Under the pieces are notes generated by a model. The model saw nothing but the letters and a program-made list of their open reading frames with translations, was not told the origin of the DNA and did not search any database. This document shows positions 1-64,000 of a stretch of DNA of 64,000 nucleotides, piece after piece. The position numbers were made by a program, and so were the translations under genes. Positions within the stretch are counted from its first letter, which is position 1. Each line of letters starts with the position of its first letter. Source of the stretch: Anaerolineales bacterium (GTDB lineage Bacteria > Chloroflexota > Anaerolineae > Anaerolineales > UBA11579); assembly GCA_019637805.1 (NCBI GenBank), contig JAHBVB010000001.1, positions 633,875-697,874 on the forward strand, written 5' to 3'.

Positions 1-2
1 AG

Positions 3-1016
3 ACCTATCGCCAGTTAACCCACTTCACAGCCCTGCTGGCAATTCTGGTGAGCCTGTGCCATGCGATTCTGCTCTACATCTTGGACAGCCCGCTTTGGCT
101 GCTGTGCCTGGCCTTTGTGGGGTTGTGCACCATCTTGCTGTGGGCGCTGGATGAAGCGCGACCCTTTCTGATCTTCGTGATCGGGCTGATGGCTTTCCTG
201 GGCATCTTTCTGACCTCGGTCAGTATTCTGGCGCTTTCGCTGGGGCGAGCGGCCGGTTTCGAGATCCTGTTTGTGCCCATGTTCCCTCTGGTGGTGGTCA
301 CCGGTCGGATCGGGGTGTGGAGCAAGATCCTGATCATCCTGGTGCTGGGCGCTTTTGTGATCGGCCTGCAGGAGTACACGGGCAGCTACCGCGCCATCGT
401 CGACCTGGAAGAAAACTCGCTGATGGCGATGCGAGCGATCAACTTTGGTTCGGTGATCCTGGCCGTCTCCGGGATCGTGTGGCGCTACTTCCAGATCGTC
501 ACCCAGCAGCAGGCCGACCTGCAGGCCTTTGCGACGGTCGACCAGCTGACCGGGTTGTACAACCGCCACAGCATGAACGAGATCGCCTCGCGGGAGATCG
601 TGCGCGCCAAACGCTATGAAAGCCCGCTGTCGATCCTGATCTGCGATCTGGACCGTTTTAAAGCCATCAATGACCAACACGGGCATGATGCCGGAGACAC
701 GGCGCTGATCCACGCCGCCCGGCTTCTAAAGACCAGCGTGCGCGAGAGCGAAGTGGTGTGCCGCTGGGGCGGCGAAGAATTTGTGCTGCTGCTGGCCAAT
801 ACCAACGCCAAAGGCGCCGAAGCGCTGGCGGAGCGCATCCGCGCCCGCTTTGAAAGCTCGCCGCTGGAGTTTGCCGGCAAGCAGATCCCGCTGACCCTGA
901 CGCTGGGCAGCGCCAGCTTGCAGCCGGCCGACGCCTTTAGCGATCTGGTCAGCCGGGCGGACCAAGCGCTGTACAAGGGCAAGCTGGCCGGGCGCAACCG
1001 GGTCAGCACTGCATAA
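3..1016 (+). CDS. Membrane-bound GGDEF diguanylate cyclase (5' truncated by window edge)
   Basis: The frame is open to the left edge, so the N-terminus lies outside; the first GTG/ATG inside the window is unlikely to be the true start. About the first 150 visible residues form several hydrophobic segments (membrane sensor), followed by a GGDEF domain beginning at the DQLTGLYNR motif. The active-site signature is GGEEF (about nt 768-782), a functional variant of GGDEF, so cyclic di-GMP synthesis from GTP at the inner membrane is expected. The inhibitory I-site that is normally RxxD five residues upstream reads RESE here, so product inhibition may be weakened. It ends at a bidirectional terminator shared with thrS. 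Confidence 0.9.
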   Translation, partial: TYRQLTHFTALLAILVSLCHAILLYILDSPLWLLCLAFVGLCTILLWALDEARPFLIFVIGLMAFLGIFLTSVSILALSLGRAAGFEILFVPMFPLVVVTGRIGVWSKILIILVLGAFVIGLQEYTGSYRAIVDLEENSLMAMRAINFGSVILAVSGIVWRYFQIVTQQQADLQAFATVDQLTGLYNRHSMNEIASREIVRAKRYESPLSILICDLDRFKAINDQHGHDAGDTALIHAARLLKTSVRESEVVCRWGGEEFVLLLANTNAKGAEALAERIRARFESSPLEFAGKQIPLTLTLGSASLQPADAFSDLVSRADQALYKGKLAGRNRVSTA

Positions 1017-1045
1017 AAAAGGCGTTGCTTGCGCAACGCCTTTTT
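1015..1045. terminator. Bidirectional intrinsic terminator between GGDEF gene and thrS
   Basis: Perfect 8-bp stem GGCGTTGC/GCAACGCC (1021-1028 with 1033-1040), loop TTGC, flanked by an A-run on the left and a T-run on the right, so it can stop the converging transcripts from both sides. Confidence 0.9.
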
Positions 1046-1053
1046 GTTTTCTC

Positions 1054-2856
1054 TTACTCGCCGCTTTCGATGTCGGCCTGGGCGCGGGCGATAAAGTCCG
1101 CCACCGGGATGGCGCCAAGATCTTCGCCGGAGCGCAAGCGCAGGGCGACTGCGCCGGCCTCGGCCTCTTTGTCGCCCATGACCAGCATGTAAGGCACCTT
1201 CTGGCCCTGGGCGTCGCGGATCTTGGCGCTCATGCGGTCACTGCCGGCGTTGACCTCGGCACGCAGGCCGGCGGCGCGCAGCTGCTCGGCCACGCCTTGG
1301 GCGTAGTCGTTGTGCCGGTCGGCGATGGGGATCAGTACAGCCTGCACCGGAGCCAGCCAGACGGGGAAAGCGCCGGCGAAGTGCTCGATGATGGTGGCCA
1401 TGAAGCGCTCGGTGGTGCCGGTGACGGCCCGGTGCAGCAGCACCGGCGTGTGCTCCTGGTTGTCCTCGCCGATGTAGGTCAGGCCGAGGCGGGCGGGCTG
1501 GATGAAGTCCACCTGGATGGTAGAAAGTTGCCACTCGCGGCCGAGCACGTCTTTGGCGATGAAGTCGGCCTTGGGGCCGTAAAAGGCGGCCTCGCCCTCG
1601 GCTTCCCAGTAGTCCACCTTGTTCTTGTCCAGCGCGGCGCGCAGGGCAGCTTCGGCCAGGTCCCACTTCTCGGGGTCGTCCACGTATTTGCCCTCCTCGC
1701 CGCGCAGTGAGAGGCGCACCGAGTAGTCGCTGAACTTGTAGCGGTCGAGCACTTCGCGGATGAGCTGCAGCGCCAGGGTGAACTCGCTCTCGATCTGGTC
1801 CGGGGTGCAGAAGACATGGCAGTCGTCCTGGGTCAGGGCGCGCACGCGGGCCAGGCCGGAAAGTTCGCCGGACTTCTCGTAGCGGTAGAGCGTGGCGAAC
1901 TCGCAGAAGCGCATGGGCAATTCCCGGTAGGAGTGCAGGCCCATCTCCTTGTAGAGCGTCATGTGGCTGGGGCAGTTCATCGGCTTGAGCCGGTAGCTGA
2001 CGCCCTCGTCCTGCATGGGCGGGAACATGACCTCGCTGTAGTTGTCGTAGTGCCCGGACTTTTTGTAGAGGTCCTCTTTGACCAGATGCCCGGTCCAGAC
2101 GTGCTGATAGCCGTAGCGAGTCTGCACTTCGCGGACGTAGCCCTCCATCAGGTGGCGCAGCATTTCGCCCTTGGGGGTGAAGAGCGGGATGCCGGGGCCG
2201 ATATCTTCGGCGAAGTGGAACAGGCCCAGCTCACGGCCCAGCTTGCGGTGGTCGCGCTTCTTGGCCTCTTCCTGGCGCCAGAGGTAGTCCTCCAATTGGG
2301 CGGCGTCCTCCCAGGCCGTGCCGTAGACGCGCTGCAGCTGCTTGTTCTTCTCGTCGCCGCGCCAGTAGGCGCCGGCAATGCTGAGCAGCTTGAAGGCGTC
2401 GGCCGGGACGGCGGCGGTGCTGGGCACGTGCGGCCCGCGGCACAGGTCGGTGAAGCTGTCGTGCGTGTAGAAAGAGATCTCGGGCTTCTCCTTGAGCGGC
2501 TGGCCGTTCTCGTCCAGGCCGCCCTGGTCCAAGCCCTCGATCAGTTCCAGCTTGTAGGGCTGGCCGGCAAATTGCGCCCGGGCCTGGTCTGCCGAGACGA
2601 CCTGCTTCTGGAAGGCGTAGTCGGCGGCGATGATCTGGCGCATGCGCGCCTCGATGGCCGGGAAGTCGTCCGGGGTCAGCGGGCGCGGCAGGTCGAAGTC
2701 GTAGTAGAAGCCATCTTCGATGGGCGGGCCGATGGCGATCTTGGCCTCGCCGGGGGTGAACAGCTCGCCCACGGCCTGGGCCATGATGTGGGCGGCCGAG
2801 TGGCGGATCTTGTAAAGATGGCTGTCTTCGTAGCGTTCGGTTTTCTTCTCTGCCAT
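1054..2856 (-). CDS. thrS: Threonyl-tRNA synthetase lacking the N-terminal TGS domain
   Basis: This 600-residue protein charges tRNA-Thr. It opens almost directly with the editing domain (HSAAHIMAQAV near residue 18; CRGPHVPST further on), then carries the class II core: the zinc Cys in MNCPSHM, motif 2 around RYEKSGELSGLARVRALTQDD, the Cys/His segment DDCHVFC, and motif 3 at HRAVTGTTERF, followed by the anticodon-binding domain. The usual bacterial enzyme is about 640 residues because it starts with a roughly 60-residue TGS domain; that is absent. The ATG at 2856 is preceded by GAGGAAAT. The long leader carries a T-box, so expression should respond to uncharged tRNA-Thr. Confidence 0.97.
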   Translation of the reverse strand: MAEKKTERYEDSHLYKIRHSAAHIMAQAVGELFTPGEAKIAIGPPIEDGFYYDFDLPRPLTPDDFPAIEARMRQIIAADYAFQKQVVSADQARAQFAGQPYKLELIEGLDQGGLDENGQPLKEKPEISFYTHDSFTDLCRGPHVPSTAAVPADAFKLLSIAGAYWRGDEKNKQLQRVYGTAWEDAAQLEDYLWRQEEAKKRDHRKLGRELGLFHFAEDIGPGIPLFTPKGEMLRHLMEGYVREVQTRYGYQHVWTGHLVKEDLYKKSGHYDNYSEVMFPPMQDEGVSYRLKPMNCPSHMTLYKEMGLHSYRELPMRFCEFATLYRYEKSGELSGLARVRALTQDDCHVFCTPDQIESEFTLALQLIREVLDRYKFSDYSVRLSLRGEEGKYVDDPEKWDLAEAALRAALDKNKVDYWEAEGEAAFYGPKADFIAKDVLGREWQLSTIQVDFIQPARLGLTYIGEDNQEHTPVLLHRAVTGTTERFMATIIEHFAGAFPVWLAPVQAVLIPIADRHNDYAQGVAEQLRAAGLRAEVNAGSDRMSAKIRDAQGQKVPYMLVMGDKEAEAGAVALRLRSGEDLGAIPVADFIARAQADIESGE

Positions 2857-2880
2857 GATTTCCTCGTTTCGAATTGCGTC

Positions 2881-2946
2881 GAGTTGCTATTCGGCTGCGC
2901 CGAATAATGCAACTCCAGGTTTAAGCGCCGCCTTTGGCGCTTAAAC
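2881..2946 (-). repeat. Two extra hairpins between the T-box terminator and thrS
   Basis: Two near-perfect inverted repeats lie in tandem: an 11-bp stem GTTTAAGCGCC/GGCGCTTAAAC (2919-2929 with 2936-2946), and a nested pair GAGTTGC/GCAACTC plus TATTCGGC/GCCGAATA (2881-2915). Neither is followed by a T-run on the thrS strand. They would form in the readthrough mRNA just ahead of the ribosome binding site. Their role is unknown. Confidence 0.6.
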
Positions 2947-3240
2947 AAAAATCGCTTGCCCAGTATTGGGGCAAGCGTGCGCTCGCGGTTCCACCCAATT
3001 TAGGCAGCCGTGTTGGCCTGCCTATCTTGATTGCTCTGTATCGGGAGCGCCCGGTTGCCTTAGTCGTGCATTTATGCGAAATGCCTTTCAGGCTTCGGCT
3101 CGCGGGGGGTTTTGGTGCTGGCTGCCTGCGGAGGCTTTCAGTCGGTGGCCTCGGCTTCCTGGTGGCTACGCGTCGTTGGTCGTAAAGCGACCAACGAAAG
3201 CATTACTCGTCCCGGTCGACGCGTGTGCTGCTGAGTTGTG
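2943..3240 (-). promoter_or_regulatory. T-box leader with terminator/antiterminator upstream of thrS
   Basis: On the minus strand the T-box core TGGGTGGAACCGCG lies at 2997-2984. Downstream is an intrinsic terminator with stem CGCTTGCCC/GGGCAAGCG (2953-2961 with 2969-2977) and ATTTTTGTTT tail. The competing antiterminator is visible as ATTGGG (2999-2994) pairing with CCCAAT (2970-2965), which uses bases of the terminator. The 5' part (about 3220-3100) contains GACGAGTAA, resembling the stem I GA/AGTA elements. ACC triplets suitable as a Thr specifier occur (for example in GGCCACCGACTG), but I cannot place the specifier loop with certainty. Known function of the class: uncharged tRNA stabilises the antiterminator. 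Confidence 0.9.
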
Positions 3241-3246
3241 GGAGTG

Positions 3247-3276
3247 ATTATACGGCACAACGGGCGCGGGAGGCAA
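3247..3276 (-). promoter_or_regulatory. Promoter of the thrS T-box leader
   Basis: Minus-strand -10 TATAAT (3252-3247) with -35-like TTGCCT (3276-3271) at 18-bp spacing puts the transcript start near 3240, giving a leader of almost 400 nt, adequate for a T-box. Confidence 0.7.
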
Positions 3277-3320
3277 GCAGCCAGGTTCACCACAAAGGCA
3301 CATAAGTATGCCAGAGGCTA

Positions 3321-3365
3321 TTGACAAAATTCGGTCCTCCCACTAATATATCCAGTATGGATATA
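3321..3365 (+). promoter_or_regulatory. padR promoter with overlapping palindromic operator
   Basis: TTGACA (3321-3326) and TAATAT (3344-3349) are spaced by 17 bp. A perfect palindrome TATATCC-N5-GGATATA (3347-3365) covers the -10 and start region, and a further GATATA follows at 3375-3380. AT-rich dyads of this kind are typical PadR binding sites, so autorepression is likely. Confidence 0.8.
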
Positions 3366-3384
3366 CCGATAGAGGATATAGAGC

Positions 3385-3750
3385 ATGCATAAATCCAGCC
3401 TCCGCGACCTGCTGCCGCTGACCCCGGCCGTGTTTCACATCCTGCTGGCCTTGATGGACCAGGAGCGCCATGGCTACGGCATCATGAAAGAAGTCGAGGC
3501 GCAGACGGGCGGCGAGATGCTGCTGCGCCCGGGCACCTTGTACCAGGCGATCAAGCGCTTGCTGGAGCTGGGCCTGATCGAAGAAAGCGCCGAACGGCCC
3601 GACCCGGCGCTGGACGACGAGCGTCGCCGCTACTACCGCATATCGGCGCTGGGGCGCAAAGCAGCCGGGGCTGAGACGGCCCGGCTGCAAAAGCTGCTGC
3701 AGCTGGCCCACAGCAAGAAACTGACTGCCGTAGACTATGCCTGTTCGTGA
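3385..3750 (+). CDS. PadR-family transcriptional regulator
   Basis: This 121-residue winged-helix repressor has the PadR hallmarks: an N-terminal stretch around LTPAVFHILLALMDQERHGYGIMKEV, the wing segment LRPGTLYQAIKRLLELGLIEE, and RRYYRISALGRKA near the end. It is close to the family's usual compact size. The ATG is preceded by GAGG nine bases upstream. It overlaps the following membrane-protein gene by 14 nt, a frequent arrangement in which PadR controls a transmembrane or ABC-type partner. The ligand is unknown. Confidence 0.93.
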   Translation: MHKSSLRDLLPLTPAVFHILLALMDQERHGYGIMKEVEAQTGGEMLLRPGTLYQAIKRLLELGLIEESAERPDPALDDERRRYYRISALGRKAAGAETARLQKLLQLAHSKKLTAVDYACS

Positions 3751-4462
3751 CGCGCTGGCAACTTCCCAAAAACTGTTCGTCCAGGTACTGCGCTGGTACC
3801 CGCCTGGGTTCCGGAGGGCCTATGGCGACCAGATCGCCCAGGTCTTCCGGGATTGCAGCCGCGAAGCTCTGGAAAGCGCCGGCACCCGAGGCTTGATCGG
3901 CCTGTGGCTGGCCACGCTGCCGGACCTGTTCAAAACTGCCCTGCAGGAACATTTCCACCTGATCGGAGAGACGATGAAAAACTTGATCTCAAACCCCAAA
4001 TCCAGAACGATGCTGGCTACCTTGCTCTGCTTTCCCATGGCCGCCTTCTTTTTGCTAGATATGGTCGGGGTTAGCCGTTCCTGGTCATTGCCAGCCAGCG
4101 CCGCCCCGCTGCCGATGCTGATGTTGCTAGCTGGGCTGGCCCTTTATGGAGCGCCGCTGGGCACATCCGTTTTGTTTGGGCTCCTGGTTGTTCTTCCGTT
4201 TGCGGTGATGGAGCTGGTCAACCGCCGAGACTACGGCGAAGACTTCCCCTTTGTGCTGTTTGGCAGCATGTGGTTTATGGCCAGCCTCCTCTCTGCGATC
4301 CTGACCCCCTTGGTCCGCAACCTGCGCTCCGGCAAGTTTTTCGTGACCAACCCCGCCTCGCTGGTCGTCCGCGGGGCGCTGCTGGTTGTGATTGGCATTG
4401 GCTTCTTCACTCTGTTGGCCGACCAGATGCCTTGCTTCCTGGGCGTGCGCCACTGCGATTAG
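3737..4462 (+). CDS. PadR-linked membrane protein with permease-prefix-like N-terminus
   Basis: This 241-residue protein starts inside padR (14-nt overlap), implying translational coupling. The first 85 residues are soluble and include RWYPPGFRRAYGDQIAQVFRD, like the YPxxFRxxYGxEM prefix found on PadR-associated permeases. After it come about four hydrophobic helices (residues roughly 95-240) instead of the large MacB/FtsX-like permease. The first methionine after the prefix (METMKNLI region) would be a poor alternative start. The function is unknown; a membrane protein repressed by the upstream regulator is the reasonable inference. Confidence 0.75.
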   Translation: MPVRDALATSQKLFVQVLRWYPPGFRRAYGDQIAQVFRDCSREALESAGTRGLIGLWLATLPDLFKTALQEHFHLIGETMKNLISNPKSRTMLATLLCFPMAAFFLLDMVGVSRSWSLPASAAPLPMLMLLAGLALYGAPLGTSVLFGLLVVLPFAVMELVNRRDYGEDFPFVLFGSMWFMASLLSAILTPLVRNLRSGKFFVTNPASLVVRGALLVVIGIGFFTLLADQMPCFLGVRHCD

Positions 4463-4559
4463 CCCATTTTTGGCGTTCAAAAAGTATTAATTCGCCGAAA
4501 TGGCCGCATCCGACGCTACGCCGGCTTCGGCATCAAGAACTGGCCTGTACAATGCGGGT

Positions 4560-4979
4560 ATGCCTGCAAAAACCCACCTCTCCTGGATGCAACGCGGCGC
4601 GGCGCTGATGGCCCTGCTCAGCGGGCTGGGCTTCGGCCTGCCGGCCAGCTATGGTCTGTGGCACTTTGCCAGATACCACTATGTATGGAACTTCCTCGGC
4701 TTCCCCACCCATGCGGCCGGACCGCTGCTGCGCCGGGCGGGCATCTTCACCAGCGAAGCGCTGATCGCCGGCTTTGTACTGGTGTGCGCCGCCGAAGTGC
4801 TGATGGGTGTTCTGCTGTGGCGGGGGCGGCCTGCGGGCCGCTGGCTGGCGCTGGGGTTGCTGCCCGTAGAGCTGCTCTTCTGGGTCGGCCTGGTGCTGCC
4901 CTTTGGGCCGCCGGGCGGGCTGCTGCGTACAGGGCTGCTACTCTGGCAAATGGCGGCGGAAAAGCGAAGTAGCTTATGA
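4560..4979 (+). CDS. Small four-helix membrane protein, unknown function
   Basis: The start at 4560 is chosen because TACAAT (4548-4553) lies exactly 6 nt before this ATG and no Shine-Dalgarno is present, implying a leaderless message; the frame is open to an ATG at 4500 but that extension is Ser/Ala-rich and unconvincing. The 139-residue product has four hydrophobic stretches separated by charged turns (for example RYHYVWNFLGFP and LWRGRPAGRW). No enzyme motif is recognised. Its stop overlaps the next start (ATGA-type overlap). Confidence 0.7.
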   Translation: MPAKTHLSWMQRGAALMALLSGLGFGLPASYGLWHFARYHYVWNFLGFPTHAAGPLLRRAGIFTSEALIAGFVLVCAAEVLMGVLLWRGRPAGRWLALGLLPVELLFWVGLVLPFGPPGGLLRTGLLLWQMAAEKRSSL

Positions 4980-5674
4980 CAGTGTTTACTTTCCATTTTG
5001 CAAAGACCCCGATTGGCACAACAATCAGGGCGCTCTCTCGTCGGCCTACCGGGCAGGATATCCCCGGCCTGAACCACGCAGAGTGTATGACCAGGATGAC
5101 GCTCGGCGCGCCCATCCTGTCACCCGCACGGATGCAGCTGCGCCACCTGACCATGTTTGCCGCCTGGGAGAACGATGCGGTGATAGACGAGTTCCTTGCC
5201 AATACGCCGCTTGGCCGTGCGCTGGCCACTGGATGGCATGTGCGCATGGCCTTCCAGCGCCGCTGGGGTCATGTGAACGAGTTTGACGGACTCCCCGAAA
5301 GCGTTGGCAAACAAGACCCCGCCGCGCCGGTGGTAGCGGTCACGCTTGCCCGGATGAGGCTGCCCGAAGTACCGCGCTTCATTCGTTGGGGCAAGCCGGT
5401 CGAAGAGCTTGTTCGCGACCACCCAGGCGCAACCCTGGCGATAGCGGCAATGAGGCTGCCGCGCACTGTCTCCACCTTTTCCGTGTGGACCTCCCAACGG
5501 GAAATGGTCGAAATGGTGCGTGGACTTAGCGCCGTGCCGCAGCCTGAGCGCCACGCGGTGGCGATGGCCGAACGCCAGCGCAAAGATTTTCACTTCGAGT
5601 TTACGACCCTTCGCTTCAGACCGATTGCAGAGTATGGGAATTGGGAGGGACGCACCAATATCGTTCCATTTTGA
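4976..5674 (+). CDS. Putative CrtA-like (spheroidene monooxygenase-like) protein
   Basis: The 232-residue soluble protein begins MTVFTFHFA and has an internal segment LRHLTMFAAWENDAVIDEFL, with VSTFSVWTSQREMVEMVRG later. This pattern of two FxxW-type strands resembles the dimeric alpha/beta-barrel fold of the CrtA/DUF3291-like proteins. The match is by eye and weak; it could equally be an uncharacterised ABM-type protein. It overlaps the upstream membrane-protein gene by 4 nt, so the two are probably co-translated. No carotenoid genes are nearby, which argues against a true spheroidene monooxygenase role. Confidence 0.55.
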   Translation: MTVFTFHFAKTPIGTTIRALSRRPTGQDIPGLNHAECMTRMTLGAPILSPARMQLRHLTMFAAWENDAVIDEFLANTPLGRALATGWHVRMAFQRRWGHVNEFDGLPESVGKQDPAAPVVAVTLARMRLPEVPRFIRWGKPVEELVRDHPGATLAIAAMRLPRTVSTFSVWTSQREMVEMVRGLSAVPQPERHAVAMAERQRKDFHFEFTTLRFRPIAEYGNWEGRTNIVPF

Positions 5675-5761
5675 GCGAGGTGGAGATTAGTAATCAGAGG
5701 CCGGAGATTTGAGTGGCGGCGAAGTAAAATAGCCCCACCTTTCGCCCCCAAGGAGTCCTCA

Positions 5762-6874
5762 ATGTCCAAAGTTCGTGTGCTGGTGGGTACGCAAAAAGGC
5801 GCCTTCGTCCTCAACTCGGACGGCAAGCGCAAGCAGTGGAAAGTCGACGGGCCGTTCTTCGGCGGCCTGCCAATTTATCACGTCAAGGCCTCCCCGGTGA
5901 ACCCGGACCGCATCTACGCTTCGCAGACCGACGACTGGTTTGGCCAGGTGGTGCAGCGCAGCGACGACGGCGGCAAGACCTGGCAGCCGATCAACAACGA
6001 GTTCACCTACGCCAGCAAGCCCGGACAACACCAGTGGTACGACGGCACGCCGCACCCCTGGGAGTTCAAACGAGTCTGGCACTTTGAGCCTGACCCGGTC
6101 GACGCCGACACGGTATACGCCGGGGTGGAGGACGCCGCGCTGTTCAAGTCCACAGACGGCGGGGCCAGCTGGAACGAGCTGGCCAACCTGCGCGACCATG
6201 AAAGCGGGTCACAGTGGATGCCCGGCGCCGGCGGACTGTGCCTGCACACCATCCTGATCGACCCCACCAATCCCAAGCGCTTGTATGTCGCCATCTCGGC
6301 GGCCGGCGCCTTCCGCAGCGACGACGGCGGGGCGAGCTGGAAGCCGATCACCAAGGGCCTGCAGTCCAACTTCCTGCCGCAGCCGGATGCCGAGATCGGC
6401 CACTGCGTGCACCGCATTGCGCTGCACCCCAGCCGGCCGGAGACGCTCTTCATGCAGAAGCACTGGGACGTGATGCGCAGCGACAACGCCGGCGAGCAGT
6501 GGCGCGAGATCAGCGGCAACCTGCCCAGCGATTTCGGCTTCGTGGTCGACGTGCACGCCCACGACCCGGAGACGGTGTATGTACTGCCGATCAAGAGCGA
6601 TTCGGAGCATTACCCGCCGGAAGGCAAACTGCGCGTCTACCGCAGCCGAGGCGGCGGCGAATGGCAGGCGCTCACCCAGGGCCTGCCGCAGCAGGACTGC
6701 TACGTAAACGTGCTGCGCGATGCGATGAGCGTGGACAAGCTGGACCCCTGTGGTATTTATTTTGGCACCACGGGCGGCCAGGTGTATGCCTCGGCCGACG
6801 AGGGCGACAGTTGGCAGGCCATCGTGCGCGACCTGCCGGCGGTCAAGTCGGTGGAAGTGCAGACGATCGAATAA
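5762..6874 (+). CDS. BNR/Asp-box beta-propeller protein (sialidase/VPS10-like)
   Basis: The 370-residue protein is a string of Asp-box repeats: [32 protein letters not shown] and ADEGDSW can be read at regular intervals, which indicates a multi-bladed beta-propeller. No signal peptide is visible ([15 protein letters not shown] at the N-terminus), so it is probably cytoplasmic. The ATG is preceded by AAGGAG. Proteins of this type are labelled exo-alpha-sialidase or glycosyl hydrolase by similarity, but no catalytic sialidase residues can be claimed here. It is followed by a MoaD/ThiS-like gene, a pairing that suggests a joint role. Confidence 0.85.
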
Positions 6875-6880
6875 TATGTA

Positions 6881-6896
6881 GCGGCTTGCAAGCCGC
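6881..6896. repeat. Short perfect palindrome between BNR and MoaD-like genes
   Basis: GCGGCTTGCAAGCCGC is a perfect 16-nt palindrome just after the stop of the beta-propeller gene. It lacks a T-run, so it is more likely a messenger hairpin or dispersed repeat than a terminator. Confidence 0.6.
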
Positions 6897-6911
6897 CCTA
6901 CTCAGATAACG

Positions 6912-7208
6912 ATGGTCCGCGTAACGCTCCCCTACCACTTGCAGAACCTGGCCCGCACGGGGCCGGAGGTGCAGCTGGCAGTGGCCGCCCCGGTGACGGC
7001 GGCCCGCATCCTGGACGCGCTGGAGGCGGCTTACCCGATGCTGCGCGGTACGATCCGCGAGCACGGCGGCGGCCCGCGGCGGGCTTACCTGCGCTTCTTC
7101 GCCTGCCAGGAGGACATCTCGCACCAGCCGCTGGACGCGCCGCTGCCGGCCGCGGTGGCGGCCGGCGAGGAGCCGTTCATGGTGGTGGGCGCGATTGCGG
7201 GGGGATGA
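6912..7208 (+). CDS. MoaD/ThiS family ubiquitin-like protein
   Basis: This 98-residue protein has the beta-grasp size and pattern of sulfur-carrier proteins: a hydrophobic N-terminal strand ([14 protein letters not shown]), a helix near residues 30-48 with [12 protein letters not shown], and a C-terminal hydrophobic strand ending in GAIAGG. The terminal Gly-Gly is the residue pair adenylated and thiocarboxylated in MoaD/ThiS. It follows the BNR-repeat gene by 37 nt. Whether it serves molybdopterin, thiamine or another sulfur transfer is not decidable; moaA lies 56 kb away in this window. Confidence 0.8.
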
Positions 7209-7320
7209 ATAGGTTCTTTAAAAAGGGCGAGACAGATTTATTCGAACAAATATGCTATATTTGCCTGTAAAACTCATTAGGGATAGTTAAATCGACCCTT
7301 TTACTGGCAGAGAAGCTATT

Positions 7321-8163
7321 TTGATTGAATCACAATATTCCTTGTTTATCGACGAATCGGGCACCAAAGAGTACGCCGACGACAGGGTTCCTTATGGGGA
7401 TGGGCGAAGCAGATATTTTGTTTTCGGTGGTGTGTTACTGGAGAACGCTGAGGCTAGTAGGCTAACCGGACAAATTATTGCTTTGAAGCAAGAGATTTTC
7501 GAAACTAAAGATGTTGAAGTCAAATCAACATGGTTAAGAATTCCATCCCATAGAGAAAACAAGTACCTCAAAAAATACAACATTAGCGACGAAAGACTGA
7601 CAGAGTTCACTGCTCGCTATTACAAGATTCTAGTTGCGTCCAAAATGACTTTAGTAGCTTCTATTGTAGATAAGCAACAAGTACAAGAGGATTACGGAAA
7701 TCCATACTATGCACCAGCAATAGGCTACGAAGTCCTACTTCAACGCATATCGCAAGGGATTGAAGGTAGTGTTAGCGTGACAATTGACGACATGTCTGGT
7801 TCTACCCCGAAGATGACGACATACAAAACAAATCTAGCTAAACAGCACAGACGGCTTAGGCAACACGGCTCCCAGCTGATAAAAGGGATGAGATTTGACT
7901 GTTTATTGCCTGAGCTTAAATTTACAGATTCAGCAAAACACCACTTGGTTCAGGTTGCAGACTCGGTGGCATACAATGTGTTTAGGCAATTTAGAGATCA
8001 TGGAGAGGAATGGGAAACCAAAGGATTGGGTACCCTGCCCATGTATGAGTACTTTGAGCTCATAGTAGAAAAATTTAGACAAGGACCTTATGGCAGGATA
8101 CAAGGTTATGGGGTCGCAAAGTTCCCGCTAAGAAACCGTGTCGGGTGGAGAGTTCAACGCTAG
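7321..8163 (+). CDS. DUF3800 domain protein on an AT-rich island
   Basis: The 280-residue product starts with YSLFIDESGT, the signature of DUF3800 proteins (predicted RNase H-like fold). Other conserved acidic positions include VSVTIDDMSG near the middle and HHLVQVADSVAYNVFR near residue 220, matching the family's late Q-x-ADxxA motif. No ATG exists near the N-terminus; TTG at 7321 is used. The coding sequence is conspicuously AT-rich: two 60-nt lines counted give 33% and 47% GC, versus 73% in a line of the following gene. That contrast and the isolated position suggest horizontal acquisition. DUF3800 proteins are often found near mobile or defence genes; its action here is unknown. Confidence 0.85.
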   Translation: MIESQYSLFIDESGTKEYADDRVPYGDGRSRYFVFGGVLLENAEASRLTGQIIALKQEIFETKDVEVKSTWLRIPSHRENKYLKKYNISDERLTEFTARYYKILVASKMTLVASIVDKQQVQEDYGNPYYAPAIGYEVLLQRISQGIEGSVSVTIDDMSGSTPKMTTYKTNLAKQHRRLRQHGSQLIKGMRFDCLLPELKFTDSAKHHLVQVADSVAYNVFRQFRDHGEEWETKGLGTLPMYEYFELIVEKFRQGPYGRIQGYGVAKFPLRNRVGWRVQR

Positions 8164-8378
8164 AAGAAATAAAAAGAGTTGTCCACATCTTAATTCCCAG
8201 CGTCAATTCGTGGGCGGAACAGAAAGTCCAGGGGAACCCCAATAGTATGCAGTCAACTCTTTCAAGAATCATAGGTTATTCGGTCAAATTTGTCAATTTG
8301 GATTTGCCACTTGTCAATCCATGACAAACAACCCGCCTGCGCATGACAAACGCGGCTGGTGGCAGACGGCGGCCCGGC
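8164..8378. other. Gene-free AT-rich flank of the DUF3800 island
   Basis: No credible gene. It contains a 9-bp inverted repeat AAAGAGTTG/CAACTCTTT about 75 nt apart (near 8170 and 8254) and several TGTCAA/ATGACAAAC motifs, including two copies of CATGACAAAC near 8320 and 8342. These could be operator or insertion-boundary remnants. The base composition returns to GC-rich at about 8350. Confidence 0.5.
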
Positions 8379-8390
8379 TACAATAGGGGC

Positions 8391-10526
8391 ATGCCCGCCA
8401 GCCAGCTGCGCGCCTTCTTCGCCCCCCGCTCTGTGGCCGTCATCGGCGCGTCCACAGACCCGGTCAAACTGGGCCATGCCGTGCTGCGCAACCTGGTGGA
8501 GGGCGGCTACGTCAAGGTCGGTCAGGTCTACCCGATCAACCCCAAAGCGGAAGAGATCCTCGGCTTGCGCGCCTACCCCAGCGTGGCCGCCGTGCCTGAG
8601 GGCATCGAGCTGGCCGTGATCGTGATCCCGGACAAGGCAGTGGCCGGGGCGCTGCGTGAGTGCGGCGAGAAGGGCATCCCAGCGGCGGTGATCATCTCGG
8701 CCGGCTTCCGCGAAGCCGGGCCGGAGGGCGTGCAGCGCGAGCAGGAAGTCATCGCCATCGCCCAGCAGTACGGCATGCGCATCATCGGCCCCAATGTGCT
8801 CGGCATTATTGATACCTTTACCCCGCTGAACGCCTCGTTCGCGGCCGACTCGCCGCCGCAGGGGCCGATGGCCTTCAGCTCGCAGTCCGGCGCGCTGGGC
8901 ACCGCCATCCTGGACTGGGCCCAGGGCGGCCAGCTGGGGCTCTCCAAGTTCGTCAGCTTGGGTAACAAAGCCGACATCAACGAAATTGACCTACTGCAAG
9001 ACTGGCAGGATGATGAGAACACCCGCGTGATCCTGCTCTACAGCGAGGAACTGACCGACGGCCAACGCTTCATGCAGACCGCCCGGCAGGTCTCGCGGGT
9101 CAAGCCGATCGTGGCAATCAAGTCCGGCACCACCCAGGCCGGGGCGCGCGCCGTGTCCTCACACACCGGCTCGCTGGCCGGGTCGGAGCAGGCCTACCAG
9201 GCCGCCTTCCGCCAGGCCGGCGTGATCCGCGCCAATTCCATGCAAGAACTGTTCGACATGGCGCTGGCCTTCGGCTACCAGCCGGCGCTGCGCGGCGACG
9301 GCGTGGCGGTGATCACCAACGCCGGCGGCCCGGGCATTCTGGCCACCGACGCTCTGGAGCACTACGGGCTGACCCTGGCCCGCCTGGAACCGGCCACGAT
9401 CCAGGCGCTGCAGGCCAGCCTGCCGGGGGCGGCCAGCGCCAACAACCCGGTGGACGTGCTGGGCGACGCCCGCGCCGACCGCTTTCAGGCCGCCATCGAT
9501 ATCGTGGCCGCCGACCCCAACGTAGACGGCGTGCTGGTGGTGGTCACGCCACAGGCGATGACCGAGATCGAGGCGACCGCCGAAGCAGTGGCCCAGCTGG
9601 CTGCGGCAAGCGAAAAGCCGGTGCTGACCTGCTTCATGGGCGCCAAGCGCATCCAGCCCGGCATTGAGATCTTGATGCGGGCCGGCGTGCCGAACTACCC
9701 CTTCCCCAACCGGGCGGCGCAGGCCTTCTGGGCCATGGCCGAATACCGCCGCATCCGCCAGCAGCCCGAGCCGCAGTATGCGCAATTCGACTTCGACCAG
9801 GCCGCCATCCGGGCCGCCATCGCCAAGGCGCGCGACGAGGGCCGCCTGACCATCGGCGACTTGGAATCGCGGCAGATATTGGAGGCCATCGGGCTGCGCA
9901 TTCCGCAGTCCGAGCTGGCCGAGACAGCCGACCAGGCCGTGGAGCAAGCGCGCAAGCTGGGCTACCCGGTGGTGCTGAAGATCGCCTCGCCGGATATTTT
10001 GCACAAGACCGATGTGGGCGGCGTGAAGGTCGGCCTGCGCAGCGACGCCGAGGTGCGCGACGCTTACGAGCTGATGGTTTACCGGGCGCAGCGCTATCTG
10101 CCAGATGCGCGCATCTGGGGCTGCCTGGTGCAGGAGATGGTCACCGGCGGCAGCATGGAAGTGCTGGTGGGCATGAACCGCGACCCGCAGTTCGGCCCGC
10201 TGGTGACCTTCGGCCTGGGCGGCATCTACGTGGAGACACTGAAAGACGTGACCTTCCGCATCGCGCCCTTCTCCACCCAGGACGCCGAGGCGATGCTCAG
10301 CGAGCTGCGCACCAGCGCCTTGCTGGACGGCGTGCGCGGCCAGCCGGCAGTGGACAAGGCGGCGGTGTGCGACGCACTGCTGCGCATCGGCCAACTGGTG
10401 CAGGACTTCCCCGAGATCGTCGAACTGGACATTAACCCGCTGATTGCCTTCCCCAAAGGGGGCGGAGCGCTGGCGCTGGATATGCGCCTGGTGCTGGACG
10501 GCAGCCAGAGCGCGGAGGACTCATGA
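8391..10526 (+). CDS. Acyl/acetyl-CoA synthetase (ADP-forming), fused alpha-beta
   Basis: The 711-residue protein has the N-terminal CoA-binding Rossmann domain (SVAVIGASTDPVKLGHAVLRN), a succinyl-CoA-synthetase-like middle with the active-site region SSHTGSLAGS, and a C-terminal ATP-grasp domain (GYPVVLKIASPDILHKTDVGGV). Enzymes of this family convert acyl-CoA plus ADP and phosphate to acid plus ATP, or act as the reverse ligase. The start at 8391 is preferred over the open upstream extension because TACAAT (8379-8384) sits 6 nt before it (leaderless). The stop overlaps the next gene by 4 nt (ATGA), linking it to a DRTGG-domain protein. The acyl substrate is unknown. Confidence 0.93.
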   Translation: MPASQLRAFFAPRSVAVIGASTDPVKLGHAVLRNLVEGGYVKVGQVYPINPKAEEILGLRAYPSVAAVPEGIELAVIVIPDKAVAGALRECGEKGIPAAVIISAGFREAGPEGVQREQEVIAIAQQYGMRIIGPNVLGIIDTFTPLNASFAADSPPQGPMAFSSQSGALGTAILDWAQGGQLGLSKFVSLGNKADINEIDLLQDWQDDENTRVILLYSEELTDGQRFMQTARQVSRVKPIVAIKSGTTQAGARAVSSHTGSLAGSEQAYQAAFRQAGVIRANSMQELFDMALAFGYQPALRGDGVAVITNAGGPGILATDALEHYGLTLARLEPATIQALQASLPGAASANNPVDVLGDARADRFQAAIDIVAADPNVDGVLVVVTPQAMTEIEATAEAVAQLAAASEKPVLTCFMGAKRIQPGIEILMRAGVPNYPFPNRAAQAFWAMAEYRRIRQQPEPQYAQFDFDQAAIRAAIAKARDEGRLTIGDLESRQILEAIGLRIPQSELAETADQAVEQARKLGYPVVLKIASPDILHKTDVGGVKVGLRSDAEVRDAYELMVYRAQRYLPDARIWGCLVQEMVTGGSMEVLVGMNRDPQFGPLVTFGLGGIYVETLKDVTFRIAPFSTQDAEAMLSELRTSALLDGVRGQPAVDKAAVCDALLRIGQLVQDFPEIVELDINPLIAFPKGGGALALDMRLVLDGSQSAEDS

Positions 10527-11590
10527 AATCGATTTACATCACCTCGGTAGAACGCTATTCGGGCAAGACGGCCGCCAGCCTGGCGCTGGGCAAGCGCTTG
10601 CAGGCCGCCGGCCACCAGGTCGGCTACCTGAAGCCGCTCAGCCTGCAGCCCTGGCGCGTAGGCCAGCACTGGGCCGACGAGGATGCCGGCTTTGTCAAAG
10701 AGATCCTCGGCCTGGAGAGCGAGCCTTGGGAAATGTCGCCGGTGGTGGTGACCCGCGAAGGCCTGCAGGAACTGTTGGCCGAGGGCCAGCAAGCCAGCCT
10801 GATGGCGCGGGTCAAAGCTGCGCTGGAGGCGGCCGCCCAGGGCAAGGACTACATGATCCTGGAAGGCGGCGGCAGTTTGCGCGAGGGCTACGCCGTCGGC
10901 CTGCCCACGCCGCAGGTGGCCGCCGAGCTGGGCAGCACCGCGCTGGCCATCGTCAAATACCGCGACGAAGTGCGCCTGCTGGATGATGCGCTGACCGCCC
11001 AGCACCGCCTGGGCGAACGGCTGCGCGGTGTGCTGATCAACCGCGTGCCGGGCGACGCGGCCAAGTTCGTGCAGGAGGAAGCCGTGCCGTATCTGGAGCA
11101 GCGCGGCATCACCGTGCTGGGCAGCCTGCCGGAGGACCGCAGCCTGGGCGCGCTGACCGTGCAGGAAGTGCTGGACGTGGTGGGCGGCGAGCTGCTCACC
11201 GAAAAGCACGACCCGCAAGCCCTGGTCGAGACGATGACCGTGGGCGCCATGACCTCCGACGCGGCGCTGAGCCGCTTCCGCAAGCAGCCCAACAAAGTGG
11301 TCATCACCGGCGGCGACCGGGCCGACATTCAGTTGGCCGCTTTGGAAACCTCCACCGCGGCGCTGATCCTCAGCGGCAATTTGCAGCCCAGTCCGCTGAT
11401 CCTCAAGCAAGCCGAGGAAAGCGGCGTAGCCGTGATGCTGGCCAGCGGGAACACGCTGGAGATCGTCGAGGCCATCGACCGCGTCTTCGGCAAGACGCGC
11501 CTGGGCCAGCTGGCCAAGCTGCAGCGTTTCGAAGAGCTGTTCGACAAGCATGTGGACGCGCAGCGCCTGAATCGCGCCCTGGAGCTGTAA
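10523..11590 (+). CDS. P-loop/DRTGG domain protein (Pta N-terminal-like)
   Basis: The 355-residue protein begins with a BioD/CobQ-like P-loop domain (SVERYSGKTAASLALGKRL, glycine-rich loop SGKT) and ends with a DRTGG-type domain around KVVITGGDRADIQLAALE. This is the domain order seen at the N-terminus of long phosphotransacetylases, but the phosphotransacetylase catalytic domain is missing. Because it overlaps the ADP-forming acyl-CoA synthetase gene by 4 nt, a regulatory or accessory role in acyl-CoA/acyl-phosphate metabolism is likely. It ends at a strong bidirectional terminator. Confidence 0.88.
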   Translation: MKSIYITSVERYSGKTAASLALGKRLQAAGHQVGYLKPLSLQPWRVGQHWADEDAGFVKEILGLESEPWEMSPVVVTREGLQELLAEGQQASLMARVKAALEAAAQGKDYMILEGGGSLREGYAVGLPTPQVAAELGSTALAIVKYRDEVRLLDDALTAQHRLGERLRGVLINRVPGDAAKFVQEEAVPYLEQRGITVLGSLPEDRSLGALTVQEVLDVVGGELLTEKHDPQALVETMTVGAMTSDAALSRFRKQPNKVVITGGDRADIQLAALETSTAALILSGNLQPSPLILKQAEESGVAVMLASGNTLEIVEAIDRVFGKTRLGQLAKLQRFEELFDKHVDAQRLNRALEL

Positions 11591-11609
11591 AAAACGACGC
11601 CGGCAACCA

Positions 11610-11640
11610 AAAAGAGCCGCTTGCAGCGGCTCTTTTGTTT
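11610..11640. terminator. Bidirectional terminator between DRTGG gene and antiporter
   Basis: Ten-bp stem AAAGAGCCGC/GCGGCTCTTT (11611-11620 with 11626-11635), loop TTGCA, with A-run left and TTTTGTTTT right. It serves the converging genes on both sides. Confidence 0.92.
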
Positions 11641-11657
11641 TATTAACTTGATGCAGA

Positions 11658-13664
11658 TCACTGATTGACGTTCAACAAGGCTTCCAACGCCTCAAGGTGC
11701 TCAGCCTCGCCGATCGCCCCAATGCGGTCTCCGGCGATGAACATGGTGGTCGACTTGGGGTTAGGAATCAGTTTGCCACCCCGAATGATGGCCACGATCG
11801 AAGCGCCGGTGCGGCCGCGCAGGTCGCTCTCGGCCAGGTTGTGGCCGATGATGGAGTTGTTCTCCTCGCCCAGCGTATACCAGGTGATCTCCATTTCGCC
11901 GGCGGCGCGCAGCAAGTTGCGCAGCAACATGTGCTCGCGGCGGTTTTCGTCCTCAAACTCGTAATGCTTGTGGCGCACTTCCTCGGCGTAGCTGTCCACC
12001 TCGCGGCGCGGGAAACCCAGCTGCAGCAGCGTATGGCGCACCATCTCCAGCCCGCCTTCCAGCTCCGGCTGGATGACGTGCTTGGCGCCCAGCTTGGTGA
12101 GCTGCTCGATGTTCTCGGCAGTGGCCGCCCGGGCGATGATCGGCAGGTCCGGGTTGGCGCGGTGCGCGGCGGCCACGATGATCTCGGTGGCGGCCTCTTC
12201 GGGCAAGGTGACCACCATCGCCTTGGCCTTCTTCAGCCCGGCGTGCAGCAGCACCTCGGAATTGGCCGCGTCGCCATAGATGGTGGGGATGCCCATCTCG
12301 TTCAACTCGCTGACCATTTCCGCGTCAGTCTCAATGATCAGCAAGGGAATTTCCAGGCGTTTCAGCACACGCAGCAGGTGCTTGCCCACCCGGCCGTAAC
12401 CCACGATCACCACCGGCGCGGCGCCTTCTTCCAGCTCGACAGGCTCATCCGTGAAGCTCGCCTGGCGGTTAAGTCGCTGCCACAACCAGGGGATGTTGCG
12501 CAGCCACTTCTCAACCGGCTCGATGAACGTGAACAGCGCCGGGTTGATCGTGATGGAAATCAAGGCAGCGGCCAAGATCAGCGAATACTCGTTGGATGTG
12601 AGCATGCCCAGCTGCAGGCCAGCCTGGCCGACGATAAAGGAAAACTCGCCGATCTGGCTGAGGCCAGCCGCCACCACCAGGAAGGCGTGGGCCGGGCCTT
12701 TAATCAGCATGCCCAGGCCCAGGGTGATGATGGCTTTACCCACCACCACCAGCAGGGTCAGGGCCACCACCTCCATCCAATGGGCGATCAGGAAGGCTGG
12801 GTTAACCAACATGCCGACGGAAACAAAAAAGACGACCGCAAAGGCTTCCTGAAAGGGCAGCACATCCGCGCCGACCTGGTAGCTCTGCGGCGATTCGCTG
12901 ACGATGGCGCCGGCGGCGAAGGCGCCCAGCGCCAGCGAGACGCCGAACAGCTCGGCCGCCCCCAGGGCGGTACCCAGCGAGATGAACAGCACCGCCAAGA
13001 TGAAGAGCTCACGCGAGCGGGTATGGGCGATGAAGTTGAGCAGCCAGGGGAAGAAATGCTTGCCCACCAGGAACATGAGGGCCACGAAGATGCCGGCTTT
13101 GAAGAGGGTCATGAACAGCTGGTTCCACTCGAACTGGCCGCCTTGCGGGGCCAGGGCGGGCATCAGGATCAGGATCAGGATGGTGGCCAGGTCTTCCATC
13201 ACCAGCCAGCCCACCGCCACTTGGCCGGCATGCGTATTGAGCAGATTGCGGTCCATCAGGTTGCGCAGCAGGACCACCGTACTGGCGATGGAAATCGCCA
13301 AGCCAATGACGATGCTGGCGCCCACCGACAGCCCCCAGACCTGGCTGAGCAGGAAACCGATCAGGGTCGCCAGCAGCAGTTGGCCAATGGCGCCGGGGAC
13401 AGCGATGCTGCGCACGCGCCACAGATCGGCGAAAGAGAAATGCAAGCCCACGCCGAACATGAGGAAGATGACGCCCAGTTCGGCCAGGTCCAGGATGGTT
13501 TGGGTATCCCCGGCGAACCCGGGAGTAAAAGGGCCAATGGCGATGCCCGCCAGCAGATAGCCAAGAATGGCGGGCAAACCCAGGCGGCGGGCGATCAGCC
13601 CGCCAATGAAGGCAGCCCCCAGGGCCACCGAGATATTAACCAGGAGTTCAGGCACATGTTGCAT
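11658..13664 (-). CDS. CPA2 family K+(Na+)/H+ antiporter with RCK domains
   Basis: The 668-residue protein has about twelve membrane helices (residues 1-380), beginning with the Kef-type sequence GLIARRLGLPAILGYLLAGI, then a cytoplasmic TrkA-N/RCK domain with VIVGYGRVGKHLLRVL (nucleotide-binding GxGxxG) and a TrkA-C domain (ENNSIIGHNLAESDLRGRTGASIVAI). This is the KefB/YbaL layout: cation/proton exchange gated by a nucleotide-binding domain. On the minus strand TACAAT (plus-strand 13671-13676) precedes the ATG by 6 nt, so the message is probably leaderless. Confidence 0.93.
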   Translation of the reverse strand: MQHVPELLVNISVALGAAFIGGLIARRLGLPAILGYLLAGIAIGPFTPGFAGDTQTILDLAELGVIFLMFGVGLHFSFADLWRVRSIAVPGAIGQLLLATLIGFLLSQVWGLSVGASIVIGLAISIASTVVLLRNLMDRNLLNTHAGQVAVGWLVMEDLATILILILMPALAPQGGQFEWNQLFMTLFKAGIFVALMFLVGKHFFPWLLNFIAHTRSRELFILAVLFISLGTALGAAELFGVSLALGAFAAGAIVSESPQSYQVGADVLPFQEAFAVVFFVSVGMLVNPAFLIAHWMEVVALTLLVVVGKAIITLGLGMLIKGPAHAFLVVAAGLSQIGEFSFIVGQAGLQLGMLTSNEYSLILAAALISITINPALFTFIEPVEKWLRNIPWLWQRLNRQASFTDEPVELEEGAAPVVIVGYGRVGKHLLRVLKRLEIPLLIIETDAEMVSELNEMGIPTIYGDAANSEVLLHAGLKKAKAMVVTLPEEAATEIIVAAAHRANPDLPIIARAATAENIEQLTKLGAKHVIQPELEGGLEMVRHTLLQLGFPRREVDSYAEEVRHKHYEFEDENRREHMLLRNLLRAAGEMEITWYTLGEENNSIIGHNLAESDLRGRTGASIVAIIRGGKLIPNPKSTTMFIAGDRIGAIGEAEHLEALEALLNVNQ

Positions 13665-13710
13665 GCGCCAATTGTAGGCCCGTTTTTGTCCTGCGAAAAG
13701 ATGTCGGCAG

Positions 13711-14841
13711 TTAAGTGGCCGCTAAACCTTCCGGCCCTTCGTTGACGAAGTGGGTCAACTCACTGACGCTCAACTGGCCCAGGTTGAGCTTGTCCAGCGT
13801 GCGGCCGCGGTGCCAGTAGTCCGTACGGTGCATAAAGGAAGCCATGCGAATCATGGCGTCCATGCCGCGCACCGAGACCCCATAGCGCTGGCCGAAGGAA
13901 GTGATCGGCACCAGGCTCATCGGCACGTCTTCGGTCACATAGCGGTGGTTGACCGTACTGGGGGCCTTAATGCCGTGGTAGCCCTGCTGGTTGTGGATCG
14001 CCTCCAGCAGGTCCGCCCCAGTGGAGCTGTAAGCCTGCTGCAGCCACTCCATGGCGGTGCGGGCGCGGATGCCCAGAGCCGAGGCGACGGTGACGCGCTC
14101 ACGGTCCAGCACCTCCAGCACGCGGGCCACCGAAGGCGTGACACCTTCGATGTAGAACTCGTAATCGCCATGGGTTGATTCGATGCGCCCGGCGTTGAGC
14201 ACGGTCAGCGCCGGGTGGAAGATGGCGCCCATGTTGTTCAGGCCGGTGTGCAGCACATTGACGCCGTCAATGAACTGCGGATAGGCGCTGGCCAGCGCAT
14301 CCAACACCGCCTGGGTGCGCTTGGCGGGAAAAGCGGCCAGCGGCACGGCCTCTTTAATGCGGAAAATACGCGCCTGCGCCGGGCCGTCTGAACGACTGGC
14401 ATAGATCAGCGTCTCGGCCTCGGCGATGGTCACATCGGCCGTGCAGCCGTGAGCGCGGATGGTTTGATAGAACTCCAATGCGCCGCAGGTGCGCCCGGGG
14501 TTGAGCACCACGATCTGGCCATCCTTCAGGTGCGGGGCGGCCAGGGTGGCGATGTCGATGTGGGCGCTGGAAGGCACCACGACCATGATCACATCGGCGT
14601 TCTTGAGCGCGGCCGCCATGTCGGAGGTGGCCAGCTTGAGTTCGCCAAAACCTTCCGGCCCGCGGTCATCCGGCTCCAGGTCAATGCCGCCCCGGCGCTG
14701 GATGGCGGCGATATGGTCGGGGTTGCGGTTGTAGAGGGTCACCGCGAAACCCATGATGGCCAAGTGAGCGGCCATGGCTTTGCCGCCGTGGCCGGCGCCA
14801 ACTACAGTGTAGCGAGTCTTCTTGGCAACTTTTTTGCTCAT
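13711..14841 (-). CDS. Octopine/nopaline-type NAD(P)-dependent dehydrogenase
   Basis: The 376-residue protein starts with a Rossmann fold (YTVVGAGHGGKAMAAHLAIMGFAVTLYNR) and its C-terminal half matches the opine dehydrogenase helical domain (NNMGAIFHPALTVLNAGRIE and a histidine-bearing segment near residue 205). Such enzymes reductively join an amino acid with a 2-oxo acid or perform the reverse oxidation. Its start overlaps the stop of the upstream B12-binding gene by 4 nt and is preceded by AAGGAG, so the two are co-translated. The substrate is likely an amino-acid derivative produced or used by that partner; this is inference. Confidence 0.88.
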   Translation of the reverse strand: MSKKVAKKTRYTVVGAGHGGKAMAAHLAIMGFAVTLYNRNPDHIAAIQRRGGIDLEPDDRGPEGFGELKLATSDMAAALKNADVIMVVVPSSAHIDIATLAAPHLKDGQIVVLNPGRTCGALEFYQTIRAHGCTADVTIAEAETLIYASRSDGPAQARIFRIKEAVPLAAFPAKRTQAVLDALASAYPQFIDGVNVLHTGLNNMGAIFHPALTVLNAGRIESTHGDYEFYIEGVTPSVARVLEVLDRERVTVASALGIRARTAMEWLQQAYSSTGADLLEAIHNQQGYHGIKAPSTVNHRYVTEDVPMSLVPITSFGQRYGVSVRGMDAMIRMASFMHRTDYWHRGRTLDKLNLGQLSVSELTHFVNEGPEGLAAT

Positions 14842-16511
14842 AGCGCACTCCTTGCTCCCTGCGCCAAAGCGTTCAGGCGCTGTTTCTCTGTGATCGGTTT
14901 GCCGGTCTCGGGGTCCACGCTGATGCAGGCCCCGCGCTCGTCGAAAGTGGTGCGGATTTGGCCGCGGCCGTGCGGGTTGTTGCCCAGCTGCGGCGCGTCC
15001 AAGATGCCGGTTTCCACCGCGGCGGACAGGGTGGCCGCGTCAGCCAGCGGGTCCTGCACACCCGGCGCGGCCAGCTTGCGGATGGCGTCCAGCAGCAGGC
15101 GCGCCTCGGCCACCAGTTCTTGCTTGCGGGTGACGATCAGCGGGTCATGCGTGGCATCTGGCAGGCCGCGCAGGGCGTTCTCGATGGCGCGGCGTCCCAT
15201 TTGGCTGGCGGCGATCACCTCGCCGGCGGTGGCGGCGTGGTCGGCCTCGGTGTGGCCGACGATGTGAATGATGTGCGGCTTGAGCTGCATCTGCAAATAG
15301 ACGCTTGCGGCCAGGTGGCCGCGCGAAGCTTCAATATCCACCGGGTAGCTGAGCAGGCCGGTGCGCGTCTGGCGCCACACGCGGAAGTCTTTGTCTTCCA
15401 GTTCAGAGACCAACTCCAGACCGGCCAACATCTTGGCCAGGTCCATCGTGTCGGAGAGGCCGGGCGGGCTGTTGAACATCATCTGCACGATGTGGTCGTG
15501 CACCCCATAGGCTTTGGCGTTGTAGGCTGCCAGGTAGAGGGCCACGCAGAAAATGGCATCCGGCGCGTCACGCATGCCCCAGTGGTGCGCTTCGTTGAGT
15601 TCGACGGGGATATCCCGCTCACCGTACCAACTCATCAGCTCCTGGTGCTCTCGCAGTGAACCTTGCAGGTCCCAGGGGCCGCGGCCGTCCATCTTGTTGA
15701 ACCAGAAGAGCGGGATGGCAGCCCAGGCCATATTGATGGTTTCCATGAACATCTCAGCCAGCTTGAGGAAGTCGTCGGTGCCGGTGTAGGTGCGCAGCAG
15801 GGGGAAGTTGCCGTGGCGGCTGGCCGCATACAGGGCGCGGAAATCGTCAGCGCTGCGCACCGGCACGCCACCCGCGCCGCGGCGGCGCGGGTTCTGGCGC
15901 TCGGGGTGGAAGAAATTCTCCTGGGCGTCCTGGTCAGTGCCGATCGAAATCACATCCAGGGCACGCGCCTCGGCGATCTGCTGGATGCCCGCGACCGTCT
16001 CTTCCATGGTGGGTAGGCCGAAATGGTGGCGGATCAGCGGGTAGGGCTGCTTCCATTGGATGCGGCCCACCGTGGTCTGCGGGAAGTCGGCCTCGCTGGC
16101 CGGGCCGGCCTGTTCGCCATGCAGGAAAGCGAGGACTTCGTCCATGCTTTCGGTGCCGTCAAAGCTGGCGGCGAAGAAACCCAGCTTGTCGGCGCGCTCC
16201 ACTACCGGGGGCGTGCCGGCAAAGGCGAACTGCACCCCGGCGCTGTGCAGTTCGTCGGCTTCCTCGGCGAACTCGGCCAGCAAGCGCTCACCGGTCTCCG
16301 GCGTCAGCCGGTAGGATACGCCGACCAGGTCGGCTTTCTCCTCCCGCGCCACCGCCAGCATGCGTTCGATGGGCACAGCCGGGCCCAAGAAGACGGTGCG
16401 CCAGCCAGCCTGCTGTGCCAAGCGCAGAAAATTGGACACGCCGGCTACATGCACGCACTCACCCAGGGCGCCGGCGACCACGGTTTTTTGTTTGGAGGCT
16501 GAATTCGCCAT
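14838..16511 (-). CDS. Cobalamin-binding-domain protein, putative B12-dependent mutase-like
   Basis: The start at 16511 has GGAGG just upstream; a longer GTG frame would begin inside that ribosome site. The 557-residue product opens with a B12-binding fold: GALGECVHVAGVSNFLRLA near residues 14-32, then GWRTVFLGPAVPIERML and ADLVGVSYRLTPETG. The expected DxHxxG motif reads C-V-H-V-A-G: the axial His (H21) and Gly are kept but the Asp is Cys. The remaining approximately 400 residues look like an alpha/beta barrel similar to B12-dependent mutase large chains (DVISIGTDQDAQENFFHP; FFNSPPG-like loops), but no family is recognised confidently. It forms an operon with the opine dehydrogenase. Confidence 0.75.
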   Translation of the reverse strand: MANSASKQKTVVAGALGECVHVAGVSNFLRLAQQAGWRTVFLGPAVPIERMLAVAREEKADLVGVSYRLTPETGERLLAEFAEEADELHSAGVQFAFAGTPPVVERADKLGFFAASFDGTESMDEVLAFLHGEQAGPASEADFPQTTVGRIQWKQPYPLIRHHFGLPTMEETVAGIQQIAEARALDVISIGTDQDAQENFFHPERQNPRRRGAGGVPVRSADDFRALYAASRHGNFPLLRTYTGTDDFLKLAEMFMETINMAWAAIPLFWFNKMDGRGPWDLQGSLREHQELMSWYGERDIPVELNEAHHWGMRDAPDAIFCVALYLAAYNAKAYGVHDHIVQMMFNSPPGLSDTMDLAKMLAGLELVSELEDKDFRVWRQTRTGLLSYPVDIEASRGHLAASVYLQMQLKPHIIHIVGHTEADHAATAGEVIAASQMGRRAIENALRGLPDATHDPLIVTRKQELVAEARLLLDAIRKLAAPGVQDPLADAATLSAAVETGILDAPQLGNNPHGRGQIRTTFDERGACISVDPETGKPITEKQRLNALAQGARSAL

Positions 16512-16727
16512 TTTTCCTCCTTGCACTAGGAGTACGGGTTGGCTCCCCTGATAACGGCCTGCTGATGTTTATGTTTCGTAATACACTAGATTGAGCAGGC
16601 TGCGCAGTTCAGCAGAGATGAAGGGTTGGACGCCGGCAAGGCCGGGCGGATGACAAGACTTGGAAATTTTATCATGTCATCCATCTCTATCGGAAAAATA
16701 TTCTTTCAGACGGGTTAACATCTTGTA
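16512..16727. promoter_or_regulatory. Divergent intergenic region with GGATGACA inverted repeat
   Basis: Between the B12-binding gene (minus) and the SDR gene (plus) lies a perfect 8-bp inverted repeat GGATGACA-N19-TGTCATCC (16648-16682), a candidate operator for a dimeric regulator. No B12-box typical of cobalamin riboswitches was found. A -10-like TAACAT (16716-16721) precedes the SDR start by 6 nt. Confidence 0.5.
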
Positions 16728-17579
16728 ATGGCCACCAAAGACAAAAATGTGCTGATCACCGGCGCTTCGACCGGCATTGGAGAGGCCACGGCGCTGTACC
16801 TGGCGGAACGCGGCTGGCAGGTGTTTGCCGGTGTGCGCAAAGCCGCGGATGCCAAGCGGCTGGAAGAAATGCACCCCAGCATCTCCCCCGTGACGGTGGA
16901 TGTGACCAAGCCGGCACAGATCAAGGCGGCGGTCAAGACGATTCAAAAGCAGACCGGCCGGGCCGGCCTGCAAGGCTTAGTGAACAATGCCGGGGTGGCC
17001 ATGACCGGGCCGCTGGAATTCCTACCCATCGAGGAACTGCGCAGCCAGTTCGAGGTCAACTTCCTCGGCCAGGTGGCGGTGACGCAGGCCTTTTTGCCGT
17101 TGCTGCGCAAAGGCAAGGGCCGGGTGGTCAACATGAGCTCGATCAGCGGGAAAGTGACCAGCCCTTTCCTGGTGCCGTATTCCTCTTCCAAACATGCCTT
17201 GGAGGCGTTTAGCGACGGGTTACGCCGCGAGCTGCGTCCCTGGAAACTGCATGTGGCCAGCATCCTGCCTGGGCCGGTGGCCACGCCGATCTGGGACAAG
17301 TCGCTGGACCAGGCCGCCGAGGCCAGCGCCCGGCTGCCCAAGCAAGCCGAGGCGCTGTACGGTGCGGCGATGCGCAGCCGGCTGAAACAGGCCGCGCAGC
17401 TGGGCATGCACGGCGTGCCGCCGGAGGCCGTGGCTCGAGATGTGCTGCACGCCCTGAGGGCGACGCGGCCGCGCACGCGCTACGCGCCGGGGCGATTGAT
17501 CGCCCTGGCAATCTTCGCGCTGCGTTTTGCGCCGGACCGGCTGCTGGACTGGCTGCTGACACGACGCAGCCGAAGCTAG
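16728..17579 (+). CDS. Short-chain dehydrogenase/reductase
   Basis: Classical SDR of 283 residues: cofactor motif TGASTGIG near residues 10-17, NNAG at about 88-91, Ser in NMSSISG, catalytic YSSSK (Tyr/Lys) near residue 150, and PGPVATP after it. It probably reduces or oxidises a hydroxyl/keto substrate with NAD(P)H in the cytoplasm; the last 30 residues are hydrophobic and could touch the membrane. Substrate unknown. The start sits 6 nt after TAACAT, a weak but positionally consistent leaderless promoter. Confidence 0.93.
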   Translation: MATKDKNVLITGASTGIGEATALYLAERGWQVFAGVRKAADAKRLEEMHPSISPVTVDVTKPAQIKAAVKTIQKQTGRAGLQGLVNNAGVAMTGPLEFLPIEELRSQFEVNFLGQVAVTQAFLPLLRKGKGRVVNMSSISGKVTSPFLVPYSSSKHALEAFSDGLRRELRPWKLHVASILPGPVATPIWDKSLDQAAEASARLPKQAEALYGAAMRSRLKQAAQLGMHGVPPEAVARDVLHALRATRPRTRYAPGRLIALAIFALRFAPDRLLDWLLTRRSRS

Positions 17580-17599
17580 GCGCCGCCGTATAATTCTGT

Positions 17600-18094
17600 A
17601 TGCCTATCCTGCGCGCCGGCGCCTTTGAGATCTTCAGCAATTCCCCGGAGCAAACGCGCCGCTTGGGCATGCAGCTAGGCAGCCGGCTGCAGGCGGGCGA
17701 CTTGGTTTGCCTGGAAGGCGACCTGGGCAGCGGAAAGACCACGCTGACCCAGGGTGTGACCGCCGGCTGGGGTTCGGCCGAGGCAGTCACCAGCCCAACA
17801 TTTGTGCTGGTGAACGTATACACCCGGCCCGATGGGCAGCAACTGGCGCATTTGGACGCCTACCGGCTGAACTCCGCCGAAGATGCCCAAGCGCTGGACC
17901 TGGACGATCTACTGGCCAAGGGGCCGATGCTGGTGGAATGGCCGGGGCGCATTGAGCCGGCCCTGCCGGCCGAGCGGCTGTGGATCAAACTGTTCTGGAT
18001 CGACGAGGACCGCCGCCGGCTGGAGATCTCGCCGCAGGGTGAGCGCTACCAGGCGATAGCCTCCAGCCTGCGCGATAGCGTATTTGGATTGTGA
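17600..18094 (+). CDS. tsaE: tRNA t6A biosynthesis ATPase TsaE
   Basis: The 164-residue protein carries the Walker A motif GDLGSGKTTLTQGV and the family motif SPTFVLVNVY, then HLDAYRL and VEWPGRI, all diagnostic for TsaE (YjeE), the ATPase that drives the TsaBD complex in making N6-threonylcarbamoyladenosine on tRNAs. TATAAT at 17589-17594 lies 5 nt before the ATG, so the operon's message is probably leaderless. The gene overlaps tsaB by 1 nt (TGATG), as expected for an operon. Confidence 0.95.
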   Translation: MPILRAGAFEIFSNSPEQTRRLGMQLGSRLQAGDLVCLEGDLGSGKTTLTQGVTAGWGSAEAVTSPTFVLVNVYTRPDGQQLAHLDAYRLNSAEDAQALDLDDLLAKGPMLVEWPGRIEPALPAERLWIKLFWIDEDRRRLEISPQGERYQAIASSLRDSVFGL

Positions 18095-18762
18095 TGACTC
18101 TGATCGCCATTGACACCTCCACACAGACCAGCGGTCTGGCGTTATACGATGGGCTGCAAGTGCTGGCTGAGCACAGCTGGCACGGCGGCCAGCACCACAG
18201 CGTAAACCTGGCCCCGGCCATCGACAAGCTGTTGGCCTCAGTACATTTGCGCGCGGCCGACCTGCAAGTGGTGGCGGTGGCGATCGGCCCGGGGTCGTAC
18301 ACCGGGCTGCGCATCGGCCTGGCGCTGGCCAAAGGGCTGGCCTTTGCCCACAAGCTGGATCTGCTGGCGGTGCCCACCCTGGATATTTTGGCGGCTGGGC
18401 AGCCGCCCAGCGAACTGCCGCTGGCGGCGGTGCTGCAAGCCGGCCGCGGCCGTCTGGCGGTGGGGCGTTACCTATATAAGGAAGGCTGGCAGCCGCAAGG
18501 CGAACCCCAGTTGATGACCGCTGAGGAACTGACCGAAAGCATTGCCAGCCCCACGCTAGTCAGCGGCGAGCTGAGCGAAGACGAGCGCCGCACCCTGGGG
18601 CGCAAGTACAAGAATGCCGTGCTGCAGACGCCTGCCTGGGGGCTGCGCCGCCCGGCGGTGCTGGCGGAACTGGCCTGGAACCGCTGGCAGGCCGGCGAGC
18701 GCACTGCCCCACAGGGGTTGGCGCCGCACTATTTGCAAGCCAGCAGTGCGGTACCGCAATGA
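18094..18762 (+). CDS. tsaB: tRNA t6A biosynthesis protein TsaB
   Basis: The 222-residue protein begins MTLIAIDTSTQTSGLALYDG and includes VVAVAIGPGSYTGLRIGLALAKGLAF, the hallmark of TsaB (YeaZ), the inactive ASKHA-fold scaffold that pairs with TsaD. A GTG three bases earlier is also possible, but ATG at 18094 abuts the tsaE stop. It overlaps rimI by 4 nt (ATGA). tsaD itself is not in this window. Confidence 0.95.
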   Translation: MTLIAIDTSTQTSGLALYDGLQVLAEHSWHGGQHHSVNLAPAIDKLLASVHLRAADLQVVAVAIGPGSYTGLRIGLALAKGLAFAHKLDLLAVPTLDILAAGQPPSELPLAAVLQAGRGRLAVGRYLYKEGWQPQGEPQLMTAEELTESIASPTLVSGELSEDERRTLGRKYKNAVLQTPAWGLRRPAVLAELAWNRWQAGERTAPQGLAPHYLQASSAVPQ

Positions 18763-19244
18763 GCGCAGGCGGGCTGACCCTGCGGCGCATGGTCGCCGCT
18801 GATCTAGAGGCCGTCTTGACCATGGAACAAGACAGCTACCCCCGGCCCTGGACCCAGGGGAGTTTTGATTTTGAACTGAACGACAACCCGGCAGCCCTGC
18901 TGTGGGCCGCCGAGGCCGAAGGTGGCCAGATCGCCGGGTACTGCGTGGCCTGGCGCCTGCAGGATGAACTGCACATCGCCAACTTCACCGTGGCGCCCGC
19001 CCGGCGCCGGCAGGGGGTCGGCCGCCGTCTGCTGGCCCACGCCCTGGCCGAAGCGGCCGGGTTGGGACTGCACAGCGCCTTTTTAGAAGTGCGCAGCGGC
19101 AACCTGGCGGCGCAAAGCATGTACCAGCAGTTTGGCTTCCGGCAAGTCGGCTTACGGCCGCGCTTTTACAGCAATGGTGAGGACGCAGTTTTGATGGAGC
19201 TGGCCCAGTTGCCGCAAAGCGCACAGGCGGATCAACCCACATGA
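18759..19244 (+). CDS. rimI: Ribosomal-protein-alanine N-acetyltransferase RimI
   Basis: GNAT-fold protein of 161 residues: LTLRRMVAADLEAVLTMEQDSYPRPWT at the start, acetyl-CoA loop ARRRQGVGRRLLAHAL in the middle, and EVRSGNLAAQSMYQQFGF toward the end, which is the RimI pattern (N-terminal acetylation of ribosomal protein S18 in model organisms). The location directly after tsaE-tsaB is the conserved genomic arrangement. Its TGA stop overlaps the next promoter. Confidence 0.92.
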   Translation: MSAGGLTLRRMVAADLEAVLTMEQDSYPRPWTQGSFDFELNDNPAALLWAAEAEGGQIAGYCVAWRLQDELHIANFTVAPARRRQGVGRRLLAHALAEAAGLGLHSAFLEVRSGNLAAQSMYQQFGFRQVGLRPRFYSNGEDAVLMELAQLPQSAQADQPT

Positions 19245-19250
19245 TAGAAT
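19242..19250 (+). promoter_or_regulatory. Extended -10 promoter of the polysaccharide cluster, built on the rimI stop codon
   Basis: TGATAGAAT (19242-19250) is a TGn-extended -10 whose TG comes from the rimI stop TGA. It would give a leader of about 75 nt before the dehydrogenase gene; this leader contains a short hairpin CTGGC/GCCAG. Confidence 0.5.
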
Positions 19251-19333
19251 CCGCTGCCGATTTATTTTTAGAACTTAGACTCCCAAGAAGTGACTGGCCA
19301 AGCCAGCCCTCCGTCTTGTAACCTTGAGGCAGA

Positions 19334-20653
19334 ATGAGCAAAACTCGTACCGAACTGGAAGCTAAACTCGCCAACCGCAGCGCCAAGATGGCTGTGCTGG
19401 GCTTGGGCTATGTGGGCCTGCCGCTGGCCGCCGTCTTCGCCGAAGCCGGCTTTGAAGTGCTGGGCATCGACCCCGATGAGCGCAAGATCAAAGCCATCGC
19501 CGCGGGCGAGTCCTACATTGGCGACATCGAGAGTGAGCAGGTGGCCAGGTTGGTCCAGGCGGGCAAGCTGCGCGCCACCACCGACTTTGGCGAGCTGGCT
19601 GATATCGACCTGGTCAGCATTTGTGTGCCCACGCCGCTGCGCAAGACCGGCGATCCGGACCTGGCCTTCATCGTTTCGGCTACCGAGAAGCTGGCCGAGC
19701 AACTGCACCCCGGCATGGTCATCGTCCTCGAATCAACCACCTACCCCGGCACCACGCGCGAGCTGGTGTTGGACCTGCTGACCAAGAACAACGATCTCAA
19801 GGTCGGTGAAGACTTCTTCCTGGCCTTCTCGCCGGAGCGGGTGGATCCCGGCCGCACGGACTGGACCACGGTCAATATGCCCAAGGTCATCGGCGGCATC
19901 ACCGCGGCCTGCAGCGAAGTGGCCGCCGCTTGGTACTCGCAGGCGCTGGAAACCGTGATCCCGGTCAGCTCGACCGAGGTGGCCGAGATGGCCAAGCTGC
20001 TGGAGAACACCTTCCGCATGGTCAACATCGGCCTGGTGAACGAGCTGGCCTTGATGTGCAACCGTCTGGGCGTGGACGTATGGGAGGTCATCGACGCGGC
20101 GGCCACCAAGCCATTCGGCTTTATGAAGTTCACTCCCGGCCCCGGCCTGGGGGGGCATTGCATCCCGATCGATCCGTTGTATCTTTCCTGGAAAATGAAG
20201 TCCCTCAACTACACGGCGCGCTTCATTGAACTGGCCTCTGAGATCAACACCAACATGCCGCGTCACGTAGTCACCCGGGCTCTGGAAGCGCTGAACGACC
20301 AGGGCAAGGCCCTCAACGGCAGCAAGGTGCTGGTGCTGGGCGCAGCTTACAAACCAGACATTGACGACATGCGTGAATCGCCGGCATTGGATGTGATCGC
20401 CTTGCTGCGCGAAAAGAAGGCCGATGTGAGCTACCATGACCCGCATGTGCCGCACATTCAACACGATGACTGGGACATGGACTCGGTGGATGATTATCTG
20501 AAGGCCGCCAAGCAAGCCGACGCGGTAGTGATCATCACCAACCACGCCGCCTACGATTATGCTGAGCTGCTCAAACAAGCCAAGCTGATCGTGGACACGC
20601 GCAATGCGTTGGGTTCGGCTTCCAAGAGCAACCCGAAAGTGGTGCGGCTGTAG
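19334..20653 (+). CDS. UDP-N-acetylglucosamine/UDP-sugar 6-dehydrogenase (WbpA-like)
   Basis: The 439-residue NAD-dependent dehydrogenase begins its Rossmann fold at KMAVLGLGYVGLPLAAVFAEAG, carries VPTPLRKTGDPDL and ESTTYPGTT, and has the catalytic Cys in GPGLGGHCIPIDPLYLSWK, the signature of the WbpA/TviB branch that makes uronic acids (UDP-HexNAcA) by two-step oxidation. GGGHCIPIDP-type sequences separate this branch from UDP-glucose dehydrogenases proper, but the exact sugar is inferred. It opens the polysaccharide gene cluster and its stop overlaps the next GTG start by one base. Confidence 0.93.
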   Translation: MSKTRTELEAKLANRSAKMAVLGLGYVGLPLAAVFAEAGFEVLGIDPDERKIKAIAAGESYIGDIESEQVARLVQAGKLRATTDFGELADIDLVSICVPTPLRKTGDPDLAFIVSATEKLAEQLHPGMVIVLESTTYPGTTRELVLDLLTKNNDLKVGEDFFLAFSPERVDPGRTDWTTVNMPKVIGGITAACSEVAAAWYSQALETVIPVSSTEVAEMAKLLENTFRMVNIGLVNELALMCNRLGVDVWEVIDAAATKPFGFMKFTPGPGLGGHCIPIDPLYLSWKMKSLNYTARFIELASEINTNMPRHVVTRALEALNDQGKALNGSKVLVLGAAYKPDIDDMRESPALDVIALLREKKADVSYHDPHVPHIQHDDWDMDSVDDYLKAAKQADAVVIITNHAAYDYAELLKQAKLIVDTRNALGSASKSNPKVVRL

Positions 20654-21624
20654 TGGGGCGCTACCTGATCACGGGAGCCGCCGGCTTCATCGGCGGGCGG
20701 GTGGCAGAACTGCTGATGGCTGAAGGCCACAGCATCGTGGGCATCGACAATATGAACGATTCCTACGACGTACGTATGAAAGAGCACCGCCTGGAGAAGC
20801 TGCAGGCCGATACGAAGTTCAGCTTTCACCGACTGGACATTTCTGACCGCAAGGTCATCGATCACATCCCGGACGAACGGATTGATGCAGTCATTAACCT
20901 GGCGGCCCGGGCCGGGGTGCGCGACAGCGTGCTGGACCCGTGGATCTACGTCGACTCGAACATGACCGGCACGCTGAACATGCTGGAGCTGTGCCGCCAG
21001 CGCAACGTGCCCAAGTTCGTGCTGGCCTCAACCTCCAGCATCTACGGGGCTGAGGCACCGCTGCCCACCCCAGAGAGCGCCGAGAGCAACCGCCCTCTGC
21101 AACCGTACGCCGCCAGCAAGAAGGGCGCTGAAACTCTGGCGCACTCGTATCACTTCCTGCACGACATCGACGTCACCGTGGTGGTCTATTTCACCGTGTA
21201 TGGGCCATCGGGGCGGCCGAATATGTCCATGTTCCGCTTCGTGCAGGCCATCAGCGAGGGCAGGCCCATCCAAGTGTTTGGCGATGGCGAGCAGACGCGT
21301 GGCTTCACCTATATCGATGATATTGCCCGCGGCACGATCCTGGCCCTGAAACCAGTAGGCTACGAAGTCATAAACCTGGGCGGGCACGAGTCGATCAGCA
21401 TCAATGCCCTGATCCACCTGATCGAAGAGGCTCTGGGCAAAAAAGCCATTATTGAATACAAGCCGATGGATCCGGCCGACATGCTGGCGAGCTGGGCGGA
21501 TGTGAGCAAAGCGATGAAGACGCTGGACTGGCAGCCGCAAGTCGGCATTCGTGAAGGGGTGCAGCATCTGGTGGATTGGTACCTGGTCGAGCGTGAGTGG
21601 GCCAAGGATATTCACATCGGCTGA
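20653..21624 (+). CDS. NAD-dependent nucleotide-sugar epimerase (UDP-uronate 4-epimerase type)
   Basis: Extended SDR of 323 residues: GAAGFIGGRVAELL cofactor loop at the N-terminus, STSSIYG and YAASKKGAE (Tyr/Lys catalytic pair) near residues 125-160, and FTYIDDIARGT later. The DNMNDSYD-like segment and overall length resemble UDP-glucuronate 4-epimerases. Start GTG at 20653 overlaps the upstream stop. Acting right after the 6-dehydrogenase, it probably inverts C4 of the uronic acid product. Confidence 0.9.
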   Translation: MGRYLITGAAGFIGGRVAELLMAEGHSIVGIDNMNDSYDVRMKEHRLEKLQADTKFSFHRLDISDRKVIDHIPDERIDAVINLAARAGVRDSVLDPWIYVDSNMTGTLNMLELCRQRNVPKFVLASTSSIYGAEAPLPTPESAESNRPLQPYAASKKGAETLAHSYHFLHDIDVTVVVYFTVYGPSGRPNMSMFRFVQAISEGRPIQVFGDGEQTRGFTYIDDIARGTILALKPVGYEVINLGGHESISINALIHLIEEALGKKAIIEYKPMDPADMLASWADVSKAMKTLDWQPQVGIREGVQHLVDWYLVEREWAKDIHIG

Positions 21625-21640
21625 GCCCCGCCCCATCCTT

Positions 21641-23013
21641 ATGTTCAAGCTGCCGCTGGACCGCCTCGAAAAACTCTATCTGCGCATCTTCGACTCAGAA
21701 TTTCTGCGGCGCATCATCCGCAACTCCAGCTATCTGGTCAGCGCCACGGTCATCTCGGCCGGGATCGGCATGCTGCAGGGGGCATTGCAGTTTCGCGCTC
21801 TGGAGAATGTAGGCCTGGGGGTGGCCGGTATCGGCCTGCTGGGTGCGGTAGCGACTTTCTCCAACGTGATCAACCGCTTCACCTCCTTTCGGATTGACGA
21901 ACTGGTCGTCAAGTACGTGCGGCTGTATCAGGAGCGCGGCGAACCCAAAATGGCCGCGGCGGTGTACAAGCTGGCCGCCATCCTCGAAGCAGGCGGCTCG
22001 ATGGTGGCTTTTGCGCTGATCGCCTTATTGGCCCCGCTGGGGGTGCAGCTGTTCTCGGACATCCCCGGGATGGAGAGCATCTTCATCGCCTACGGCAGTC
22101 TGGTGCTGATCAATTTGTTCTACGACAGCTCGGACGGCATGCTGCAGGTCTTCAACCGCTTCGACGCCAAGTCAGTGATCGATGTGTGCCAGAGCGTGCT
22201 GCGCCTGGTGCTAACCGTGGTGGTTTATTTCACCGGCGGCGGCTTGTACGAGATCATCCTCGCCGAGCTGGGCGGGCGCCTGCTGCGCTCGCTGGCGGTG
22301 ATGCTGCTGGCCTTCCGCATCGCGGCCAAGGAATGGGGCCGCGACTGGTGGCGCACGCCGATCGCCACTCTGCAGAGCGACCGGCGCAGCCTGCTGGCCT
22401 TCGCCTTCAGCACCAACCTGAGCGCCACGGTCAGCCTGGTGGCCAAAGACAGCGAAGATCTGTGGGTCAACGCTTTCCTGGGCAACCTGGCCGGCGGCTT
22501 GTACAGCCTGGCGCGCACATTGATCGGCTTCTTGCAAATCCCGGTCAGCCCGCTGCCCTACACCACCTACCCCGAGCTCTCACGGGCTGTGGCGCAGAAC
22601 AACTGGGCCGCGGTGCGCAAAGTGCTGGGCCGTGGCTCGGCGCTGGCGGCCCTGTATTCGCTACCGGTGGCCCTTTTGCTGATCTTCTTTGGGCGTGAAC
22701 TGATCCTGCTGTATTCAGGCAACCCCGAATCTCTGCCTGCCTATGCGCCGCTGATCATCCTGGTAGCCGGCTACAGCTTTGCCAACATCTTCTATTGGAG
22801 CCGGGCGGCCTTGCTGGCCTTCAACCGGCCGATCTACCCGACCCTGGTCAACCTGGCCGGCATGGTGCTCAAGGTGATCGGCGTATTCTTGTTCTCCTCG
22901 GGCGGCGCGGTGGCCTTTGCCGCGCTGCTCTCCGGATATTACATCTTCACCGTCTCGCTTTCGGTGTTGCGCATCCTCTCAGACCTGCGCGCCCACCCCA
23001 ACACGGCCCCGGC

Positions 23014-23017
<4 letters not shown>
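21641..23017 (+). CDS. Oligosaccharide flippase (Wzx/MOP superfamily)
   Basis: The start at 21641 (MFKLPLDRLEKLYLRIF) is chosen over an upstream in-frame GTG that lies inside the epimerase gene. The 458-residue protein has about 12 hydrophobic helices with sparse charges, and segments such as RNSSYLVSATVISAGIGMLQGALQ and PYTTYPELSRAVAQNN typical of polysaccharide biosynthesis flippases. It should move lipid-linked oligosaccharides across the cytoplasmic membrane. Its stop overlaps the next gene (ATGA). Confidence 0.9.
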
Positions 23018-25154
<2,137 letters not shown>

Positions 25155-25160
25155 CCTTCG

Positions 25161-25180
25161 GCGGCGGGCAATCCCGCCGC
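25161..25180 (+). other. GC-rich hairpin after gmd
   Basis: GCGGCGGG-CAAT-CCCGCCGC is a perfect 8-bp stem, with weaker outer pairing, between gmd and the next gene. It has no T-run, so it may be a weak pause or mRNA-stability element. Confidence 0.5.
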
Positions 25181-25198
25181 GGGCCGCCGAGAACAATT

Positions 25199-27256
25199 AT
25201 GTACTGGTACCGAGACGGAAGCTCCCTTAGCCTGCTACCCTGGTTAGCGACCATGTTGCTGGTGTGGCTGGCCGGTTGGCTATTAGCCAGCCACACTTTT
25301 CGCCTGCAATCTCGCGAACGAGTCATCGCGGGTCTCGCACTAGGCCTTACGCTGTACGTCTGGCTGGTGAACTTGTTTGGCCGCTGGTTGGCGCCAGACC
25401 TGGCCTTCACTCTGCCAGCGTTACTCTTGCTGGTTTTGGCCGTTCTGGCGGCCTGGCGCAGCGGTACCGGTTGGCTGGACTCGGCCGACCTGCGCATTTG
25501 GCCCTGGCTGGTGGCAGGGTTTGCCTTGTTCTACGTCTTCATGTTGTGGAGCAAGGGCTTGACCCTGTTTGATGAGCACAAGAACCTCTCACTGATCTCG
25601 ATCATTGGCAACGGCAATATCCCACCAGAATATCTGCCCGGATACCCGCTTAGGTTGATTTACCACTACGGATTTCACTTCATCGGAGGCAGCCTGATGC
25701 GCCTGGGCGGCCTGCTGCCCTGGAGCGCCTTTGACGTCTCCAAGGCGCTTCTGTTTGCCATGACCTTGCTGCTGGCCGGCCTGCTGGGCCGCCGCTATGC
25801 AGGCCGGGCCTGGGGCGGCTGGGCTGCTGCCGGCCTGGTGGCCTTGGCGGCGGGCACGCGCTACCTGCTGTTGTTGCTGCCGCCGGGCCTGCTGCTGCAA
25901 ATGGACAGAGTCGTGCAGTTGCAGGGCACCAGCGCCTTGATCGATCGCCCTTTCTCTGAAGCGCTCTTCTCCCCCTGGCTGGTGGACGGCGGGCCGCCGA
26001 TGCCCTATATCTTCGCGTTTTTGAACGGCATTATGGACCCGTTGGTGATGGCCCACCAAGGGCCTAACACCTATTCCGTGCTGATCTTTCTGCTGGTTTG
26101 GCTGCTGGCGCTGCGCTTAAAAAACCGCTGGGGCGCAGCCTGCCTGGCGATCATCCTGGCCATGTGGGCGCTGGTGTGGGAAGCCACTTATGCGCTTTTT
26201 ATCCTGGGACTGTTCACCTTCGTGGGCCTGGCCCTCCTGCGCGAGCGCAAGCTAAATCTGCCTCAACTGCGTCCAGTGCTGGGCGCCGCGCTGATCTCCG
26301 GCCTGTTGGTGTTGGTGCAGGGCGGCACGATCACCGAACTGGTGCGAGAGATGATCTTCGGGTACGAAGGCGGCGGGCTATTGCAAAGCCTGGGTCTGGG
26401 CATCTCCAGCATGCTCCCGGTGGCCAACACAGCCAACGCGGTCAGTTTCTTGGGTTTCAGCCTGCGCTGGCCGCTGGCCATCGTTTCTTCGCACCTGGGG
26501 CCGTTGAGTCTTTTTTCGCCGCATCAGCTGATCGTGGCTTTCTTTGAACTAGGTCCGGTGATCTTATTCACGCCCTGGATCACGCAGTGGGCCTGGCGTC
26601 GCGCCAAGGCCGGTGACTGGCTGCTGGGCGTGCTGGCCTGCGCTGCCTGGCTGGGCTTCATCATCCCCGTTTTTTTCCAGTACCAGTCCGACCGCGATAT
26701 TTCACGCCTGACTTGGCAGGCGATGCTGACTTGGACCCTGCTCCTGTCTTTCGTCATCGCCGATCGCAACTTTCGCTGGCCCCGCTGGCTGCGCCAAGCG
26801 GGCGTGGTCGCCCTGCTGCTGACCGGCTTTAGTGGGTTGATCATCGCCGGCACGCAATTCTCCGCCGCCAGCACAACCCGACTGGGTGAGAACTTCAACG
26901 AGCTGGACGCGGCCATCTCCGCCCAGCTGTGGGGCAAGCTACCCGCTGAAGCCAAAGTACTGGCCCCCGTTGGCAGCGCCACCATCCTCAGTGGCCACCT
27001 CTCCGGCGCGTTAATCGGTGAGCCTGACCCCGGCAACGAATGGCATCAGCTCTTCCCTGCCCCGCGGCTGGCCGACCTGTTGCAATATGGCTATAACTTC
27101 TATTATTTAGACAGCCGCGGATGGGAGAGACTCGACTCGGCGTTGCGCGCCGCATCCGGTTTTGAGGCCGCTTGTGTGACTACTTTTGCCGAGGTTTGGG
27201 ACAATGCCCACATTAACTATCGCCGCATGCTAGACTTGCGGGCCTGCACAGACTAA
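25199..27256 (+). CDS. Large polytopic membrane protein, GT-C glycosyltransferase-like
   Basis: The 685-residue protein has more than ten hydrophobic helices over residues 1-550 and a short soluble C-terminal tail with VLAPVGSATILSGHLSGALIG. The first loops contain an acidic LTLFDEHKNL segment, in the place where GT-C enzymes keep catalytic acids, but no definite family is recognised. Within the polysaccharide cluster it could transfer sugars from a polyprenyl carrier on the outer face or act as a polymerase. The start has no strong ribosome site. Confidence 0.7.
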   Translation: MYWYRDGSSLSLLPWLATMLLVWLAGWLLASHTFRLQSRERVIAGLALGLTLYVWLVNLFGRWLAPDLAFTLPALLLLVLAVLAAWRSGTGWLDSADLRIWPWLVAGFALFYVFMLWSKGLTLFDEHKNLSLISIIGNGNIPPEYLPGYPLRLIYHYGFHFIGGSLMRLGGLLPWSAFDVSKALLFAMTLLLAGLLGRRYAGRAWGGWAAAGLVALAAGTRYLLLLLPPGLLLQMDRVVQLQGTSALIDRPFSEALFSPWLVDGGPPMPYIFAFLNGIMDPLVMAHQGPNTYSVLIFLLVWLLALRLKNRWGAACLAIILAMWALVWEATYALFILGLFTFVGLALLRERKLNLPQLRPVLGAALISGLLVLVQGGTITELVREMIFGYEGGGLLQSLGLGISSMLPVANTANAVSFLGFSLRWPLAIVSSHLGPLSLFSPHQLIVAFFELGPVILFTPWITQWAWRRAKAGDWLLGVLACAAWLGFIIPVFFQYQSDRDISRLTWQAMLTWTLLLSFVIADRNFRWPRWLRQAGVVALLLTGFSGLIIAGTQFSAASTTRLGENFNELDAAISAQLWGKLPAEAKVLAPVGSATILSGHLSGALIGEPDPGNEWHQLFPAPRLADLLQYGYNFYYLDSRGWERLDSALRAASGFEAACVTTFAEVWDNAHINYRRMLDLRACTD

Positions 27257-27258
27257 CC

Positions 27259-28272
27259 ATGCCAATCAGCAAAACCAAACCCAAAACAGTGCGCACAACC
27301 ACAAAGCGCCTGACGGTGACCATTGTGGTGCCGGTATATAACGAAGTGGACAGCGTGCCCGAACTGCACCGCCAGATCAGCGCGGCCATGAACGGCAGCC
27401 AATATGACTGGGAAGTGGTCTTCGTGGACGATGGCAGCTCCGACGGCAGCTTGCAAGCGCTGGAAGTGGTGGCGGCCAAAGACCGCAAGCACGCCCGCGT
27501 CATCGCGCTGCGGCGCAACTTCGGCCAAACCGCCGCGCTGTCTGCCGGCATTGACCATTCCGTAGGCGAGATCATCGTTTTGATGGACGGCGATCTGCAG
27601 AATGACCCGGCCGACATTCCGCTGCTGCTGGAAGAGATCCGCAAGGGCTATGACCTGGCCAGTGGCTGGCGCAAATTCCGCAAGGACAACTTCATTACGC
27701 GCACTTTCCCTTCGCGCATCGCCAACTGGATCATCTCGCGCGTGACCGGCGTGTACCTGCACGATTATGGCTGCACGCTGAAAGCCTACCGGCGTGAAGT
27801 GCTGACCGGCTTCCGCCTCTATGGCGAAATGCACCGCTTTATTCCCGCCTATGCCGGCCAGGTGGGCGCCAGCATCACCGAAGTGCCGGTCAACCATTAC
27901 CCGCGCATGCACGGCACCAGCAAATATGGCCTGGAGCGCACCGTCAAGGTCATTTTGGATCTGTTCACCGTCAAGTTCATGGGCGGTTTCGTCAACAAGC
28001 CGATCTACCTTTTTGGCGGGGTCGGCATGGGCTTTATGGGCCTGGGTGGCTTGGGCCTGATCTTCCTCTTCGTCCGCCGCATGTTGTATGGCACTGGCAC
28101 GGTCGATTCGCCTGTCTTTCTGCTCAGCGCCCTGTTGGGCGTACTCGGCGTGCAGTCCATCTTGATGGGCCTCCTGGCTGAGATGTCTGTGCGCACTTAT
28201 CACGAATCGCAATCCAAGCCGATTTACACGGTGCGTTACAGCATCGGGGTTAAGGGTGACAAGCAAAGCTAA
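27259..28272 (+). CDS. Glycosyltransferase family 2 (dolichol/polyprenyl-phosphate sugar synthase type)
   Basis: The 337-residue protein has a GT2 domain: TIVVPVYNEVDSVPELHRQI, VVFVDDGSSDGS and the DxD-like MDGDLQNDPADIP, followed by the GtrB/DPM1-type signature ALRRNFGQTAALSAGID. The C-terminal 100 residues contain two membrane helices. Such enzymes load a sugar onto polyprenyl phosphate at the cytoplasmic face. It starts 2 nt after the previous stop and overlaps the next gene by 17 nt. Confidence 0.92.
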   Translation: MPISKTKPKTVRTTTKRLTVTIVVPVYNEVDSVPELHRQISAAMNGSQYDWEVVFVDDGSSDGSLQALEVVAAKDRKHARVIALRRNFGQTAALSAGIDHSVGEIIVLMDGDLQNDPADIPLLLEEIRKGYDLASGWRKFRKDNFITRTFPSRIANWIISRVTGVYLHDYGCTLKAYRREVLTGFRLYGEMHRFIPAYAGQVGASITEVPVNHYPRMHGTSKYGLERTVKVILDLFTVKFMGGFVNKPIYLFGGVGMGFMGLGGLGLIFLFVRRMLYGTGTVDSPVFLLSALLGVLGVQSILMGLLAEMSVRTYHESQSKPIYTVRYSIGVKGDKQS

Positions 28273-29215
28273 GCGCCCCGCCTGGCTTTCCGCGGGTTCA
28301 CTCTTACGGGGCGCAGGGTCGATCATCACCCTGGGCCTTGTGGTTTACCTGATCAGCCAGCAAGGCTGGCAAGAAATTACCGAAGCGGTGGCCCGCATTG
28401 AGTTGTGGCGCTTCCTGCTGGCGGTGGCGCTGACGGTCGTCTCCCGGTTGGCGGTGGCGCGCCGCTGGCATATTTTGCTGCGCTCCGGGGGCGTGGACAT
28501 CAGCTGGCGCACCAGCTTGCGCATTACCTTTGCCGGCCTGTTCGCCAACAATTTTCTACCCAGCACCATCGGCGGAGATGTGGCCCGCCTGGCTGGCGCC
28601 CTGCAGCAGGGCTACGATGCAGCCGTATCGGCTGCTTCGCTGGTGGCCGACCGGCTGGTGGGCCTGGCGGGGTTCGTCTTCACCCTGCCGATCGGCCTGC
28701 GCATCCTGGCGGCGGCCAACCTGACCACCGCAGGAGCCCTGCCGCTGGCGGGCCTGGCCGCCGGGGAAAGCTGGCTGGGGCGCATGACCCAGCGTGTGCG
28801 CAAGATCTGGCAGCGGCTGATCAAGACCATTGGCCTGTGGCTGAGCCAGCCGCGTGCTTTGCTTGAGGCACTGGCCTTTACATTTGTGCACATGCTCTGC
28901 CTGTTCCTCACGCTGTATATCTTGTTGGATGGCATGCACGACCCGCTGGATTTCTGGACCGTGGCTGGCTTGCAAAGCCTGGTGTATGTGGTCACCCTGA
29001 TCCCGATCAGCATCAGCGGCTGGGGCCTGCAGGAATTTTCGATCAGCTACGCATTCAGCGCACTGGCTGGGGTGGCCCCAGCCAACAGCCTGGTGCTGGC
29101 CCTGCTACTGCGCACGCTGTACGTATTGGTCAGCCTCCCCGGCGCCCTGGCGCTCTCCGATGTGCTGCCCGGCATGGCCAAAGCCCAGCCGCTTTTGACC
29201 AAACTGGACGGCTAA
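28256..29215 (+). CDS. Flippase-like / lysylphosphatidylglycerol synthase TM-type membrane protein
   Basis: The 319-residue protein with about eight hydrophobic helices has the UPF0104 motifs: RRWHILLRSGGVDISWRTSLRITF, FANNFLPSTIGGDVARLAGA (N-x-LPSxxGGD) and ISISGWGLQEFSISYAF. This family includes AglD-like and MprF-membrane-domain-like proteins implicated in lipid or lipid-linked sugar handling. GTG at 28256 lies inside the GT2 gene (17-nt overlap), indicating tight coupling with it. Confidence 0.88.
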   Translation: MTSKAKRPAWLSAGSLLRGAGSIITLGLVVYLISQQGWQEITEAVARIELWRFLLAVALTVVSRLAVARRWHILLRSGGVDISWRTSLRITFAGLFANNFLPSTIGGDVARLAGALQQGYDAAVSAASLVADRLVGLAGFVFTLPIGLRILAAANLTTAGALPLAGLAAGESWLGRMTQRVRKIWQRLIKTIGLWLSQPRALLEALAFTFVHMLCLFLTLYILLDGMHDPLDFWTVAGLQSLVYVVTLIPISISGWGLQEFSISYAFSALAGVAPANSLVLALLLRTLYVLVSLPGALALSDVLPGMAKAQPLLTKLDG

Positions 29216-31204
29216 ATGGCAGCCTGGCCTCATTTTGAAAAACCCAACCCCCTGAGTGCTTTGCGGGTGCTGCTGTGGCTCAGCGTGGTCCTGGCAGCCG
29301 CCGCGCTCAGCCAATTTAGCGATCAGATCATCGCCGAAGAGCTGTTCTTCACCTCGGCGCGTTTCCGTTCGGCCCTGTATGCCGGCTACGGCCTGCTGGC
29401 GGTGCTGGCGCTGCTGGCCAGCGCCGCGCTGACCCCGCTGGGAACCCGCCTGCTGGCCGGGCTGCAGCGCCTGCAAAGCAGGCTGCAGGCGTTAGGCCCC
29501 GCGGCCCTGGCGCTGTTTGCTGGCGTAGCCGTCGCCATGCCGCTGATCGCCTTCGGCTTTTATGGTCGCTTTGTGACCGGCGGCTATACGCGCTTGCTGC
29601 TGTTCTGGACGCTGGCGGCAGTGGGCGCCGCACTGTTGGCCGCTTGGCGCAGGAGCAGTTGGCTCTCCAACCTGGCGGGCAGCCTGCTGGTGATCGCCAG
29701 CGTCTACCTGACGGGCACCTTCCTGGTCATGGTGCAAAGCTATCCCTTCTCGCTGGAGTGGTCGGAGATCAGCCGCTACTACCAGGCTTCCATGTTCTTC
29801 GACCAGGCCCTGTACGGCATCAATCTGCCTTGGCCGGTGACGCACCCCAGCCGCTACATGCTGCAGTCGCTGCCTTTCCTGCTCCCCGGTTCTGCCTTGT
29901 GGCTGCATCGTCTCTGGCAGGCTGTCCTGTGGGTTGGCATGCCGCTGCTGACCGCTTGGCTGCTGGCGCGCCGCTTGCAGACCCCGGCAGGCTATGCGCG
30001 CCTCTTGTTCGTCCTGTGGGGCTTCTTGTTCCTGATGCAGGGCGCCGTGTTTTACCATCTGCTGCCCTGCGTATTCCTGGTGCTGATCGGTTTTGACAGC
30101 AAGCGCCTCGGGCGCACTTTGCTATTTGTGGCCCTGGCTTCGATCTGGGCCGGCCTCAGCCGCATCAACTGGGTGCCGCTGCCCGGGGCGCTGGCCGCCC
30201 TGCTGTATTTCATTGAAGTGCGCCCTAAAGCACAAGCCCTAAGCCCGGACTATCTCTGGCGGCCGGCGCTGTTCACCGTGGGCGGCAGCTTGGCCGGCCT
30301 GGGTGCCTACGCCTTCTATATCCTCAACTCGGGCAACCCGCCGGAGCATTTCGGCTCATCGTTCACATCGGCATTGCTGTGGGCGCGCCTGTGGCCCAAT
30401 GCCGCTTTCCCGCCCGGCATTTTGCCTGGGATCGTGCTGGTCTCGCTGCCGCTGTTGGCCCTGCTGGCGCTGCGGCTGCGCCAACCCGGGAGTGGGCTGG
30501 GCCAATGGCGCTGGCTGGGCGTGGCGGCCTTGCTGCTGATCTTCTTCGCCGGCGGCCTGGTGGTCAGTGTCAAGATCGGCGGGGGCACCAACCTGCACAA
30601 CATGGACGCCTACATGGTGCTGCTGCTGACCCTGGCCTATGCCCTGGCCGTGGGCCGGTACGCGCCGCAGGCCGCCGGCAAGCTGGCCGCTCTGTCCGTA
30701 CCGGTTGGGCTGCAGGCCGCTCTGCTGCTCATCCCGATCGGCTTCGCCATCTTCAGCGGCGGACCGTTAAAGATGGCCCCGGAACAGGAGACGGCACAGT
30801 TGCTGCAGCAGATCCAAACCGAGGCCGACAAAGCCCTGGCCAACGGCTCGCAGGTCTTGTTCATCTCCCAGCGCCATCTGGTCACCTTCGGCCTGGTGGA
30901 AGGCGTGCCGCTCTATCCGGACTACGAAAAGCTGTTTCTGATGGAAATGGCGATTTCCCACAACGAAGACTACCTGGCTCGTTTCGCCAAACTGGTCGAT
31001 GAGCACCGATTTGGCTTGATCGTGACTGATCCGCTGTATGACCGCTTGGTGGACGAAAACCAGGATCCGCTGGCCGCCGAGAACAACGCCTGGGTGGAGG
31101 CGATCACCCGCACCATCTTGTGCGCTTATGAGCCGGTGGCGACCTCCAACAATCCTTCGGTGCAGTTGTTGGTGCCGCATTTCCCCAAATGCGATGATCG
31201 CTAA
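29216..31204 (+). CDS. Large polytopic membrane protein of the polysaccharide cluster
   Basis: The 662-residue protein begins directly after the upstream stop. It has about 12-14 hydrophobic segments (residues 15-520), with a soluble C-terminal domain of roughly 130 residues containing LYPDYEKLFLMEMAISHNEDYL and FGLIVTDPLYDRL. The lumenal loop MVQSYPFSLEWSEISRYYQAS carries acidic residues, as in GT-C proteins. No family is recognised; a mannosyl- or arabinosyl-transferase-like or polymerase role is a guess from context. Confidence 0.68.
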   Translation: MAAWPHFEKPNPLSALRVLLWLSVVLAAAALSQFSDQIIAEELFFTSARFRSALYAGYGLLAVLALLASAALTPLGTRLLAGLQRLQSRLQALGPAALALFAGVAVAMPLIAFGFYGRFVTGGYTRLLLFWTLAAVGAALLAAWRRSSWLSNLAGSLLVIASVYLTGTFLVMVQSYPFSLEWSEISRYYQASMFFDQALYGINLPWPVTHPSRYMLQSLPFLLPGSALWLHRLWQAVLWVGMPLLTAWLLARRLQTPAGYARLLFVLWGFLFLMQGAVFYHLLPCVFLVLIGFDSKRLGRTLLFVALASIWAGLSRINWVPLPGALAALLYFIEVRPKAQALSPDYLWRPALFTVGGSLAGLGAYAFYILNSGNPPEHFGSSFTSALLWARLWPNAAFPPGILPGIVLVSLPLLALLALRLRQPGSGLGQWRWLGVAALLLIFFAGGLVVSVKIGGGTNLHNMDAYMVLLLTLAYALAVGRYAPQAAGKLAALSVPVGLQAALLLIPIGFAIFSGGPLKMAPEQETAQLLQQIQTEADKALANGSQVLFISQRHLVTFGLVEGVPLYPDYEKLFLMEMAISHNEDYLARFAKLVDEHRFGLIVTDPLYDRLVDENQDPLAAENNAWVEAITRTILCAYEPVATSNNPSVQLLVPHFPKCDDR

Positions 31205-32335
31205 ATGCATATTCTGATCCTCAATAGCGAATACCCGCCGATCGGGGCCGGGGCCGGAAACGCCAGCGCCCAATTGGCGCGCCAGTTCGCGGCGCGCGGC
31301 CACCAGGTCAGCGTGTTAACGGCGCGCTATGGCGACCTGCCGCGCGACGAAACGCTGGAAGGCGTGCGCATCATCCGCCTGCCCAGTCTGCGCCGCCGCC
31401 AAGATCGCTCTACGGCCCTGGAGCAAGCCATTTTCATCCTCTCGGCCTGCTTGTGGGGCTTGTCCTGGGCGCGGCAGCTGAAGCCGGACGTAACTCTGGC
31501 CTTCTTCGGCGCGCCCAGCGGCGTGGCCGCCTGGCTGTGGAACCATCTGCTGGGGTTGCCCTATATTGTCAGCCTGCGCGGTGGCGATGTGCCCGGCTTT
31601 CGGCCCTACGACTTCGGCCGCCAGCACCGCCTGCTGGGGCCGCTGCTGCGCCGCGTTTGGCGGCGGGCGGCGGCGGTGGTGGCCAACAGCCAAGGCCTGC
31701 GCCAATTGGCGCAGGCCTTTGACCCAGCGCGCGAGATCGAAATCATCCCCAACGGCGTGGACCTGGCCGCCTTTCCGGCCGGGAGGCGCACCTGGCAGCC
31801 TTTGCGCATGCTCTTCGTGGGCCGGGTGGTTTACCAGAAAGGGCTGGACCTGCTGCTGGACGCCCTGGCGGATTTTGGCGAGCCGGGTTGGAGGCTGACC
31901 ATCGGCGGGGACGGGCCGCGGCTGGAAAGCCTGCGAGAGCAGGCCGCCGCACTGGGCCTGGCCGAACGGGTAGAATTTTGCGGTTGGCTGGACCGCCGGC
32001 AGTTGGCCGAAAGGCTGGCGGCGGCCAACCTGTTCGTACACCCTTCCCGCCATGAAGGCATGCCCAATGCTGTGCTGGAAGCGATGGCCAGCGGCCTGCC
32101 GGTGCTGGCCAGCCGGATTGCCGGCAACGAAGAGCTGATCACCCCGGACTGTGGAGTGCTTGTGCCCAGCGAAGATCCGCTTGCCTTGAAAAACGCCCTG
32201 TACGCCCTGGCAGATGCCCACCTGCGCCAGGGTATGGGCGCGGCCGCCCGCCAGCGCGTCCAGCAGCACTACACCTGGCCGGCTGTGGCCGAAGCCTACT
32301 TGCAGCTGCTGCAGGCCGCCCAGAGGGCTGACTGA
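31205..32335 (+). CDS. Glycosyltransferase family 4
   Basis: The 376-residue GT-B protein shows MHILILNSEYPPIGAGAGNASAQL at the N-terminus, PYIVSLRGGDVPGF in the middle, the hinge VVANSQGLRQLAQAF with IPNGVDLAAFPAG, and the GT4 motif HPSRHEGMPNAVLEAMASGLPVLAS (E-x7-E). It starts 0 nt after the previous stop (TAAATG) and is followed by AsnB. It likely adds one sugar of the repeat unit from a nucleotide donor. Confidence 0.92.
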   Translation: MHILILNSEYPPIGAGAGNASAQLARQFAARGHQVSVLTARYGDLPRDETLEGVRIIRLPSLRRRQDRSTALEQAIFILSACLWGLSWARQLKPDVTLAFFGAPSGVAAWLWNHLLGLPYIVSLRGGDVPGFRPYDFGRQHRLLGPLLRRVWRRAAAVVANSQGLRQLAQAFDPAREIEIIPNGVDLAAFPAGRRTWQPLRMLFVGRVVYQKGLDLLLDALADFGEPGWRLTIGGDGPRLESLREQAAALGLAERVEFCGWLDRRQLAERLAAANLFVHPSRHEGMPNAVLEAMASGLPVLASRIAGNEELITPDCGVLVPSEDPLALKNALYALADAHLRQGMGAAARQRVQQHYTWPAVAEAYLQLLQAAQRAD

Positions 32336-32336
32336 G

Positions 32337-34229
32337 ATGTGCGGCATCTGCGGCATTGCCCCGGGCGGCGAGCGGCGGCCAGACGGCGCCCAACTGCGCC
32401 GGCTGAACACGGCCATCGCCCACCGCGGCCCAGACGGCGAAGGCTATTACGAGGCGCCCGGCGTGGGCCTGGCCATGCGCCGCCTGGCGATCATCGATGT
32501 GGCGGGTGGTGACCAGCCCATCTTCAACGAGGACAAAAGCCTCGCCATCGTCTTCAATGGCGAGTGCTATAACTACCCGGCCTTGCGTGAGAAGTTGGAG
32601 AAGCAGGGCCACCGCTTTTACACCCAAACTGACACCGAATGCATCGTGCATTTATATGAAGAATACGGCGACGAGTGCGTGCAGCATCTGCGCGGCATGT
32701 TCGCCTTTGCCTTATGGGACGCCAAGCGCCAGCGCTTGCTGCTGGCCCGCGACCGCCTGGGCAAAAAGCCGCTGCACTACACCGTGCAGGGCGGGCAGCT
32801 GTATTTCGCCTCCGAACTGCAAGCCCTGCTGAGCGTGCTGCCCCAGCAGCCTGATGTTGATCTGCAGGCGATCGACGATTACCTCAGCCTGCAGTACGTG
32901 CCGGAGCCCCACACAGCCTACCAGGGCGTACACAAGCTGCCCGCCGCCCATCGCATGGTCTGGCAGAACGGCCAGCTGAGCACCGAAGCGTACTGGCAAG
33001 TGGACTACGAGCCCAAGCACACCGCCAGCCAAGGAGAATTGATCGAAGAGCTGCGCGGGCTGACGCGTCAGGCGGTGCAGATGCGCCTGATCAGCGAAGT
33101 GCCGCTGGGGGCGCACCTGAGCGGCGGGATCGACTCGAGCATCGTGGTGGCGCTGATGGCGGAGGCCAGTTCCGGCCCGGTCAAGACTTTCTCGGTGGGT
33201 TTCGAGGAGACTAGCTTCTCTGAGCTGCCTTACGCCCGCGCCGTGGCCGAACGCTACGCCACTGACCACCACGAGTTCACCCTGACCTTTGGCGACATCC
33301 CGGCCACGCTGGAAACCCTGCTGGGCCACTTCGGCGAGCCTTTCGCAGACCCCTCGGCTTTGCCGCTGTACCACTTGGCGCGGCTGACGCGCCAACACGT
33401 CACCGTGGCACTGAACGGCGACGGCGGCGACGAATCCTTTGCCGGCTACTGGCGGCACTGGCTGGACGGCTATGCCGACCAGTACCTGCGCCTGCCCAGC
33501 CTGGTCACCCGCCGGCTGGCGCCGGCCCTGGCGGCGGCTCTGCCAGACCGGGCGGGCGGCCCGGTCGGCAGCAGCCTGGCCAACGGCATCAAACGCCTGC
33601 CGCAGCTGACCGAGATCGACCGGCGCGCCTCTCTGCTGCGCTGGGGCTCGTATTTCTCGCCCAGCCATAAGGCCGCCTTGTGGCAGCCCGAGCTGGCGGC
33701 CCACTTGCATCACAAACGCGCCGAGCAGGACATGGCGGCCTTGTACGCCGCGGCGCCCGCCGCCAGCCGCCTGGACCGCACGCTGTACGCCGACCTGAAA
33801 AGCTATTTGCCCGGCGACCTGCTGGTCAAAGCCGACCGCATGACCATGGCCCAGGGCCTGGAAGGGCGCTCGCCCCTGCTGGACCACGAACTGGTGGCCT
33901 GGGCGGCCCGCCTGCCGGCCGGCTACAAGCTGCGCGGCCGCCAGGGCAAGCAGCTGCTGCGCAAAGCCTTCGGGCACCTGCTGCCCGCCGAGATCACCAG
34001 CAAGCGCAAGCAGGGCTTCGGCATCCCGGTGGGCGCCTGGCTGCGCGGCCCGCTGCAGGGCTGGCTGCACGAAACCCTATTGAACCCCGGCAGCCCGCTG
34101 GCCGGCTGGCTGCGCCGCGAGGCCATGGTGGAGCTGCTGGCCGAGCATGGCGCGGGCAAGCAGGACCACGGCAAGCGCCTGTGGGCGCTGGCCTGCCTGG
34201 CCTTGTGGGCGCGGGGGAATCAGATATAA
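32337..34229 (+). CDS. asnB: Glutamine-dependent asparagine synthetase-like amidotransferase
   Basis: The start at 32337 gives MCGICGIAPGG, exposing the N-terminal Cys needed for the class II glutaminase; an upstream open frame would bury it. The 630-residue protein has HRGPDGEGYY and FNGECYNYPALR in the glutaminase half, and the synthetase half has LSGGIDSSIVVALM (PP-loop SGGIDSS), FGDGGDES-like ALNGDGGDESFAGYW and KADRMTMAQGLEGRSPLLD. In surface-polysaccharide clusters AsnB homologues can amidate uronic acids, which fits the dehydrogenase/epimerase at the cluster's start; ordinary asparagine synthesis remains possible. Confidence 0.93.
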   Translation: MCGICGIAPGGERRPDGAQLRRLNTAIAHRGPDGEGYYEAPGVGLAMRRLAIIDVAGGDQPIFNEDKSLAIVFNGECYNYPALREKLEKQGHRFYTQTDTECIVHLYEEYGDECVQHLRGMFAFALWDAKRQRLLLARDRLGKKPLHYTVQGGQLYFASELQALLSVLPQQPDVDLQAIDDYLSLQYVPEPHTAYQGVHKLPAAHRMVWQNGQLSTEAYWQVDYEPKHTASQGELIEELRGLTRQAVQMRLISEVPLGAHLSGGIDSSIVVALMAEASSGPVKTFSVGFEETSFSELPYARAVAERYATDHHEFTLTFGDIPATLETLLGHFGEPFADPSALPLYHLARLTRQHVTVALNGDGGDESFAGYWRHWLDGYADQYLRLPSLVTRRLAPALAAALPDRAGGPVGSSLANGIKRLPQLTEIDRRASLLRWGSYFSPSHKAALWQPELAAHLHHKRAEQDMAALYAAAPAASRLDRTLYADLKSYLPGDLLVKADRMTMAQGLEGRSPLLDHELVAWAARLPAGYKLRGRQGKQLLRKAFGHLLPAEITSKRKQGFGIPVGAWLRGPLQGWLHETLLNPGSPLAGWLRREAMVELLAEHGAGKQDHGKRLWALACLALWARGNQI

Positions 34230-34230
34230 T
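34225..34230 (+). promoter_or_regulatory. -10 element of tRNA-Val, overlapping the asnB stop
   Basis: TATAAT at 34225-34230 overlaps the asnB TAA stop codon and lies 10 nt before the tRNA, consistent with a start near 34237 and a very short 5' leader. Confidence 0.65.
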
Positions 34231-34240
34231 TTTGTCTCTT

Positions 34241-34317
34241 GGGCGCGTAGCTCAGCTGGTTAGAGCGTTGCGTTGACATCGCAAAGGTCGTAGGTTCGAG
34301 TCCTATCGCGCCCACCA
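34241..34317 (+). tRNA. tRNA-Val (GAC)
   Basis: A complete cloverleaf: acceptor GGGCGCG/CGCGCCC, D-arm GCTC/GAGC, anticodon stem TTGCG/CGCAA with loop TTGACAT (anticodon GAC), T-arm GTAGG/CCTAT with loop TTCGAGT, discriminator A and an encoded CCA end. It reads GUC valine codons. An intrinsic terminator follows about 25 nt downstream. Confidence 0.96.
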
Positions 34318-34340
34318 TTAGGTAGCAAGCACCTTACAAA

Positions 34341-34370
34341 AAAGACCCACCAACGTGGGTCTTTTTGTTT
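34341..34370 (+). terminator. Intrinsic terminator after tRNA-Val
   Basis: Ten-bp stem AAAGACCCAC/GTGGGTCTTT (34341-34350 with 34355-34364), loop CAAC, followed by a T-run TTTTTGTTT. The next gene's ribosome site begins only 7 nt later. Confidence 0.92.
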
Positions 34371-34385
34371 CAACCTGGAGAAAAG

Positions 34386-35159
34386 ATGCCCTTTATTGAA
34401 CTGGACGACGTAAAGCTGTACTACGAAGAGCACGGCAAAGGCGAGCCGATCGTCTTCACCCACGGCAATTCGATGTACCACGGGCAGTGGGAACCGCAGG
34501 TGGCCGAGCTTTCCAAGAAGTACCGTGTCATCCTCTGGGATGTGCGCGGCCACGGGAACAGCAGCCTGCCGCCCGGCGAGGTAGACCCTGAATCCTTCAG
34601 CCGCGACCTCATCGCTCTGCTCGATGGGCTGAAGATCAAGTCCGCCGTGCTCTGCGGGCTGTCGATGGGCGGGCACATCTCACTGCAGGCCGCGGTGCGC
34701 TACCCCGAGCGGGTGCGCGGCCTGGTGCTCATCGGCACGCCCTTCTCCAACAACTACCACTGGTACGACAAATGGCTGGTGGCCATGAATCTGTTCAGCG
34801 TGCGCCTGCTGCCCTACGAGACCACCGCCAAATGGACCGCCCAGGCGGTCAACATCAAACACCGCGACATCGTGGAAAAGGGCTTCGCTTCCATGACCCA
34901 CGACGAATTCCTGCGCCAGTGGGCGGGCAATCTGCGCCTGGAAACCAAGCACGACTTGCACAAAGTGGGGTGCCCTACCGTGATCCTGCATGGCGACAAA
35001 GACGTCTTCGTGGCCCGCCAACAGGCGGCGTTGACCGAAGGCATCGCCGGCGCGCAGTACTACTCCATCCCCAACGCCGGCCACCTGACCAACCTGGACA
35101 ACCCCGAGGCGGTCAACCAACACATCGACGATTTCATGCAAAGCCTGGCTGCCAAATAG
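34386..35159 (+). CDS. Alpha/beta-fold hydrolase
   Basis: The 257-residue protein has the typical order: GEPIVFTHGNSMYHGQW (oxyanion HGN), LWDVRGHGNSS, nucleophile elbow CGLSMGGHISLQAA, acid in VILHGDKDVFV and the catalytic His in PNAGHLTNLDNPEAV. ATG at 34386 is preceded by CTGGAG; a slightly longer frame reaches back into the terminator. It is likely a soluble esterase, peptidase or related hydrolase; substrate unknown. It sits between the tRNA terminator and the phenylalanine-hydroxylase leader. Confidence 0.9.
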   Translation: MPFIELDDVKLYYEEHGKGEPIVFTHGNSMYHGQWEPQVAELSKKYRVILWDVRGHGNSSLPPGEVDPESFSRDLIALLDGLKIKSAVLCGLSMGGHISLQAAVRYPERVRGLVLIGTPFSNNYHWYDKWLVAMNLFSVRLLPYETTAKWTAQAVNIKHRDIVEKGFASMTHDEFLRQWAGNLRLETKHDLHKVGCPTVILHGDKDVFVARQQAALTEGIAGAQYYSIPNAGHLTNLDNPEAVNQHIDDFMQSLAAK

Positions 35160-35166
35160 CGCCGTC

Positions 35167-35175
35167 TGTTATAAT
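35167..35175 (+). promoter_or_regulatory. Extended -10 promoter of the phhA leader
   Basis: TGTTATAAT (35167-35175) is a TGn-extended consensus -10. Its start point would fall at about 35182-35183, immediately before the leader-peptide ATG at 35184, so the leader message is leaderless or nearly so. Confidence 0.75.
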
Positions 35176-35183
35176 CCCGGCCA

Positions 35184-35264
35184 ATGGCATTCCAAAACGG
35201 CTCCCGAGATTACGCCTATTATTATGCTGAGCCCCACTTGGCCGTTTTGTCCTGCCTAGAGTAA
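35184..35264 (+). CDS. Tyrosine-rich 26-residue leader peptide upstream of phenylalanine hydroxylase
   Basis: ATG at 35184 opens a 26-codon frame ending at TAA (35262-35264). Residues 10-14 are Y-A-Y-Y-Y (codons TAC GCC TAT TAT TAT, 35211-35225), with one Phe at residue 3; four Tyr in 26 is extreme. It lies between an extended -10 promoter and an intrinsic terminator just before the gene for the tyrosine-forming enzyme. By analogy with amino-acid operon attenuators, the peptide would sense charged tRNA-Tyr by ribosome stalling. It is too short for routine gene calling, and no ribosome site is needed if the message is leaderless. Confidence 0.75.
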   Translation: MAFQNGSRDYAYYYAEPHLAVLSCLE

Positions 35265-35318
35265 CCCCTTCGCGAACCCCGCTTAGCAAAACCACAGGCA
35301 AACGGCCTGTGGTTTTTT
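35193..35318 (+). promoter_or_regulatory. Putative tyrosine attenuator controlling phhA
   Basis: Three competing segments are visible. Segment 1, CAAAACGGC (35193-35201), inside the leader peptide just before the Tyr codons, pairs with segment 2, GCCGTTTTG (35241-35249). Segment 2 can instead pair, GGCCGTTT (35240-35247), with AAACGGCC (35300-35307), which is the loop and part of the 3' arm of the terminator. A ribosome stalled at the Tyr codons would cover segment 1, freeing segment 2 to block the terminator; with ample Tyr the terminator forms. The logic follows the classical trp/phe attenuators; the mechanism here is inferred. Confidence 0.72.
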
Positions 35319-35320
35319 GT
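35288..35320 (+). terminator. Intrinsic terminator (attenuator) in front of phhA
   Basis: Twelve-bp stem AAAACCACAGGC/GCCTGTGGTTTT (35288-35299 with 35305-35316), loop AAACG, followed by further T residues. It lies only 24 nt before the phhA ATG, so transcription into phhA must read through it. Confidence 0.92.
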
Positions 35321-35343
35321 TTAAGCGGCCAAGGAGATAGGAA

Positions 35344-36072
35344 ATGACCCTGCACCGCAACGAAACTGTCGCCCTCAGCGGCCGCGACCTGGCGTTCAGC
35401 CAGGCGCAGCACGCGGTCTGGCGCGACCTGTACGCCCGCCAGCTGCCCAATATCCAAAAATACGCCTGCGCCGAATATCTGCAAGGCTTTGCGCTGCTGG
35501 GGCTGCCCGCCGAGCGCATCCCCCAGCTGGCCGAGCTGAATGCCGCCATCACGCCGCGCACCGGGTGGCGCACGGTGCGCACCGTGGTGCGCTACTCCGA
35601 TGCGGTGCCCTGGTACCACCATTTCGCCAAACGCCAGTTCCTGATCACCGACTACATGCGCGAGCGGCACGAAATGGACTTCACTCCTGAGCCGGACATG
35701 TTCCACGATATCTTCGGCCACCTGCCCTTCATGGTCCTGCCGGACTACACCGCCCTGCAGGAGCTGTTCGCCCCGGCCTTCCTGAAGGCCACCCCGCAGC
35801 AACGTGAGAACATCAAACGGCTGGCTTGGTTCAGCACGGAATTTGGGTTGATCCGCGAAGGCGGCCAGACCAAGATCTTTGGGGCGGGGTTGCTGTCCTC
35901 GTATGGCGAGATCCAGCATGTGATGGAGGGCAAAACGCCGGTACGGCCTTTCACCATCGAAAATGTGATCGGCTACGAGAAGGCGATTTACACCTTCAAT
36001 GAAGTCCTGTTTGTCTTTGATTCCGTAGAGGCGTTGAGGGTCGAACTGGCGCGCTACTTTGATACGCTTTAG
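35344..36072 (+). CDS. phhA: Phenylalanine 4-monooxygenase (biopterin-dependent aromatic amino acid hydroxylase)
   Basis: The 242-residue protein shows the aromatic hydroxylase core: RRFLI-type FAKRQFLITDYMRE, then PEPDMFHDIFGHLPFM with the two iron-binding His (HxxxxH), and the third ligand Glu in LAWFSTEFGLI. GAGLLSSYGEIQ follows, as in bacterial PhhA. The enzyme converts Phe to Tyr with tetrahydropterin and oxygen. AAGGAG precedes the ATG. Expression probably depends on the tyrosine leader upstream. Its stop overlaps the convergent chelatase-subunit stop by 4 nt. Tryptophan or tyrosine hydroxylase activity is less likely for a bacterial protein of this size. Confidence 0.93.
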   Translation: MTLHRNETVALSGRDLAFSQAQHAVWRDLYARQLPNIQKYACAEYLQGFALLGLPAERIPQLAELNAAITPRTGWRTVRTVVRYSDAVPWYHHFAKRQFLITDYMRERHEMDFTPEPDMFHDIFGHLPFMVLPDYTALQELFAPAFLKATPQQRENIKRLAWFSTEFGLIREGGQTKIFGAGLLSSYGEIQHVMEGKTPVRPFTIENVIGYEKAIYTFNEVLFVFDSVEALRVELARYFDTL

Positions 36073-36953
36073 CGGCCCATCTGCTCGCGCACGGTTTGGT
36101 ACAGGTTCTCGGCGCGCAGCTCGCCCAGGGTATAGCAGGGCGCTTTGAGATGCTCGGCCAGCTGGTCGGCCAGGCCCTGGTCAAAGGCGGCGTGCTCCAT
36201 ATTGACCACCACGCTGCGGATCTCATCATTGGCGATCTGTTCCGCCAGGTGCTGCGCTTCTTTTTTGGGATCGCCCGGGCCAATCGAGACATTGCCGGCG
36301 CCGTCCGTCAGCAGGATCATCAGCGGCATCACGTCAGGATGCAGGCGTTTTTCGCGCGAGATGACTTCGTAGGCCAGCGCCAGGCCGGCCGACAGCGGCG
36401 TCTTGCCGCCCACCGGGATGTCAGCCAGGGCGCGCTGCGCCAGCTGTACCGAGTTGGTCGGCGGCAGGATCAGGTTGGCGCGGTCTTTCTGGAAGACGAT
36501 CAGCCCCACCCGGTCACGGCGCTGGTAAGCGTCGGTCAGCAGCGAGAGGATCGCGCCTTTGGTGGCCGCCATGCGTTCAGACACGGCCATGGACCAGGAA
36601 GCATCCACCACGAAGACCACCAGGTTGGCGGCGCGTTTGACGCGCACTTTGCGCTGCAGGTCCTGGCGCTGGATGGCGAAAGCCATCTGCTTGCGCTGCT
36701 CCTCGCGGGCCTGCTGGTGCGGGGCGGCGGCGCGGAAGGTGGCGTCGAAGGCGATGTCGCTCAGGTCGTTGCCGGCCGGGCGCGCCTGGATGTAGCGGCC
36801 GCGCTTGCGCTCCGTGTGGGTGCGCGAACGCCGACCGCTCTGGCGGCGGGTCATCTTGTCCAGCGGATTGTCGATCTTGCGGGGGGCGAAGGGCTGGCTG
36901 GCCTGCACTTGCTGGCCGCCATCCCACCAGCGGGCGTCATTGCCGCCGAACAC
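36069..36953 (-). CDS. VWA-domain chelatase subunit (ChlD/BchD-like), possibly the 3' half of a frameshift fusion
   Basis: The 294-residue frame contains the ChlD integrin/VWA domain: RAANLVVFVVDASWSMAVSERM (MIDAS motif DxSxS), GGKTPLSAGLALAYEV, and MILLTDGAGN, preceded by a basic linker (RRQSGRRSRTHTERKRGRYI). GTG at 36953 is the only usable start and has no good ribosome site; the same frame is open upstream to the A10 tract at the end of the ATPase gene. It is therefore probably expressed by -1 frameshifting from that gene or represents a split fused protein. It would act with the AAA+ subunit to drive Mg or Co insertion into a tetrapyrrole, with a ChlH/CobN subunit not present here. Confidence 0.85.
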   Translation of the reverse strand: MFGGNDARWWDGGQQVQASQPFAPRKIDNPLDKMTRRQSGRRSRTHTERKRGRYIQARPAGNDLSDIAFDATFRAAAPHQQAREEQRKQMAFAIQRQDLQRKVRVKRAANLVVFVVDASWSMAVSERMAATKGAILSLLTDAYQRRDRVGLIVFQKDRANLILPPTNSVQLAQRALADIPVGGKTPLSAGLALAYEVISREKRLHPDVMPLMILLTDGAGNVSIGPGDPKKEAQHLAEQIANDEIRSVVVNMEHAAFDQGLADQLAEHLKAPCYTLGELRAENLYQTVREQMGR

Positions 36954-37015
36954 GTCCTGCGGCGCGGGCTCTGTGCTGCGGTCGGTGGGCTCGGCTTCGC
37001 TAGCCTGCTGCTCGT

Positions 37016-38125
37016 CTAGTTTTTTTTTTGGTCTTGGGTCTGCTCTTCAGTCTCAGACTCTTCGCCTTCAGCGTCCATCTCGGCCTGGTTGGCGGCGTCC
37101 TTCTGCACTTCCGCAATGCGTTCCTGCAGTTCAGTGACGGTCATTTCAGCCTGGTAGAAGGGCCCGCGCTTGATGCGGTGCGGCAGGGCCAGCTCGGCGG
37201 CGATGGCAATGTCCAGATCGCTGATCGCCTTGCGGCTGTCGAAGGCGGCCTGAGCGCGGGCGGTCTTGAGGATCACCAGGTCGGCGCGGTGGCCGTCCAC
37301 CTGCAGGGAGGAGGTCAGAGCCGCGATCGAGATCAGGTCGCGCGAGCTGTAATCTACGCTGTCCACCAGGTTGCGGGCGGCCAGGATGCGCTCGGCGAGC
37401 TGTTGTTCTTTGGGTTCCCACTGCTTGTAAAAGGCTTCCGGTTTGCCTTCAAAGGCCAGGTTGCGCTGCATGATCTCCACGCGCTGGCGCGCATCCCGGA
37501 TGCCCTGCATTTCCACGGAGAGGGCAAAGCGGTCCAGCAGCTGCGGGCGCAGGTCGCCTTCCTCCGGGTTCATCGTGCCGATCAGGATGAAGCGCGCCGG
37601 GTGCACGAAGGAAATGCCCTCGCGTTCCACCGTGTTCACGCCCATCGCCGCCGAGTCCAGCAGCAGGTCGACCACGTGGTCGTCCAGCAGGTTGACTTCG
37701 TCGATGTAGAGCAGGCCGCGGTTGGCGGCGGCCAGCACGCCGGGTTCAAAGCGGCGCTCGCCTTTTTGGATGGCGCGTTCGATATCCAGGGTGCCCACCA
37801 CGCGGTCTTCGGTGGCGCTGACCGGCAGGTCGATGAAGCCGATCTTGCGTTTGGCCACGCGCAGTTCTTCGCCGGCGGCCTTGCGCTCCTTGACCCAGTC
37901 AGACCAGGATTCCGGGTTGTGGGGGTCGTCGTTGAAAGGCGAGTCGGCGAAGACGTCGATCTCCGGCAGCAGGGCGGCCAGGGCACGCGCCGCGGTGGAC
38001 TTGGCCGTGCCGCGTTCGCCGCGGATCAGCACGCCGCCGATGCGCAGATCCACGGCATTCAAGATCAAGGAGCGCTTCAGGCGCTCCTGGCCGACAATCG
38101 CGGTAAAGGGGTAAATCATTCGCAT
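37016..38125 (-). CDS. AAA+ ATPase subunit of magnesium/cobalt chelatase (ChlI/BchI-like)
   Basis: The 369-residue protein has the ChlI sequence IYPFTAIVGQERLKRSLILNAVD, Walker A IRGERGTAKSTAARALAALLP, Walker B LLYIDEVNLLDDHVVDLLLD, and GTMNPEEGDLRPQLLDRF with the arginine finger region. The final 30 residues are acidic (AEGEESETEEQTQDQ) and end in KKN-stop on a run of ten A bases. ATG at 38125 or 38119 can start it; neither has a clear ribosome site. It forms hexameric rings with the VWA subunit. It is divergently transcribed from rpsA. Confidence 0.93.
   Translation of the reverse strand: MRMIYPFTAIVGQERLKRSLILNAVDLRIGGVLIRGERGTAKSTAARALAALLPEIDVFADSPFNDDPHNPESWSDWVKERKAAGEELRVAKRKIGFIDLPVSATEDRVVGTLDIERAIQKGERRFEPGVLAAANRGLLYIDEVNLLDDHVVDLLLDSAAMGVNTVEREGISFVHPARFILIGTMNPEEGDLRPQLLDRFALSVEMQGIRDARQRVEIMQRNLAFEGKPEAFYKQWEPKEQQLAERILAARNLVDSVDYSSRDLISIAALTSSLQVDGHRADLVILKTARAQAAFDSRKAISDLDIAIAAELALPHRIKRGPFYQAEMTVTELQERIAEVQKDAANQAEMDAEGEESETEEQTQDQKKN
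37019..37030 (-). other. Candidate -1 ribosomal frameshift site A AAA AAC TAG joining ChlI and ChlD
   Basis: On the minus strand the ATPase gene ends CAA AAA AAA AAC TAG (37030 down to 37016). A AAA AAC is a canonical X XXY YYZ slippery heptamer in the right phase and is followed at once by the stop. Slipping back one base continues CTA GAC GAG into the VWA frame, with no stop before the VWA domain. Fused ChlI-ChlD proteins are known in other bacteria. A miscounted A in the assembly would give the same picture. Confidence 0.7.
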
Positions 38126-38174
38126 AAGGCTATTTGGGCGTCAGTATGCACGCAAGAGTTAATGTTATCACAGG

Positions 38175-38203
38175 CTGGCATGCCAATCTTAAGCGGTTAT
38201 AAT
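38175..38203 (+). promoter_or_regulatory. rpsA promoter
   Basis: TATAAT (38198-38203) with CTGGCA (38175-38180) at 17-bp spacing, giving a leader of about 25 nt that contains CTGGAG before the rpsA ATG. Confidence 0.7.
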
Positions 38204-38237
38204 AGCGCCCATCTCGGATCCTGGAGTTAATACTTTA

Positions 38238-39662
38238 ATGGAGCAAAATCAGATCCCCCAGGAGGGGGAAGAAGCCATTGCGAATGACAGCAAGGCTGCA
38301 AGCCCGACAAATGAACTGACCATGGAGCAATTATTGCAGCAGGGGGACCTGAACTGGGACCTGCCCAAGTCTGGTGATGTGGTCACTGGCGTGATCGCCA
38401 GCGTAAATAACGATGAAATTATGGTCAGCATTGGGGCCAAGTCGGAGGGCGTAATCCCCTCGCGGGAAGTCCAACAACTCGGTGCAGAAGAGCGCGAGAA
38501 GCTGAAAGTCGGCGATGAGATCCAAGTCTATGTGGTCAGCGCCGACCTGAGCCGCGGCGCCATGCAGCTTTCTTACACGCGTTCAATGGAAGACGACGAC
38601 TGGGTGCAAGCTGAAGAGCTGCTCAAGTCGAAGGAAACTTATGAAGGCGACGTGATCGGCCACAACAAGGGCGGCCTGATCGTGCGCGTCGGCCGCCTGC
38701 GCGGCTTTGTGCCTGCCTCGCAGATCAGCCAGGTGCGCCGCATGCGCTACAAGGGCGACACGCCCGAACAGCGCTGGGGCGACATGGTGGGTGAATCGCT
38801 GGTGGGCCGCGTGATCGAAGTGGACCGTGAGCGCCGCCGCCTGATCCTTTCGGAGCGCGCCGCCGCTCAGGAAACGCGTGAAGCCCTCAAGGACCGCCTG
38901 CTCTCCGAGATCAAGGTGGGCGACACCCGCAAGGGTCGCGTCACCAGCATTGCAGATTTCGGCGCCTTTGTGAACATCAACGGCGCTGACGGCCTGGTGC
39001 ATCTCTCTGAATTGTCCTGGGAACGCGTGGACCACCCCAACAAGCTGCTCAAGGTGGGCGACGAGGTCGAGGTCAAAGTGATCAACATTGACCAGGAGCG
39101 CAAGCGCATTGGTTTGTCCATGCGTCAGCTGCAGTCCGACCCCTGGGACAAGCACGTGGACGGCTACAAAGTGGGCCAGTTGGTGCAGGGCACCATCACC
39201 CGCCTGGTGAAGTTTGGCGCCTTTGCCCGTCTGGATGAATATGTGGAAGGTCTGATCCACATCTCCGAATTGAGCGAAGACCGCGTGGAGCACCCCAAAG
39301 AGGTCGTCAAAGAAGGCGACCAGGTCACCCTGCGTGTCATTCGCATCGAGACCGACAACCGCCGCATCGGCCTCTCGCTGCGCAAGGTGAACTCCGCCCA
39401 GTTCAGCGACCAGGACTATGAAGCCGCCCTGGCCGAAGCCGGCCTGGACGCTGACGCAGGCAGCCCGGTGGCCGAAGCCGCGCCTGAGGCCGTAACCGAA
39501 GTGGAAGCAGCCACAGACGAAGCTCCTGCGGAGGAACCGGCGGCTGAAGCGCCGATCGAAGACACACCAGCGGAAGCCCCTGCGGAAGAGACACCCGCCG
39601 AGGCGCCCACTGAAGAAGCCGAAGAAACGGCGCAAGAAGCGGACGGCGACGACGCTGAGTAA
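38238..39662 (+). CDS. rpsA: 30S ribosomal protein S1
   Basis: The 474-residue protein contains four S1 RNA-binding repeats; the clearest are GRVTSIADFGAFVNINGADGLVHLSELSW and GTITRLVKFGAFARLDEYVEGLIHISELS. This four-repeat form is typical outside proteobacteria (which have six). The last 75 residues are an Ala/Glu/Pro-rich acidic tail (APAEEPAAEAPIED and similar). S1 helps unfold and position mRNA on the 30S subunit; in a genome with many leaderless starts its contribution may be gene-specific, which is inference. A strong terminator follows. Confidence 0.95.
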   Translation: MEQNQIPQEGEEAIANDSKAASPTNELTMEQLLQQGDLNWDLPKSGDVVTGVIASVNNDEIMVSIGAKSEGVIPSREVQQLGAEEREKLKVGDEIQVYVVSADLSRGAMQLSYTRSMEDDDWVQAEELLKSKETYEGDVIGHNKGGLIVRVGRLRGFVPASQISQVRRMRYKGDTPEQRWGDMVGESLVGRVIEVDRERRRLILSERAAAQETREALKDRLLSEIKVGDTRKGRVTSIADFGAFVNINGADGLVHLSELSWERVDHPNKLLKVGDEVEVKVINIDQERKRIGLSMRQLQSDPWDKHVDGYKVGQLVQGTITRLVKFGAFARLDEYVEGLIHISELSEDRVEHPKEVVKEGDQVTLRVIRIETDNRRIGLSLRKVNSAQFSDQDYEAALAEAGLDADAGSPVAEAAPEAVTEVEAATDEAPAEEPAAEAPIEDTPAEAPAEETPAEAPTEEAEETAQEADGDDAE

Positions 39663-39682
39663 ACCGGCACAACCTTTAAAGT

Positions 39683-39715
39683 AAAAAGAGCGTGGTTTCA
39701 CGCTCTTTTTTTATA
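39683..39715 (+). terminator. Intrinsic terminator after rpsA
   Basis: Twelve-bp stem AAAAAGAGCGTG/CACGCTCTTTTT (39683-39694 with 39699-39710), loop GTTT, followed by more T residues. Confidence 0.93.
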
Positions 39716-39798
39716 CAAATCACCCGATTGGGAGCCGATATAACCTCCGGGGAGTTGAAGCAAAAAAAGCAATCTTGACACTGAATAAAATGCGAGTT

Positions 39799-39854
39799 TG
39801 GTAGAATCAAACTGTTGTTGGCAATGCCGTGCTGACCCTCAGCGCGGCGTTTTT
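39799..39854 (+). promoter_or_regulatory. clpC promoter and terminator-like hairpin in its leader
   Basis: TGGTAGAAT (39799-39807) is a TGn-extended -10. In the leader, GCCGTGCTGA/TCAGCGCGGC (39826-39835 with 39839-39848; one G-U pair) forms a 10-bp hairpin followed by GTTTTT, the form of an intrinsic terminator, 22 nt before the start codon. No CIRCE or CtsR box was recognised. TTGACA at 39775-39780 is spaced 21 bp from the -10, too far for a normal -35. Confidence 0.55.
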
Positions 39855-39876
39855 CCAGCAAGAACGGAGATTGTAC

Positions 39877-42399
<2,523 letters not shown>

Positions 42400-42426
42400 T
42401 CCGATTAGAAAAGTAGGATAAAATAC

Positions 42427-42460
42427 CTGAGCGCCCAAGTGATTGGGCGCTCAGTCTTTC
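42427..42460 (+). terminator. Intrinsic terminator after clpC
   Basis: Perfect 12-bp stem CTGAGCGCCCAA/TTGGGCGCTCAG (42427-42438 with 42443-42454), loop GTGA, then TCTTTC. The T-run is short, so some readthrough into the following gene is possible. Confidence 0.75.
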
Positions 42461-42473
42461 GGGAAGAATTGCC

Positions 42474-43811
42474 ATGCACACAATCACCATCATCGGCGGC
42501 GGGGCCTCGGGCACGCTGCTGGCCATCCAACTTATCCGCCTCAGCCAGAAGCAGCCGCTCACCATCCACCTGGTGGAAAGCCGCCCGCAGCCCGGGCGCG
42601 GCGTCGCCTATTCCGCCGCCAGTCTGACCCACCGGCTGAATGTGCCGGCCGGCAAAATGAGCGCCTTTCCGCAGGAGCCGGAGCATTTCCACCGCTGGCT
42701 GCTCAGCCAGGGGCATGCGCTGGAGGCCGACGCCTTCGTGCCGCGCCGCTGGTACGGCGATTACCTGGCGGCCCTGCTGGAAGAAAGCCTGGCAGGCAAC
42801 GCCGCGGCGGTCACCTTGCAACTGCACCAGGACGAAGCCGTGGACGTCAGCCATGCGGCCGGCGGGCTGGTCGTGCAGCTGGCCTCCGGCCAACAACTGC
42901 CCTCAGACCAGGTCGTGCTGGCTTTTGGCAATTTCCTGCCGCCGTACCTGCGCGGCGGATCGCAAGAGTATCGCAGCCATCCCGGTTACCAGCACAATCC
43001 CTGGGACCCGCAACTGGTGGACAAGGTCCCGGCCGAAGCGCGCGTGCTGATCATCGGCATGGGCCTGACCGCAGTGGACACCATCCTCAGCCTGCACGAA
43101 GCCGGGCACCGCGGGCCGATCCAGGCCATCTCCACCCACGGCTGGGCGCCAGCCGTGCACGAGCTGGGGCACAGCTACCCCAGCTTTTCCGCCGAGCTGG
43201 CCGGCAAGACTTCCGTGCGGGAGCTGCTGCGCATCGTGCGCCGCCACCTGGTCCTGGCACAGCAAAATGGCAGCAACTGGCGGGCGGTGGTGGATGCCCT
43301 GCGCCCAGACACCCAAGCCCTCTGGCAGGCGTTGCCCGCCGCGGAGCAGCGCCGCTTTTTGCGCCACCTGCGCCGCCTCTGGGACGTGGCCCGCCACCGC
43401 CTGCCGGCCGAGTGCGCCGCCGTGCTCAGCGAGCTGGAAGCCGCTGGCCAGTTGCAGCGCCTCACCGGGCGCATCCAGGCCATCCAGGCCACTCCAGCCG
43501 GCCTGCAGGTCAGCTACCGCCAGCACGGCCAGCAGCACCAGCGCGAGGCAGACATCATCATCAACTGCACCGGCTCCGAGAGCCGCCTTGCGCGCCTGGA
43601 GCAGCCCCTGCTGCGCAACCTGCTCGCCCGCCGCCTCATCCGCCCCGACGCGCTCGGCCTCGGCTTGCAGGCCCAGCCAGACGGCTGGCTCGGCCCCGGG
43701 CTCTACACCCTCGGCACCGCCCTCAAGGGCATCCTCTGGGAATCAACCGCCATCCCGGAAATTCGCAGCCAGGCCCAGCACCTGGCCGCCCGCCTGCTGG
43801 CCGGCGAATAA
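42474..43811 (+). CDS. FAD/NAD(P)-binding protein
   Basis: The 445-residue protein opens with the dinucleotide-binding motif TITIIGGGASGTLLAIQLIR and GRGVAYSAASLTHRLNVPAGKMSAFP, typical of the FAD/NAD(P)-binding family related to HI0933 and DUF-type hydroxylases; a second nucleotide motif VLIIGMGLTAVDTILSLHEAGH is near residue 185. C-terminal INCTGSESR and LYTLGTALKGILWESTAIPEIR are also family-typical. The oxidised substrate is unknown. The gene ends in a bidirectional terminator. Confidence 0.85.
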   Translation: MHTITIIGGGASGTLLAIQLIRLSQKQPLTIHLVESRPQPGRGVAYSAASLTHRLNVPAGKMSAFPQEPEHFHRWLLSQGHALEADAFVPRRWYGDYLAALLEESLAGNAAAVTLQLHQDEAVDVSHAAGGLVVQLASGQQLPSDQVVLAFGNFLPPYLRGGSQEYRSHPGYQHNPWDPQLVDKVPAEARVLIIGMGLTAVDTILSLHEAGHRGPIQAISTHGWAPAVHELGHSYPSFSAELAGKTSVRELLRIVRRHLVLAQQNGSNWRAVVDALRPDTQALWQALPAAEQRRFLRHLRRLWDVARHRLPAECAAVLSELEAAGQLQRLTGRIQAIQATPAGLQVSYRQHGQQHQREADIIINCTGSESRLARLEQPLLRNLLARRLIRPDALGLGLQAQPDGWLGPGLYTLGTALKGILWESTAIPEIRSQAQHLAARLLAGE

Positions 43812-43840
43812 AAAAGCGCTCCTCAACAGGAGCGCTTTTT
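43811..43840. terminator. Bidirectional terminator
   Basis: Perfect 13-bp stem AAAAAGCGCTCCT/AGGAGCGCTTTTT (43811-43823 with 43828-43840), loop CAAC, between convergent genes. Confidence 0.93.
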
Positions 43841-44162
43841 ACGTCTTGGTGGGGGTGCGCCGCACCCGTTGGGCTTGGTACTCATGCCAAATCTGCAGCC
43901 CCACCTGCACAGTCAGGAAGCCGAAAAACCCAAAGCCCAGCAGGGGGAAGAAGACAGCCTCAACAATCAGGCCACGCAACAGCAGGCCCAGGCCGTCTGC
44001 CCAATCTTCACCGCGCAGCAGCAGGTCCGTCACCCCCACCATCGCCAACCCAAAGAAGACGATGAAGCAAACGCTATACACCACAAACATCTGGCGCGCT
44101 TGCAGATTCACCTGCCGCAAGTCGCCACGCAACGCATCAAACCAGAGTTTCACTCGGCGCAT
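43839..44162 (-). CDS. Two-helix membrane protein, unknown function
   Basis: The 107-residue protein has a short basic/amphipathic N-terminus (MRRVKLWFDALRGDL) and two hydrophobic segments (about residues 25-45 and 65-92) separated by a loop with LLRGEDWADG, ending in a basic tail. No family motif is seen. It overlaps the bidirectional terminator's right edge by its stop codon and lies downstream of the ArsR-VOC-SRPBCC genes with a gap of about 50 nt, so it may be the last gene of that transcript. Confidence 0.65.
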   Translation of the reverse strand: MRRVKLWFDALRGDLRQVNLQARQMFVVYSVCFIVFFGLAMVGVTDLLLRGEDWADGLGLLLRGLIVEAVFFPLLGFGFFGFLTVQVGLQIWHEYQAQRVRRTPTKT

Positions 44163-44211
44163 CGTCCCGTGACTATACAGGCCGCCGGGCCGCCCGTCAA
44201 CGCAGCCGCCC

Positions 44212-45126
44212 TTAGCCCTTCTTGCCCGGGCTGGCTTTCTTGCTCTTGGGCATAGCCCGGCTGGACAGGGTCTGGCCGGTCTTGCCCGTCAGGCTGCGCT
44301 CCAGCCGAATCAGCATGCCTTCCCAGCCGTGCGCCGTGCTGCGCTCGTAGCCGGGCCGGTCGCCAGACTGCGTCAGGCGCACCCGGCTGCCGCCCTCGGC
44401 TGGCTCAATCTCCACCGTCACCGTGCCCACATCCACGGCAAATTGCGGCATCGAGAAGGTGAATACCAGCCGCCGCGGCGGGTCAATCTCCACATACTCG
44501 CCCACCGCCGTATAAATCTTGTCCTGTGTCCGCCGGTGGATTGTCCACTCGCCCCCCACCTGCGTGTCCAGGGCGTAATCCCCCGGCACGCTCTGCGCCG
44601 AGGCCATCAGCCACTTGCAAGCCAGTTCCGGGTTGACCCAGGCCTCAAAGACCTGCTCCGGCGGGGCGGCGATGTGCCGCTCCACTGTCACAGAACGGGT
44701 CTCACCGTCATAGTCCCAGTATTCAAAAATCTGAATCAGGTTGCCGCAGGTGTCGTCCAGCAAGGCCCAGGTAATCGGCGCTCCGGCCCGAATCGGCTCC
44801 TGGGCAAACTGCACGCCCAGCTTCTTCAAGCGCTTGAATTCCTTCTTGATGTCCTCCACCTCAAAGGCCGCCGCAGCCACCTTGTGCGCGTAGCGCGCCT
44901 TTTGCAAATCTGTCTCGGCCCCAGCCAGAGCCGGGTTCAGCGCTTCCAGCACCAGTTCAGGGCCCTCTTTGTCCTGCGCGCAAACCAGGGCAATTTTCTT
45001 GCGCACCCCGTCCACATCCAGGGGATACAAGGTTTTCTTCACAAAGCCCAGCACCTCGGTATAGAAGCAAAAAGCCTTGTCCTGATCATCCACAATCACA
45101 GAAACTTGCCGAATTCGAATCACCAC
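44212..45126 (-). CDS. Fusion of VOC (glyoxalase-like) and SRPBCC/AHSA1 domains
   Basis: The 304-residue protein combines an N-terminal VOC domain (RIRQVSVIVDDQDKAFCFYTEVLGF, residues 1-135, ending GNLIQIFEYWDYDG) with a C-terminal AHSA1/SRPBCC domain (SVTVERHIAAPPEQVFEAWVNPELACKWL, residues 145-285). The tail is Lys-rich (PKSKKASPGKKG). VOC and AHSA1 genes usually sit side by side under an ArsR regulator; here they are one polypeptide. The GTG start lies 6 nt after the preceding stop with GAGGTGG overlapping it. Ligand unknown. Confidence 0.87.
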   Translation of the reverse strand: MVIRIRQVSVIVDDQDKAFCFYTEVLGFVKKTLYPLDVDGVRKKIALVCAQDKEGPELVLEALNPALAGAETDLQKARYAHKVAAAAFEVEDIKKEFKRLKKLGVQFAQEPIRAGAPITWALLDDTCGNLIQIFEYWDYDGETRSVTVERHIAAPPEQVFEAWVNPELACKWLMASAQSVPGDYALDTQVGGEWTIHRRTQDKIYTAVGEYVEIDPPRRLVFTFSMPQFAVDVGTVTVEIEPAEGGSRVRLTQSGDRPGYERSTAHGWEGMLIRLERSLTGKTGQTLSSRAMPKSKKASPGKKG

Positions 45127-45132
45127 GCCACC

Positions 45133-45537
45133 TCAAGCCAGGTTGATTTGCCAGGAGACGTCATATTTGTCCTGCACCCAGGCAAACTGGCGGCTAAAAC
45201 CATAGCTGTCCAGCGGCATCAAAATATGGCCAGCCTCAGTCAGCTTGGCAAACACGCTCTCAATCTCGGCTTCACTCTCGCACTGCACAAAAATCGAAAA
45301 GGCCGGCGTAAACGTAAAATGATGGTCCAGGCTGCTGTCCATAAAAATGTAGTCCAGCCCGCCCAGCCGCAGCACGCCGTTGCGCAGGGTGCCCTCCGGC
45401 TCCATCTCGCCCGCCCCAAAACGTTCCAGGTTGGCAATCTCTGCCTGGGCAAACACGGCCGCATAAAACTGCATGGCTTCTTCGGCCTTGCCGTGCTGGT
45501 CTCCCACAAACATCAAGAAAGGTGTGTACTTTTGCAT
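45133..45537 (-). CDS. VOC family protein (PhnB-like)
   Basis: The 134-residue protein begins MQKYTPFLMFVGDQHGKAEEAMQFYAAVF and contains PEGTLRNGVLRLGGLDYIFMDSS and FAWVQDKYDVSWQI, matching the PhnB/3-demethylubiquinone-methyltransferase-like VOC family, usually metal-binding or cryptic-ligand dimers. It starts 3 nt after the ArsR stop with GAGG upstream and ends 6 nt before the VOC-SRPBCC fusion, forming a three-gene operon. Confidence 0.88.
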   Translation of the reverse strand: MQKYTPFLMFVGDQHGKAEEAMQFYAAVFAQAEIANLERFGAGEMEPEGTLRNGVLRLGGLDYIFMDSSLDHHFTFTPAFSIFVQCESEAEIESVFAKLTEAGHILMPLDSYGFSRQFAWVQDKYDVSWQINLA

Positions 45538-45540
45538 TCG

Positions 45541-45870
45541 TCAATCCTCTTCAGCAAACAAAGTTTCCAGGGCGTCGAGCTGCTCGTTCCAAAAGCGCGT
45601 ATAGAACGCCAGCCATTGATTGGCCTGCTGCAGCGCCTGTGGCTGCAGGCGCACCAGGTGCACCCGGCCGCGCACCTGGCGCGCCACCAGGCCGGCCTCC
45701 TCCAGCACGCGCACGTGCTTGGCCGCCCCGGCCAGGCTCATCGCGTGCGGGGCGGCCAGGTCGCCCACGCTTCGCTGGCCGTCCGTTAGCTGGCACAGCA
45801 TCGCCCGCCGGGTGCTGTTGGACAAGGCGTAAAACACGCGGTCCAAAACAGGGGGAGTTTCATCAACCAT
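45541..45870 (-). CDS. ArsR-family winged-helix regulator
   Basis: The start is placed at 45870 (MVDETPPVLDRVFYALSN) because a -10 TATCCT ends 7 nt before it and the longer frame crosses that promoter. The 109-residue protein has NSTRRAMLCQLTDGQRSVGDLA, the recognition helix SLAGAAKHVRVLEEAGLVARQVRGRVHLVRL, and a C-terminal WNEQLDALETLF, the type that regulates SRPBCC/VOC operons. No metal-binding Cys pair is seen, so it is not a typical arsenic sensor. Likely binds the duplicated AACCATATGGTT-like sites at its own start. Confidence 0.9.
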   Translation of the reverse strand: MVDETPPVLDRVFYALSNSTRRAMLCQLTDGQRSVGDLAAPHAMSLAGAAKHVRVLEEAGLVARQVRGRVHLVRLQPQALQQANQWLAFYTRFWNEQLDALETLFAEED

Positions 45871-45919
45871 ATGGTTTAGGATACACGCCCGGCGCCCCAT
45901 TGTCAACCAAATAGTTTAG
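45863..45919 (-). promoter_or_regulatory. ArsR promoter with duplicated 17-bp operator
   Basis: Minus-strand TTGACA (45906-45901) and TATCCT (45883-45878) are spaced by 17 bp. Two 17-bp copies of a near-identical sequence (plus strand TCAACCATATGGTTTAG at 45863-45879 and TCAACCAAATAGTTTAG at 45903-45919) flank the promoter 40 bp apart, the first holding the palindrome AACCATATGGTT across the start codon. Two-site autorepression by the ArsR protein is the likely function. Confidence 0.78.
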
Positions 45920-45953
45920 TAATTTAAATAGCTTATCTGTTCTATTTTTGATG

Positions 45954-45959
45954 TACAAT
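45954..45959 (+). promoter_or_regulatory. Leaderless-type -10 of the DinB-like gene
   Basis: TACAAT preceded by TG, ending 7 nt before ATG 45967. It diverges from the ArsR promoter. Confidence 0.6.
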
Positions 45960-45966
45960 CAGCCCA

Positions 45967-46465
45967 ATGAACATGTTGGAGCGCTTCCTCGGGCACGACC
46001 TGGACAGCAGCCGCCAGCTGCTGGAGCTGTGCCTGACCCTCAGCGACGAGCAGTTGGACCGGCGTATCGACGCCGGTTGGGGCACCTTGCGCCTGACCTT
46101 CGAGCACATGATCGCGAATATTGAAGTGTGGAGCGACCTGATGCAGGAACACCCGCTGCGCACCGCCCCGCGGCCCAATTCAACCTTGGACCTGCTTTTC
46201 CGGGCTGGAGGCGGCTTACAGCGATTTCGCCGCTTTTGCCCTGCAGGCCGAGCGCGAAGGCCGCCTGGATCACCTGTTCACGGACGTGCTGGACCGCCCG
46301 CCGCAACAAAAGACGCTGGGCGGCGCCATCGGCCACCTGGTGACCCACAACATGCACCACCGCGCCGAGATCCAGCACATGCTGCACCGCGTGGGCTACC
46401 CCGGCCAAGTGCCGGAAGGCGACCTGATGGGCTGGGACATGCGCCAACAGGTCACGGGAGACTAG
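45967..46465 (+). pseudogene. DinB-family protein gene with a frameshift
   Basis: The first 78 codons read as a DinB-like four-helix protein (MNMLERFLGHDLDSSRQLLEL, metal-type His in TFEHMIANIEVW). After about 46200 the frame loses sense, while the +1 frame gives the missing C-terminus (LEAAYSDFAAFALQ, then HLVTHNMHHRAEIQHMLHRVGYPG with the second and third DinB His) and ends at TAG 46463-46465, one base before radA. Removing one G from the GGG at 46202-46204 restores a single 165-codon frame. It is either a genuine recent pseudogene or a sequencing error. Confidence 0.85.
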
Positions 46466-46466
46466 C

Positions 46467-47906
46467 ATGGCCAAGACCATCACCCAATACAAATGCACCA
46501 GCTGCGGCCGGGCGGCAGCCAAGCCCCTGGGGCGCTGCCCAGGCTGCGGCGAGTGGAACACCTACGCCGAAGAGATCCTGGAAAGCAGCAGCCCGCGTCG
46601 CGCCGCGGCCAATGGCCGCACCGGCCGCAGCCAGCCGCGCCCGCTGGCCGAGATCGAGGGCGGCGCCGAGAACCAGCGCCTGGCGCTCTCCATCGGCGAG
46701 TTCGGCCGCGTACTGGGCGGCGGCGTGGTGCCTGGCTCGCTGGTGCTGCTGGGCGGCGACCCCGGCATCGGCAAAAGCACCTTACTGCTGCAAACCGCCA
46801 TAGAACTGGCGGCCAGCGACACGGTGCTGTACGTCTCAGGCGAGGAGTCGCCCGGGCAGATCAAGATGCGTGCGGAACGGCTGCGCCGTTCCGCCGGCGT
46901 TGCCGACAGCAACGCCACACGCCAACCCATGAACCAGGCAAACGGCGACCAACCCTTGCCGGACCAACTGCTGCTGGTCACCGAAACCAACATCGAGGCC
47001 ATTCTGCAGCACGTCGCGGCGGTCAAGCCGCGCGTGCTGATCATCGATTCGATCCAGACCGTCTATGACCCCGGGGTGGATTCTTCGGCGGGTTCGGTCA
47101 CCCAGCTGCGTGAGTGCTCCGACCGCTTCCGCCAGCTCGCGAAGGGAAGCGGCCTGGCGGTTTTCCTCATCGGCCATGTGACCAAAGAGGGCGTCATCGC
47201 CGGCCCACGCCTGCTGGAGCATATGGTCGACACCGTGCTGTACCTGGAGGGCGACCGCTTCCACAGCTACCGCCTGCTGCGGGCGGTCAAGAACCGCTTT
47301 GGCGCCACCGACGAAGTCGGCGTCTTTGAGATGCGCGGCCAGGGCCTGCAGGAAGTGCCCAACCCCTCGGAGGCCTTTCTGGCCGAACGGGTGGTCAATG
47401 CGCCCGGCTCGGCCATCGCCGTGACGATGGAGGGCACCCGCCCGCTGCTGGTCGAAGTGCAGGGGCTGACCAGCCCCAGCGCCTTTGGCAACCCGCGCCG
47501 CTCCGGGAACGGCGTGGACCTCAACCGCCTGCTGCTGATCACAGCCGTGCTGACCCGCCGGCTGGGGCTGCGCCTGGGCGACCAGGATGTCTTCGTCAAT
47601 GTGGTTGGCGGGCTGCGCATCGGCGAGCCGGCCGCCGACCTGGCGCTGGCGGCCGCCATTTATTCTTCGAGCAAGGACCTGCCGCTGCGCGCCGACACGG
47701 TGCTGATCGGCGAGGTCGGCCTGAGCGGCGAGCTGCGCGCCGCACCCCAGCTGGCCGCCCGCCTGAAGGAGGCCGCCGCGCTGGGCTTCAAGACCGCAGT
47801 GCTGCCCAAGCGCTTGCGCGCCGGCGAGACGCTGCCCAAAGGCATCGCCGTCAAAGAAGCCCGCACGCTGCGCGAAGCTTTGGAGATGGCCTCACAGCCC
47901 GCGTAG
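46467..47906 (+). CDS. radA: DNA repair protein RadA
   Basis: The 479-residue protein has the N-terminal zinc finger YKCTSCGRAAAKPLGRCPGCGEW, Walker A LLGGDPGIGKSTLLLQTA, Walker B VLIIDSIQTVYDP, the RadA-specific KNRFGATDEVGVFEM motif, and a C-terminal Lon-like domain (DVFVNVVGGLRIGEPAADLALAAAI). RadA promotes branch migration in recombination. Its start is 1 nt after the DinB stop, implying co-translation. A 20-nt perfect palindrome follows its stop. Confidence 0.96.
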   Translation: MAKTITQYKCTSCGRAAAKPLGRCPGCGEWNTYAEEILESSSPRRAAANGRTGRSQPRPLAEIEGGAENQRLALSIGEFGRVLGGGVVPGSLVLLGGDPGIGKSTLLLQTAIELAASDTVLYVSGEESPGQIKMRAERLRRSAGVADSNATRQPMNQANGDQPLPDQLLLVTETNIEAILQHVAAVKPRVLIIDSIQTVYDPGVDSSAGSVTQLRECSDRFRQLAKGSGLAVFLIGHVTKEGVIAGPRLLEHMVDTVLYLEGDRFHSYRLLRAVKNRFGATDEVGVFEMRGQGLQEVPNPSEAFLAERVVNAPGSAIAVTMEGTRPLLVEVQGLTSPSAFGNPRRSGNGVDLNRLLLITAVLTRRLGLRLGDQDVFVNVVGGLRIGEPAADLALAAAIYSSSKDLPLRADTVLIGEVGLSGELRAAPQLAARLKEAAALGFKTAVLPKRLRAGETLPKGIAVKEARTLREALEMASQPA

Positions 47907-47926
47907 GTGCGAGGCATGCCTCGCAC
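47907..47926. repeat. Perfect 20-nt palindrome after radA
   Basis: GTGCGAGGCATGCCTCGCAC directly follows the radA stop. There is no T-run; the -10 of the next gene begins 5 nt after it, so it could be an operator or weak terminator for that boundary. Confidence 0.65.
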
Positions 47927-47942
47927 CCGCTACAATAGGCAC

Positions 47943-48323
47943 ATGAACAATTACTTCCCGCGCATTCCTTTGCTGGCCGCCAGCCTGCTGGCCTTGGCGG
48001 CGGGCTTGTTCATTTTACTGACCCCCAGCGGCACCGCCGTGACCATGGACGCGCTGGGCAACACCAGCACAACCAGCACCACCTGGCTCGAGACGCAGGG
48101 CGGCTGGGGCGCCCTGATCCTGGTGATCTTCCTGCTGCTGTACAGCGCGCCGCTGGTTTTCTATTTACAAGAGCAGCCCGGTTGGGCGCTGGCGGCCTGC
48201 CTGCCACCCTTCCTCCTCACCCTGTTGGCGGGCTTCTCGATTGGCCTCTTCTACCTGCCGGCCCAGTTGGCGCTCTTTCTGGCGGCTGTGGTCATGCTGC
48301 GCGAGCTGCGCAAGACAGCCTGA
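47943..48323 (+). CDS. Small integral membrane protein
   Basis: The 126-residue product has about four hydrophobic helices (LLAASLLALAAGLFILL at the N-terminus; ALILVIFLLLYSAPLVFYL and later two more). TACAAT at 47931-47936 ends 6 nt before the ATG and no Shine-Dalgarno is present, so it should be leaderless. The small polar loop TMDALGNTSTTSTTWLETQGG is between helix 1 and 2. Function unknown. Confidence 0.72.
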   Translation: MNNYFPRIPLLAASLLALAAGLFILLTPSGTAVTMDALGNTSTTSTTWLETQGGWGALILVIFLLLYSAPLVFYLQEQPGWALAACLPPFLLTLLAGFSIGLFYLPAQLALFLAAVVMLRELRKTA

Positions 48324-48389
48324 CTTGTCGGGGCGTTGACAGGCCGCCCAAAGACTTGCTTCTCTTTCATAGTGTGGCATTAATACACC

Positions 48390-48655
48390 AGCCTTCCGCC
48401 CGGGAAGGCTGAGGCGTCTTCGCTGGCAAGCGAAGTTCACGAGGGTCGGCCAGCCCTTGGGGACAGCTCAGCAAGCCACCTCAGCCCAACCAGGCTGCCG
48501 GGACGCCGGCAGGGAGGCCGCGCCAGGGGGACAGCGGGCGGCGGTTGCCATGGGCCGCCAGCCCGCACCCACGGCGCACTGGCCACACGACCTACACAAG
48601 CAACACGCTCGAGACGAATGACCGCATCTACACAAACGCACGTGCTCAACAAACA
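48390..48655 (+). ncRNA. Unassigned strongly structured region, possible noncoding RNA
   Basis: No plausible gene in about 330 nt, yet several stable helices are present: AGCCTTCC/GGAAGGCT (48390-48397 with 48403-48410), CTTCGCT/AGCGAAG (48418-48424 with 48429-48435), long-range GGCTGAGG/CCTCAGCC (48407-48414 with 48479-48486), CTGCCGG/CCGGCAG (48495-48501 with 48506-48512), and GCGGGC-GGCGG/CCGCC-A-GCCCGC (48534-48544 with 48555-48566). It ends at a terminator. It may be transcribed on either strand; no known class (tmRNA, RNase P, SRP, 6S) matched. Confidence 0.4.
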
Positions 48656-48691
48656 AAAGGGCCACCCGCACAGTGTGCGGATGGCCTTTTT
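48655..48691. terminator. Bidirectional terminator
   Basis: Imperfect stem around GGGCCACCCGCAC/GTGCGGATGGCC (one mismatch, one G-T) with A4 on the left and T5 on the right, closing both the structured region on the plus strand and the small gene on the minus strand. Confidence 0.85.
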
Positions 48692-48756
48692 GAGAGGACC
48701 CCAGCGGCAACCGGGGCTGCCCAGCCACTTACTCGCCGGGCGGGCTGTGGGGAGGA

Positions 48757-48900
48757 TTAACGTCCGATCAGGATAAGCACACCGGCTATCAGCGCCAAAA
48801 TGTTCAGCAGGGTACCGATGCTCCCCAGGGTGACAAATTCAGCCAGGCCTACCAAAATCAACCAAACTGCCAAAAGGGTAAAACCAAAATTTCTGCGCAT
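48757..48900 (-). CDS. 47-residue hydrophobic membrane peptide
   Basis: An ATG at 48900 preceded by GAGGAGG opens a 47-codon frame ending in TAA at 48757. The product begins MRRNFGFTLLAVWLILVGLA and ends with LLNILALIAGVLILIGR: two hydrophobic helices separated by a short EFVTLGSIG turn, with basic N- and C-termini. The strong ribosome site and clean two-helix pattern make it a real small gene despite its length. It lies opposite-oriented to, and before, the shared terminator. Function unknown; a small membrane modulator is possible. Confidence 0.75.
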   Translation of the reverse strand: MRRNFGFTLLAVWLILVGLAEFVTLGSIGTLLNILALIAGVLILIGR

Positions 48901-49034
48901 ACTTTCCTCCTCAGGTTGGATTTAATTGCAAAAGACATAACGAAACTCGGCTGGCAAGTGTTATCTATTACACAAGCGCTTAGCGCTCAGCCACCTTTAA
49001 TTTTCCTTTGCGGGGTCTCTTGTATACTCAGCCT

Positions 49035-49754
49035 GTGCCACCCAAACCGGTTATTTCCGTAGTGATTCCGGCATATAACGAAGAACGCGTGCTGGCCATC
49101 TGCTTGCAGCACGTCAATCAAGCCGTGGCTCGCGCCGGCGTCCCCTGCGAAGTCATCGTCAGCGACAACAACTCCACCGACCGCACACCTGAGATCGCTA
49201 AGAGCTTTGGCGCCACGGTCGTGCGCACCACCGAAAAAGGCTATGTGCATGCCGCCATCGTCGGCATTCATGCCGCCCGGGGGGAAATTATCGCCATGAC
49301 CGATAGCGATACGCGCGTGCCTCCCAGCTGGCTCAACAAGATCCACGCCGCCTACCAGCGCGACCCCGAACTGGTCGGGGTCGGCGGCGGCTTCGAGTTT
49401 TACGACGGCCACGAGCTGATCCGTTGGCTGGTGCGCGTCCTCAATCGCATTTCCTTCCGCTTCACCATCGCCACCATGGTCGGCATGAATATGTCTTTCA
49501 AAAAGGACGCCTACCTGGCCGTGGGCGGCCATGACCCGCAGATCAACACCCAGGCCGACACCTACCTGGGCCTGCAGCTCTCCAAGCACGGCAAGATCAC
49601 ACTACTGCCAGACATTACCGTGGACGCCTCCGGGCGGCGCTACGCCTCGTTGTGGCGCGCTTTCACCGAAACGGTCATGCGCTTGCTCAATGTGCTCTGG
49701 CTGCGTCTTTTTGACCGCGTTCTGGTAGAGAATTTCGTAGATATTCGACAATAA
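49035..49754 (+). CDS. Glycosyltransferase family 2
   Basis: GTG at 49035 is chosen: TATACT (49023-49028) ends 6 nt before it and no ribosome site exists; a TTG further upstream is less likely. The 239-residue protein has VISVVIPAYNEERVLAICLQ, VIVSDNNSTDRTPEIAKSFG and MTDSDTRVPPSWL (the DSD metal motif), the GT-A fold signature, plus a C-terminal WLRLFDRVL region. It probably adds a sugar to a lipid or surface glycan. It stands alone, apart from the main polysaccharide cluster. Confidence 0.87.
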   Translation: MPPKPVISVVIPAYNEERVLAICLQHVNQAVARAGVPCEVIVSDNNSTDRTPEIAKSFGATVVRTTEKGYVHAAIVGIHAARGEIIAMTDSDTRVPPSWLNKIHAAYQRDPELVGVGGGFEFYDGHELIRWLVRVLNRISFRFTIATMVGMNMSFKKDAYLAVGGHDPQINTQADTYLGLQLSKHGKITLLPDITVDASGRRYASLWRAFTETVMRLLNVLWLRLFDRVLVENFVDIRQ

Positions 49755-49857
49755 CGCAGGTTTTTCTAATCAAAAAGCGCTGTCCTGGTGTCTTTGAGCG
49801 CGTCTTCACCCGGCAAAGCCTGCTACAATCAGCCATCTTTGTACTGGAGTATTCACA

Positions 49858-50889
49858 ATGCAAGAAACTGCTGTCCGCACCAAACCCGCTTGGGTAGAGA
49901 TCGTTAAAAAATATACGGTGCCCGATCACCGCAAGAGCATCTGGCAGCTGGTCAACAGCCTGGTGCCCTTCTTCGCCATTTGGGTGCTGATGTACTACAG
50001 CCTGCAGGTCAATTATCTGATCACTCTGGCGCTGGCCTTCCTCAACGGCCTATTCCTGATGCGCATCTTCATCATTCAGCACGACTGCGGTCACAACTCC
50101 TTCTTTAAATCCACCAAGTGGAACAACCGCGTCGGCACCCTTTTGGGCGTACTGACCCTGACGCCCTACTACGCCTGGCGCAGCTCGCATGCCCGCCACC
50201 ATGCCAACTCCGGCGATCTGGACTTCCGCGGCATTGGCGATGTAGACACCATCACGGTCAATGAATACCAGGCCCTCTCCTTCTGGGGCAAGCTGCGCTA
50301 CCGCTTCTACCGTCACCCGCTGGTGCTGTTCGTGATCGGCCCCAGCATCTTGTTCATCGTCCTGCATCGCATTCCCAAGGGCCAGAACCTGAAGGATAAA
50401 CAGGACCGCAACAGCGTGCTGTTCACCAACCTGATGCTGGCGCTGATCTTCTTTGGCGTCGGTTCGCAAATTGGCTACATGAATTTGGTCAAGATGTGGC
50501 TGCCGATGATGATCTTCGTGGCCACCGTCGGCGTGTACTTGTTCTATGTGCAGCACCAGTTTGAAGATACTTACTGGCGCTGGCACGAAGAGTGGGATTA
50601 TGCCGAGGCGGCTTTGCGCGGCTCTTCCTTCTTCAAACTGCCCAAGGTGCTGCAGTGGTTCAGCGGCAACATTGGCTTCCATCACCTGCACCACCTCAGC
50701 CCCAAGATCCCCAACTACAACCTGGAGCAGGCTCATTACGAGAACCCCAGCTTCCAACAGGTAAAGACCATCACCTTGCTCAGCAGCCTGCAGAGCATCT
50801 TCCTGCACCTGTGGGACGAGCAAACCCATAAGCTGATCAGCTGGCGCGAATACGCCCGGCGCTTCCGCAACCAGCCCAGTGCCGGCTAA
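49858..50889 (+). CDS. Membrane fatty acid desaturase
   Basis: The 343-residue protein has the three histidine boxes of membrane desaturases: HDCGH (in IIQHDCGHNSFF, near residue 75), HARHH (SSHARHHANSG, near 111) and HHLHH (IGFHHLHHLSPKIP, near 280), with about four membrane helices between. The di-iron enzyme introduces a cis double bond into acyl chains using oxygen. An extended -10 TGCTACAAT (49821-49829) and GGAG near 49845 precede the ATG. It may adjust membrane fluidity. Confidence 0.93.
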   Translation: MQETAVRTKPAWVEIVKKYTVPDHRKSIWQLVNSLVPFFAIWVLMYYSLQVNYLITLALAFLNGLFLMRIFIIQHDCGHNSFFKSTKWNNRVGTLLGVLTLTPYYAWRSSHARHHANSGDLDFRGIGDVDTITVNEYQALSFWGKLRYRFYRHPLVLFVIGPSILFIVLHRIPKGQNLKDKQDRNSVLFTNLMLALIFFGVGSQIGYMNLVKMWLPMMIFVATVGVYLFYVQHQFEDTYWRWHEEWDYAEAALRGSSFFKLPKVLQWFSGNIGFHHLHHLSPKIPNYNLEQAHYENPSFQQVKTITLLSSLQSIFLHLWDEQTHKLISWREYARRFRNQPSAG

Positions 50890-50904
50890 CAGGAATTCTT
50901 CGAG

Positions 50905-51291
50905 ATGACAAAGCTGCTGGAAGCGGCCCCGGTACTGTTGGTAGCCGATGTGGTCGTTGCCAGCAGCTTTTTTCGTGACCAACTCGGCTTCACCCAGATA
51001 GACCTGTACAACCATCCGGCGGATTTCGCCATCATCGGGCGCGACCAGGTCCATATCATGCTGGCCCAGAAGCCGGCAAGCGCCAGCCACTTGCCGCACT
51101 GGCGCGTGGCGCCCAAGACCAACAACATTTACATCTGGGTGGCGGATGTGGACGCGCTGTATGCTGAGGTAAAGCAGCGCGGCGCGCCGATCGACTTTAC
51201 GTTGTACACTACCCCGTGGGGCACGCGTGAATTTGGCGTGCAAGACCCGGACGGACACGACATCGCCTTTGGAGAGGTGCTCAAACCATGA
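50905..51291 (+). CDS. VOC family (glyoxalase/bleomycin-resistance-like) protein
   Basis: The 128-residue protein has the VOC pattern: APVLLVADVVVASSFFRDQLGF at the start, NNIYIWVADVDALYAEVKQRGAP in the middle, and FGVQDPDGHDIAFGEVL at the end, where the terminal Glu is a usual metal-ligand position. It lies 15 nt after the desaturase and overlaps the next gene by 4 nt (ATGA). Its ligand is unknown; antibiotic-binding or small isomerase roles are possible. Confidence 0.9.
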   Translation: MTKLLEAAPVLLVADVVVASSFFRDQLGFTQIDLYNHPADFAIIGRDQVHIMLAQKPASASHLPHWRVAPKTNNIYIWVADVDALYAEVKQRGAPIDFTLYTTPWGTREFGVQDPDGHDIAFGEVLKP

Positions 51292-51605
51292 AAAAGATCT
51301 GGTGGGTGCATATCACCGCGCTGCTGCTCATCGCCGCCATCACCTGCGGCCCGCTGAGCCTCGCTCTGGGCGCTGGCTGGGTGGCCGAGGCCAACGACTG
51401 CACATTGCATGAGGGCTTTGTCAACCCCTGCATCATCGGCGGCCGTGATTACGGCGAGACGCTGTACGGCATGGGCATGATGGGCTGGCTGGCGATTGCC
51501 TCCATCCCGCTGGGCCTGATGATGCTGGCGGCTTACCTGGTGATCGTTTTCATCGTTTGGCTGGTGCGCCGCCAACAAACCAAAGAACCGCCAGCCAAGG
51601 GTTGA
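51288..51605 (+). CDS. Small membrane protein with two hydrophobic helices
   Basis: The 105-residue protein begins MKKIWWVHITALLLIAAITCGPLSL (signal-anchor-like) and has a second helix MGWLAIASIPLGLMMLAAYLVIVFIVWLV with a basic C-terminus (RRQQTKEPPAKG). Two Cys in the intervening loop (NDCTLHEGFVNPCIIGG) could form a disulfide outside the membrane. It overlaps the VOC gene by 4 nt. Function unknown. Confidence 0.7.
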   Translation: MKKIWWVHITALLLIAAITCGPLSLALGAGWVAEANDCTLHEGFVNPCIIGGRDYGETLYGMGMMGWLAIASIPLGLMMLAAYLVIVFIVWLVRRQQTKEPPAKG

Positions 51606-51667
51606 CTCTTATCCCTCGCCAACCTGCCAGATCGCCAACGCTCCTATAATGGTTGAGGAGTGATGGC

Positions 51668-53314
51668 GTGACCCACACAAAAACTCCCGAACAAGAAGGT
51701 TCCCTGACCGCCTTGGGCCTGTGGCTGGGCCTGCTGAGCAGCCTGGCCGTGCTGGGCCTGCTGTGGATGGGCAGCCAGCTGTGGGCCCTGCCCTTTGTGC
51801 CTTTTGACCTGTTCGACTGGCTGGCCCGCGTACTGCCGGGCTGGCTGATCGGCTCAGTCATCTCCGGCATGGTGGCGGTTATCCGCGCTCTGCAGAACAT
51901 CTTGCCCATTGGCAACATCTCGGATACCGCCAAGCTGACCGAACAGGGCATGGCCCTGGGCCTGCTGGTGGCTGCGGGCGGCGGCCTGGGCGCCCTGCTG
52001 GGCTGGCAGGCCCGGCGCAACCCGGGCCAACTCAGCTTTTACGGCCAACTGGCCGGGCTGGCGCTTTTGGCCGGGGTGCTGCTGATCGAGATCACCCTGG
52101 GCAAGGCCTTGCGTGGCTTTGCCATGGTCTGGCTGGCCGTGGTGCTGGTGGGTTGGGGCTGGGGTTTGGCGGCGCTGCTGCAGCGCGGCCGCGCCGCACA
52201 CAGCAGCCCGCTCTCGCGCCGCCAGTTCCTGCGCGTCAGCGGCGCCGGGCTGGCCGCAGCCGCCCTGGGCAGCTGGGGGCTGGCGCAGCTTTTTGGCAGC
52301 GTCAAACGGCTGCCAGAGCGCAGCGAAGGGGCCGCCGAAGCGCTGGACCCCAGCGACCCCTTTGGCAGCCAGCTCACCTCCGGGCCGGCCGCCTCGCCCT
52401 CGGCCGAAGCGCTGGCCGGGCGCCCAGCGCCCGTGCCGGGCACGCGGCCGGAATTGACCTCCACGGCGGATTTCTACCGCATCGACATTAACACCATGGC
52501 GCCGCAGGTGGCCGAAAGCAGCTGGCGCGTGCAGGTGCACGGCCTGGTCAACCATCCGCTGCAGCTCAGCCTCAGCGACATCCGCAGCCTGCCGGCCCAA
52601 ACCCAGATCTTGACCATGCAGTGCATTTCCAACCCGATCGGCGGCGACCTGACCTCCTCCAGCCGTTGGACGGGCGTGCCGCTGCCTTACCTGCTGGCCG
52701 AGGTCGACCCGCAGGCCGGCGTGGTGGGCGCCCACATCACCGCTGCAGACGGCTTTGATGAATTCGTGGTTCTGGAGGATCTGCAGGACCAGCGCTGCAT
52801 GCTGGTCTACGCCATGAACGACGAGCCGCTGCCTTCTGAGCACGGCTACCCGCTGCGCATCTACATCCCCAACCGCTACGGCATGAAGCAACCCAAGTGG
52901 ATCACCAGCATCGAATTCGTGTCCGAGCGTATGGATGGTTACTGGGTGCGCCGCGGTTGGGACCGTGAGGCCATCCCCCACACGGTCTCGGTGGTGGATA
53001 CGGTGATGGTCGAACCGGGCGAAGGCGCCGGAGGCATGGTCTATACCGGCGGCATTGCCTGGGCGGGGGCGCGCGGCATCAGCAAGGTGGAAGTGCAGGT
53101 GGACAGCCAAGGTTGGCAAGCCGCCGAGCTGATCCAGCCAGAGCTGAGCCCGTTAAATTGGACGTTATGGAAGTATGGCTGGCCTTACGAGCGTGGCCGG
53201 CACACCATCAGCGTGCGCGCCTACGACGGCAGCGGCCAGCTGCAAGACTTGACGCCGCGCGGCACGATCCCCAGCGGGGCCACCGGCATTCACTCGGCCA
53301 CGGTCGATCTATAA
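51668..53314 (+). CDS. Molybdopterin-dependent oxidoreductase (sulfite-oxidase family) with N-terminal membrane domain
   Basis: GTG at 51668 has GAGGAG 6 nt upstream; an in-frame TTG is earlier. The 548-residue protein begins with about four membrane helices (residues 10-175), followed by an internal twin-arginine motif SRRQFLRVSGAGLAAAALG, then the sulfite-oxidase Moco domain: SWRVQVHGLVNHPLQLSLSDIRSLP, the ligating Cys in TMQCISNPIGG, and PLRIYIPNRYGMKQPKW, ending with a dimerisation-type beta domain. Placing a Tat motif after membrane helices is unusual. It likely oxidises a substrate outside the cytoplasm; sulfite is one possibility. Confidence 0.88.
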   Translation: MTHTKTPEQEGSLTALGLWLGLLSSLAVLGLLWMGSQLWALPFVPFDLFDWLARVLPGWLIGSVISGMVAVIRALQNILPIGNISDTAKLTEQGMALGLLVAAGGGLGALLGWQARRNPGQLSFYGQLAGLALLAGVLLIEITLGKALRGFAMVWLAVVLVGWGWGLAALLQRGRAAHSSPLSRRQFLRVSGAGLAAAALGSWGLAQLFGSVKRLPERSEGAAEALDPSDPFGSQLTSGPAASPSAEALAGRPAPVPGTRPELTSTADFYRIDINTMAPQVAESSWRVQVHGLVNHPLQLSLSDIRSLPAQTQILTMQCISNPIGGDLTSSSRWTGVPLPYLLAEVDPQAGVVGAHITAADGFDEFVVLEDLQDQRCMLVYAMNDEPLPSEHGYPLRIYIPNRYGMKQPKWITSIEFVSERMDGYWVRRGWDREAIPHTVSVVDTVMVEPGEGAGGMVYTGGIAWAGARGISKVEVQVDSQGWQAAELIQPELSPLNWTLWKYGWPYERGRHTISVRAYDGSGQLQDLTPRGTIPSGATGIHSATVDL

Positions 53315-53316
53315 AT

Positions 53317-53691
53317 TCAGGAACTGGCGAAGAGCGGCATGAGCTGGCGGGCCACTTGGTGGACCTGGTCGTAGCCCACCGGCTTGTAGAGCGTGCTATC
53401 CACCTGGTCGGCAAAGCGCTGGGCGCCGGCCTCGTCGCCGGTGACCAGCATCACGCGGGTGTGCGCCAAGCGGGACTGGCTGCGGATCTGGCGCAGGAGC
53501 ACGCCGCCATCCAGGGCGGGTAAGTGCAGGTCCAGCAAGATCAGATCGGGCGCGGTGAACATCAGGCTGACTTGAGCCTTATGGCCATTATCCAGAACTT
53601 CGGTTTGATAGCCGGCATCTTGCAGGGCGATCCTGAACAATCCGGCGACTTGCGGGTCGTCTTCGACGACCAGGGCGTACGGGCTGGCCAT
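53317..53691 (-). CDS. Receiver-only response regulator
   Basis: The start is at 53691 (MASPYALVVEDD) with GGAG upstream; the longer frame is spurious. The 124-residue protein is a single CheY-like domain: VVEDDPQVAGLF (acidic pocket), phospho-acceptor Asp in PDLILLDLHLP, Thr in VMLVTGDEAG and Lys in STLYKPVGYDQV. It has no output domain, so it probably acts by protein contact or in a phosphorelay. Its kinase is not adjacent. It is convergent with the molybdoenzyme gene. Confidence 0.9.
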   Translation of the reverse strand: MASPYALVVEDDPQVAGLFRIALQDAGYQTEVLDNGHKAQVSLMFTAPDLILLDLHLPALDGGVLLRQIRSQSRLAHTRVMLVTGDEAGAQRFADQVDSTLYKPVGYDQVHQVARQLMPLFASS

Positions 53692-53772
53692 CTTTGCTTC
53701 TCCTGAGTACGAACGGCGCAGATAACGGTATAAACACACAAAACCCCCAAAAGGTGCGCGTGGCAGAGTCGG

Positions 53773-53802
53773 TTGACTCCTTTCAAAGGGGTATGGTATG
53801 AT
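53773..53802 (+). promoter_or_regulatory. infC operon promoter
   Basis: TTGACT (53773-53778) and TATGAT (53797-53802) with 18-bp spacing, giving a leader of about 40 nt before the AUU start. Confidence 0.75.
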
Positions 53803-53846
53803 GCGGCCCGCCCATATAAGCACCAAGTGGCAAGGAGAATATACAG

Positions 53847-54449
53847 ATTAGTACATCCGATTACCGGGTAAATAGAGCCATCCGGGCAAAAGAAGTCCGT
53901 CTGATCGACGGTGACGGCGAGAACCGCGGCGTGGTTTCCATCGAGGAAGCCCTGCGGATCGCCGAAGCCGCTGGTCTGGACTTGGTAGAGGTTGCGGCCA
54001 ATTCGAAACCTCCGGTTTGCCGGGTAGTCAATTACGGCAAGTTCACCTACGAGCGCACCAAGAAGGAGCGCGAGGCCCGCAAGGCGCAGAAGAAGATTGA
54101 GATCAAAGAGATCCGTCTGCGCCCCAAGACCACCGAACACCACCGCGGTTTCAAGACCAAGGCGGCCCGGGGTTGGTTGCTGGAAGGCAAAAAGGTGCGC
54201 GTGCGCATCCGCTTCCGCGGCCGTGAACGTGATTATCCCGAGATCGCCTTGCAGGATCTCAAGGAGATCGCCGCGGAATTGCAGGATGTCTCATTCATCG
54301 AGCAGGCCCCGGCTTTTGAAGGCCGCACGCTGCTGATGGTGCTGGCCCCAAACGAAGGGGCCGCCAAAGCCGCCCAGGTGGAAAAACCTGAGGCCGCAGA
54401 CACAAATCAAGAACAACCTGCCGAAGAACTTGAAGAAGCGGCAGAGTAG
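53847..54449 (+). CDS. infC: Translation initiation factor IF-3 with AUU start codon
   Basis: The protein reads in frame from ATT at 53847 (I/M-S-T-S-D-Y-R-V-N-R-A-I-R), preceded by AAGGAG with 9-nt spacing; there is no ATG, GTG or TTG before the conserved N-domain (YRVNRAIRAKEVRLID). The GTG at 53928/53931 would remove most of it. AUU starts are known for infC, where IF-3 represses its own unusual start. IF-3 linker and C-domain follow (PPVCRVVNYGKFTYERTKKE; IRLRPKTTEHH; RVRIRFRGRE), then a 20-residue acidic tail. Total 200 residues. First gene of infC-rpmI-rplT. Confidence 0.93.
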   Translation: MSTSDYRVNRAIRAKEVRLIDGDGENRGVVSIEEALRIAEAAGLDLVEVAANSKPPVCRVVNYGKFTYERTKKEREARKAQKKIEIKEIRLRPKTTEHHRGFKTKAARGWLLEGKKVRVRIRFRGRERDYPEIALQDLKEIAAELQDVSFIEQAPAFEGRTLLMVLAPNEGAAKAAQVEKPEAADTNQEQPAEELEEAAE

Positions 54450-54458
54450 GAGTTTAGC

Positions 54459-54710
54459 GTGGCAGTTAAAAAGTTCCGCATGAAGACCCACAAGGCCACC
54501 GCCAAGCGCTTCCGCTTGACCGGTTCGGGCAAATTGGTGCGCACCAAGGGCGGCAAGAGCCACTTGCGCCGGCGCACCTCTTCCCGCACCGCGGCCCTGT
54601 TCAGTGAAATGATCCCCGTGAAGGGCAAGGGGTTCATCAAGCGCATCCGTCGCTTGGCGCCCTACATGCATAAGTACCGCGCCAACCCCAGCACCCACAC
54701 GGCGAAGTAA
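54459..54710 (+). CDS. rpmI: 50S ribosomal protein L35
   Basis: GTG at 54459 gives an 83-residue basic protein (FRMKTHKATAKRFRLTGSGK and HLRRRTSSRTAAL are L35-typical). It is longer than the usual 64-66 residues at the C-terminus (IRRLAPYMHKYRANPSTHTAK). It lies 9 nt after infC and 9 nt before rplT, with GAGG-type ribosome sites, in the conserved operon order. Confidence 0.94.
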   Translation: MAVKKFRMKTHKATAKRFRLTGSGKLVRTKGGKSHLRRRTSSRTAALFSEMIPVKGKGFIKRIRRLAPYMHKYRANPSTHTAK

Positions 54711-54719
54711 GAGGCAATC

Positions 54720-55064
54720 ATGGCAAGAGTAAAGACCGGTATCACCCGCCGCAAGCGGCACCAAAAAGTTTTGAAGGCCACCAAGGGCCAGTTCGGCTCG
54801 CGCTCCAAGCTGTTCAAGCGCGCCAACGAAGCGCTGTTGAAAAGCCTGTGGTACGCCTACCGCGACCGCCGCAACCGCAAACGCGACCTGCGCGGCCTGT
54901 GGATCACGCGCATCAATGCGGCCGCTCGCATCAACGGCACCACATACAGCCGTCTGATGAGCGCCTTCAAGAAGACCAACATCGGCGTGAACCGCAAGAT
55001 GCTGGCCGAGATCGCCGTGCACGACCCCAAGGCGTTCAGCGCCCTGGTGCAGCAGAGCAATTAG
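54720..55064 (+). CDS. rplT: 50S ribosomal protein L20
   Basis: The 114-residue protein begins [32 protein letters not shown] and continues with [35 protein letters not shown], the standard L20 sequence. L20 is needed for 50S assembly and in several bacteria represses this operon; no L20-binding leader structure is evident here in the roughly 40-nt 5' leader. It ends in a terminator. Confidence 0.96.
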
Positions 55065-55080
55065 GCTATCACCGTCAAAC

Positions 55081-55110
55081 AAAGGCCCGCTACATAGCGG
55101 GCCTTTTTAT
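55081..55110 (+). terminator. Intrinsic terminator after rplT
   Basis: Stem AAAGGCCCGC/GCGGGCCTTT (55081-55090 with 55097-55106), loop TACATA, then T-rich TTATTT. Confidence 0.93.
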
Positions 55111-55175
55111 TTGACCGGAGAACTTTTAGTGCAATCCGTCTATTAGCTTTTCTTTGAGTAATCTTAGTAAATAAG

Positions 55176-55316
55176 CACCCTTCATCCTGAGCTGGCTAAG
55201 TGTTGCAAGCAACACCTAGTCGTCGCGAGGATCCCTTAAACCTGCTCACTTATAGCGCCTGGGCTCTCCCCAAGCGATGGCATCAGGGATCCTTCGCTTC
55301 GCTCAGGATGAGGGTG
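55176..55316. repeat. Inverted-repeat intergenic element
   Basis: Outer arms CACCCTTCATCCTGAGC (55176-55192) and GCTCAGGATGAGGGTG (55301-55316) are complementary apart from one extra T. Inside are a second pair, GAGGATCCCT and AGGGATCCTTCGC, and a TGTTGCAAGCAACA hairpin (55201-55214). The ATCCTGAGC-GAAGCGAAGGATCC style is known as a dispersed repeat in several bacteria. No gene. The rest of 55111-55319 has nothing recognisable. Confidence 0.75.
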
Positions 55317-55319
55317 CGC

Positions 55320-56423
55320 CTACACCTGAAACTGCCCATCCTTATAAAACAGCTCACCATCCACGCGGATCTCGCTGTCCTGGCGCATGTCGCAGATCAT
55401 GTCCCAGTGCAGGGCGGATTGGTTCTTGCCGCCCGTCTCGGGGTAGCTGGCGCCCACCGCCATGTGGATCGTGCCGCCCATCTTCTCATCGTACAGAATG
55501 CTTTTCGTAAAACGGTCAATGCTGTAGTTGGTGCCAATCCCCAGCTCGCCCAGGAAGCGGGCGCCGGGGTCCTGGTCCAGCATCTTGATCAGGTACTCCT
55601 CATTCTTTTCGGCAGAGGCTTTGACCACTTTGCCATCCTTGAATTCCAGGCGGATGCCGTCCACTTCCCGCCCCAGGCGAATGGCGGGGAAAGTGTATTG
55701 CACCCAGCCGTTCACCGAATCCTCCACCGGACCGGTAAAGATCTCTGAGCCGGGCATGTTGTGCTTGGCGGTGGAGTTGATAAAGGTACGGCCCTCGATG
55801 GACATGCGCATGTCGATCGTCGGACTGTGCATTTCCAGCATCTTCTTGCCCTCCAGCCATTTCACCAGGCGCGCCTGGTCAGCCTCGATCTCGTTCCAGA
55901 TCTTCACCGGGTCCGGCTGGTCAGCCTTGCAGGCGCTGTAGACAAAGTCCTCATAAGCGCCCAGGGGCATATCGGCCTCCTGGGCGAAGGCGTTGCAGGG
56001 AAACTGGGTCAGCGTCCAGCGCAGCTCGCCGCTGGCGCTGCGCCGCATGTAGGCTTCCATCACCTCTTTGCGCGCCACCGAGCGGATCTTTTGCTTCTCG
56101 CTGTCGGCCGTGCTCAGCGTGCGGGTGTTCTCGGTGGCGTCAATGCTGACAAAGACGTCGGCCTGTTCAAACGGCATGCGCTCGAAGGGCGAAAGGAACT
56201 TGAGCTGTTCCCCATTGGCCTCCTCAAGAAAGATCTGGCTGGTGCTGCCCAAGCCGTAAAGCACGCTCGGGTTGCCGCCGGCCCGCAGGGTGTAACGCAG
56301 GACCTCGCTGGTCAGCGCCTCGGCCACCGGATGGCCAAAAATGACTACCCAATCGCCGGGTTTGACCCCCACAGAGTATTCCACCAGGGTTTGGGCCAGT
56401 TTTTGCACGCGCGCATCCGCCAT
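55320..56423 (-). CDS. M29-family aminopeptidase
   Basis: The start at 56423 (MADARVQKLAQTLVEYSVGVKPGDWVVIFG) has GAGGTG upstream; the longer frame runs into the opposite gene. The 367-residue protein matches thermophilic metallo-aminopeptidases (AmpS/PepS): acidic ligands around GEIFTGP-type GSEIFTGPVEDSVNG, GARFLGELGIGTN, and C-terminal His/Asp in NQSALHWDMICDM. It releases N-terminal residues from peptides in the cytoplasm, using two metal ions such as Co or Zn. Confidence 0.93.
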   Translation of the reverse strand: MADARVQKLAQTLVEYSVGVKPGDWVVIFGHPVAEALTSEVLRYTLRAGGNPSVLYGLGSTSQIFLEEANGEQLKFLSPFERMPFEQADVFVSIDATENTRTLSTADSEKQKIRSVARKEVMEAYMRRSASGELRWTLTQFPCNAFAQEADMPLGAYEDFVYSACKADQPDPVKIWNEIEADQARLVKWLEGKKMLEMHSPTIDMRMSIEGRTFINSTAKHNMPGSEIFTGPVEDSVNGWVQYTFPAIRLGREVDGIRLEFKDGKVVKASAEKNEEYLIKMLDQDPGARFLGELGIGTNYSIDRFTKSILYDEKMGGTIHMAVGASYPETGGKNQSALHWDMICDMRQDSEIRVDGELFYKDGQFQV

Positions 56424-56486
56424 CAGAGCACCTCGGGTATTGCTAGAGTTTCGGCATTCTAACACTGGCTGAATTAGAATGACTGG

Positions 56487-57266
56487 GTGATCAATTCCGC
56501 CCAAAACCCCAAAGTGCAAGAGACGCGCGCCTTGTTGCGCCAAACCAAGCGCCGCAAGCAAGCCGGCGCCTTCGTGGTGGAGGGCGTGCGCCTGGCCAAT
56601 GAAGCGCTGCTTTCCGGCTGGCCGCTGCGCCTGGCGCTGTACACCGAGGCGCTGGCCGCCGCAGAAGCGGGCCTGCTGCGCCAACTGCGCTCCAAAGGCG
56701 CCAGCCTTGAGCTGGTATCCGACGCGGTGATGGCCGCCGCGGCCGATACGCAGACGCCGCAGGGCATCTTGCTGCAGCTGGCCTGGCAGCCACCCGCGCT
56801 GCCCGCCCAGCTGGACTTTGCTTTAGTACTGGACGGCCTGGCCGACCCCGGCAACCTGGGCACGCTGCTGCGCAGCGCGGCCGCCGCCGGCTGCGGAGCG
56901 GTGCTGCTTGGCCCGGGCTGCGCCGACGCTTACGGCCCCAAGGCGTTGCGCGGCGGCATGGGCGCGCACTTTCGCCTGCCTGTGCTCCCGCAAAGCTGGG
57001 GCGAGATCGGCGCCGTACTGGCGCAGCACAAGCTGCAGGCTGTGCTGACCGCCGCCGGCGAAGGCCCGGCTTACTACGCCGCCGACCTGCGCCAACCGGT
57101 TGCGCTCATCCTGGGCGGCGAGGCCCATGGGGCCAGCGCCGGGGCGCGCAACTTGGCCGGCCAAAGCCTGCACATCCCCATGCCCGGCGGCAGTGAATCG
57201 TTGAATGTCGCCATTGCCGGCAGCATCGTCTTGTTTGAGGTGGTGCGCCAAAGGCGAACAGCCTAG
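56487..57266 (+). CDS. SpoU/TrmH-family RNA 2'-O-methyltransferase
   Basis: The 259-residue protein has the substrate-binding N-domain (VQETRALLRQTKRRKQAGAFVVEGVRL) and the SPOUT knot: LVLDGLADPGNLGTLLRSAAAAG, VALILGGEAHGAS and HIPMPGGSESLNVAIAGSIVLFE, i.e. motifs 1-3. It probably methylates rRNA (RlmB-like) or tRNA. The GTG start lies 6 nt after TAGAAT (56475-56480), the same leaderless arrangement seen elsewhere here. Confidence 0.93.
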   Translation: MINSAQNPKVQETRALLRQTKRRKQAGAFVVEGVRLANEALLSGWPLRLALYTEALAAAEAGLLRQLRSKGASLELVSDAVMAAAADTQTPQGILLQLAWQPPALPAQLDFALVLDGLADPGNLGTLLRSAAAAGCGAVLLGPGCADAYGPKALRGGMGAHFRLPVLPQSWGEIGAVLAQHKLQAVLTAAGEGPAYYAADLRQPVALILGGEAHGASAGARNLAGQSLHIPMPGGSESLNVAIAGSIVLFEVVRQRRTA

Positions 57267-57268
57267 TT

Positions 57269-58171
57269 TTATCGAGCAGGGACGGCGACGTTCAGCGCCG
57301 CCGGCAGCAGGGTGATTTCCACAGGGGTTTCACCGATCCAGTCACCGTCGCCCTGCACCGCCAGGCCGCGCGGCTCCTCGATCACCAGGGTGCGTTTCAC
57401 CGGGGCATGGTCCAGCCAGGGTTGGCGGAAATAGTTGCCGCGTAAAAAGTTGTAGACCACCCACAGATAACGAACCCCGTTTTCCGCTTCCAAGTGGCAC
57501 ATGTCCATATGGCCGTCGTCCGGGCGCACCTGGGGCCACCAGCGCAGGGCCTTGTACCCCAGGCTGGCGGAGTTGAGCGCCATCAGGTCGCTGGCGCGCA
57601 CTCGCACCTGGCGGCCATCGGCGCGCACCACGAATTCTGTAGGGTGCATGGCGAAGAAATTGAGCAGCAGGCTAACCAGGTAGGAGCTTTTGCCAAAGAC
57701 GCGTTTGCGCCACGGGCCGGTCTCCCGCATGGCTCGGGCGCTCATCCCGGCGCTGACGGAGAGCAGATAGGCGCGGCCGTCCACCTGCAGCAGGTCCAGC
57801 CGGCGCACGGCGAAGTTGCCCGCCAGCATGGCGGCCGCCTCGTCCAGGTCCAGCGGCAAGTCCAGCTCGCGCGCCATCACGTTGCCCGTCCCCATCGGCA
57901 GCACGCCCACTGTCGGGCCGCCGGGGGGCAGCGCCGTGGCAATATCGGAAAGCGTGCCGTCGCCGCCCGCCGCGATGATCAGGCGCACACCGCGCTCCAG
58001 CCAGGGCGCCAGGCGCCCTGCCAACTGCTGGCGGTGGCATTCTACATAGTCCACCTGGCGGCCGGCAAAATGCGTTGCCATCAGGCGCGACAACGCCCCC
58101 GCATCGGCGGCGCTGGCGCCCGGGTTGTGGACAACCAGCACATCAGAAGTCGGGGGCGTTGGGCTTGGCAA
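57269..58171 (-). CDS. Diacylglycerol-kinase-family lipid kinase
   Basis: The protein (about 300 residues) has the DAGK catalytic domain: VLVVHNPGASAADAG, LIIAAGGDGTLSDIATALPP (GGDGT) and VLPMGTGNVMARELDLP, with the C-terminal YegS-like beta domain (GDWIGETPVEITLLP). It phosphorylates diacylglycerol, ceramide or a related lipid using ATP. The start is uncertain: TTG at 58171, just after the upstream stop, is used, but a GTG at 58141 giving MLVVHNPG is also plausible. It follows the sugar dehydrogenase gene by only 4 nt. Confidence 0.9.
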   Translation of the reverse strand: MPSPTPPTSDVLVVHNPGASAADAGALSRLMATHFAGRQVDYVECHRQQLAGRLAPWLERGVRLIIAAGGDGTLSDIATALPPGGPTVGVLPMGTGNVMARELDLPLDLDEAAAMLAGNFAVRRLDLLQVDGRAYLLSVSAGMSARAMRETGPWRKRVFGKSSYLVSLLLNFFAMHPTEFVVRADGRQVRVRASDLMALNSASLGYKALRWWPQVRPDDGHMDMCHLEAENGVRYLWVVYNFLRGNYFRQPWLDHAPVKRTLVIEEPRGLAVQGDGDWIGETPVEITLLPAALNVAVPAR

Positions 58172-58175
58172 GGTG

Positions 58176-59426
58176 TTATTGGCGCTGGAGCTGGTAAATA
58201 CTCCCGGCGCGATCCACGAGATATATCCCGCCGTGTTTATCACGACCAAATGAGGATATCAGAAAATTGGTGTCGTACAAGCGGGCATTTTGCCAGCTGC
58301 CGTCGGCATTGCGCAGCAGGCCATAGATCTCGCCACTGCAAAAATCGCCATAGACATACACGCCGCGCCATTCTTCCAGTTCATGGCCGCGATAAACATA
58401 GCCGCCGGTCACCGAGCAGCCTGAGCTGTGGTCATATTCCGCCACCGGGAAGACAAAGTCGCCACCCGCGGGGGGATTGCCTTGGTAGCCGTGCGTGCCT
58501 TCATAGTAATTCCAGCCAAAATTGGCCCCGCCAGCCGTACCGCCCGGCAAGAAGTTGATCTCCTCCCAAGCGCCTTGGCCTACATCCCCAATGTACAGGT
58601 CGCCGGTCGCCACATCAAAGCTGAAGCGCCAGGGGTTGCGCAGGCCATAAGCCCAGATCTCCGGCTGGCCGCCGCCGGCATTGTCTGCCGGGATGGCGTA
58701 GGGGTTGCCGTTGTCCACATCAATACGCAACAGCTTGCCCAGCAGGGTGTCCAACGACTGGCCGGCGCCCAGCGGGTCGCCGCCCGAGCCGCCGTCGCCC
58801 AGCCCAATATACAAGTAGCCATCCAAGCCGAATTCCAAATGGCCGCCGTTGTGGTTGTCGTAAGGCTGGTCCACCTGCAGCAGGATCTTCTCGCTGCCGG
58901 CATCAGCCTGGTTGGCGTCGCTGCTGAAGCGCGAGATGACCGTATCACCGGAGCGGTCCGTGTAATTCACGTACAGGTAGCCGTTCTGCACATAATCGGG
59001 GTGAAAAGCCAGTCCCAGCAAGCCCTGCTCGTTGGCCCGGCTGCCCACCCGCTCACGGATATCCAGAAAGAGGCTGGCTTCGCCCTGCTCAGAGAGCGCC
59101 CAAATTTGGCCGGGCTGTTCCACCACGAACAGGCGTCCGCTCTGGTCTGCCGTCTCAGCCATGAACACCGGGCTGTCAAAACCGGTGGCCACTTGCACCC
59201 ATGTGAATCCGTTGGGGTCGGGTAGCTGGCTGGCTCGGGCCACGCCTCCGTCGCTGGTCGGCTGAACAGCTTGCGAAGGCGGGTCTGCCACCGCTTCGGT
59301 TTCGGCCGCCGCGGCCGGCGGCGCCGCCGGCTGGCTGGTCACCACAGTCGGGGTGGGCCGGCTGCCGCAGGCGGTCAGCAGCAAGCCTAGAGCCAAGAGC
59401 AGGGAAAGACTAGACGTCCTTGTCAT
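58176..59426 (-). CDS. PQQ-type sugar dehydrogenase lipoprotein
   Basis: The 416-residue protein begins with a lipoprotein signal (SLSLLLALGLLLTACGS, lipobox LTAC) and an Ala/Pro-rich linker, then the soluble glucose/sorbosone dehydrogenase propeller: GQIWALSEQG, GLLGLAFHPDYVQNGYLYVNYTD, HNGGHLEFGLDGYLYIGLGDGGSGGDP and EIWAYGLRNPWRFSFD. It should be anchored outside the membrane and oxidise aldoses or related sugars with PQQ; a PQQ biosynthesis locus is not seen. Its start overlaps the DUF1232 gene by 17 nt. Confidence 0.93.
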   Translation of the reverse strand: MTRTSSLSLLLALGLLLTACGSRPTPTVVTSQPAAPPAAAAETEAVADPPSQAVQPTSDGGVARASQLPDPNGFTWVQVATGFDSPVFMAETADQSGRLFVVEQPGQIWALSEQGEASLFLDIRERVGSRANEQGLLGLAFHPDYVQNGYLYVNYTDRSGDTVISRFSSDANQADAGSEKILLQVDQPYDNHNGGHLEFGLDGYLYIGLGDGGSGGDPLGAGQSLDTLLGKLLRIDVDNGNPYAIPADNAGGGQPEIWAYGLRNPWRFSFDVATGDLYIGDVGQGAWEEINFLPGGTAGGANFGWNYYEGTHGYQGNPPAGGDFVFPVAEYDHSSGCSVTGGYVYRGHELEEWRGVYVYGDFCSGEIYGLLRNADGSWQNARLYDTNFLISSFGRDKHGGIYLVDRAGSIYQLQRQ

Positions 59427-59772
59427 GGTAGTCCGCGTCGATCACTTCCGGATCGGGCTTGGGGCGCGCCGCGCTGCTCTTGGGGGTGGCTTCGTTCTCC
59501 AATTCGCTGCGGTGTTCGGCCACCACGTCCGGCGGGCACAGGTCCAAGAACAGAGTGTTGGCGATCCAGATCACCAGAGCATCGTCCACCAGCGGGATGG
59601 CCATGTCCAGCGGGGAGACCAGATACAAGATCGAAAAGACCGGCAAGGCTTTGGCCAGCAGGCTCACCCGGCCGTCAGCCAGCAAGCGAGCGATTAGGCG
59701 GATTTGAATACCAAAACGGGCGAAGAAATCGCCATCAAATTTTGAAACATTGCGTCGTTTGGGGTCGGGCAT
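59410..59772 (-). CDS. DUF1232/YkvA-like membrane protein
   Basis: The start at 59772 (MPDPKRRNVSKF) has AAGGA upstream; an ATG five codons earlier is possible. The 120-residue protein has the YkvA motif RLLADGRVSLLAKALPVFSILYLVSPLDMAIPLVDDALV (short hydrophobic pair with an acidic VDDAL) and an Ala/Pro/Lys tail. The function is unknown. It overlaps the sugar dehydrogenase gene by 17 nt. Confidence 0.85.
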   Translation of the reverse strand: MPDPKRRNVSKFDGDFFARFGIQIRLIARLLADGRVSLLAKALPVFSILYLVSPLDMAIPLVDDALVIWIANTLFLDLCPPDVVAEHRSELENEATPKSSAARPKPDPEVIDADYHDKDV

Positions 59773-59859
59773 AAGATTTCCTTCCATAGTTATTGTTAAT
59801 AACGTATGCCGTGCGAGAAATTATACCTGCCGCCTTTCCCAGGCGGTACAATGACCGCC

Positions 59860-60756
59860 ATGCCCACGAACGCATCGTGGAAGGCTTATGCCGCCCTGTT
59901 TGTGGGCGTTCTTATTTTAAGCTTGTCCGCCATCCTAACTGCCATGGCCCAGGCCCCGGGGGCTGTGGTCAGCTTTTACCGGGTGCTGATCGGCAACCTG
60001 GTGCTGTTGCTGCCCTTCCTGGCCAGCTTCCGCAAAGACCGCCTGCGTCTCTCCGGCCGCGGCGTATGGCTGGCGCTGCTGGCCGGCCTCTTCTTCGGCC
60101 TGGATCTGGCCGCCTGGGCCACTGCCATCCGTGCCGGCGGCGCCACCATCCCCACGCTGTTGGGCAACCTGGCCCCCATTTGGGTGGCCCTGGGCGCCTG
60201 GCTGATCTTCAAAGAGCAGCTCAACTGGAAGTTCTGGAGCGGCCTGGCGATTGCGCTGGCCGGGGTGCTGGTGGTGCTCAACCTCAGTTTCGAGAACGGC
60301 TTGCAGGCCACGCCCGGGGCGGGCTGGGGGCTGGTCTCAGCCGTGTTCTACGGCGCTTACCTGCTCACCACCCAAAAGGGCCGTGACCACCTGAACGCGC
60401 TGAGCTTCTTTTGGCTCAGCGCCCTGGGCTCGGCCATCTGCCTGTTGGTGCTGGTCTTCCTGCTGGGTGACCCGCTGACCGGCTACCCGGCCAGCAGCAT
60501 TTGGGCTTTCGTGGGCCTGGGCGTGGTGGTGCAGGGCGTGGGCTGGCTGCTGATCACGTTCACCCAGGGCTATCTGCCTGCTTCGGTGGTGGCGCCCACC
60601 TTGCTGATCCAGCCGGTGCTGACCGCCTTCCTGGCCGGCCCGCTGCTGGGCGAGCAGTTCTCAGCCCAGCAGTGGCTGGGCGGCGCGGCGGTGCTGCTCG
60701 GCATCATTGTCGTGTATCGCAGTCGACTGGCGGCCCCTGCGGCCCAGCCTGCCTAG
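59860..60756 (+). CDS. EamA/DMT-superfamily transporter
   Basis: ATG at 59860 follows TACAAT (59847-59852) by 7 nt and no ribosome site is present, so the leaderless start is preferred over an upstream ATG. The 298-residue protein has ten hydrophobic helices in two EamA repeats, with AALFVGVLILSLSAILTAMAQ first, and RDHLNALSFFWLSALGSAICLL opening the second half. It likely exports a small metabolite or amino acid. A second EamA gene follows after 10 nt. Confidence 0.92.
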   Translation: MPTNASWKAYAALFVGVLILSLSAILTAMAQAPGAVVSFYRVLIGNLVLLLPFLASFRKDRLRLSGRGVWLALLAGLFFGLDLAAWATAIRAGGATIPTLLGNLAPIWVALGAWLIFKEQLNWKFWSGLAIALAGVLVVLNLSFENGLQATPGAGWGLVSAVFYGAYLLTTQKGRDHLNALSFFWLSALGSAICLLVLVFLLGDPLTGYPASSIWAFVGLGVVVQGVGWLLITFTQGYLPASVVAPTLLIQPVLTAFLAGPLLGEQFSAQQWLGGAAVLLGIIVVYRSRLAAPAAQPA

Positions 60757-60766
60757 AAGGAGACAT

Positions 60767-61708
60767 ATGTCCACATCCCCACAGACCGCCGGCAGCGGCG
60801 GCAAGCTCGACCCGGTGGGCCTGAGCAACCTGTTCGTCGTTTACATCGTATGGAGCAGCACCTACCTGGCCATTCGCCTGGCCGTGCAGGAAGGCGCCGG
60901 CTTCCCGCCCTTCACCATGGGGCTGATGCGCGCCGCCCTGGCCGCCGTCGTGCTGCTGGCCTGGGCCAAGCTGCGCCGGGAGCAGCTCAAGCCGACCCGC
61001 AGCGAGACGGTCACGCTGATCGTCTCCGGCCTGCTGCTCTGGCTGGGCGGCAATGGGCTGGTGACCTTTGCCGAACAACGCACTGAGTCCGGCCTGGCGG
61101 CCCTGCTGGTGGCGGCCTCGCCCATTTGGGCCGCCATCATTGAAGCCATTGTGGACCGCAAATGGCCTTCGCGCAGCCTGGTGCTGGCCTTGCTGGCCGG
61201 CTTCATCGGCACCGGTCTGCTGGTGGTGCCGGAGCTGATGAGCGGCGTGGCCGCCGACACTGTGGCCAGCCTGGCGCTGGTCTTCGCCGCCATCGCCTGG
61301 GCGGGCGGGTCGGTGTTCCAGGCCCGCCGGCCGGTCTCACTCAACCCCGGCGCCAGCTCCGCCTACCAAATGGTTTTCGGCGCGCTGGGCTTTGCCCTGG
61401 TGGCCCTGCTGATGGGCGAACCGCGGCCCACGCCCACCCCGCAGGCCTGGTGGGCCTTCGGCTACCTGGTGGTGGTCGGCTCCATCTTCACCTTTACAGC
61501 CTACGTGACCGCCTTGCGGCGGCTGCCGACCCAGATCGTGATGACTTATGCGTACGTCAACCCGGTGCTGGCCGTGCTGCTGGGCAGCTTGGTGCTGAAC
61601 GAGAAGATCACGCCCTGGATCATCTTCGGCAGTCTGTTCGTGCTGATCGGCGTGGCCGGGGTCTTTCAGGAGCGGCGCAAGCGCCAACAAAACGCAACCA
61701 AAGCGTAG
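60767..61708 (+). CDS. EamA/DMT-superfamily transporter (second, tandem)
   Basis: AAGGAG precedes ATG 60767; an upstream open frame lies in the previous gene. The 313-residue protein has ten hydrophobic segments, the N-terminal one LSNLFVVYIVWSSTYLAIRLAVQEGAGFPP being RhaT/YdcZ-like (WSSTYLAIR), and the C-terminal half containing TAYVTALRRLPTQIVMTYAYVNPVLAVLLG. Together with the preceding gene it is a tandem pair of paralogous drug/metabolite exporters; substrates unknown. Confidence 0.92.
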   Translation: MSTSPQTAGSGGKLDPVGLSNLFVVYIVWSSTYLAIRLAVQEGAGFPPFTMGLMRAALAAVVLLAWAKLRREQLKPTRSETVTLIVSGLLLWLGGNGLVTFAEQRTESGLAALLVAASPIWAAIIEAIVDRKWPSRSLVLALLAGFIGTGLLVVPELMSGVAADTVASLALVFAAIAWAGGSVFQARRPVSLNPGASSAYQMVFGALGFALVALLMGEPRPTPTPQAWWAFGYLVVVGSIFTFTAYVTALRRLPTQIVMTYAYVNPVLAVLLGSLVLNEKITPWIIFGSLFVLIGVAGVFQERRKRQQNATKA

Positions 61709-61743
61709 AATATACGTATTAATTGGTGAGACAAGGAGTGTAT

Positions 61744-62256
61744 ATGGACCAAGAACGTAGGGGCAATTTATTCATCGGCATTTTGCTGATTTTGGTCGGG
61801 GGCTGGTTCCTGGCCGGTCAGTTCTTCCCCGAAGTGGCCCAGCTGATCAATGTGCAGTTCAGTTGGCCGTGGTGGATCATTGGTGCTGGCGCGGCTTTTC
61901 TGCTTTTTAGCGTGCTGGGGCGCACCCCGGCACTGGCCGTGCCGGCCAGCATTATCGCCGGCATTGGCGGCATCCTGCTCTACCAGAACAACACGGGCGA
62001 TTGGGCCAGCTGGGCCTACGCCTGGGCGCTGATCCCGGGCTTTGCCGGCGTGGGCAGCATGCTGATGAACTTCTTGCAGGGACGCTTTGGCGCGGGCTTG
62101 CGTGAGGGCCTCAGCGCGGTGTTGTTCAGCCTGCTGATCTTTGCCGTCTTCGGCAGTTTTATGGGCGGGCCGCGCATTTTAGGCCAGTTCTGGCCGGTGC
62201 TGCTCATCATCGGCGGCTTTTGGTTGCTGCTGGGCGGCCGGGTTAACTGGGACTAG
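61744..62256 (+). CDS. Polytopic membrane protein, LiaF/DUF5668-like
   Basis: AAGGAG lies before ATG 61744. The 170-residue protein begins RRGNLFIGILLILVGGWFLAGQ and continues with WPWWIIGAGAAFLLFSVLG, then several more helices including LREGLSAVLFSLLIFAVFGSF and FWPVLLIIGGFWLLLGG. This repeated WPxxLIxxG pattern is typical of the small LiaF/LiaI-type transmembrane module. Function unknown; possibly an envelope-stress component. Confidence 0.82.
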   Translation: MDQERRGNLFIGILLILVGGWFLAGQFFPEVAQLINVQFSWPWWIIGAGAAFLLFSVLGRTPALAVPASIIAGIGGILLYQNNTGDWASWAYAWALIPGFAGVGSMLMNFLQGRFGAGLREGLSAVLFSLLIFAVFGSFMGGPRILGQFWPVLLIIGGFWLLLGGRVNWD

Positions 62257-62265
62257 CCCTCAGCT

Positions 62266-62970
62266 ATGGCTGACGAACGCACCTACCCCATGCTGCCCTG
62301 CGTCGATATTGACGTATCCATCGCGTTTTATGAACATCTGGGCTTCAAAAGGACCTACCGCCAGCTGCGTCCCAACCCCTCCGCAGTGGTAGCTCTAGAG
62401 GATATCCACATCCACCTCTTCGGCATGGACGGCTTCGACCCGGCCAACTCCTACGGCAGTGTGATCGTGACTGTGCCGGACGCCGACGCCCTGTACCAGG
62501 CTTTTGCGGCCGGGCTGCGCCAGCACTACGGCAAGCTGCCCGTGCAGGGCATCCCGCGCCTGCTGCGGCCGCGCAAGAAATACGGCACCGTGAGCGGCTT
62601 CAGCCTGGTGGACCCGGGCGGCAATTGGTTGCGGGTCTACCAGCAGGGCGCCGAGGAAGAAACTGAAGCTGGCGAAGAAGCCAGCGGGTTGGCCCAGATC
62701 ATTCTGGTAGCCGCCCGTCTGGGAGACGCCCGCGGGGATGAGCTTCAAGCGCTCAAGACTTTGGAAACCGGTTTGGGGCGCTACCAGGACGCCGCCGCCC
62801 CCGACCTGGCCCGGGCCTACTTGTACAGAGCCGAGCTAGCCGTGCGCACCGACAACGCCGAACTGGCGCGCAGCTCCCTGGCGGCCGCCGAGCTGCTGCC
62901 GCTCAGCAAGGCAGAACGGGCAGCCCTGGCCGAAGAATTCGCCCACGCCAACGAACTGGTTCATCAATAG
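62266..62970 (+). CDS. VOC domain protein with C-terminal helical (TPR-like) extension
   Basis: The 234-residue protein starts with a VOC/bleomycin-resistance-like domain (YPMLPCVDIDVSIAFYEHLGFKRTYRQLRP, and SGFSLVDPGGNWLRVYQQG, residues 5-130), then an acidic linker EEETEAGEEASG, then about 90 residues of helices (ALKTLETGLGRYQDAAAPDLARAYLYRAELAVRTDNAELARSSL) with TPR-like spacing. The combination is uncommon; bleomycin-type resistance is not demonstrated. It follows the membrane protein by 9 nt. Confidence 0.85.
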   Translation: MADERTYPMLPCVDIDVSIAFYEHLGFKRTYRQLRPNPSAVVALEDIHIHLFGMDGFDPANSYGSVIVTVPDADALYQAFAAGLRQHYGKLPVQGIPRLLRPRKKYGTVSGFSLVDPGGNWLRVYQQGAEEETEAGEEASGLAQIILVAARLGDARGDELQALKTLETGLGRYQDAAAPDLARAYLYRAELAVRTDNAELARSSLAAAELLPLSKAERAALAEEFAHANELVHQ

Positions 62971-63002
62971 CGCCGCGTTCGGCCGTCCAAATTCCGGCGC
63001 GA

Positions 63003-63053
63003 TATAATCATCCAAGTAGCTGGACTGGCGCAGTGAATAGCTGTGCCAGTTTT
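63003..63053 (+). promoter_or_regulatory. moaA promoter and leader hairpin
   Basis: TATAAT (63003-63008) starts a leader of about 55 nt containing a hairpin ACTGGCGCAG/CTGTGCCAGT (63024-63033 with 63041-63050; one G-T pair) followed by TTTC. It could be a weak attenuator; it is too short for a molybdenum-cofactor riboswitch. Confidence 0.5.
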
Positions 63054-63070
63054 CAAACCCAGCCGTTGCC

Positions 63071-64000
63071 ATGAACCTTCCGATCGACACCCTTGGCCGC
63101 CCACTGCACGACCTGCGCATTTCCGTTACGGACCGCTGCAATTTCCGCTGCACCTACTGCATGCCCAAAGAAGTCTTTGGGCGTGACTACCAGTTCCTGC
63201 CGCGTGAACAACTGCTCAGTTTCGAGGAGATCACGCGCCTGACAGGCATTTTCACCAGCCTGGGCGTGCGCAAGGTGCGCCTGACCGGCGGCGAACCGCT
63301 GATGCGCCGTGACCTGCCCGAACTGGTGCGCAGGCTGGGCGCCACGCCGGGGGTAGAGGACCTGGCCTTGACCACCAACGGTTCCTTCCCCCTGGGGAAT
63401 ATCGCCCGGCTCAAAGAAGCCGGGCTGAAGCGCATGACCGTCAGCCTGGACGCCCTGGACGACGCGGTCTTCAAAGCCATGAACGACGTGGACTTCCCCG
63501 TGGCTGCGGTGCTGGACTGGATCGCGGCCAGCGCCGCGGCCGGGCTGGGGCCGGTCAAGGTCAATATGGTGGTCAAGCGCGGCGTCAACGACCATCAAAT
63601 CCTGCCCATGGCGCGCTACATGCGCCAGCACGGCCACATTCTGCGCCTGATCGAATTCATGGATGTGGGCAGTACCAACGGCTGGCGCATGGATGACGTC
63701 GTCACCGCCAAGCAGATCTTCCAAACCATCCACGCCGAGCTGCCCCTGGAACCTTTGCAGCCCAACTATCGCGGCGAGGTGGCCGAGCGCTATCGCTACG
63801 CCGATGGCGCCGGCGAAGTCGGCATCATCGCCTCGGTCTCGCAGCCCTTCTGCGGCGACTGCACCCGGGCGCGTCTCTCCGCCGATGGCAAGCTGTTCAC
63901 CTGCCTGTTCGCCGTGCAGGGCGCCGACCTGCGCCAGCTGCTGCGTGAGGGGGCCAGCGATGAAGAGCTGCGCACTGCCATCGCCGGTGTGTGGAACCGC
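63071..64000 (+). CDS. moaA: GTP 3',8-cyclase MoaA (3' end beyond window)
   Basis: ATG at 63071; the gene runs off the right edge after 310 codons. The radical-SAM cluster motif [14 protein letters not shown] is near residue 20, [16 protein letters not shown] and TTNGSFPL follow, and the C-terminal Cys motif [23 protein letters not shown] near residue 265 binds the second cluster. MoaA performs the first step of molybdopterin biosynthesis (cyclising GTP). The C-terminal GG is outside. It may serve the molybdoenzyme at 51.7 kb; the other moa genes are not in this window. Confidence 0.95.

Follow-up and report, generated by a model that had tools for sequence, protein, structure and literature searches.

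A probable tyrosine-sensing leader-peptide attenuator in front of the phenylalanine hydroxylase gene phhA in Chloroflexota

The region upstream of phhA

The window analysed here is a stretch of 64,000 nucleotides from an Anaerolineales bacterium, and it includes phhA, the gene encoding phenylalanine 4-monooxygenase. Between this gene and an upstream ORF for an alpha/beta-hydrolase, which ends at position 35159 (128 nt 5' of the terminator described below), there is a promoter element, a short ORF rich in tyrosine codons and a strong intrinsic terminator (Table 1). All the elements listed in an earlier note on this DNA, i.e., the -10 element, the 26-codon ORF with its YAYYY run, segments 1 and 2, the terminator and phhA, were found where that note had placed them. 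In addition to its Pfam assignment, the product of phhA matched the NCBIfam model for phenylalanine 4-monooxygenase (NF008877) with an E value of 1.5e-64, which is strong and yet under the curated cut-off of the model. A scan with Rfam gave no match in the leader region at the gathering threshold, the T-box riboswitch included; the amino-acid leader families (Trp_leader, Phe_leader, His_leader and others) were likewise unmatched, and the scan of the window yielded only tRNA.

Table 1. Features of the phhA leader and their positions in the window
Feature	Position	Strand	Sequence or composition	Basis or remark
Extended -10 element	35167-35175	+	TGTTATAAT	sequence; transcript start predicted at about 35182-35184
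Leader ORF	35184-35264	+	MAFQNGSRDYAYYYAEPHLAVLSCLE, 26 codons and TAA	Tyr-rich ORF conserved in 10 genomes
Segment 1	about 35192-35201	+	CAAAACGGC	potential partner of segment 2 in a pro-terminator hairpin
Regulatory Tyr codons	35211-35225	+	TAC GCC TAT TAT TAT	4-5 Tyr codons clustered in 10/10 leaders
Antiterminator 5' strand	35234-35249	+	CCAC TT GGCCGTTTTG	in leader ORF, directly 3' of the Tyr codons
Segment 2	35240-35249	+	GGCCGTTTTG	sequence
Intrinsic terminator hairpin	35288-35316	+	AAAACCACAGGC-AAACG-GCCTGTGGTTTT, 12 bp stem, loop AAACG	terminator scan
Terminator segment	35300-35307	+	AAACGGCC	sequence
U-tract continuation	35317-35322	+	TTGTTT	sequence; present in 10/10 leaders
phhA, phenylalanine 4-monooxygenase	35344-36072	+	242 aa	Pfam Biopterin_H, E 8.4e-41

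The ATG of the leader ORF is located 8 nt 3' of the extended -10 box, and transcription probably starts 0-2 nt upstream of this ATG; with such a start the leader ORF is practically leaderless. The -35 region is poor in the genome of the window. The four Tyr codons of the leader begin at 35211, 35217, 35220 and 35223, and across all 64 kb of the window, in six frames, this leader is the sole site with at least four Tyr in five codons. Only one of 1082 short ORFs in the window shows such a run, namely the leader itself, and its occurrence is not due to chance. On the other side of the terminator, the distance from the end of the stem to phhA is 27 nt (18-29 nt across the leaders compared below), a gap that is too short for a further promoter. 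Expression of phhA thus requires read-through, and it is predicted that the gene can only be transcribed from the leader promoter, or from promoters further upstream, by polymerases that pass the hairpin.

Conservation of the unit in relatives

Homologues of PhhA were gathered from relatives, and the leaders compared here belong to eight species of the genus of the window and to two other genera of the same family (L009 and L010). A promoter, a nearly leaderless Tyr-rich ORF, a terminator and phhA were present in this order in 10/10 genomes of these three genera, the window included; the genus genomes G003, G004 and G006 are incomplete and do not show phhA, and in G023 the gene is cut at the end of a contig. 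The leader-bearing Chloroflexota are uncultured bacteria. A -10 element was found in 10/10 leaders, and in eight relatives it is preceded by a clear -35 element, so that TTGAC(C/A/T) is followed after 16-17 nt by TAGAAT, TATAAT or TACAAT; the window and L002, its closest relative, have the -10 only. The leader ATG in the relatives lies 8-10 nt after the -10 box.

The leader ORFs span 26-32 codons and contain 4-5 Tyr codons within 5-9 codons. The codons TAT and TAC interchange freely among the ten leaders and the reading frame is kept. The residues that surround the tyrosines diverge strongly by lineage (DYAYYYAEPH, AYTYLYYAETT, SYTYSYYYANGK and LYRPYYYAVTH), and therefore the tyrosines are the conserved feature of this peptide. 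The terminator stem was retained with compensatory changes in 10/10 leaders, and stems of 9-14 bp with a U-tract occur in all the bacterial cases. The upstream neighbours vary, and promoter, leader, terminator and phhA remain linked; in L007 a terminator-like hairpin ends the upstream unit ahead of the leader promoter. The earlier note had named the lack of the Tyr codons or of the pairing in homologous upstream regions as the observation that would speak against its proposal; both are retained in 10/10 close relatives, the window included.

A covariance model built from the ten leaders revealed no extra member at E < 1e-21 in 61 genomes. Matches of the model R1 that covered only the terminator (positions about 112-147) resemble ordinary terminators and were disregarded. 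In L011 (genome G015, where TyrA is present), the region approximately 100-150 nt 5' of phhA contains a terminator as well as a short ORF, MISNFIFPCTPVPVLNHRFS, in which a few codons are for Phe and none is for Tyr; this ORF may be a degenerate or a Phe-related leader.

Antiterminator pairing

In 10/10 leaders, the codons 3' of the Tyr run are complementary to the loop and the 3' arm of the terminator. In the window, CCAC-TT-GGCCGTTT pairs with AAACGGCC-T-GTGG; in six relatives GAGACCAC...GGCTGC (GGCGGC in L004) pairs with GCGGCC...GTGGTCTT or a variant of it, and in L010 CCACA-C-GGCCGG pairs with CCGGCC-TGTGG. The suggestion that segment 2 disrupts the terminator is borne out in so far as this pairing is present; however, the strand reaches further than was described, given that CCAC (35234-35237) also pairs with GTGG and so takes up more of the 3' arm. 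The energies of the antiterminator duplex range from -14.6 to -25.3 kcal/mol across the leaders (-19.0 in the window), and the strand favours the 3' arm and the loop (-15 to -25 kcal/mol) over the 5' arm (-8 to -13 kcal/mol).

In most leaders the pairing exceeds what is expected by chance. Permutation of the codons gave p values of 0.0065 for the window, <0.0005 for L007 and 0.032 for L010; the values for L002 (0.15) and L009 (0.12) were not significant, and the antiterminator of L009 is weak. When only synonymous codons were shuffled, p ranged from 0.0035 to 0.38; the peptide leaves few bases free to vary, which makes this control weak, and these values indicate that part of the pairing is dictated by the peptide sequence. 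In the alignment of the genus, 95% of the cells were paired, versus 32-64% when the partner was slid. The covariation that the earlier note had proposed to look for was found in the terminator stem and in the pairs between the terminator loop and the antiterminator: among the loop positions of helix B, one pair shows a compensatory change from CG to UA and another appears as UG, CG or UA, and L010 carries G-C at the UA/CG covarying pair.

The pairing of segment 1 with segment 2 is a different case. In the window this duplex reaches -22.0 kcal/mol (codon-permutation p=0.015); by the same permutation in the relatives, it is mostly weaker and not clearly or consistently above chance outside the own lineage of the window. 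Segment 1 and the terminator had been viewed as competitors for segment 2; the terminator side of this competition, the antiterminator, is present in 10/10 leaders, and the 1:2 pairing turned out to be the least conserved part of the structure, so that it is probably an auxiliary, pro-terminator element.

Folding with the ribosome in place

Static minimum-energy folds of the entire leader were not informative, since RNA upstream of the ribosome could pair around it; folding was restricted to the stretch of RNA left free on the downstream side of the ribosome, with the 3' end growing through the terminator. A ribosome placed on the stop codon lets the terminator fold in 10/10 leaders. When it is placed on the middle Tyr codon, the first structure to form is the antiterminator in 10/10, and this was the full-length minimum-energy structure in 7/10, the window among them; in L002, L006 and L009 the final minimum-energy fold reverts to the terminator despite the stalled ribosome. 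Leaders in which the codons after the Tyr run were permuted reached a full-length antiterminator in 0-4% of the cases (0.3% for the window). At an early stage (+5 nt) permuted leaders also pair, with frequencies of 9-72%, and hence the discriminating outcome is the full-length fold. Under this constrained folding, the placement of the regulatory codons fits the switch in 10/10 leaders for the first-formed structure. A stalled ribosome had also been expected to hide segment 1. It is fully covered only at the first Tyr codon; at the later ones the edge of the ribosome is immediately 3' of segment 1, so that coverage is partial, and folding with pairing permitted behind the ribosome closes the 1:2 helix around it.

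The tyrosine route in leader-bearing genomes

A search for TyrA (PF02153) found no homologue in the genus (11/11 genomes negative) or in G012 and G017, the other leader-bearing genomes; the same search was positive in 14/14 control genomes. The presence of the leader correlates with the absence of TyrA: none of the 10 bacterial genomes with the leader has the enzyme, and 22/22 checked genomes that have phhA without the leader encode it; of these 22, G347, G208, G366 and G330 were classed by family and not by their own upstream DNA. The labels follow the PhhA tree with a single change (83/86 support), and consequently these observations are not independent. TyrA being absent with the leader and present without it, phhA is probably the only tyrosine route of these bacteria, and the pattern fits a leader that accompanies phhA where PhhA is the sole source of Tyr. 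Prephenate dehydratase (PDT) was not found in 11/11 genus genomes (G000 and ten genus mates), from which it follows that the genus probably imports phenylalanine. Together these absences suggest a phenylalanine auxotroph that obtains Tyr only through PhhA.

Proposed mechanism and alternative explanations

We propose, with a probability of roughly 0.88, that this locus controls phhA by ribosome-mediated attenuation of transcription, with charged tRNA-Tyr as the signal that is sensed. In this model, transcription would begin on the leader AUG or right beside it, giving a nearly leaderless RNA on which a ribosome would load. If tRNA-Tyr is charged, this ribosome would pass the Tyr codons and move on across the antiterminator strand, which it covers, as far as the stop codon; with this strand occupied, the terminator would fold and transcription would stop 5' of phhA. 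When Tyr is scarce, the ribosome would stall on the YAYYY codons and leave exposed the strand just ahead of it, which would pair with the emerging loop and 3' arm of the terminator and allow read-through into phhA. If the leader is not translated, segment 1 could pair with segment 2 and favour termination. Translation of the leader, stalling, the efficiency of termination and the response to Tyr are the steps that we infer from the arrangement of these elements. Every testable feature that defines leader-peptide attenuators was found in the DNA, and by these features the locus fits this class and would work like a classical member of it; the interpretation of the earlier note is thus supported, at the level of sequence, with the amendments given above.

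Other explanations of the same elements were considered. Given that the hydrolase ORF ends 128 nt before it, the hairpin might merely terminate the upstream gene, the Tyr-rich ORF being accidental. Nevertheless, a promoter sits between the hydrolase and the terminator, the unit from promoter to phhA is kept across differing upstream neighbours, and the Tyr codons and the antiterminator are conserved; we give this explanation hardly any credence. Arrest of the ribosome by the nascent leader peptide, in response to Tyr or to another effector and not to tRNA charging, could be read from the residues AETTPAALPC, which follow the Tyr run and are nearly invariant in six relatives. However, the codons of these residues are the antiterminator strand, which accounts for their conservation, and the window, L009 and L010 keep the pairing with other residues at these places, so that a peptide-based sensor seems very unlikely.

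It is just as improbable that the switch acts chiefly on translation of phhA or on the stability of its mRNA, or via Rho, with the hairpin as a barrier and not a terminator. Some leader-peptide systems do act on translation, but the stem of 9-14 bp with a U-tract is found in all bacterial cases, and the Shine-Dalgarno sequence of phhA (35332-35338) lies outside both structures. Finally, T-boxes are known to sense tRNA-Tyr in other bacteria, and a T-box or a small-molecule riboswitch could bind tRNA-Tyr or Tyr directly; against this, the region matched neither the T-box nor any other Rfam family, the leader has only about 135 nt that are mostly coding, and the chance of a direct sensor is practically nil.

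Other leader-peptide units in Anaerolineae

The leader covariance model also matches other leader units of Anaerolineae that have the expected genes behind them. In L103 (around 1467-1661) a Tyr leader and a terminator precede tyrS; this leader has a Shine-Dalgarno sequence and is therefore not leaderless. Four further candidates with a Tyr-rich leader and a terminator (L172, L179, L201 and L222) were observed among 70 tyrS upstream regions. Leaders with Phe and Tyr, such as MKGYWSFFYAYFYGAPKAAVASR, are followed by a terminator and an aroH-type chorismate mutase with PDT (around locus position 1500); L095 was tested, and L083, L088 and L111 look alike; FFYAYFYG and AYMYTFYF occur among the leaders of these four loci. 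A MNVFGRFYFYAYWFTGSAEAVARA leader precedes the DAHP synthase cluster of L085; the leader of this locus (around 1497-1632), MNVFGRFYFYAYWFTG, has all three aromatic amino acids, with an aromatic-pathway cluster behind it. In L090 a His leader (MAELYFHAHHHGIS...) lies before hisG, and Leu leaders (LLLG) were seen before leuS in L118, which was tested, and in L110, which is alike. In L104 there is a leader with a Leu run (ALLLLD), for which no target gene was identified. The six loci scanned against the Rfam leader families (L083, L085, L090, L095, L103 and L118) gave no match, i.e., the Rfam models tested overlook these leaders. These candidates suggest that leader-peptide attenuation is widespread in Anaerolineae, in front of tyrS, aroH/pheA, hisG and leuS.

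A related locus in the archaeon GW2011_AR15

The archaeon GW2011_AR15 has a phhA whose protein is 60% identical to PhhA of the window and, in the PhhA tree, groups with those of the leader-bearing bacteria, where it forms a long branch. Upstream of this gene (about 3017) lies a Tyr-run ORF, MHKPAAQSKYSYYYYC (L025:2885-2935), the run of which is the sole case of five Tyr in six codons in 400 kb of this genome. A TATA-like element, TTTAAATA, is found approximately 27 nt 5' of its ATG, a distance that fits the start of an archaeal leaderless transcript. Mutually exclusive competing hairpins follow MHKPAAQSKYSYYYYC, with no clear terminator seen after the ORF, and TyrA was not found above the cut-off in this genome. 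A phylum-wide search around the archaeon gave only distant relatives of PhhA, with 29-32% identity. It is conceivable, though on balance rather doubtful, that phhA and its Tyr leader were transferred between a bacterium and GW2011_AR15 and that MHKPAAQSKYSYYYYC would still control phhA by stalling. If true, a leader peptide would control amino-acid synthesis in Archaea, and the locus makes it testable whether such control can work there.

Comparison with known attenuators

Leader-peptide attenuators are known for Trp, Phe, His, Leu, Ile/Val and Thr, mostly from Proteobacteria and Actinobacteria. The attenuators of trp, pheA and pheST in E. coli (TrpL, PheL) likewise have codons of the product, alternative hairpins and an intrinsic terminator; in contrast, in the locus described here Tyr would be sensed, phhA would be controlled, the leader is nearly leaderless and it has no Rfam leader match. 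In the classical 1:2/2:3/3:4 scheme the antiterminator strand takes the 5' arm of the terminator, whereas that of the phhA leader takes the loop and the 3' arm, a preference that represents a small architectural difference.

Previous surveys have reported amino-acid leader peptides in Proteobacteria, Actinobacteria and Firmicutes (PMC2965389, PMC1262725, PMC9413887). The His leader peptides of Firmicutes are, like the phhA leader, comparative-genomics finds outside Proteobacteria and Actinobacteria (PMC2965389, PMC9413887), for another amino acid, other genes and another phylum. Within the searched literature, no Tyr-specific leader-peptide attenuator was described and no report pairing "tyrosine codons" with "leader peptide" was found, and the literature matches described no attenuator in Chloroflexota. 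The only experimentally studied leader with a Tyr codon found in this literature was AroR of Corynebacterium glutamicum, with Phe-Tyr-Phe upstream of aroF, which uses attenuation by a stalled ribosome, as proposed here; according to the review PMC11802643, which cites Neshat et al. 2014, it responds to Phe, and Tyr availability is without effect. A Tyr-specific attenuator in Chloroflexota would fill a gap among the known leader-peptide attenuators. The trpL leader of Sinorhizobium meliloti is leaderless at its AUG and acts by stalled-ribosome attenuation (PMC7298713), as would the phhA leader, and differs from it in the amino acid (Trp), the gene (trpE(G)) and the group (Alphaproteobacteria).

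The supply of Tyr by phenylalanine hydroxylase (PAH) in bacteria that lack TyrA is already known: in the passages of PMC7311316 on this route (GapMind), Dyella japonica, as is the case here, obtains Tyr from PAH without prephenate or arogenate dehydrogenase, and these same passages make no mention of attenuation regulating phhA. The leader described here shows how tyrosine supply could be regulated in TyrA-less bacteria for which phenylalanine hydroxylase is the only route to this amino acid. The known regulator of phhA in Pseudomonas is the activator PhhR (PMC1173090); in the Chloroflexota with the Tyr leader this gene, best known as catabolic, would be under biosynthetic control.
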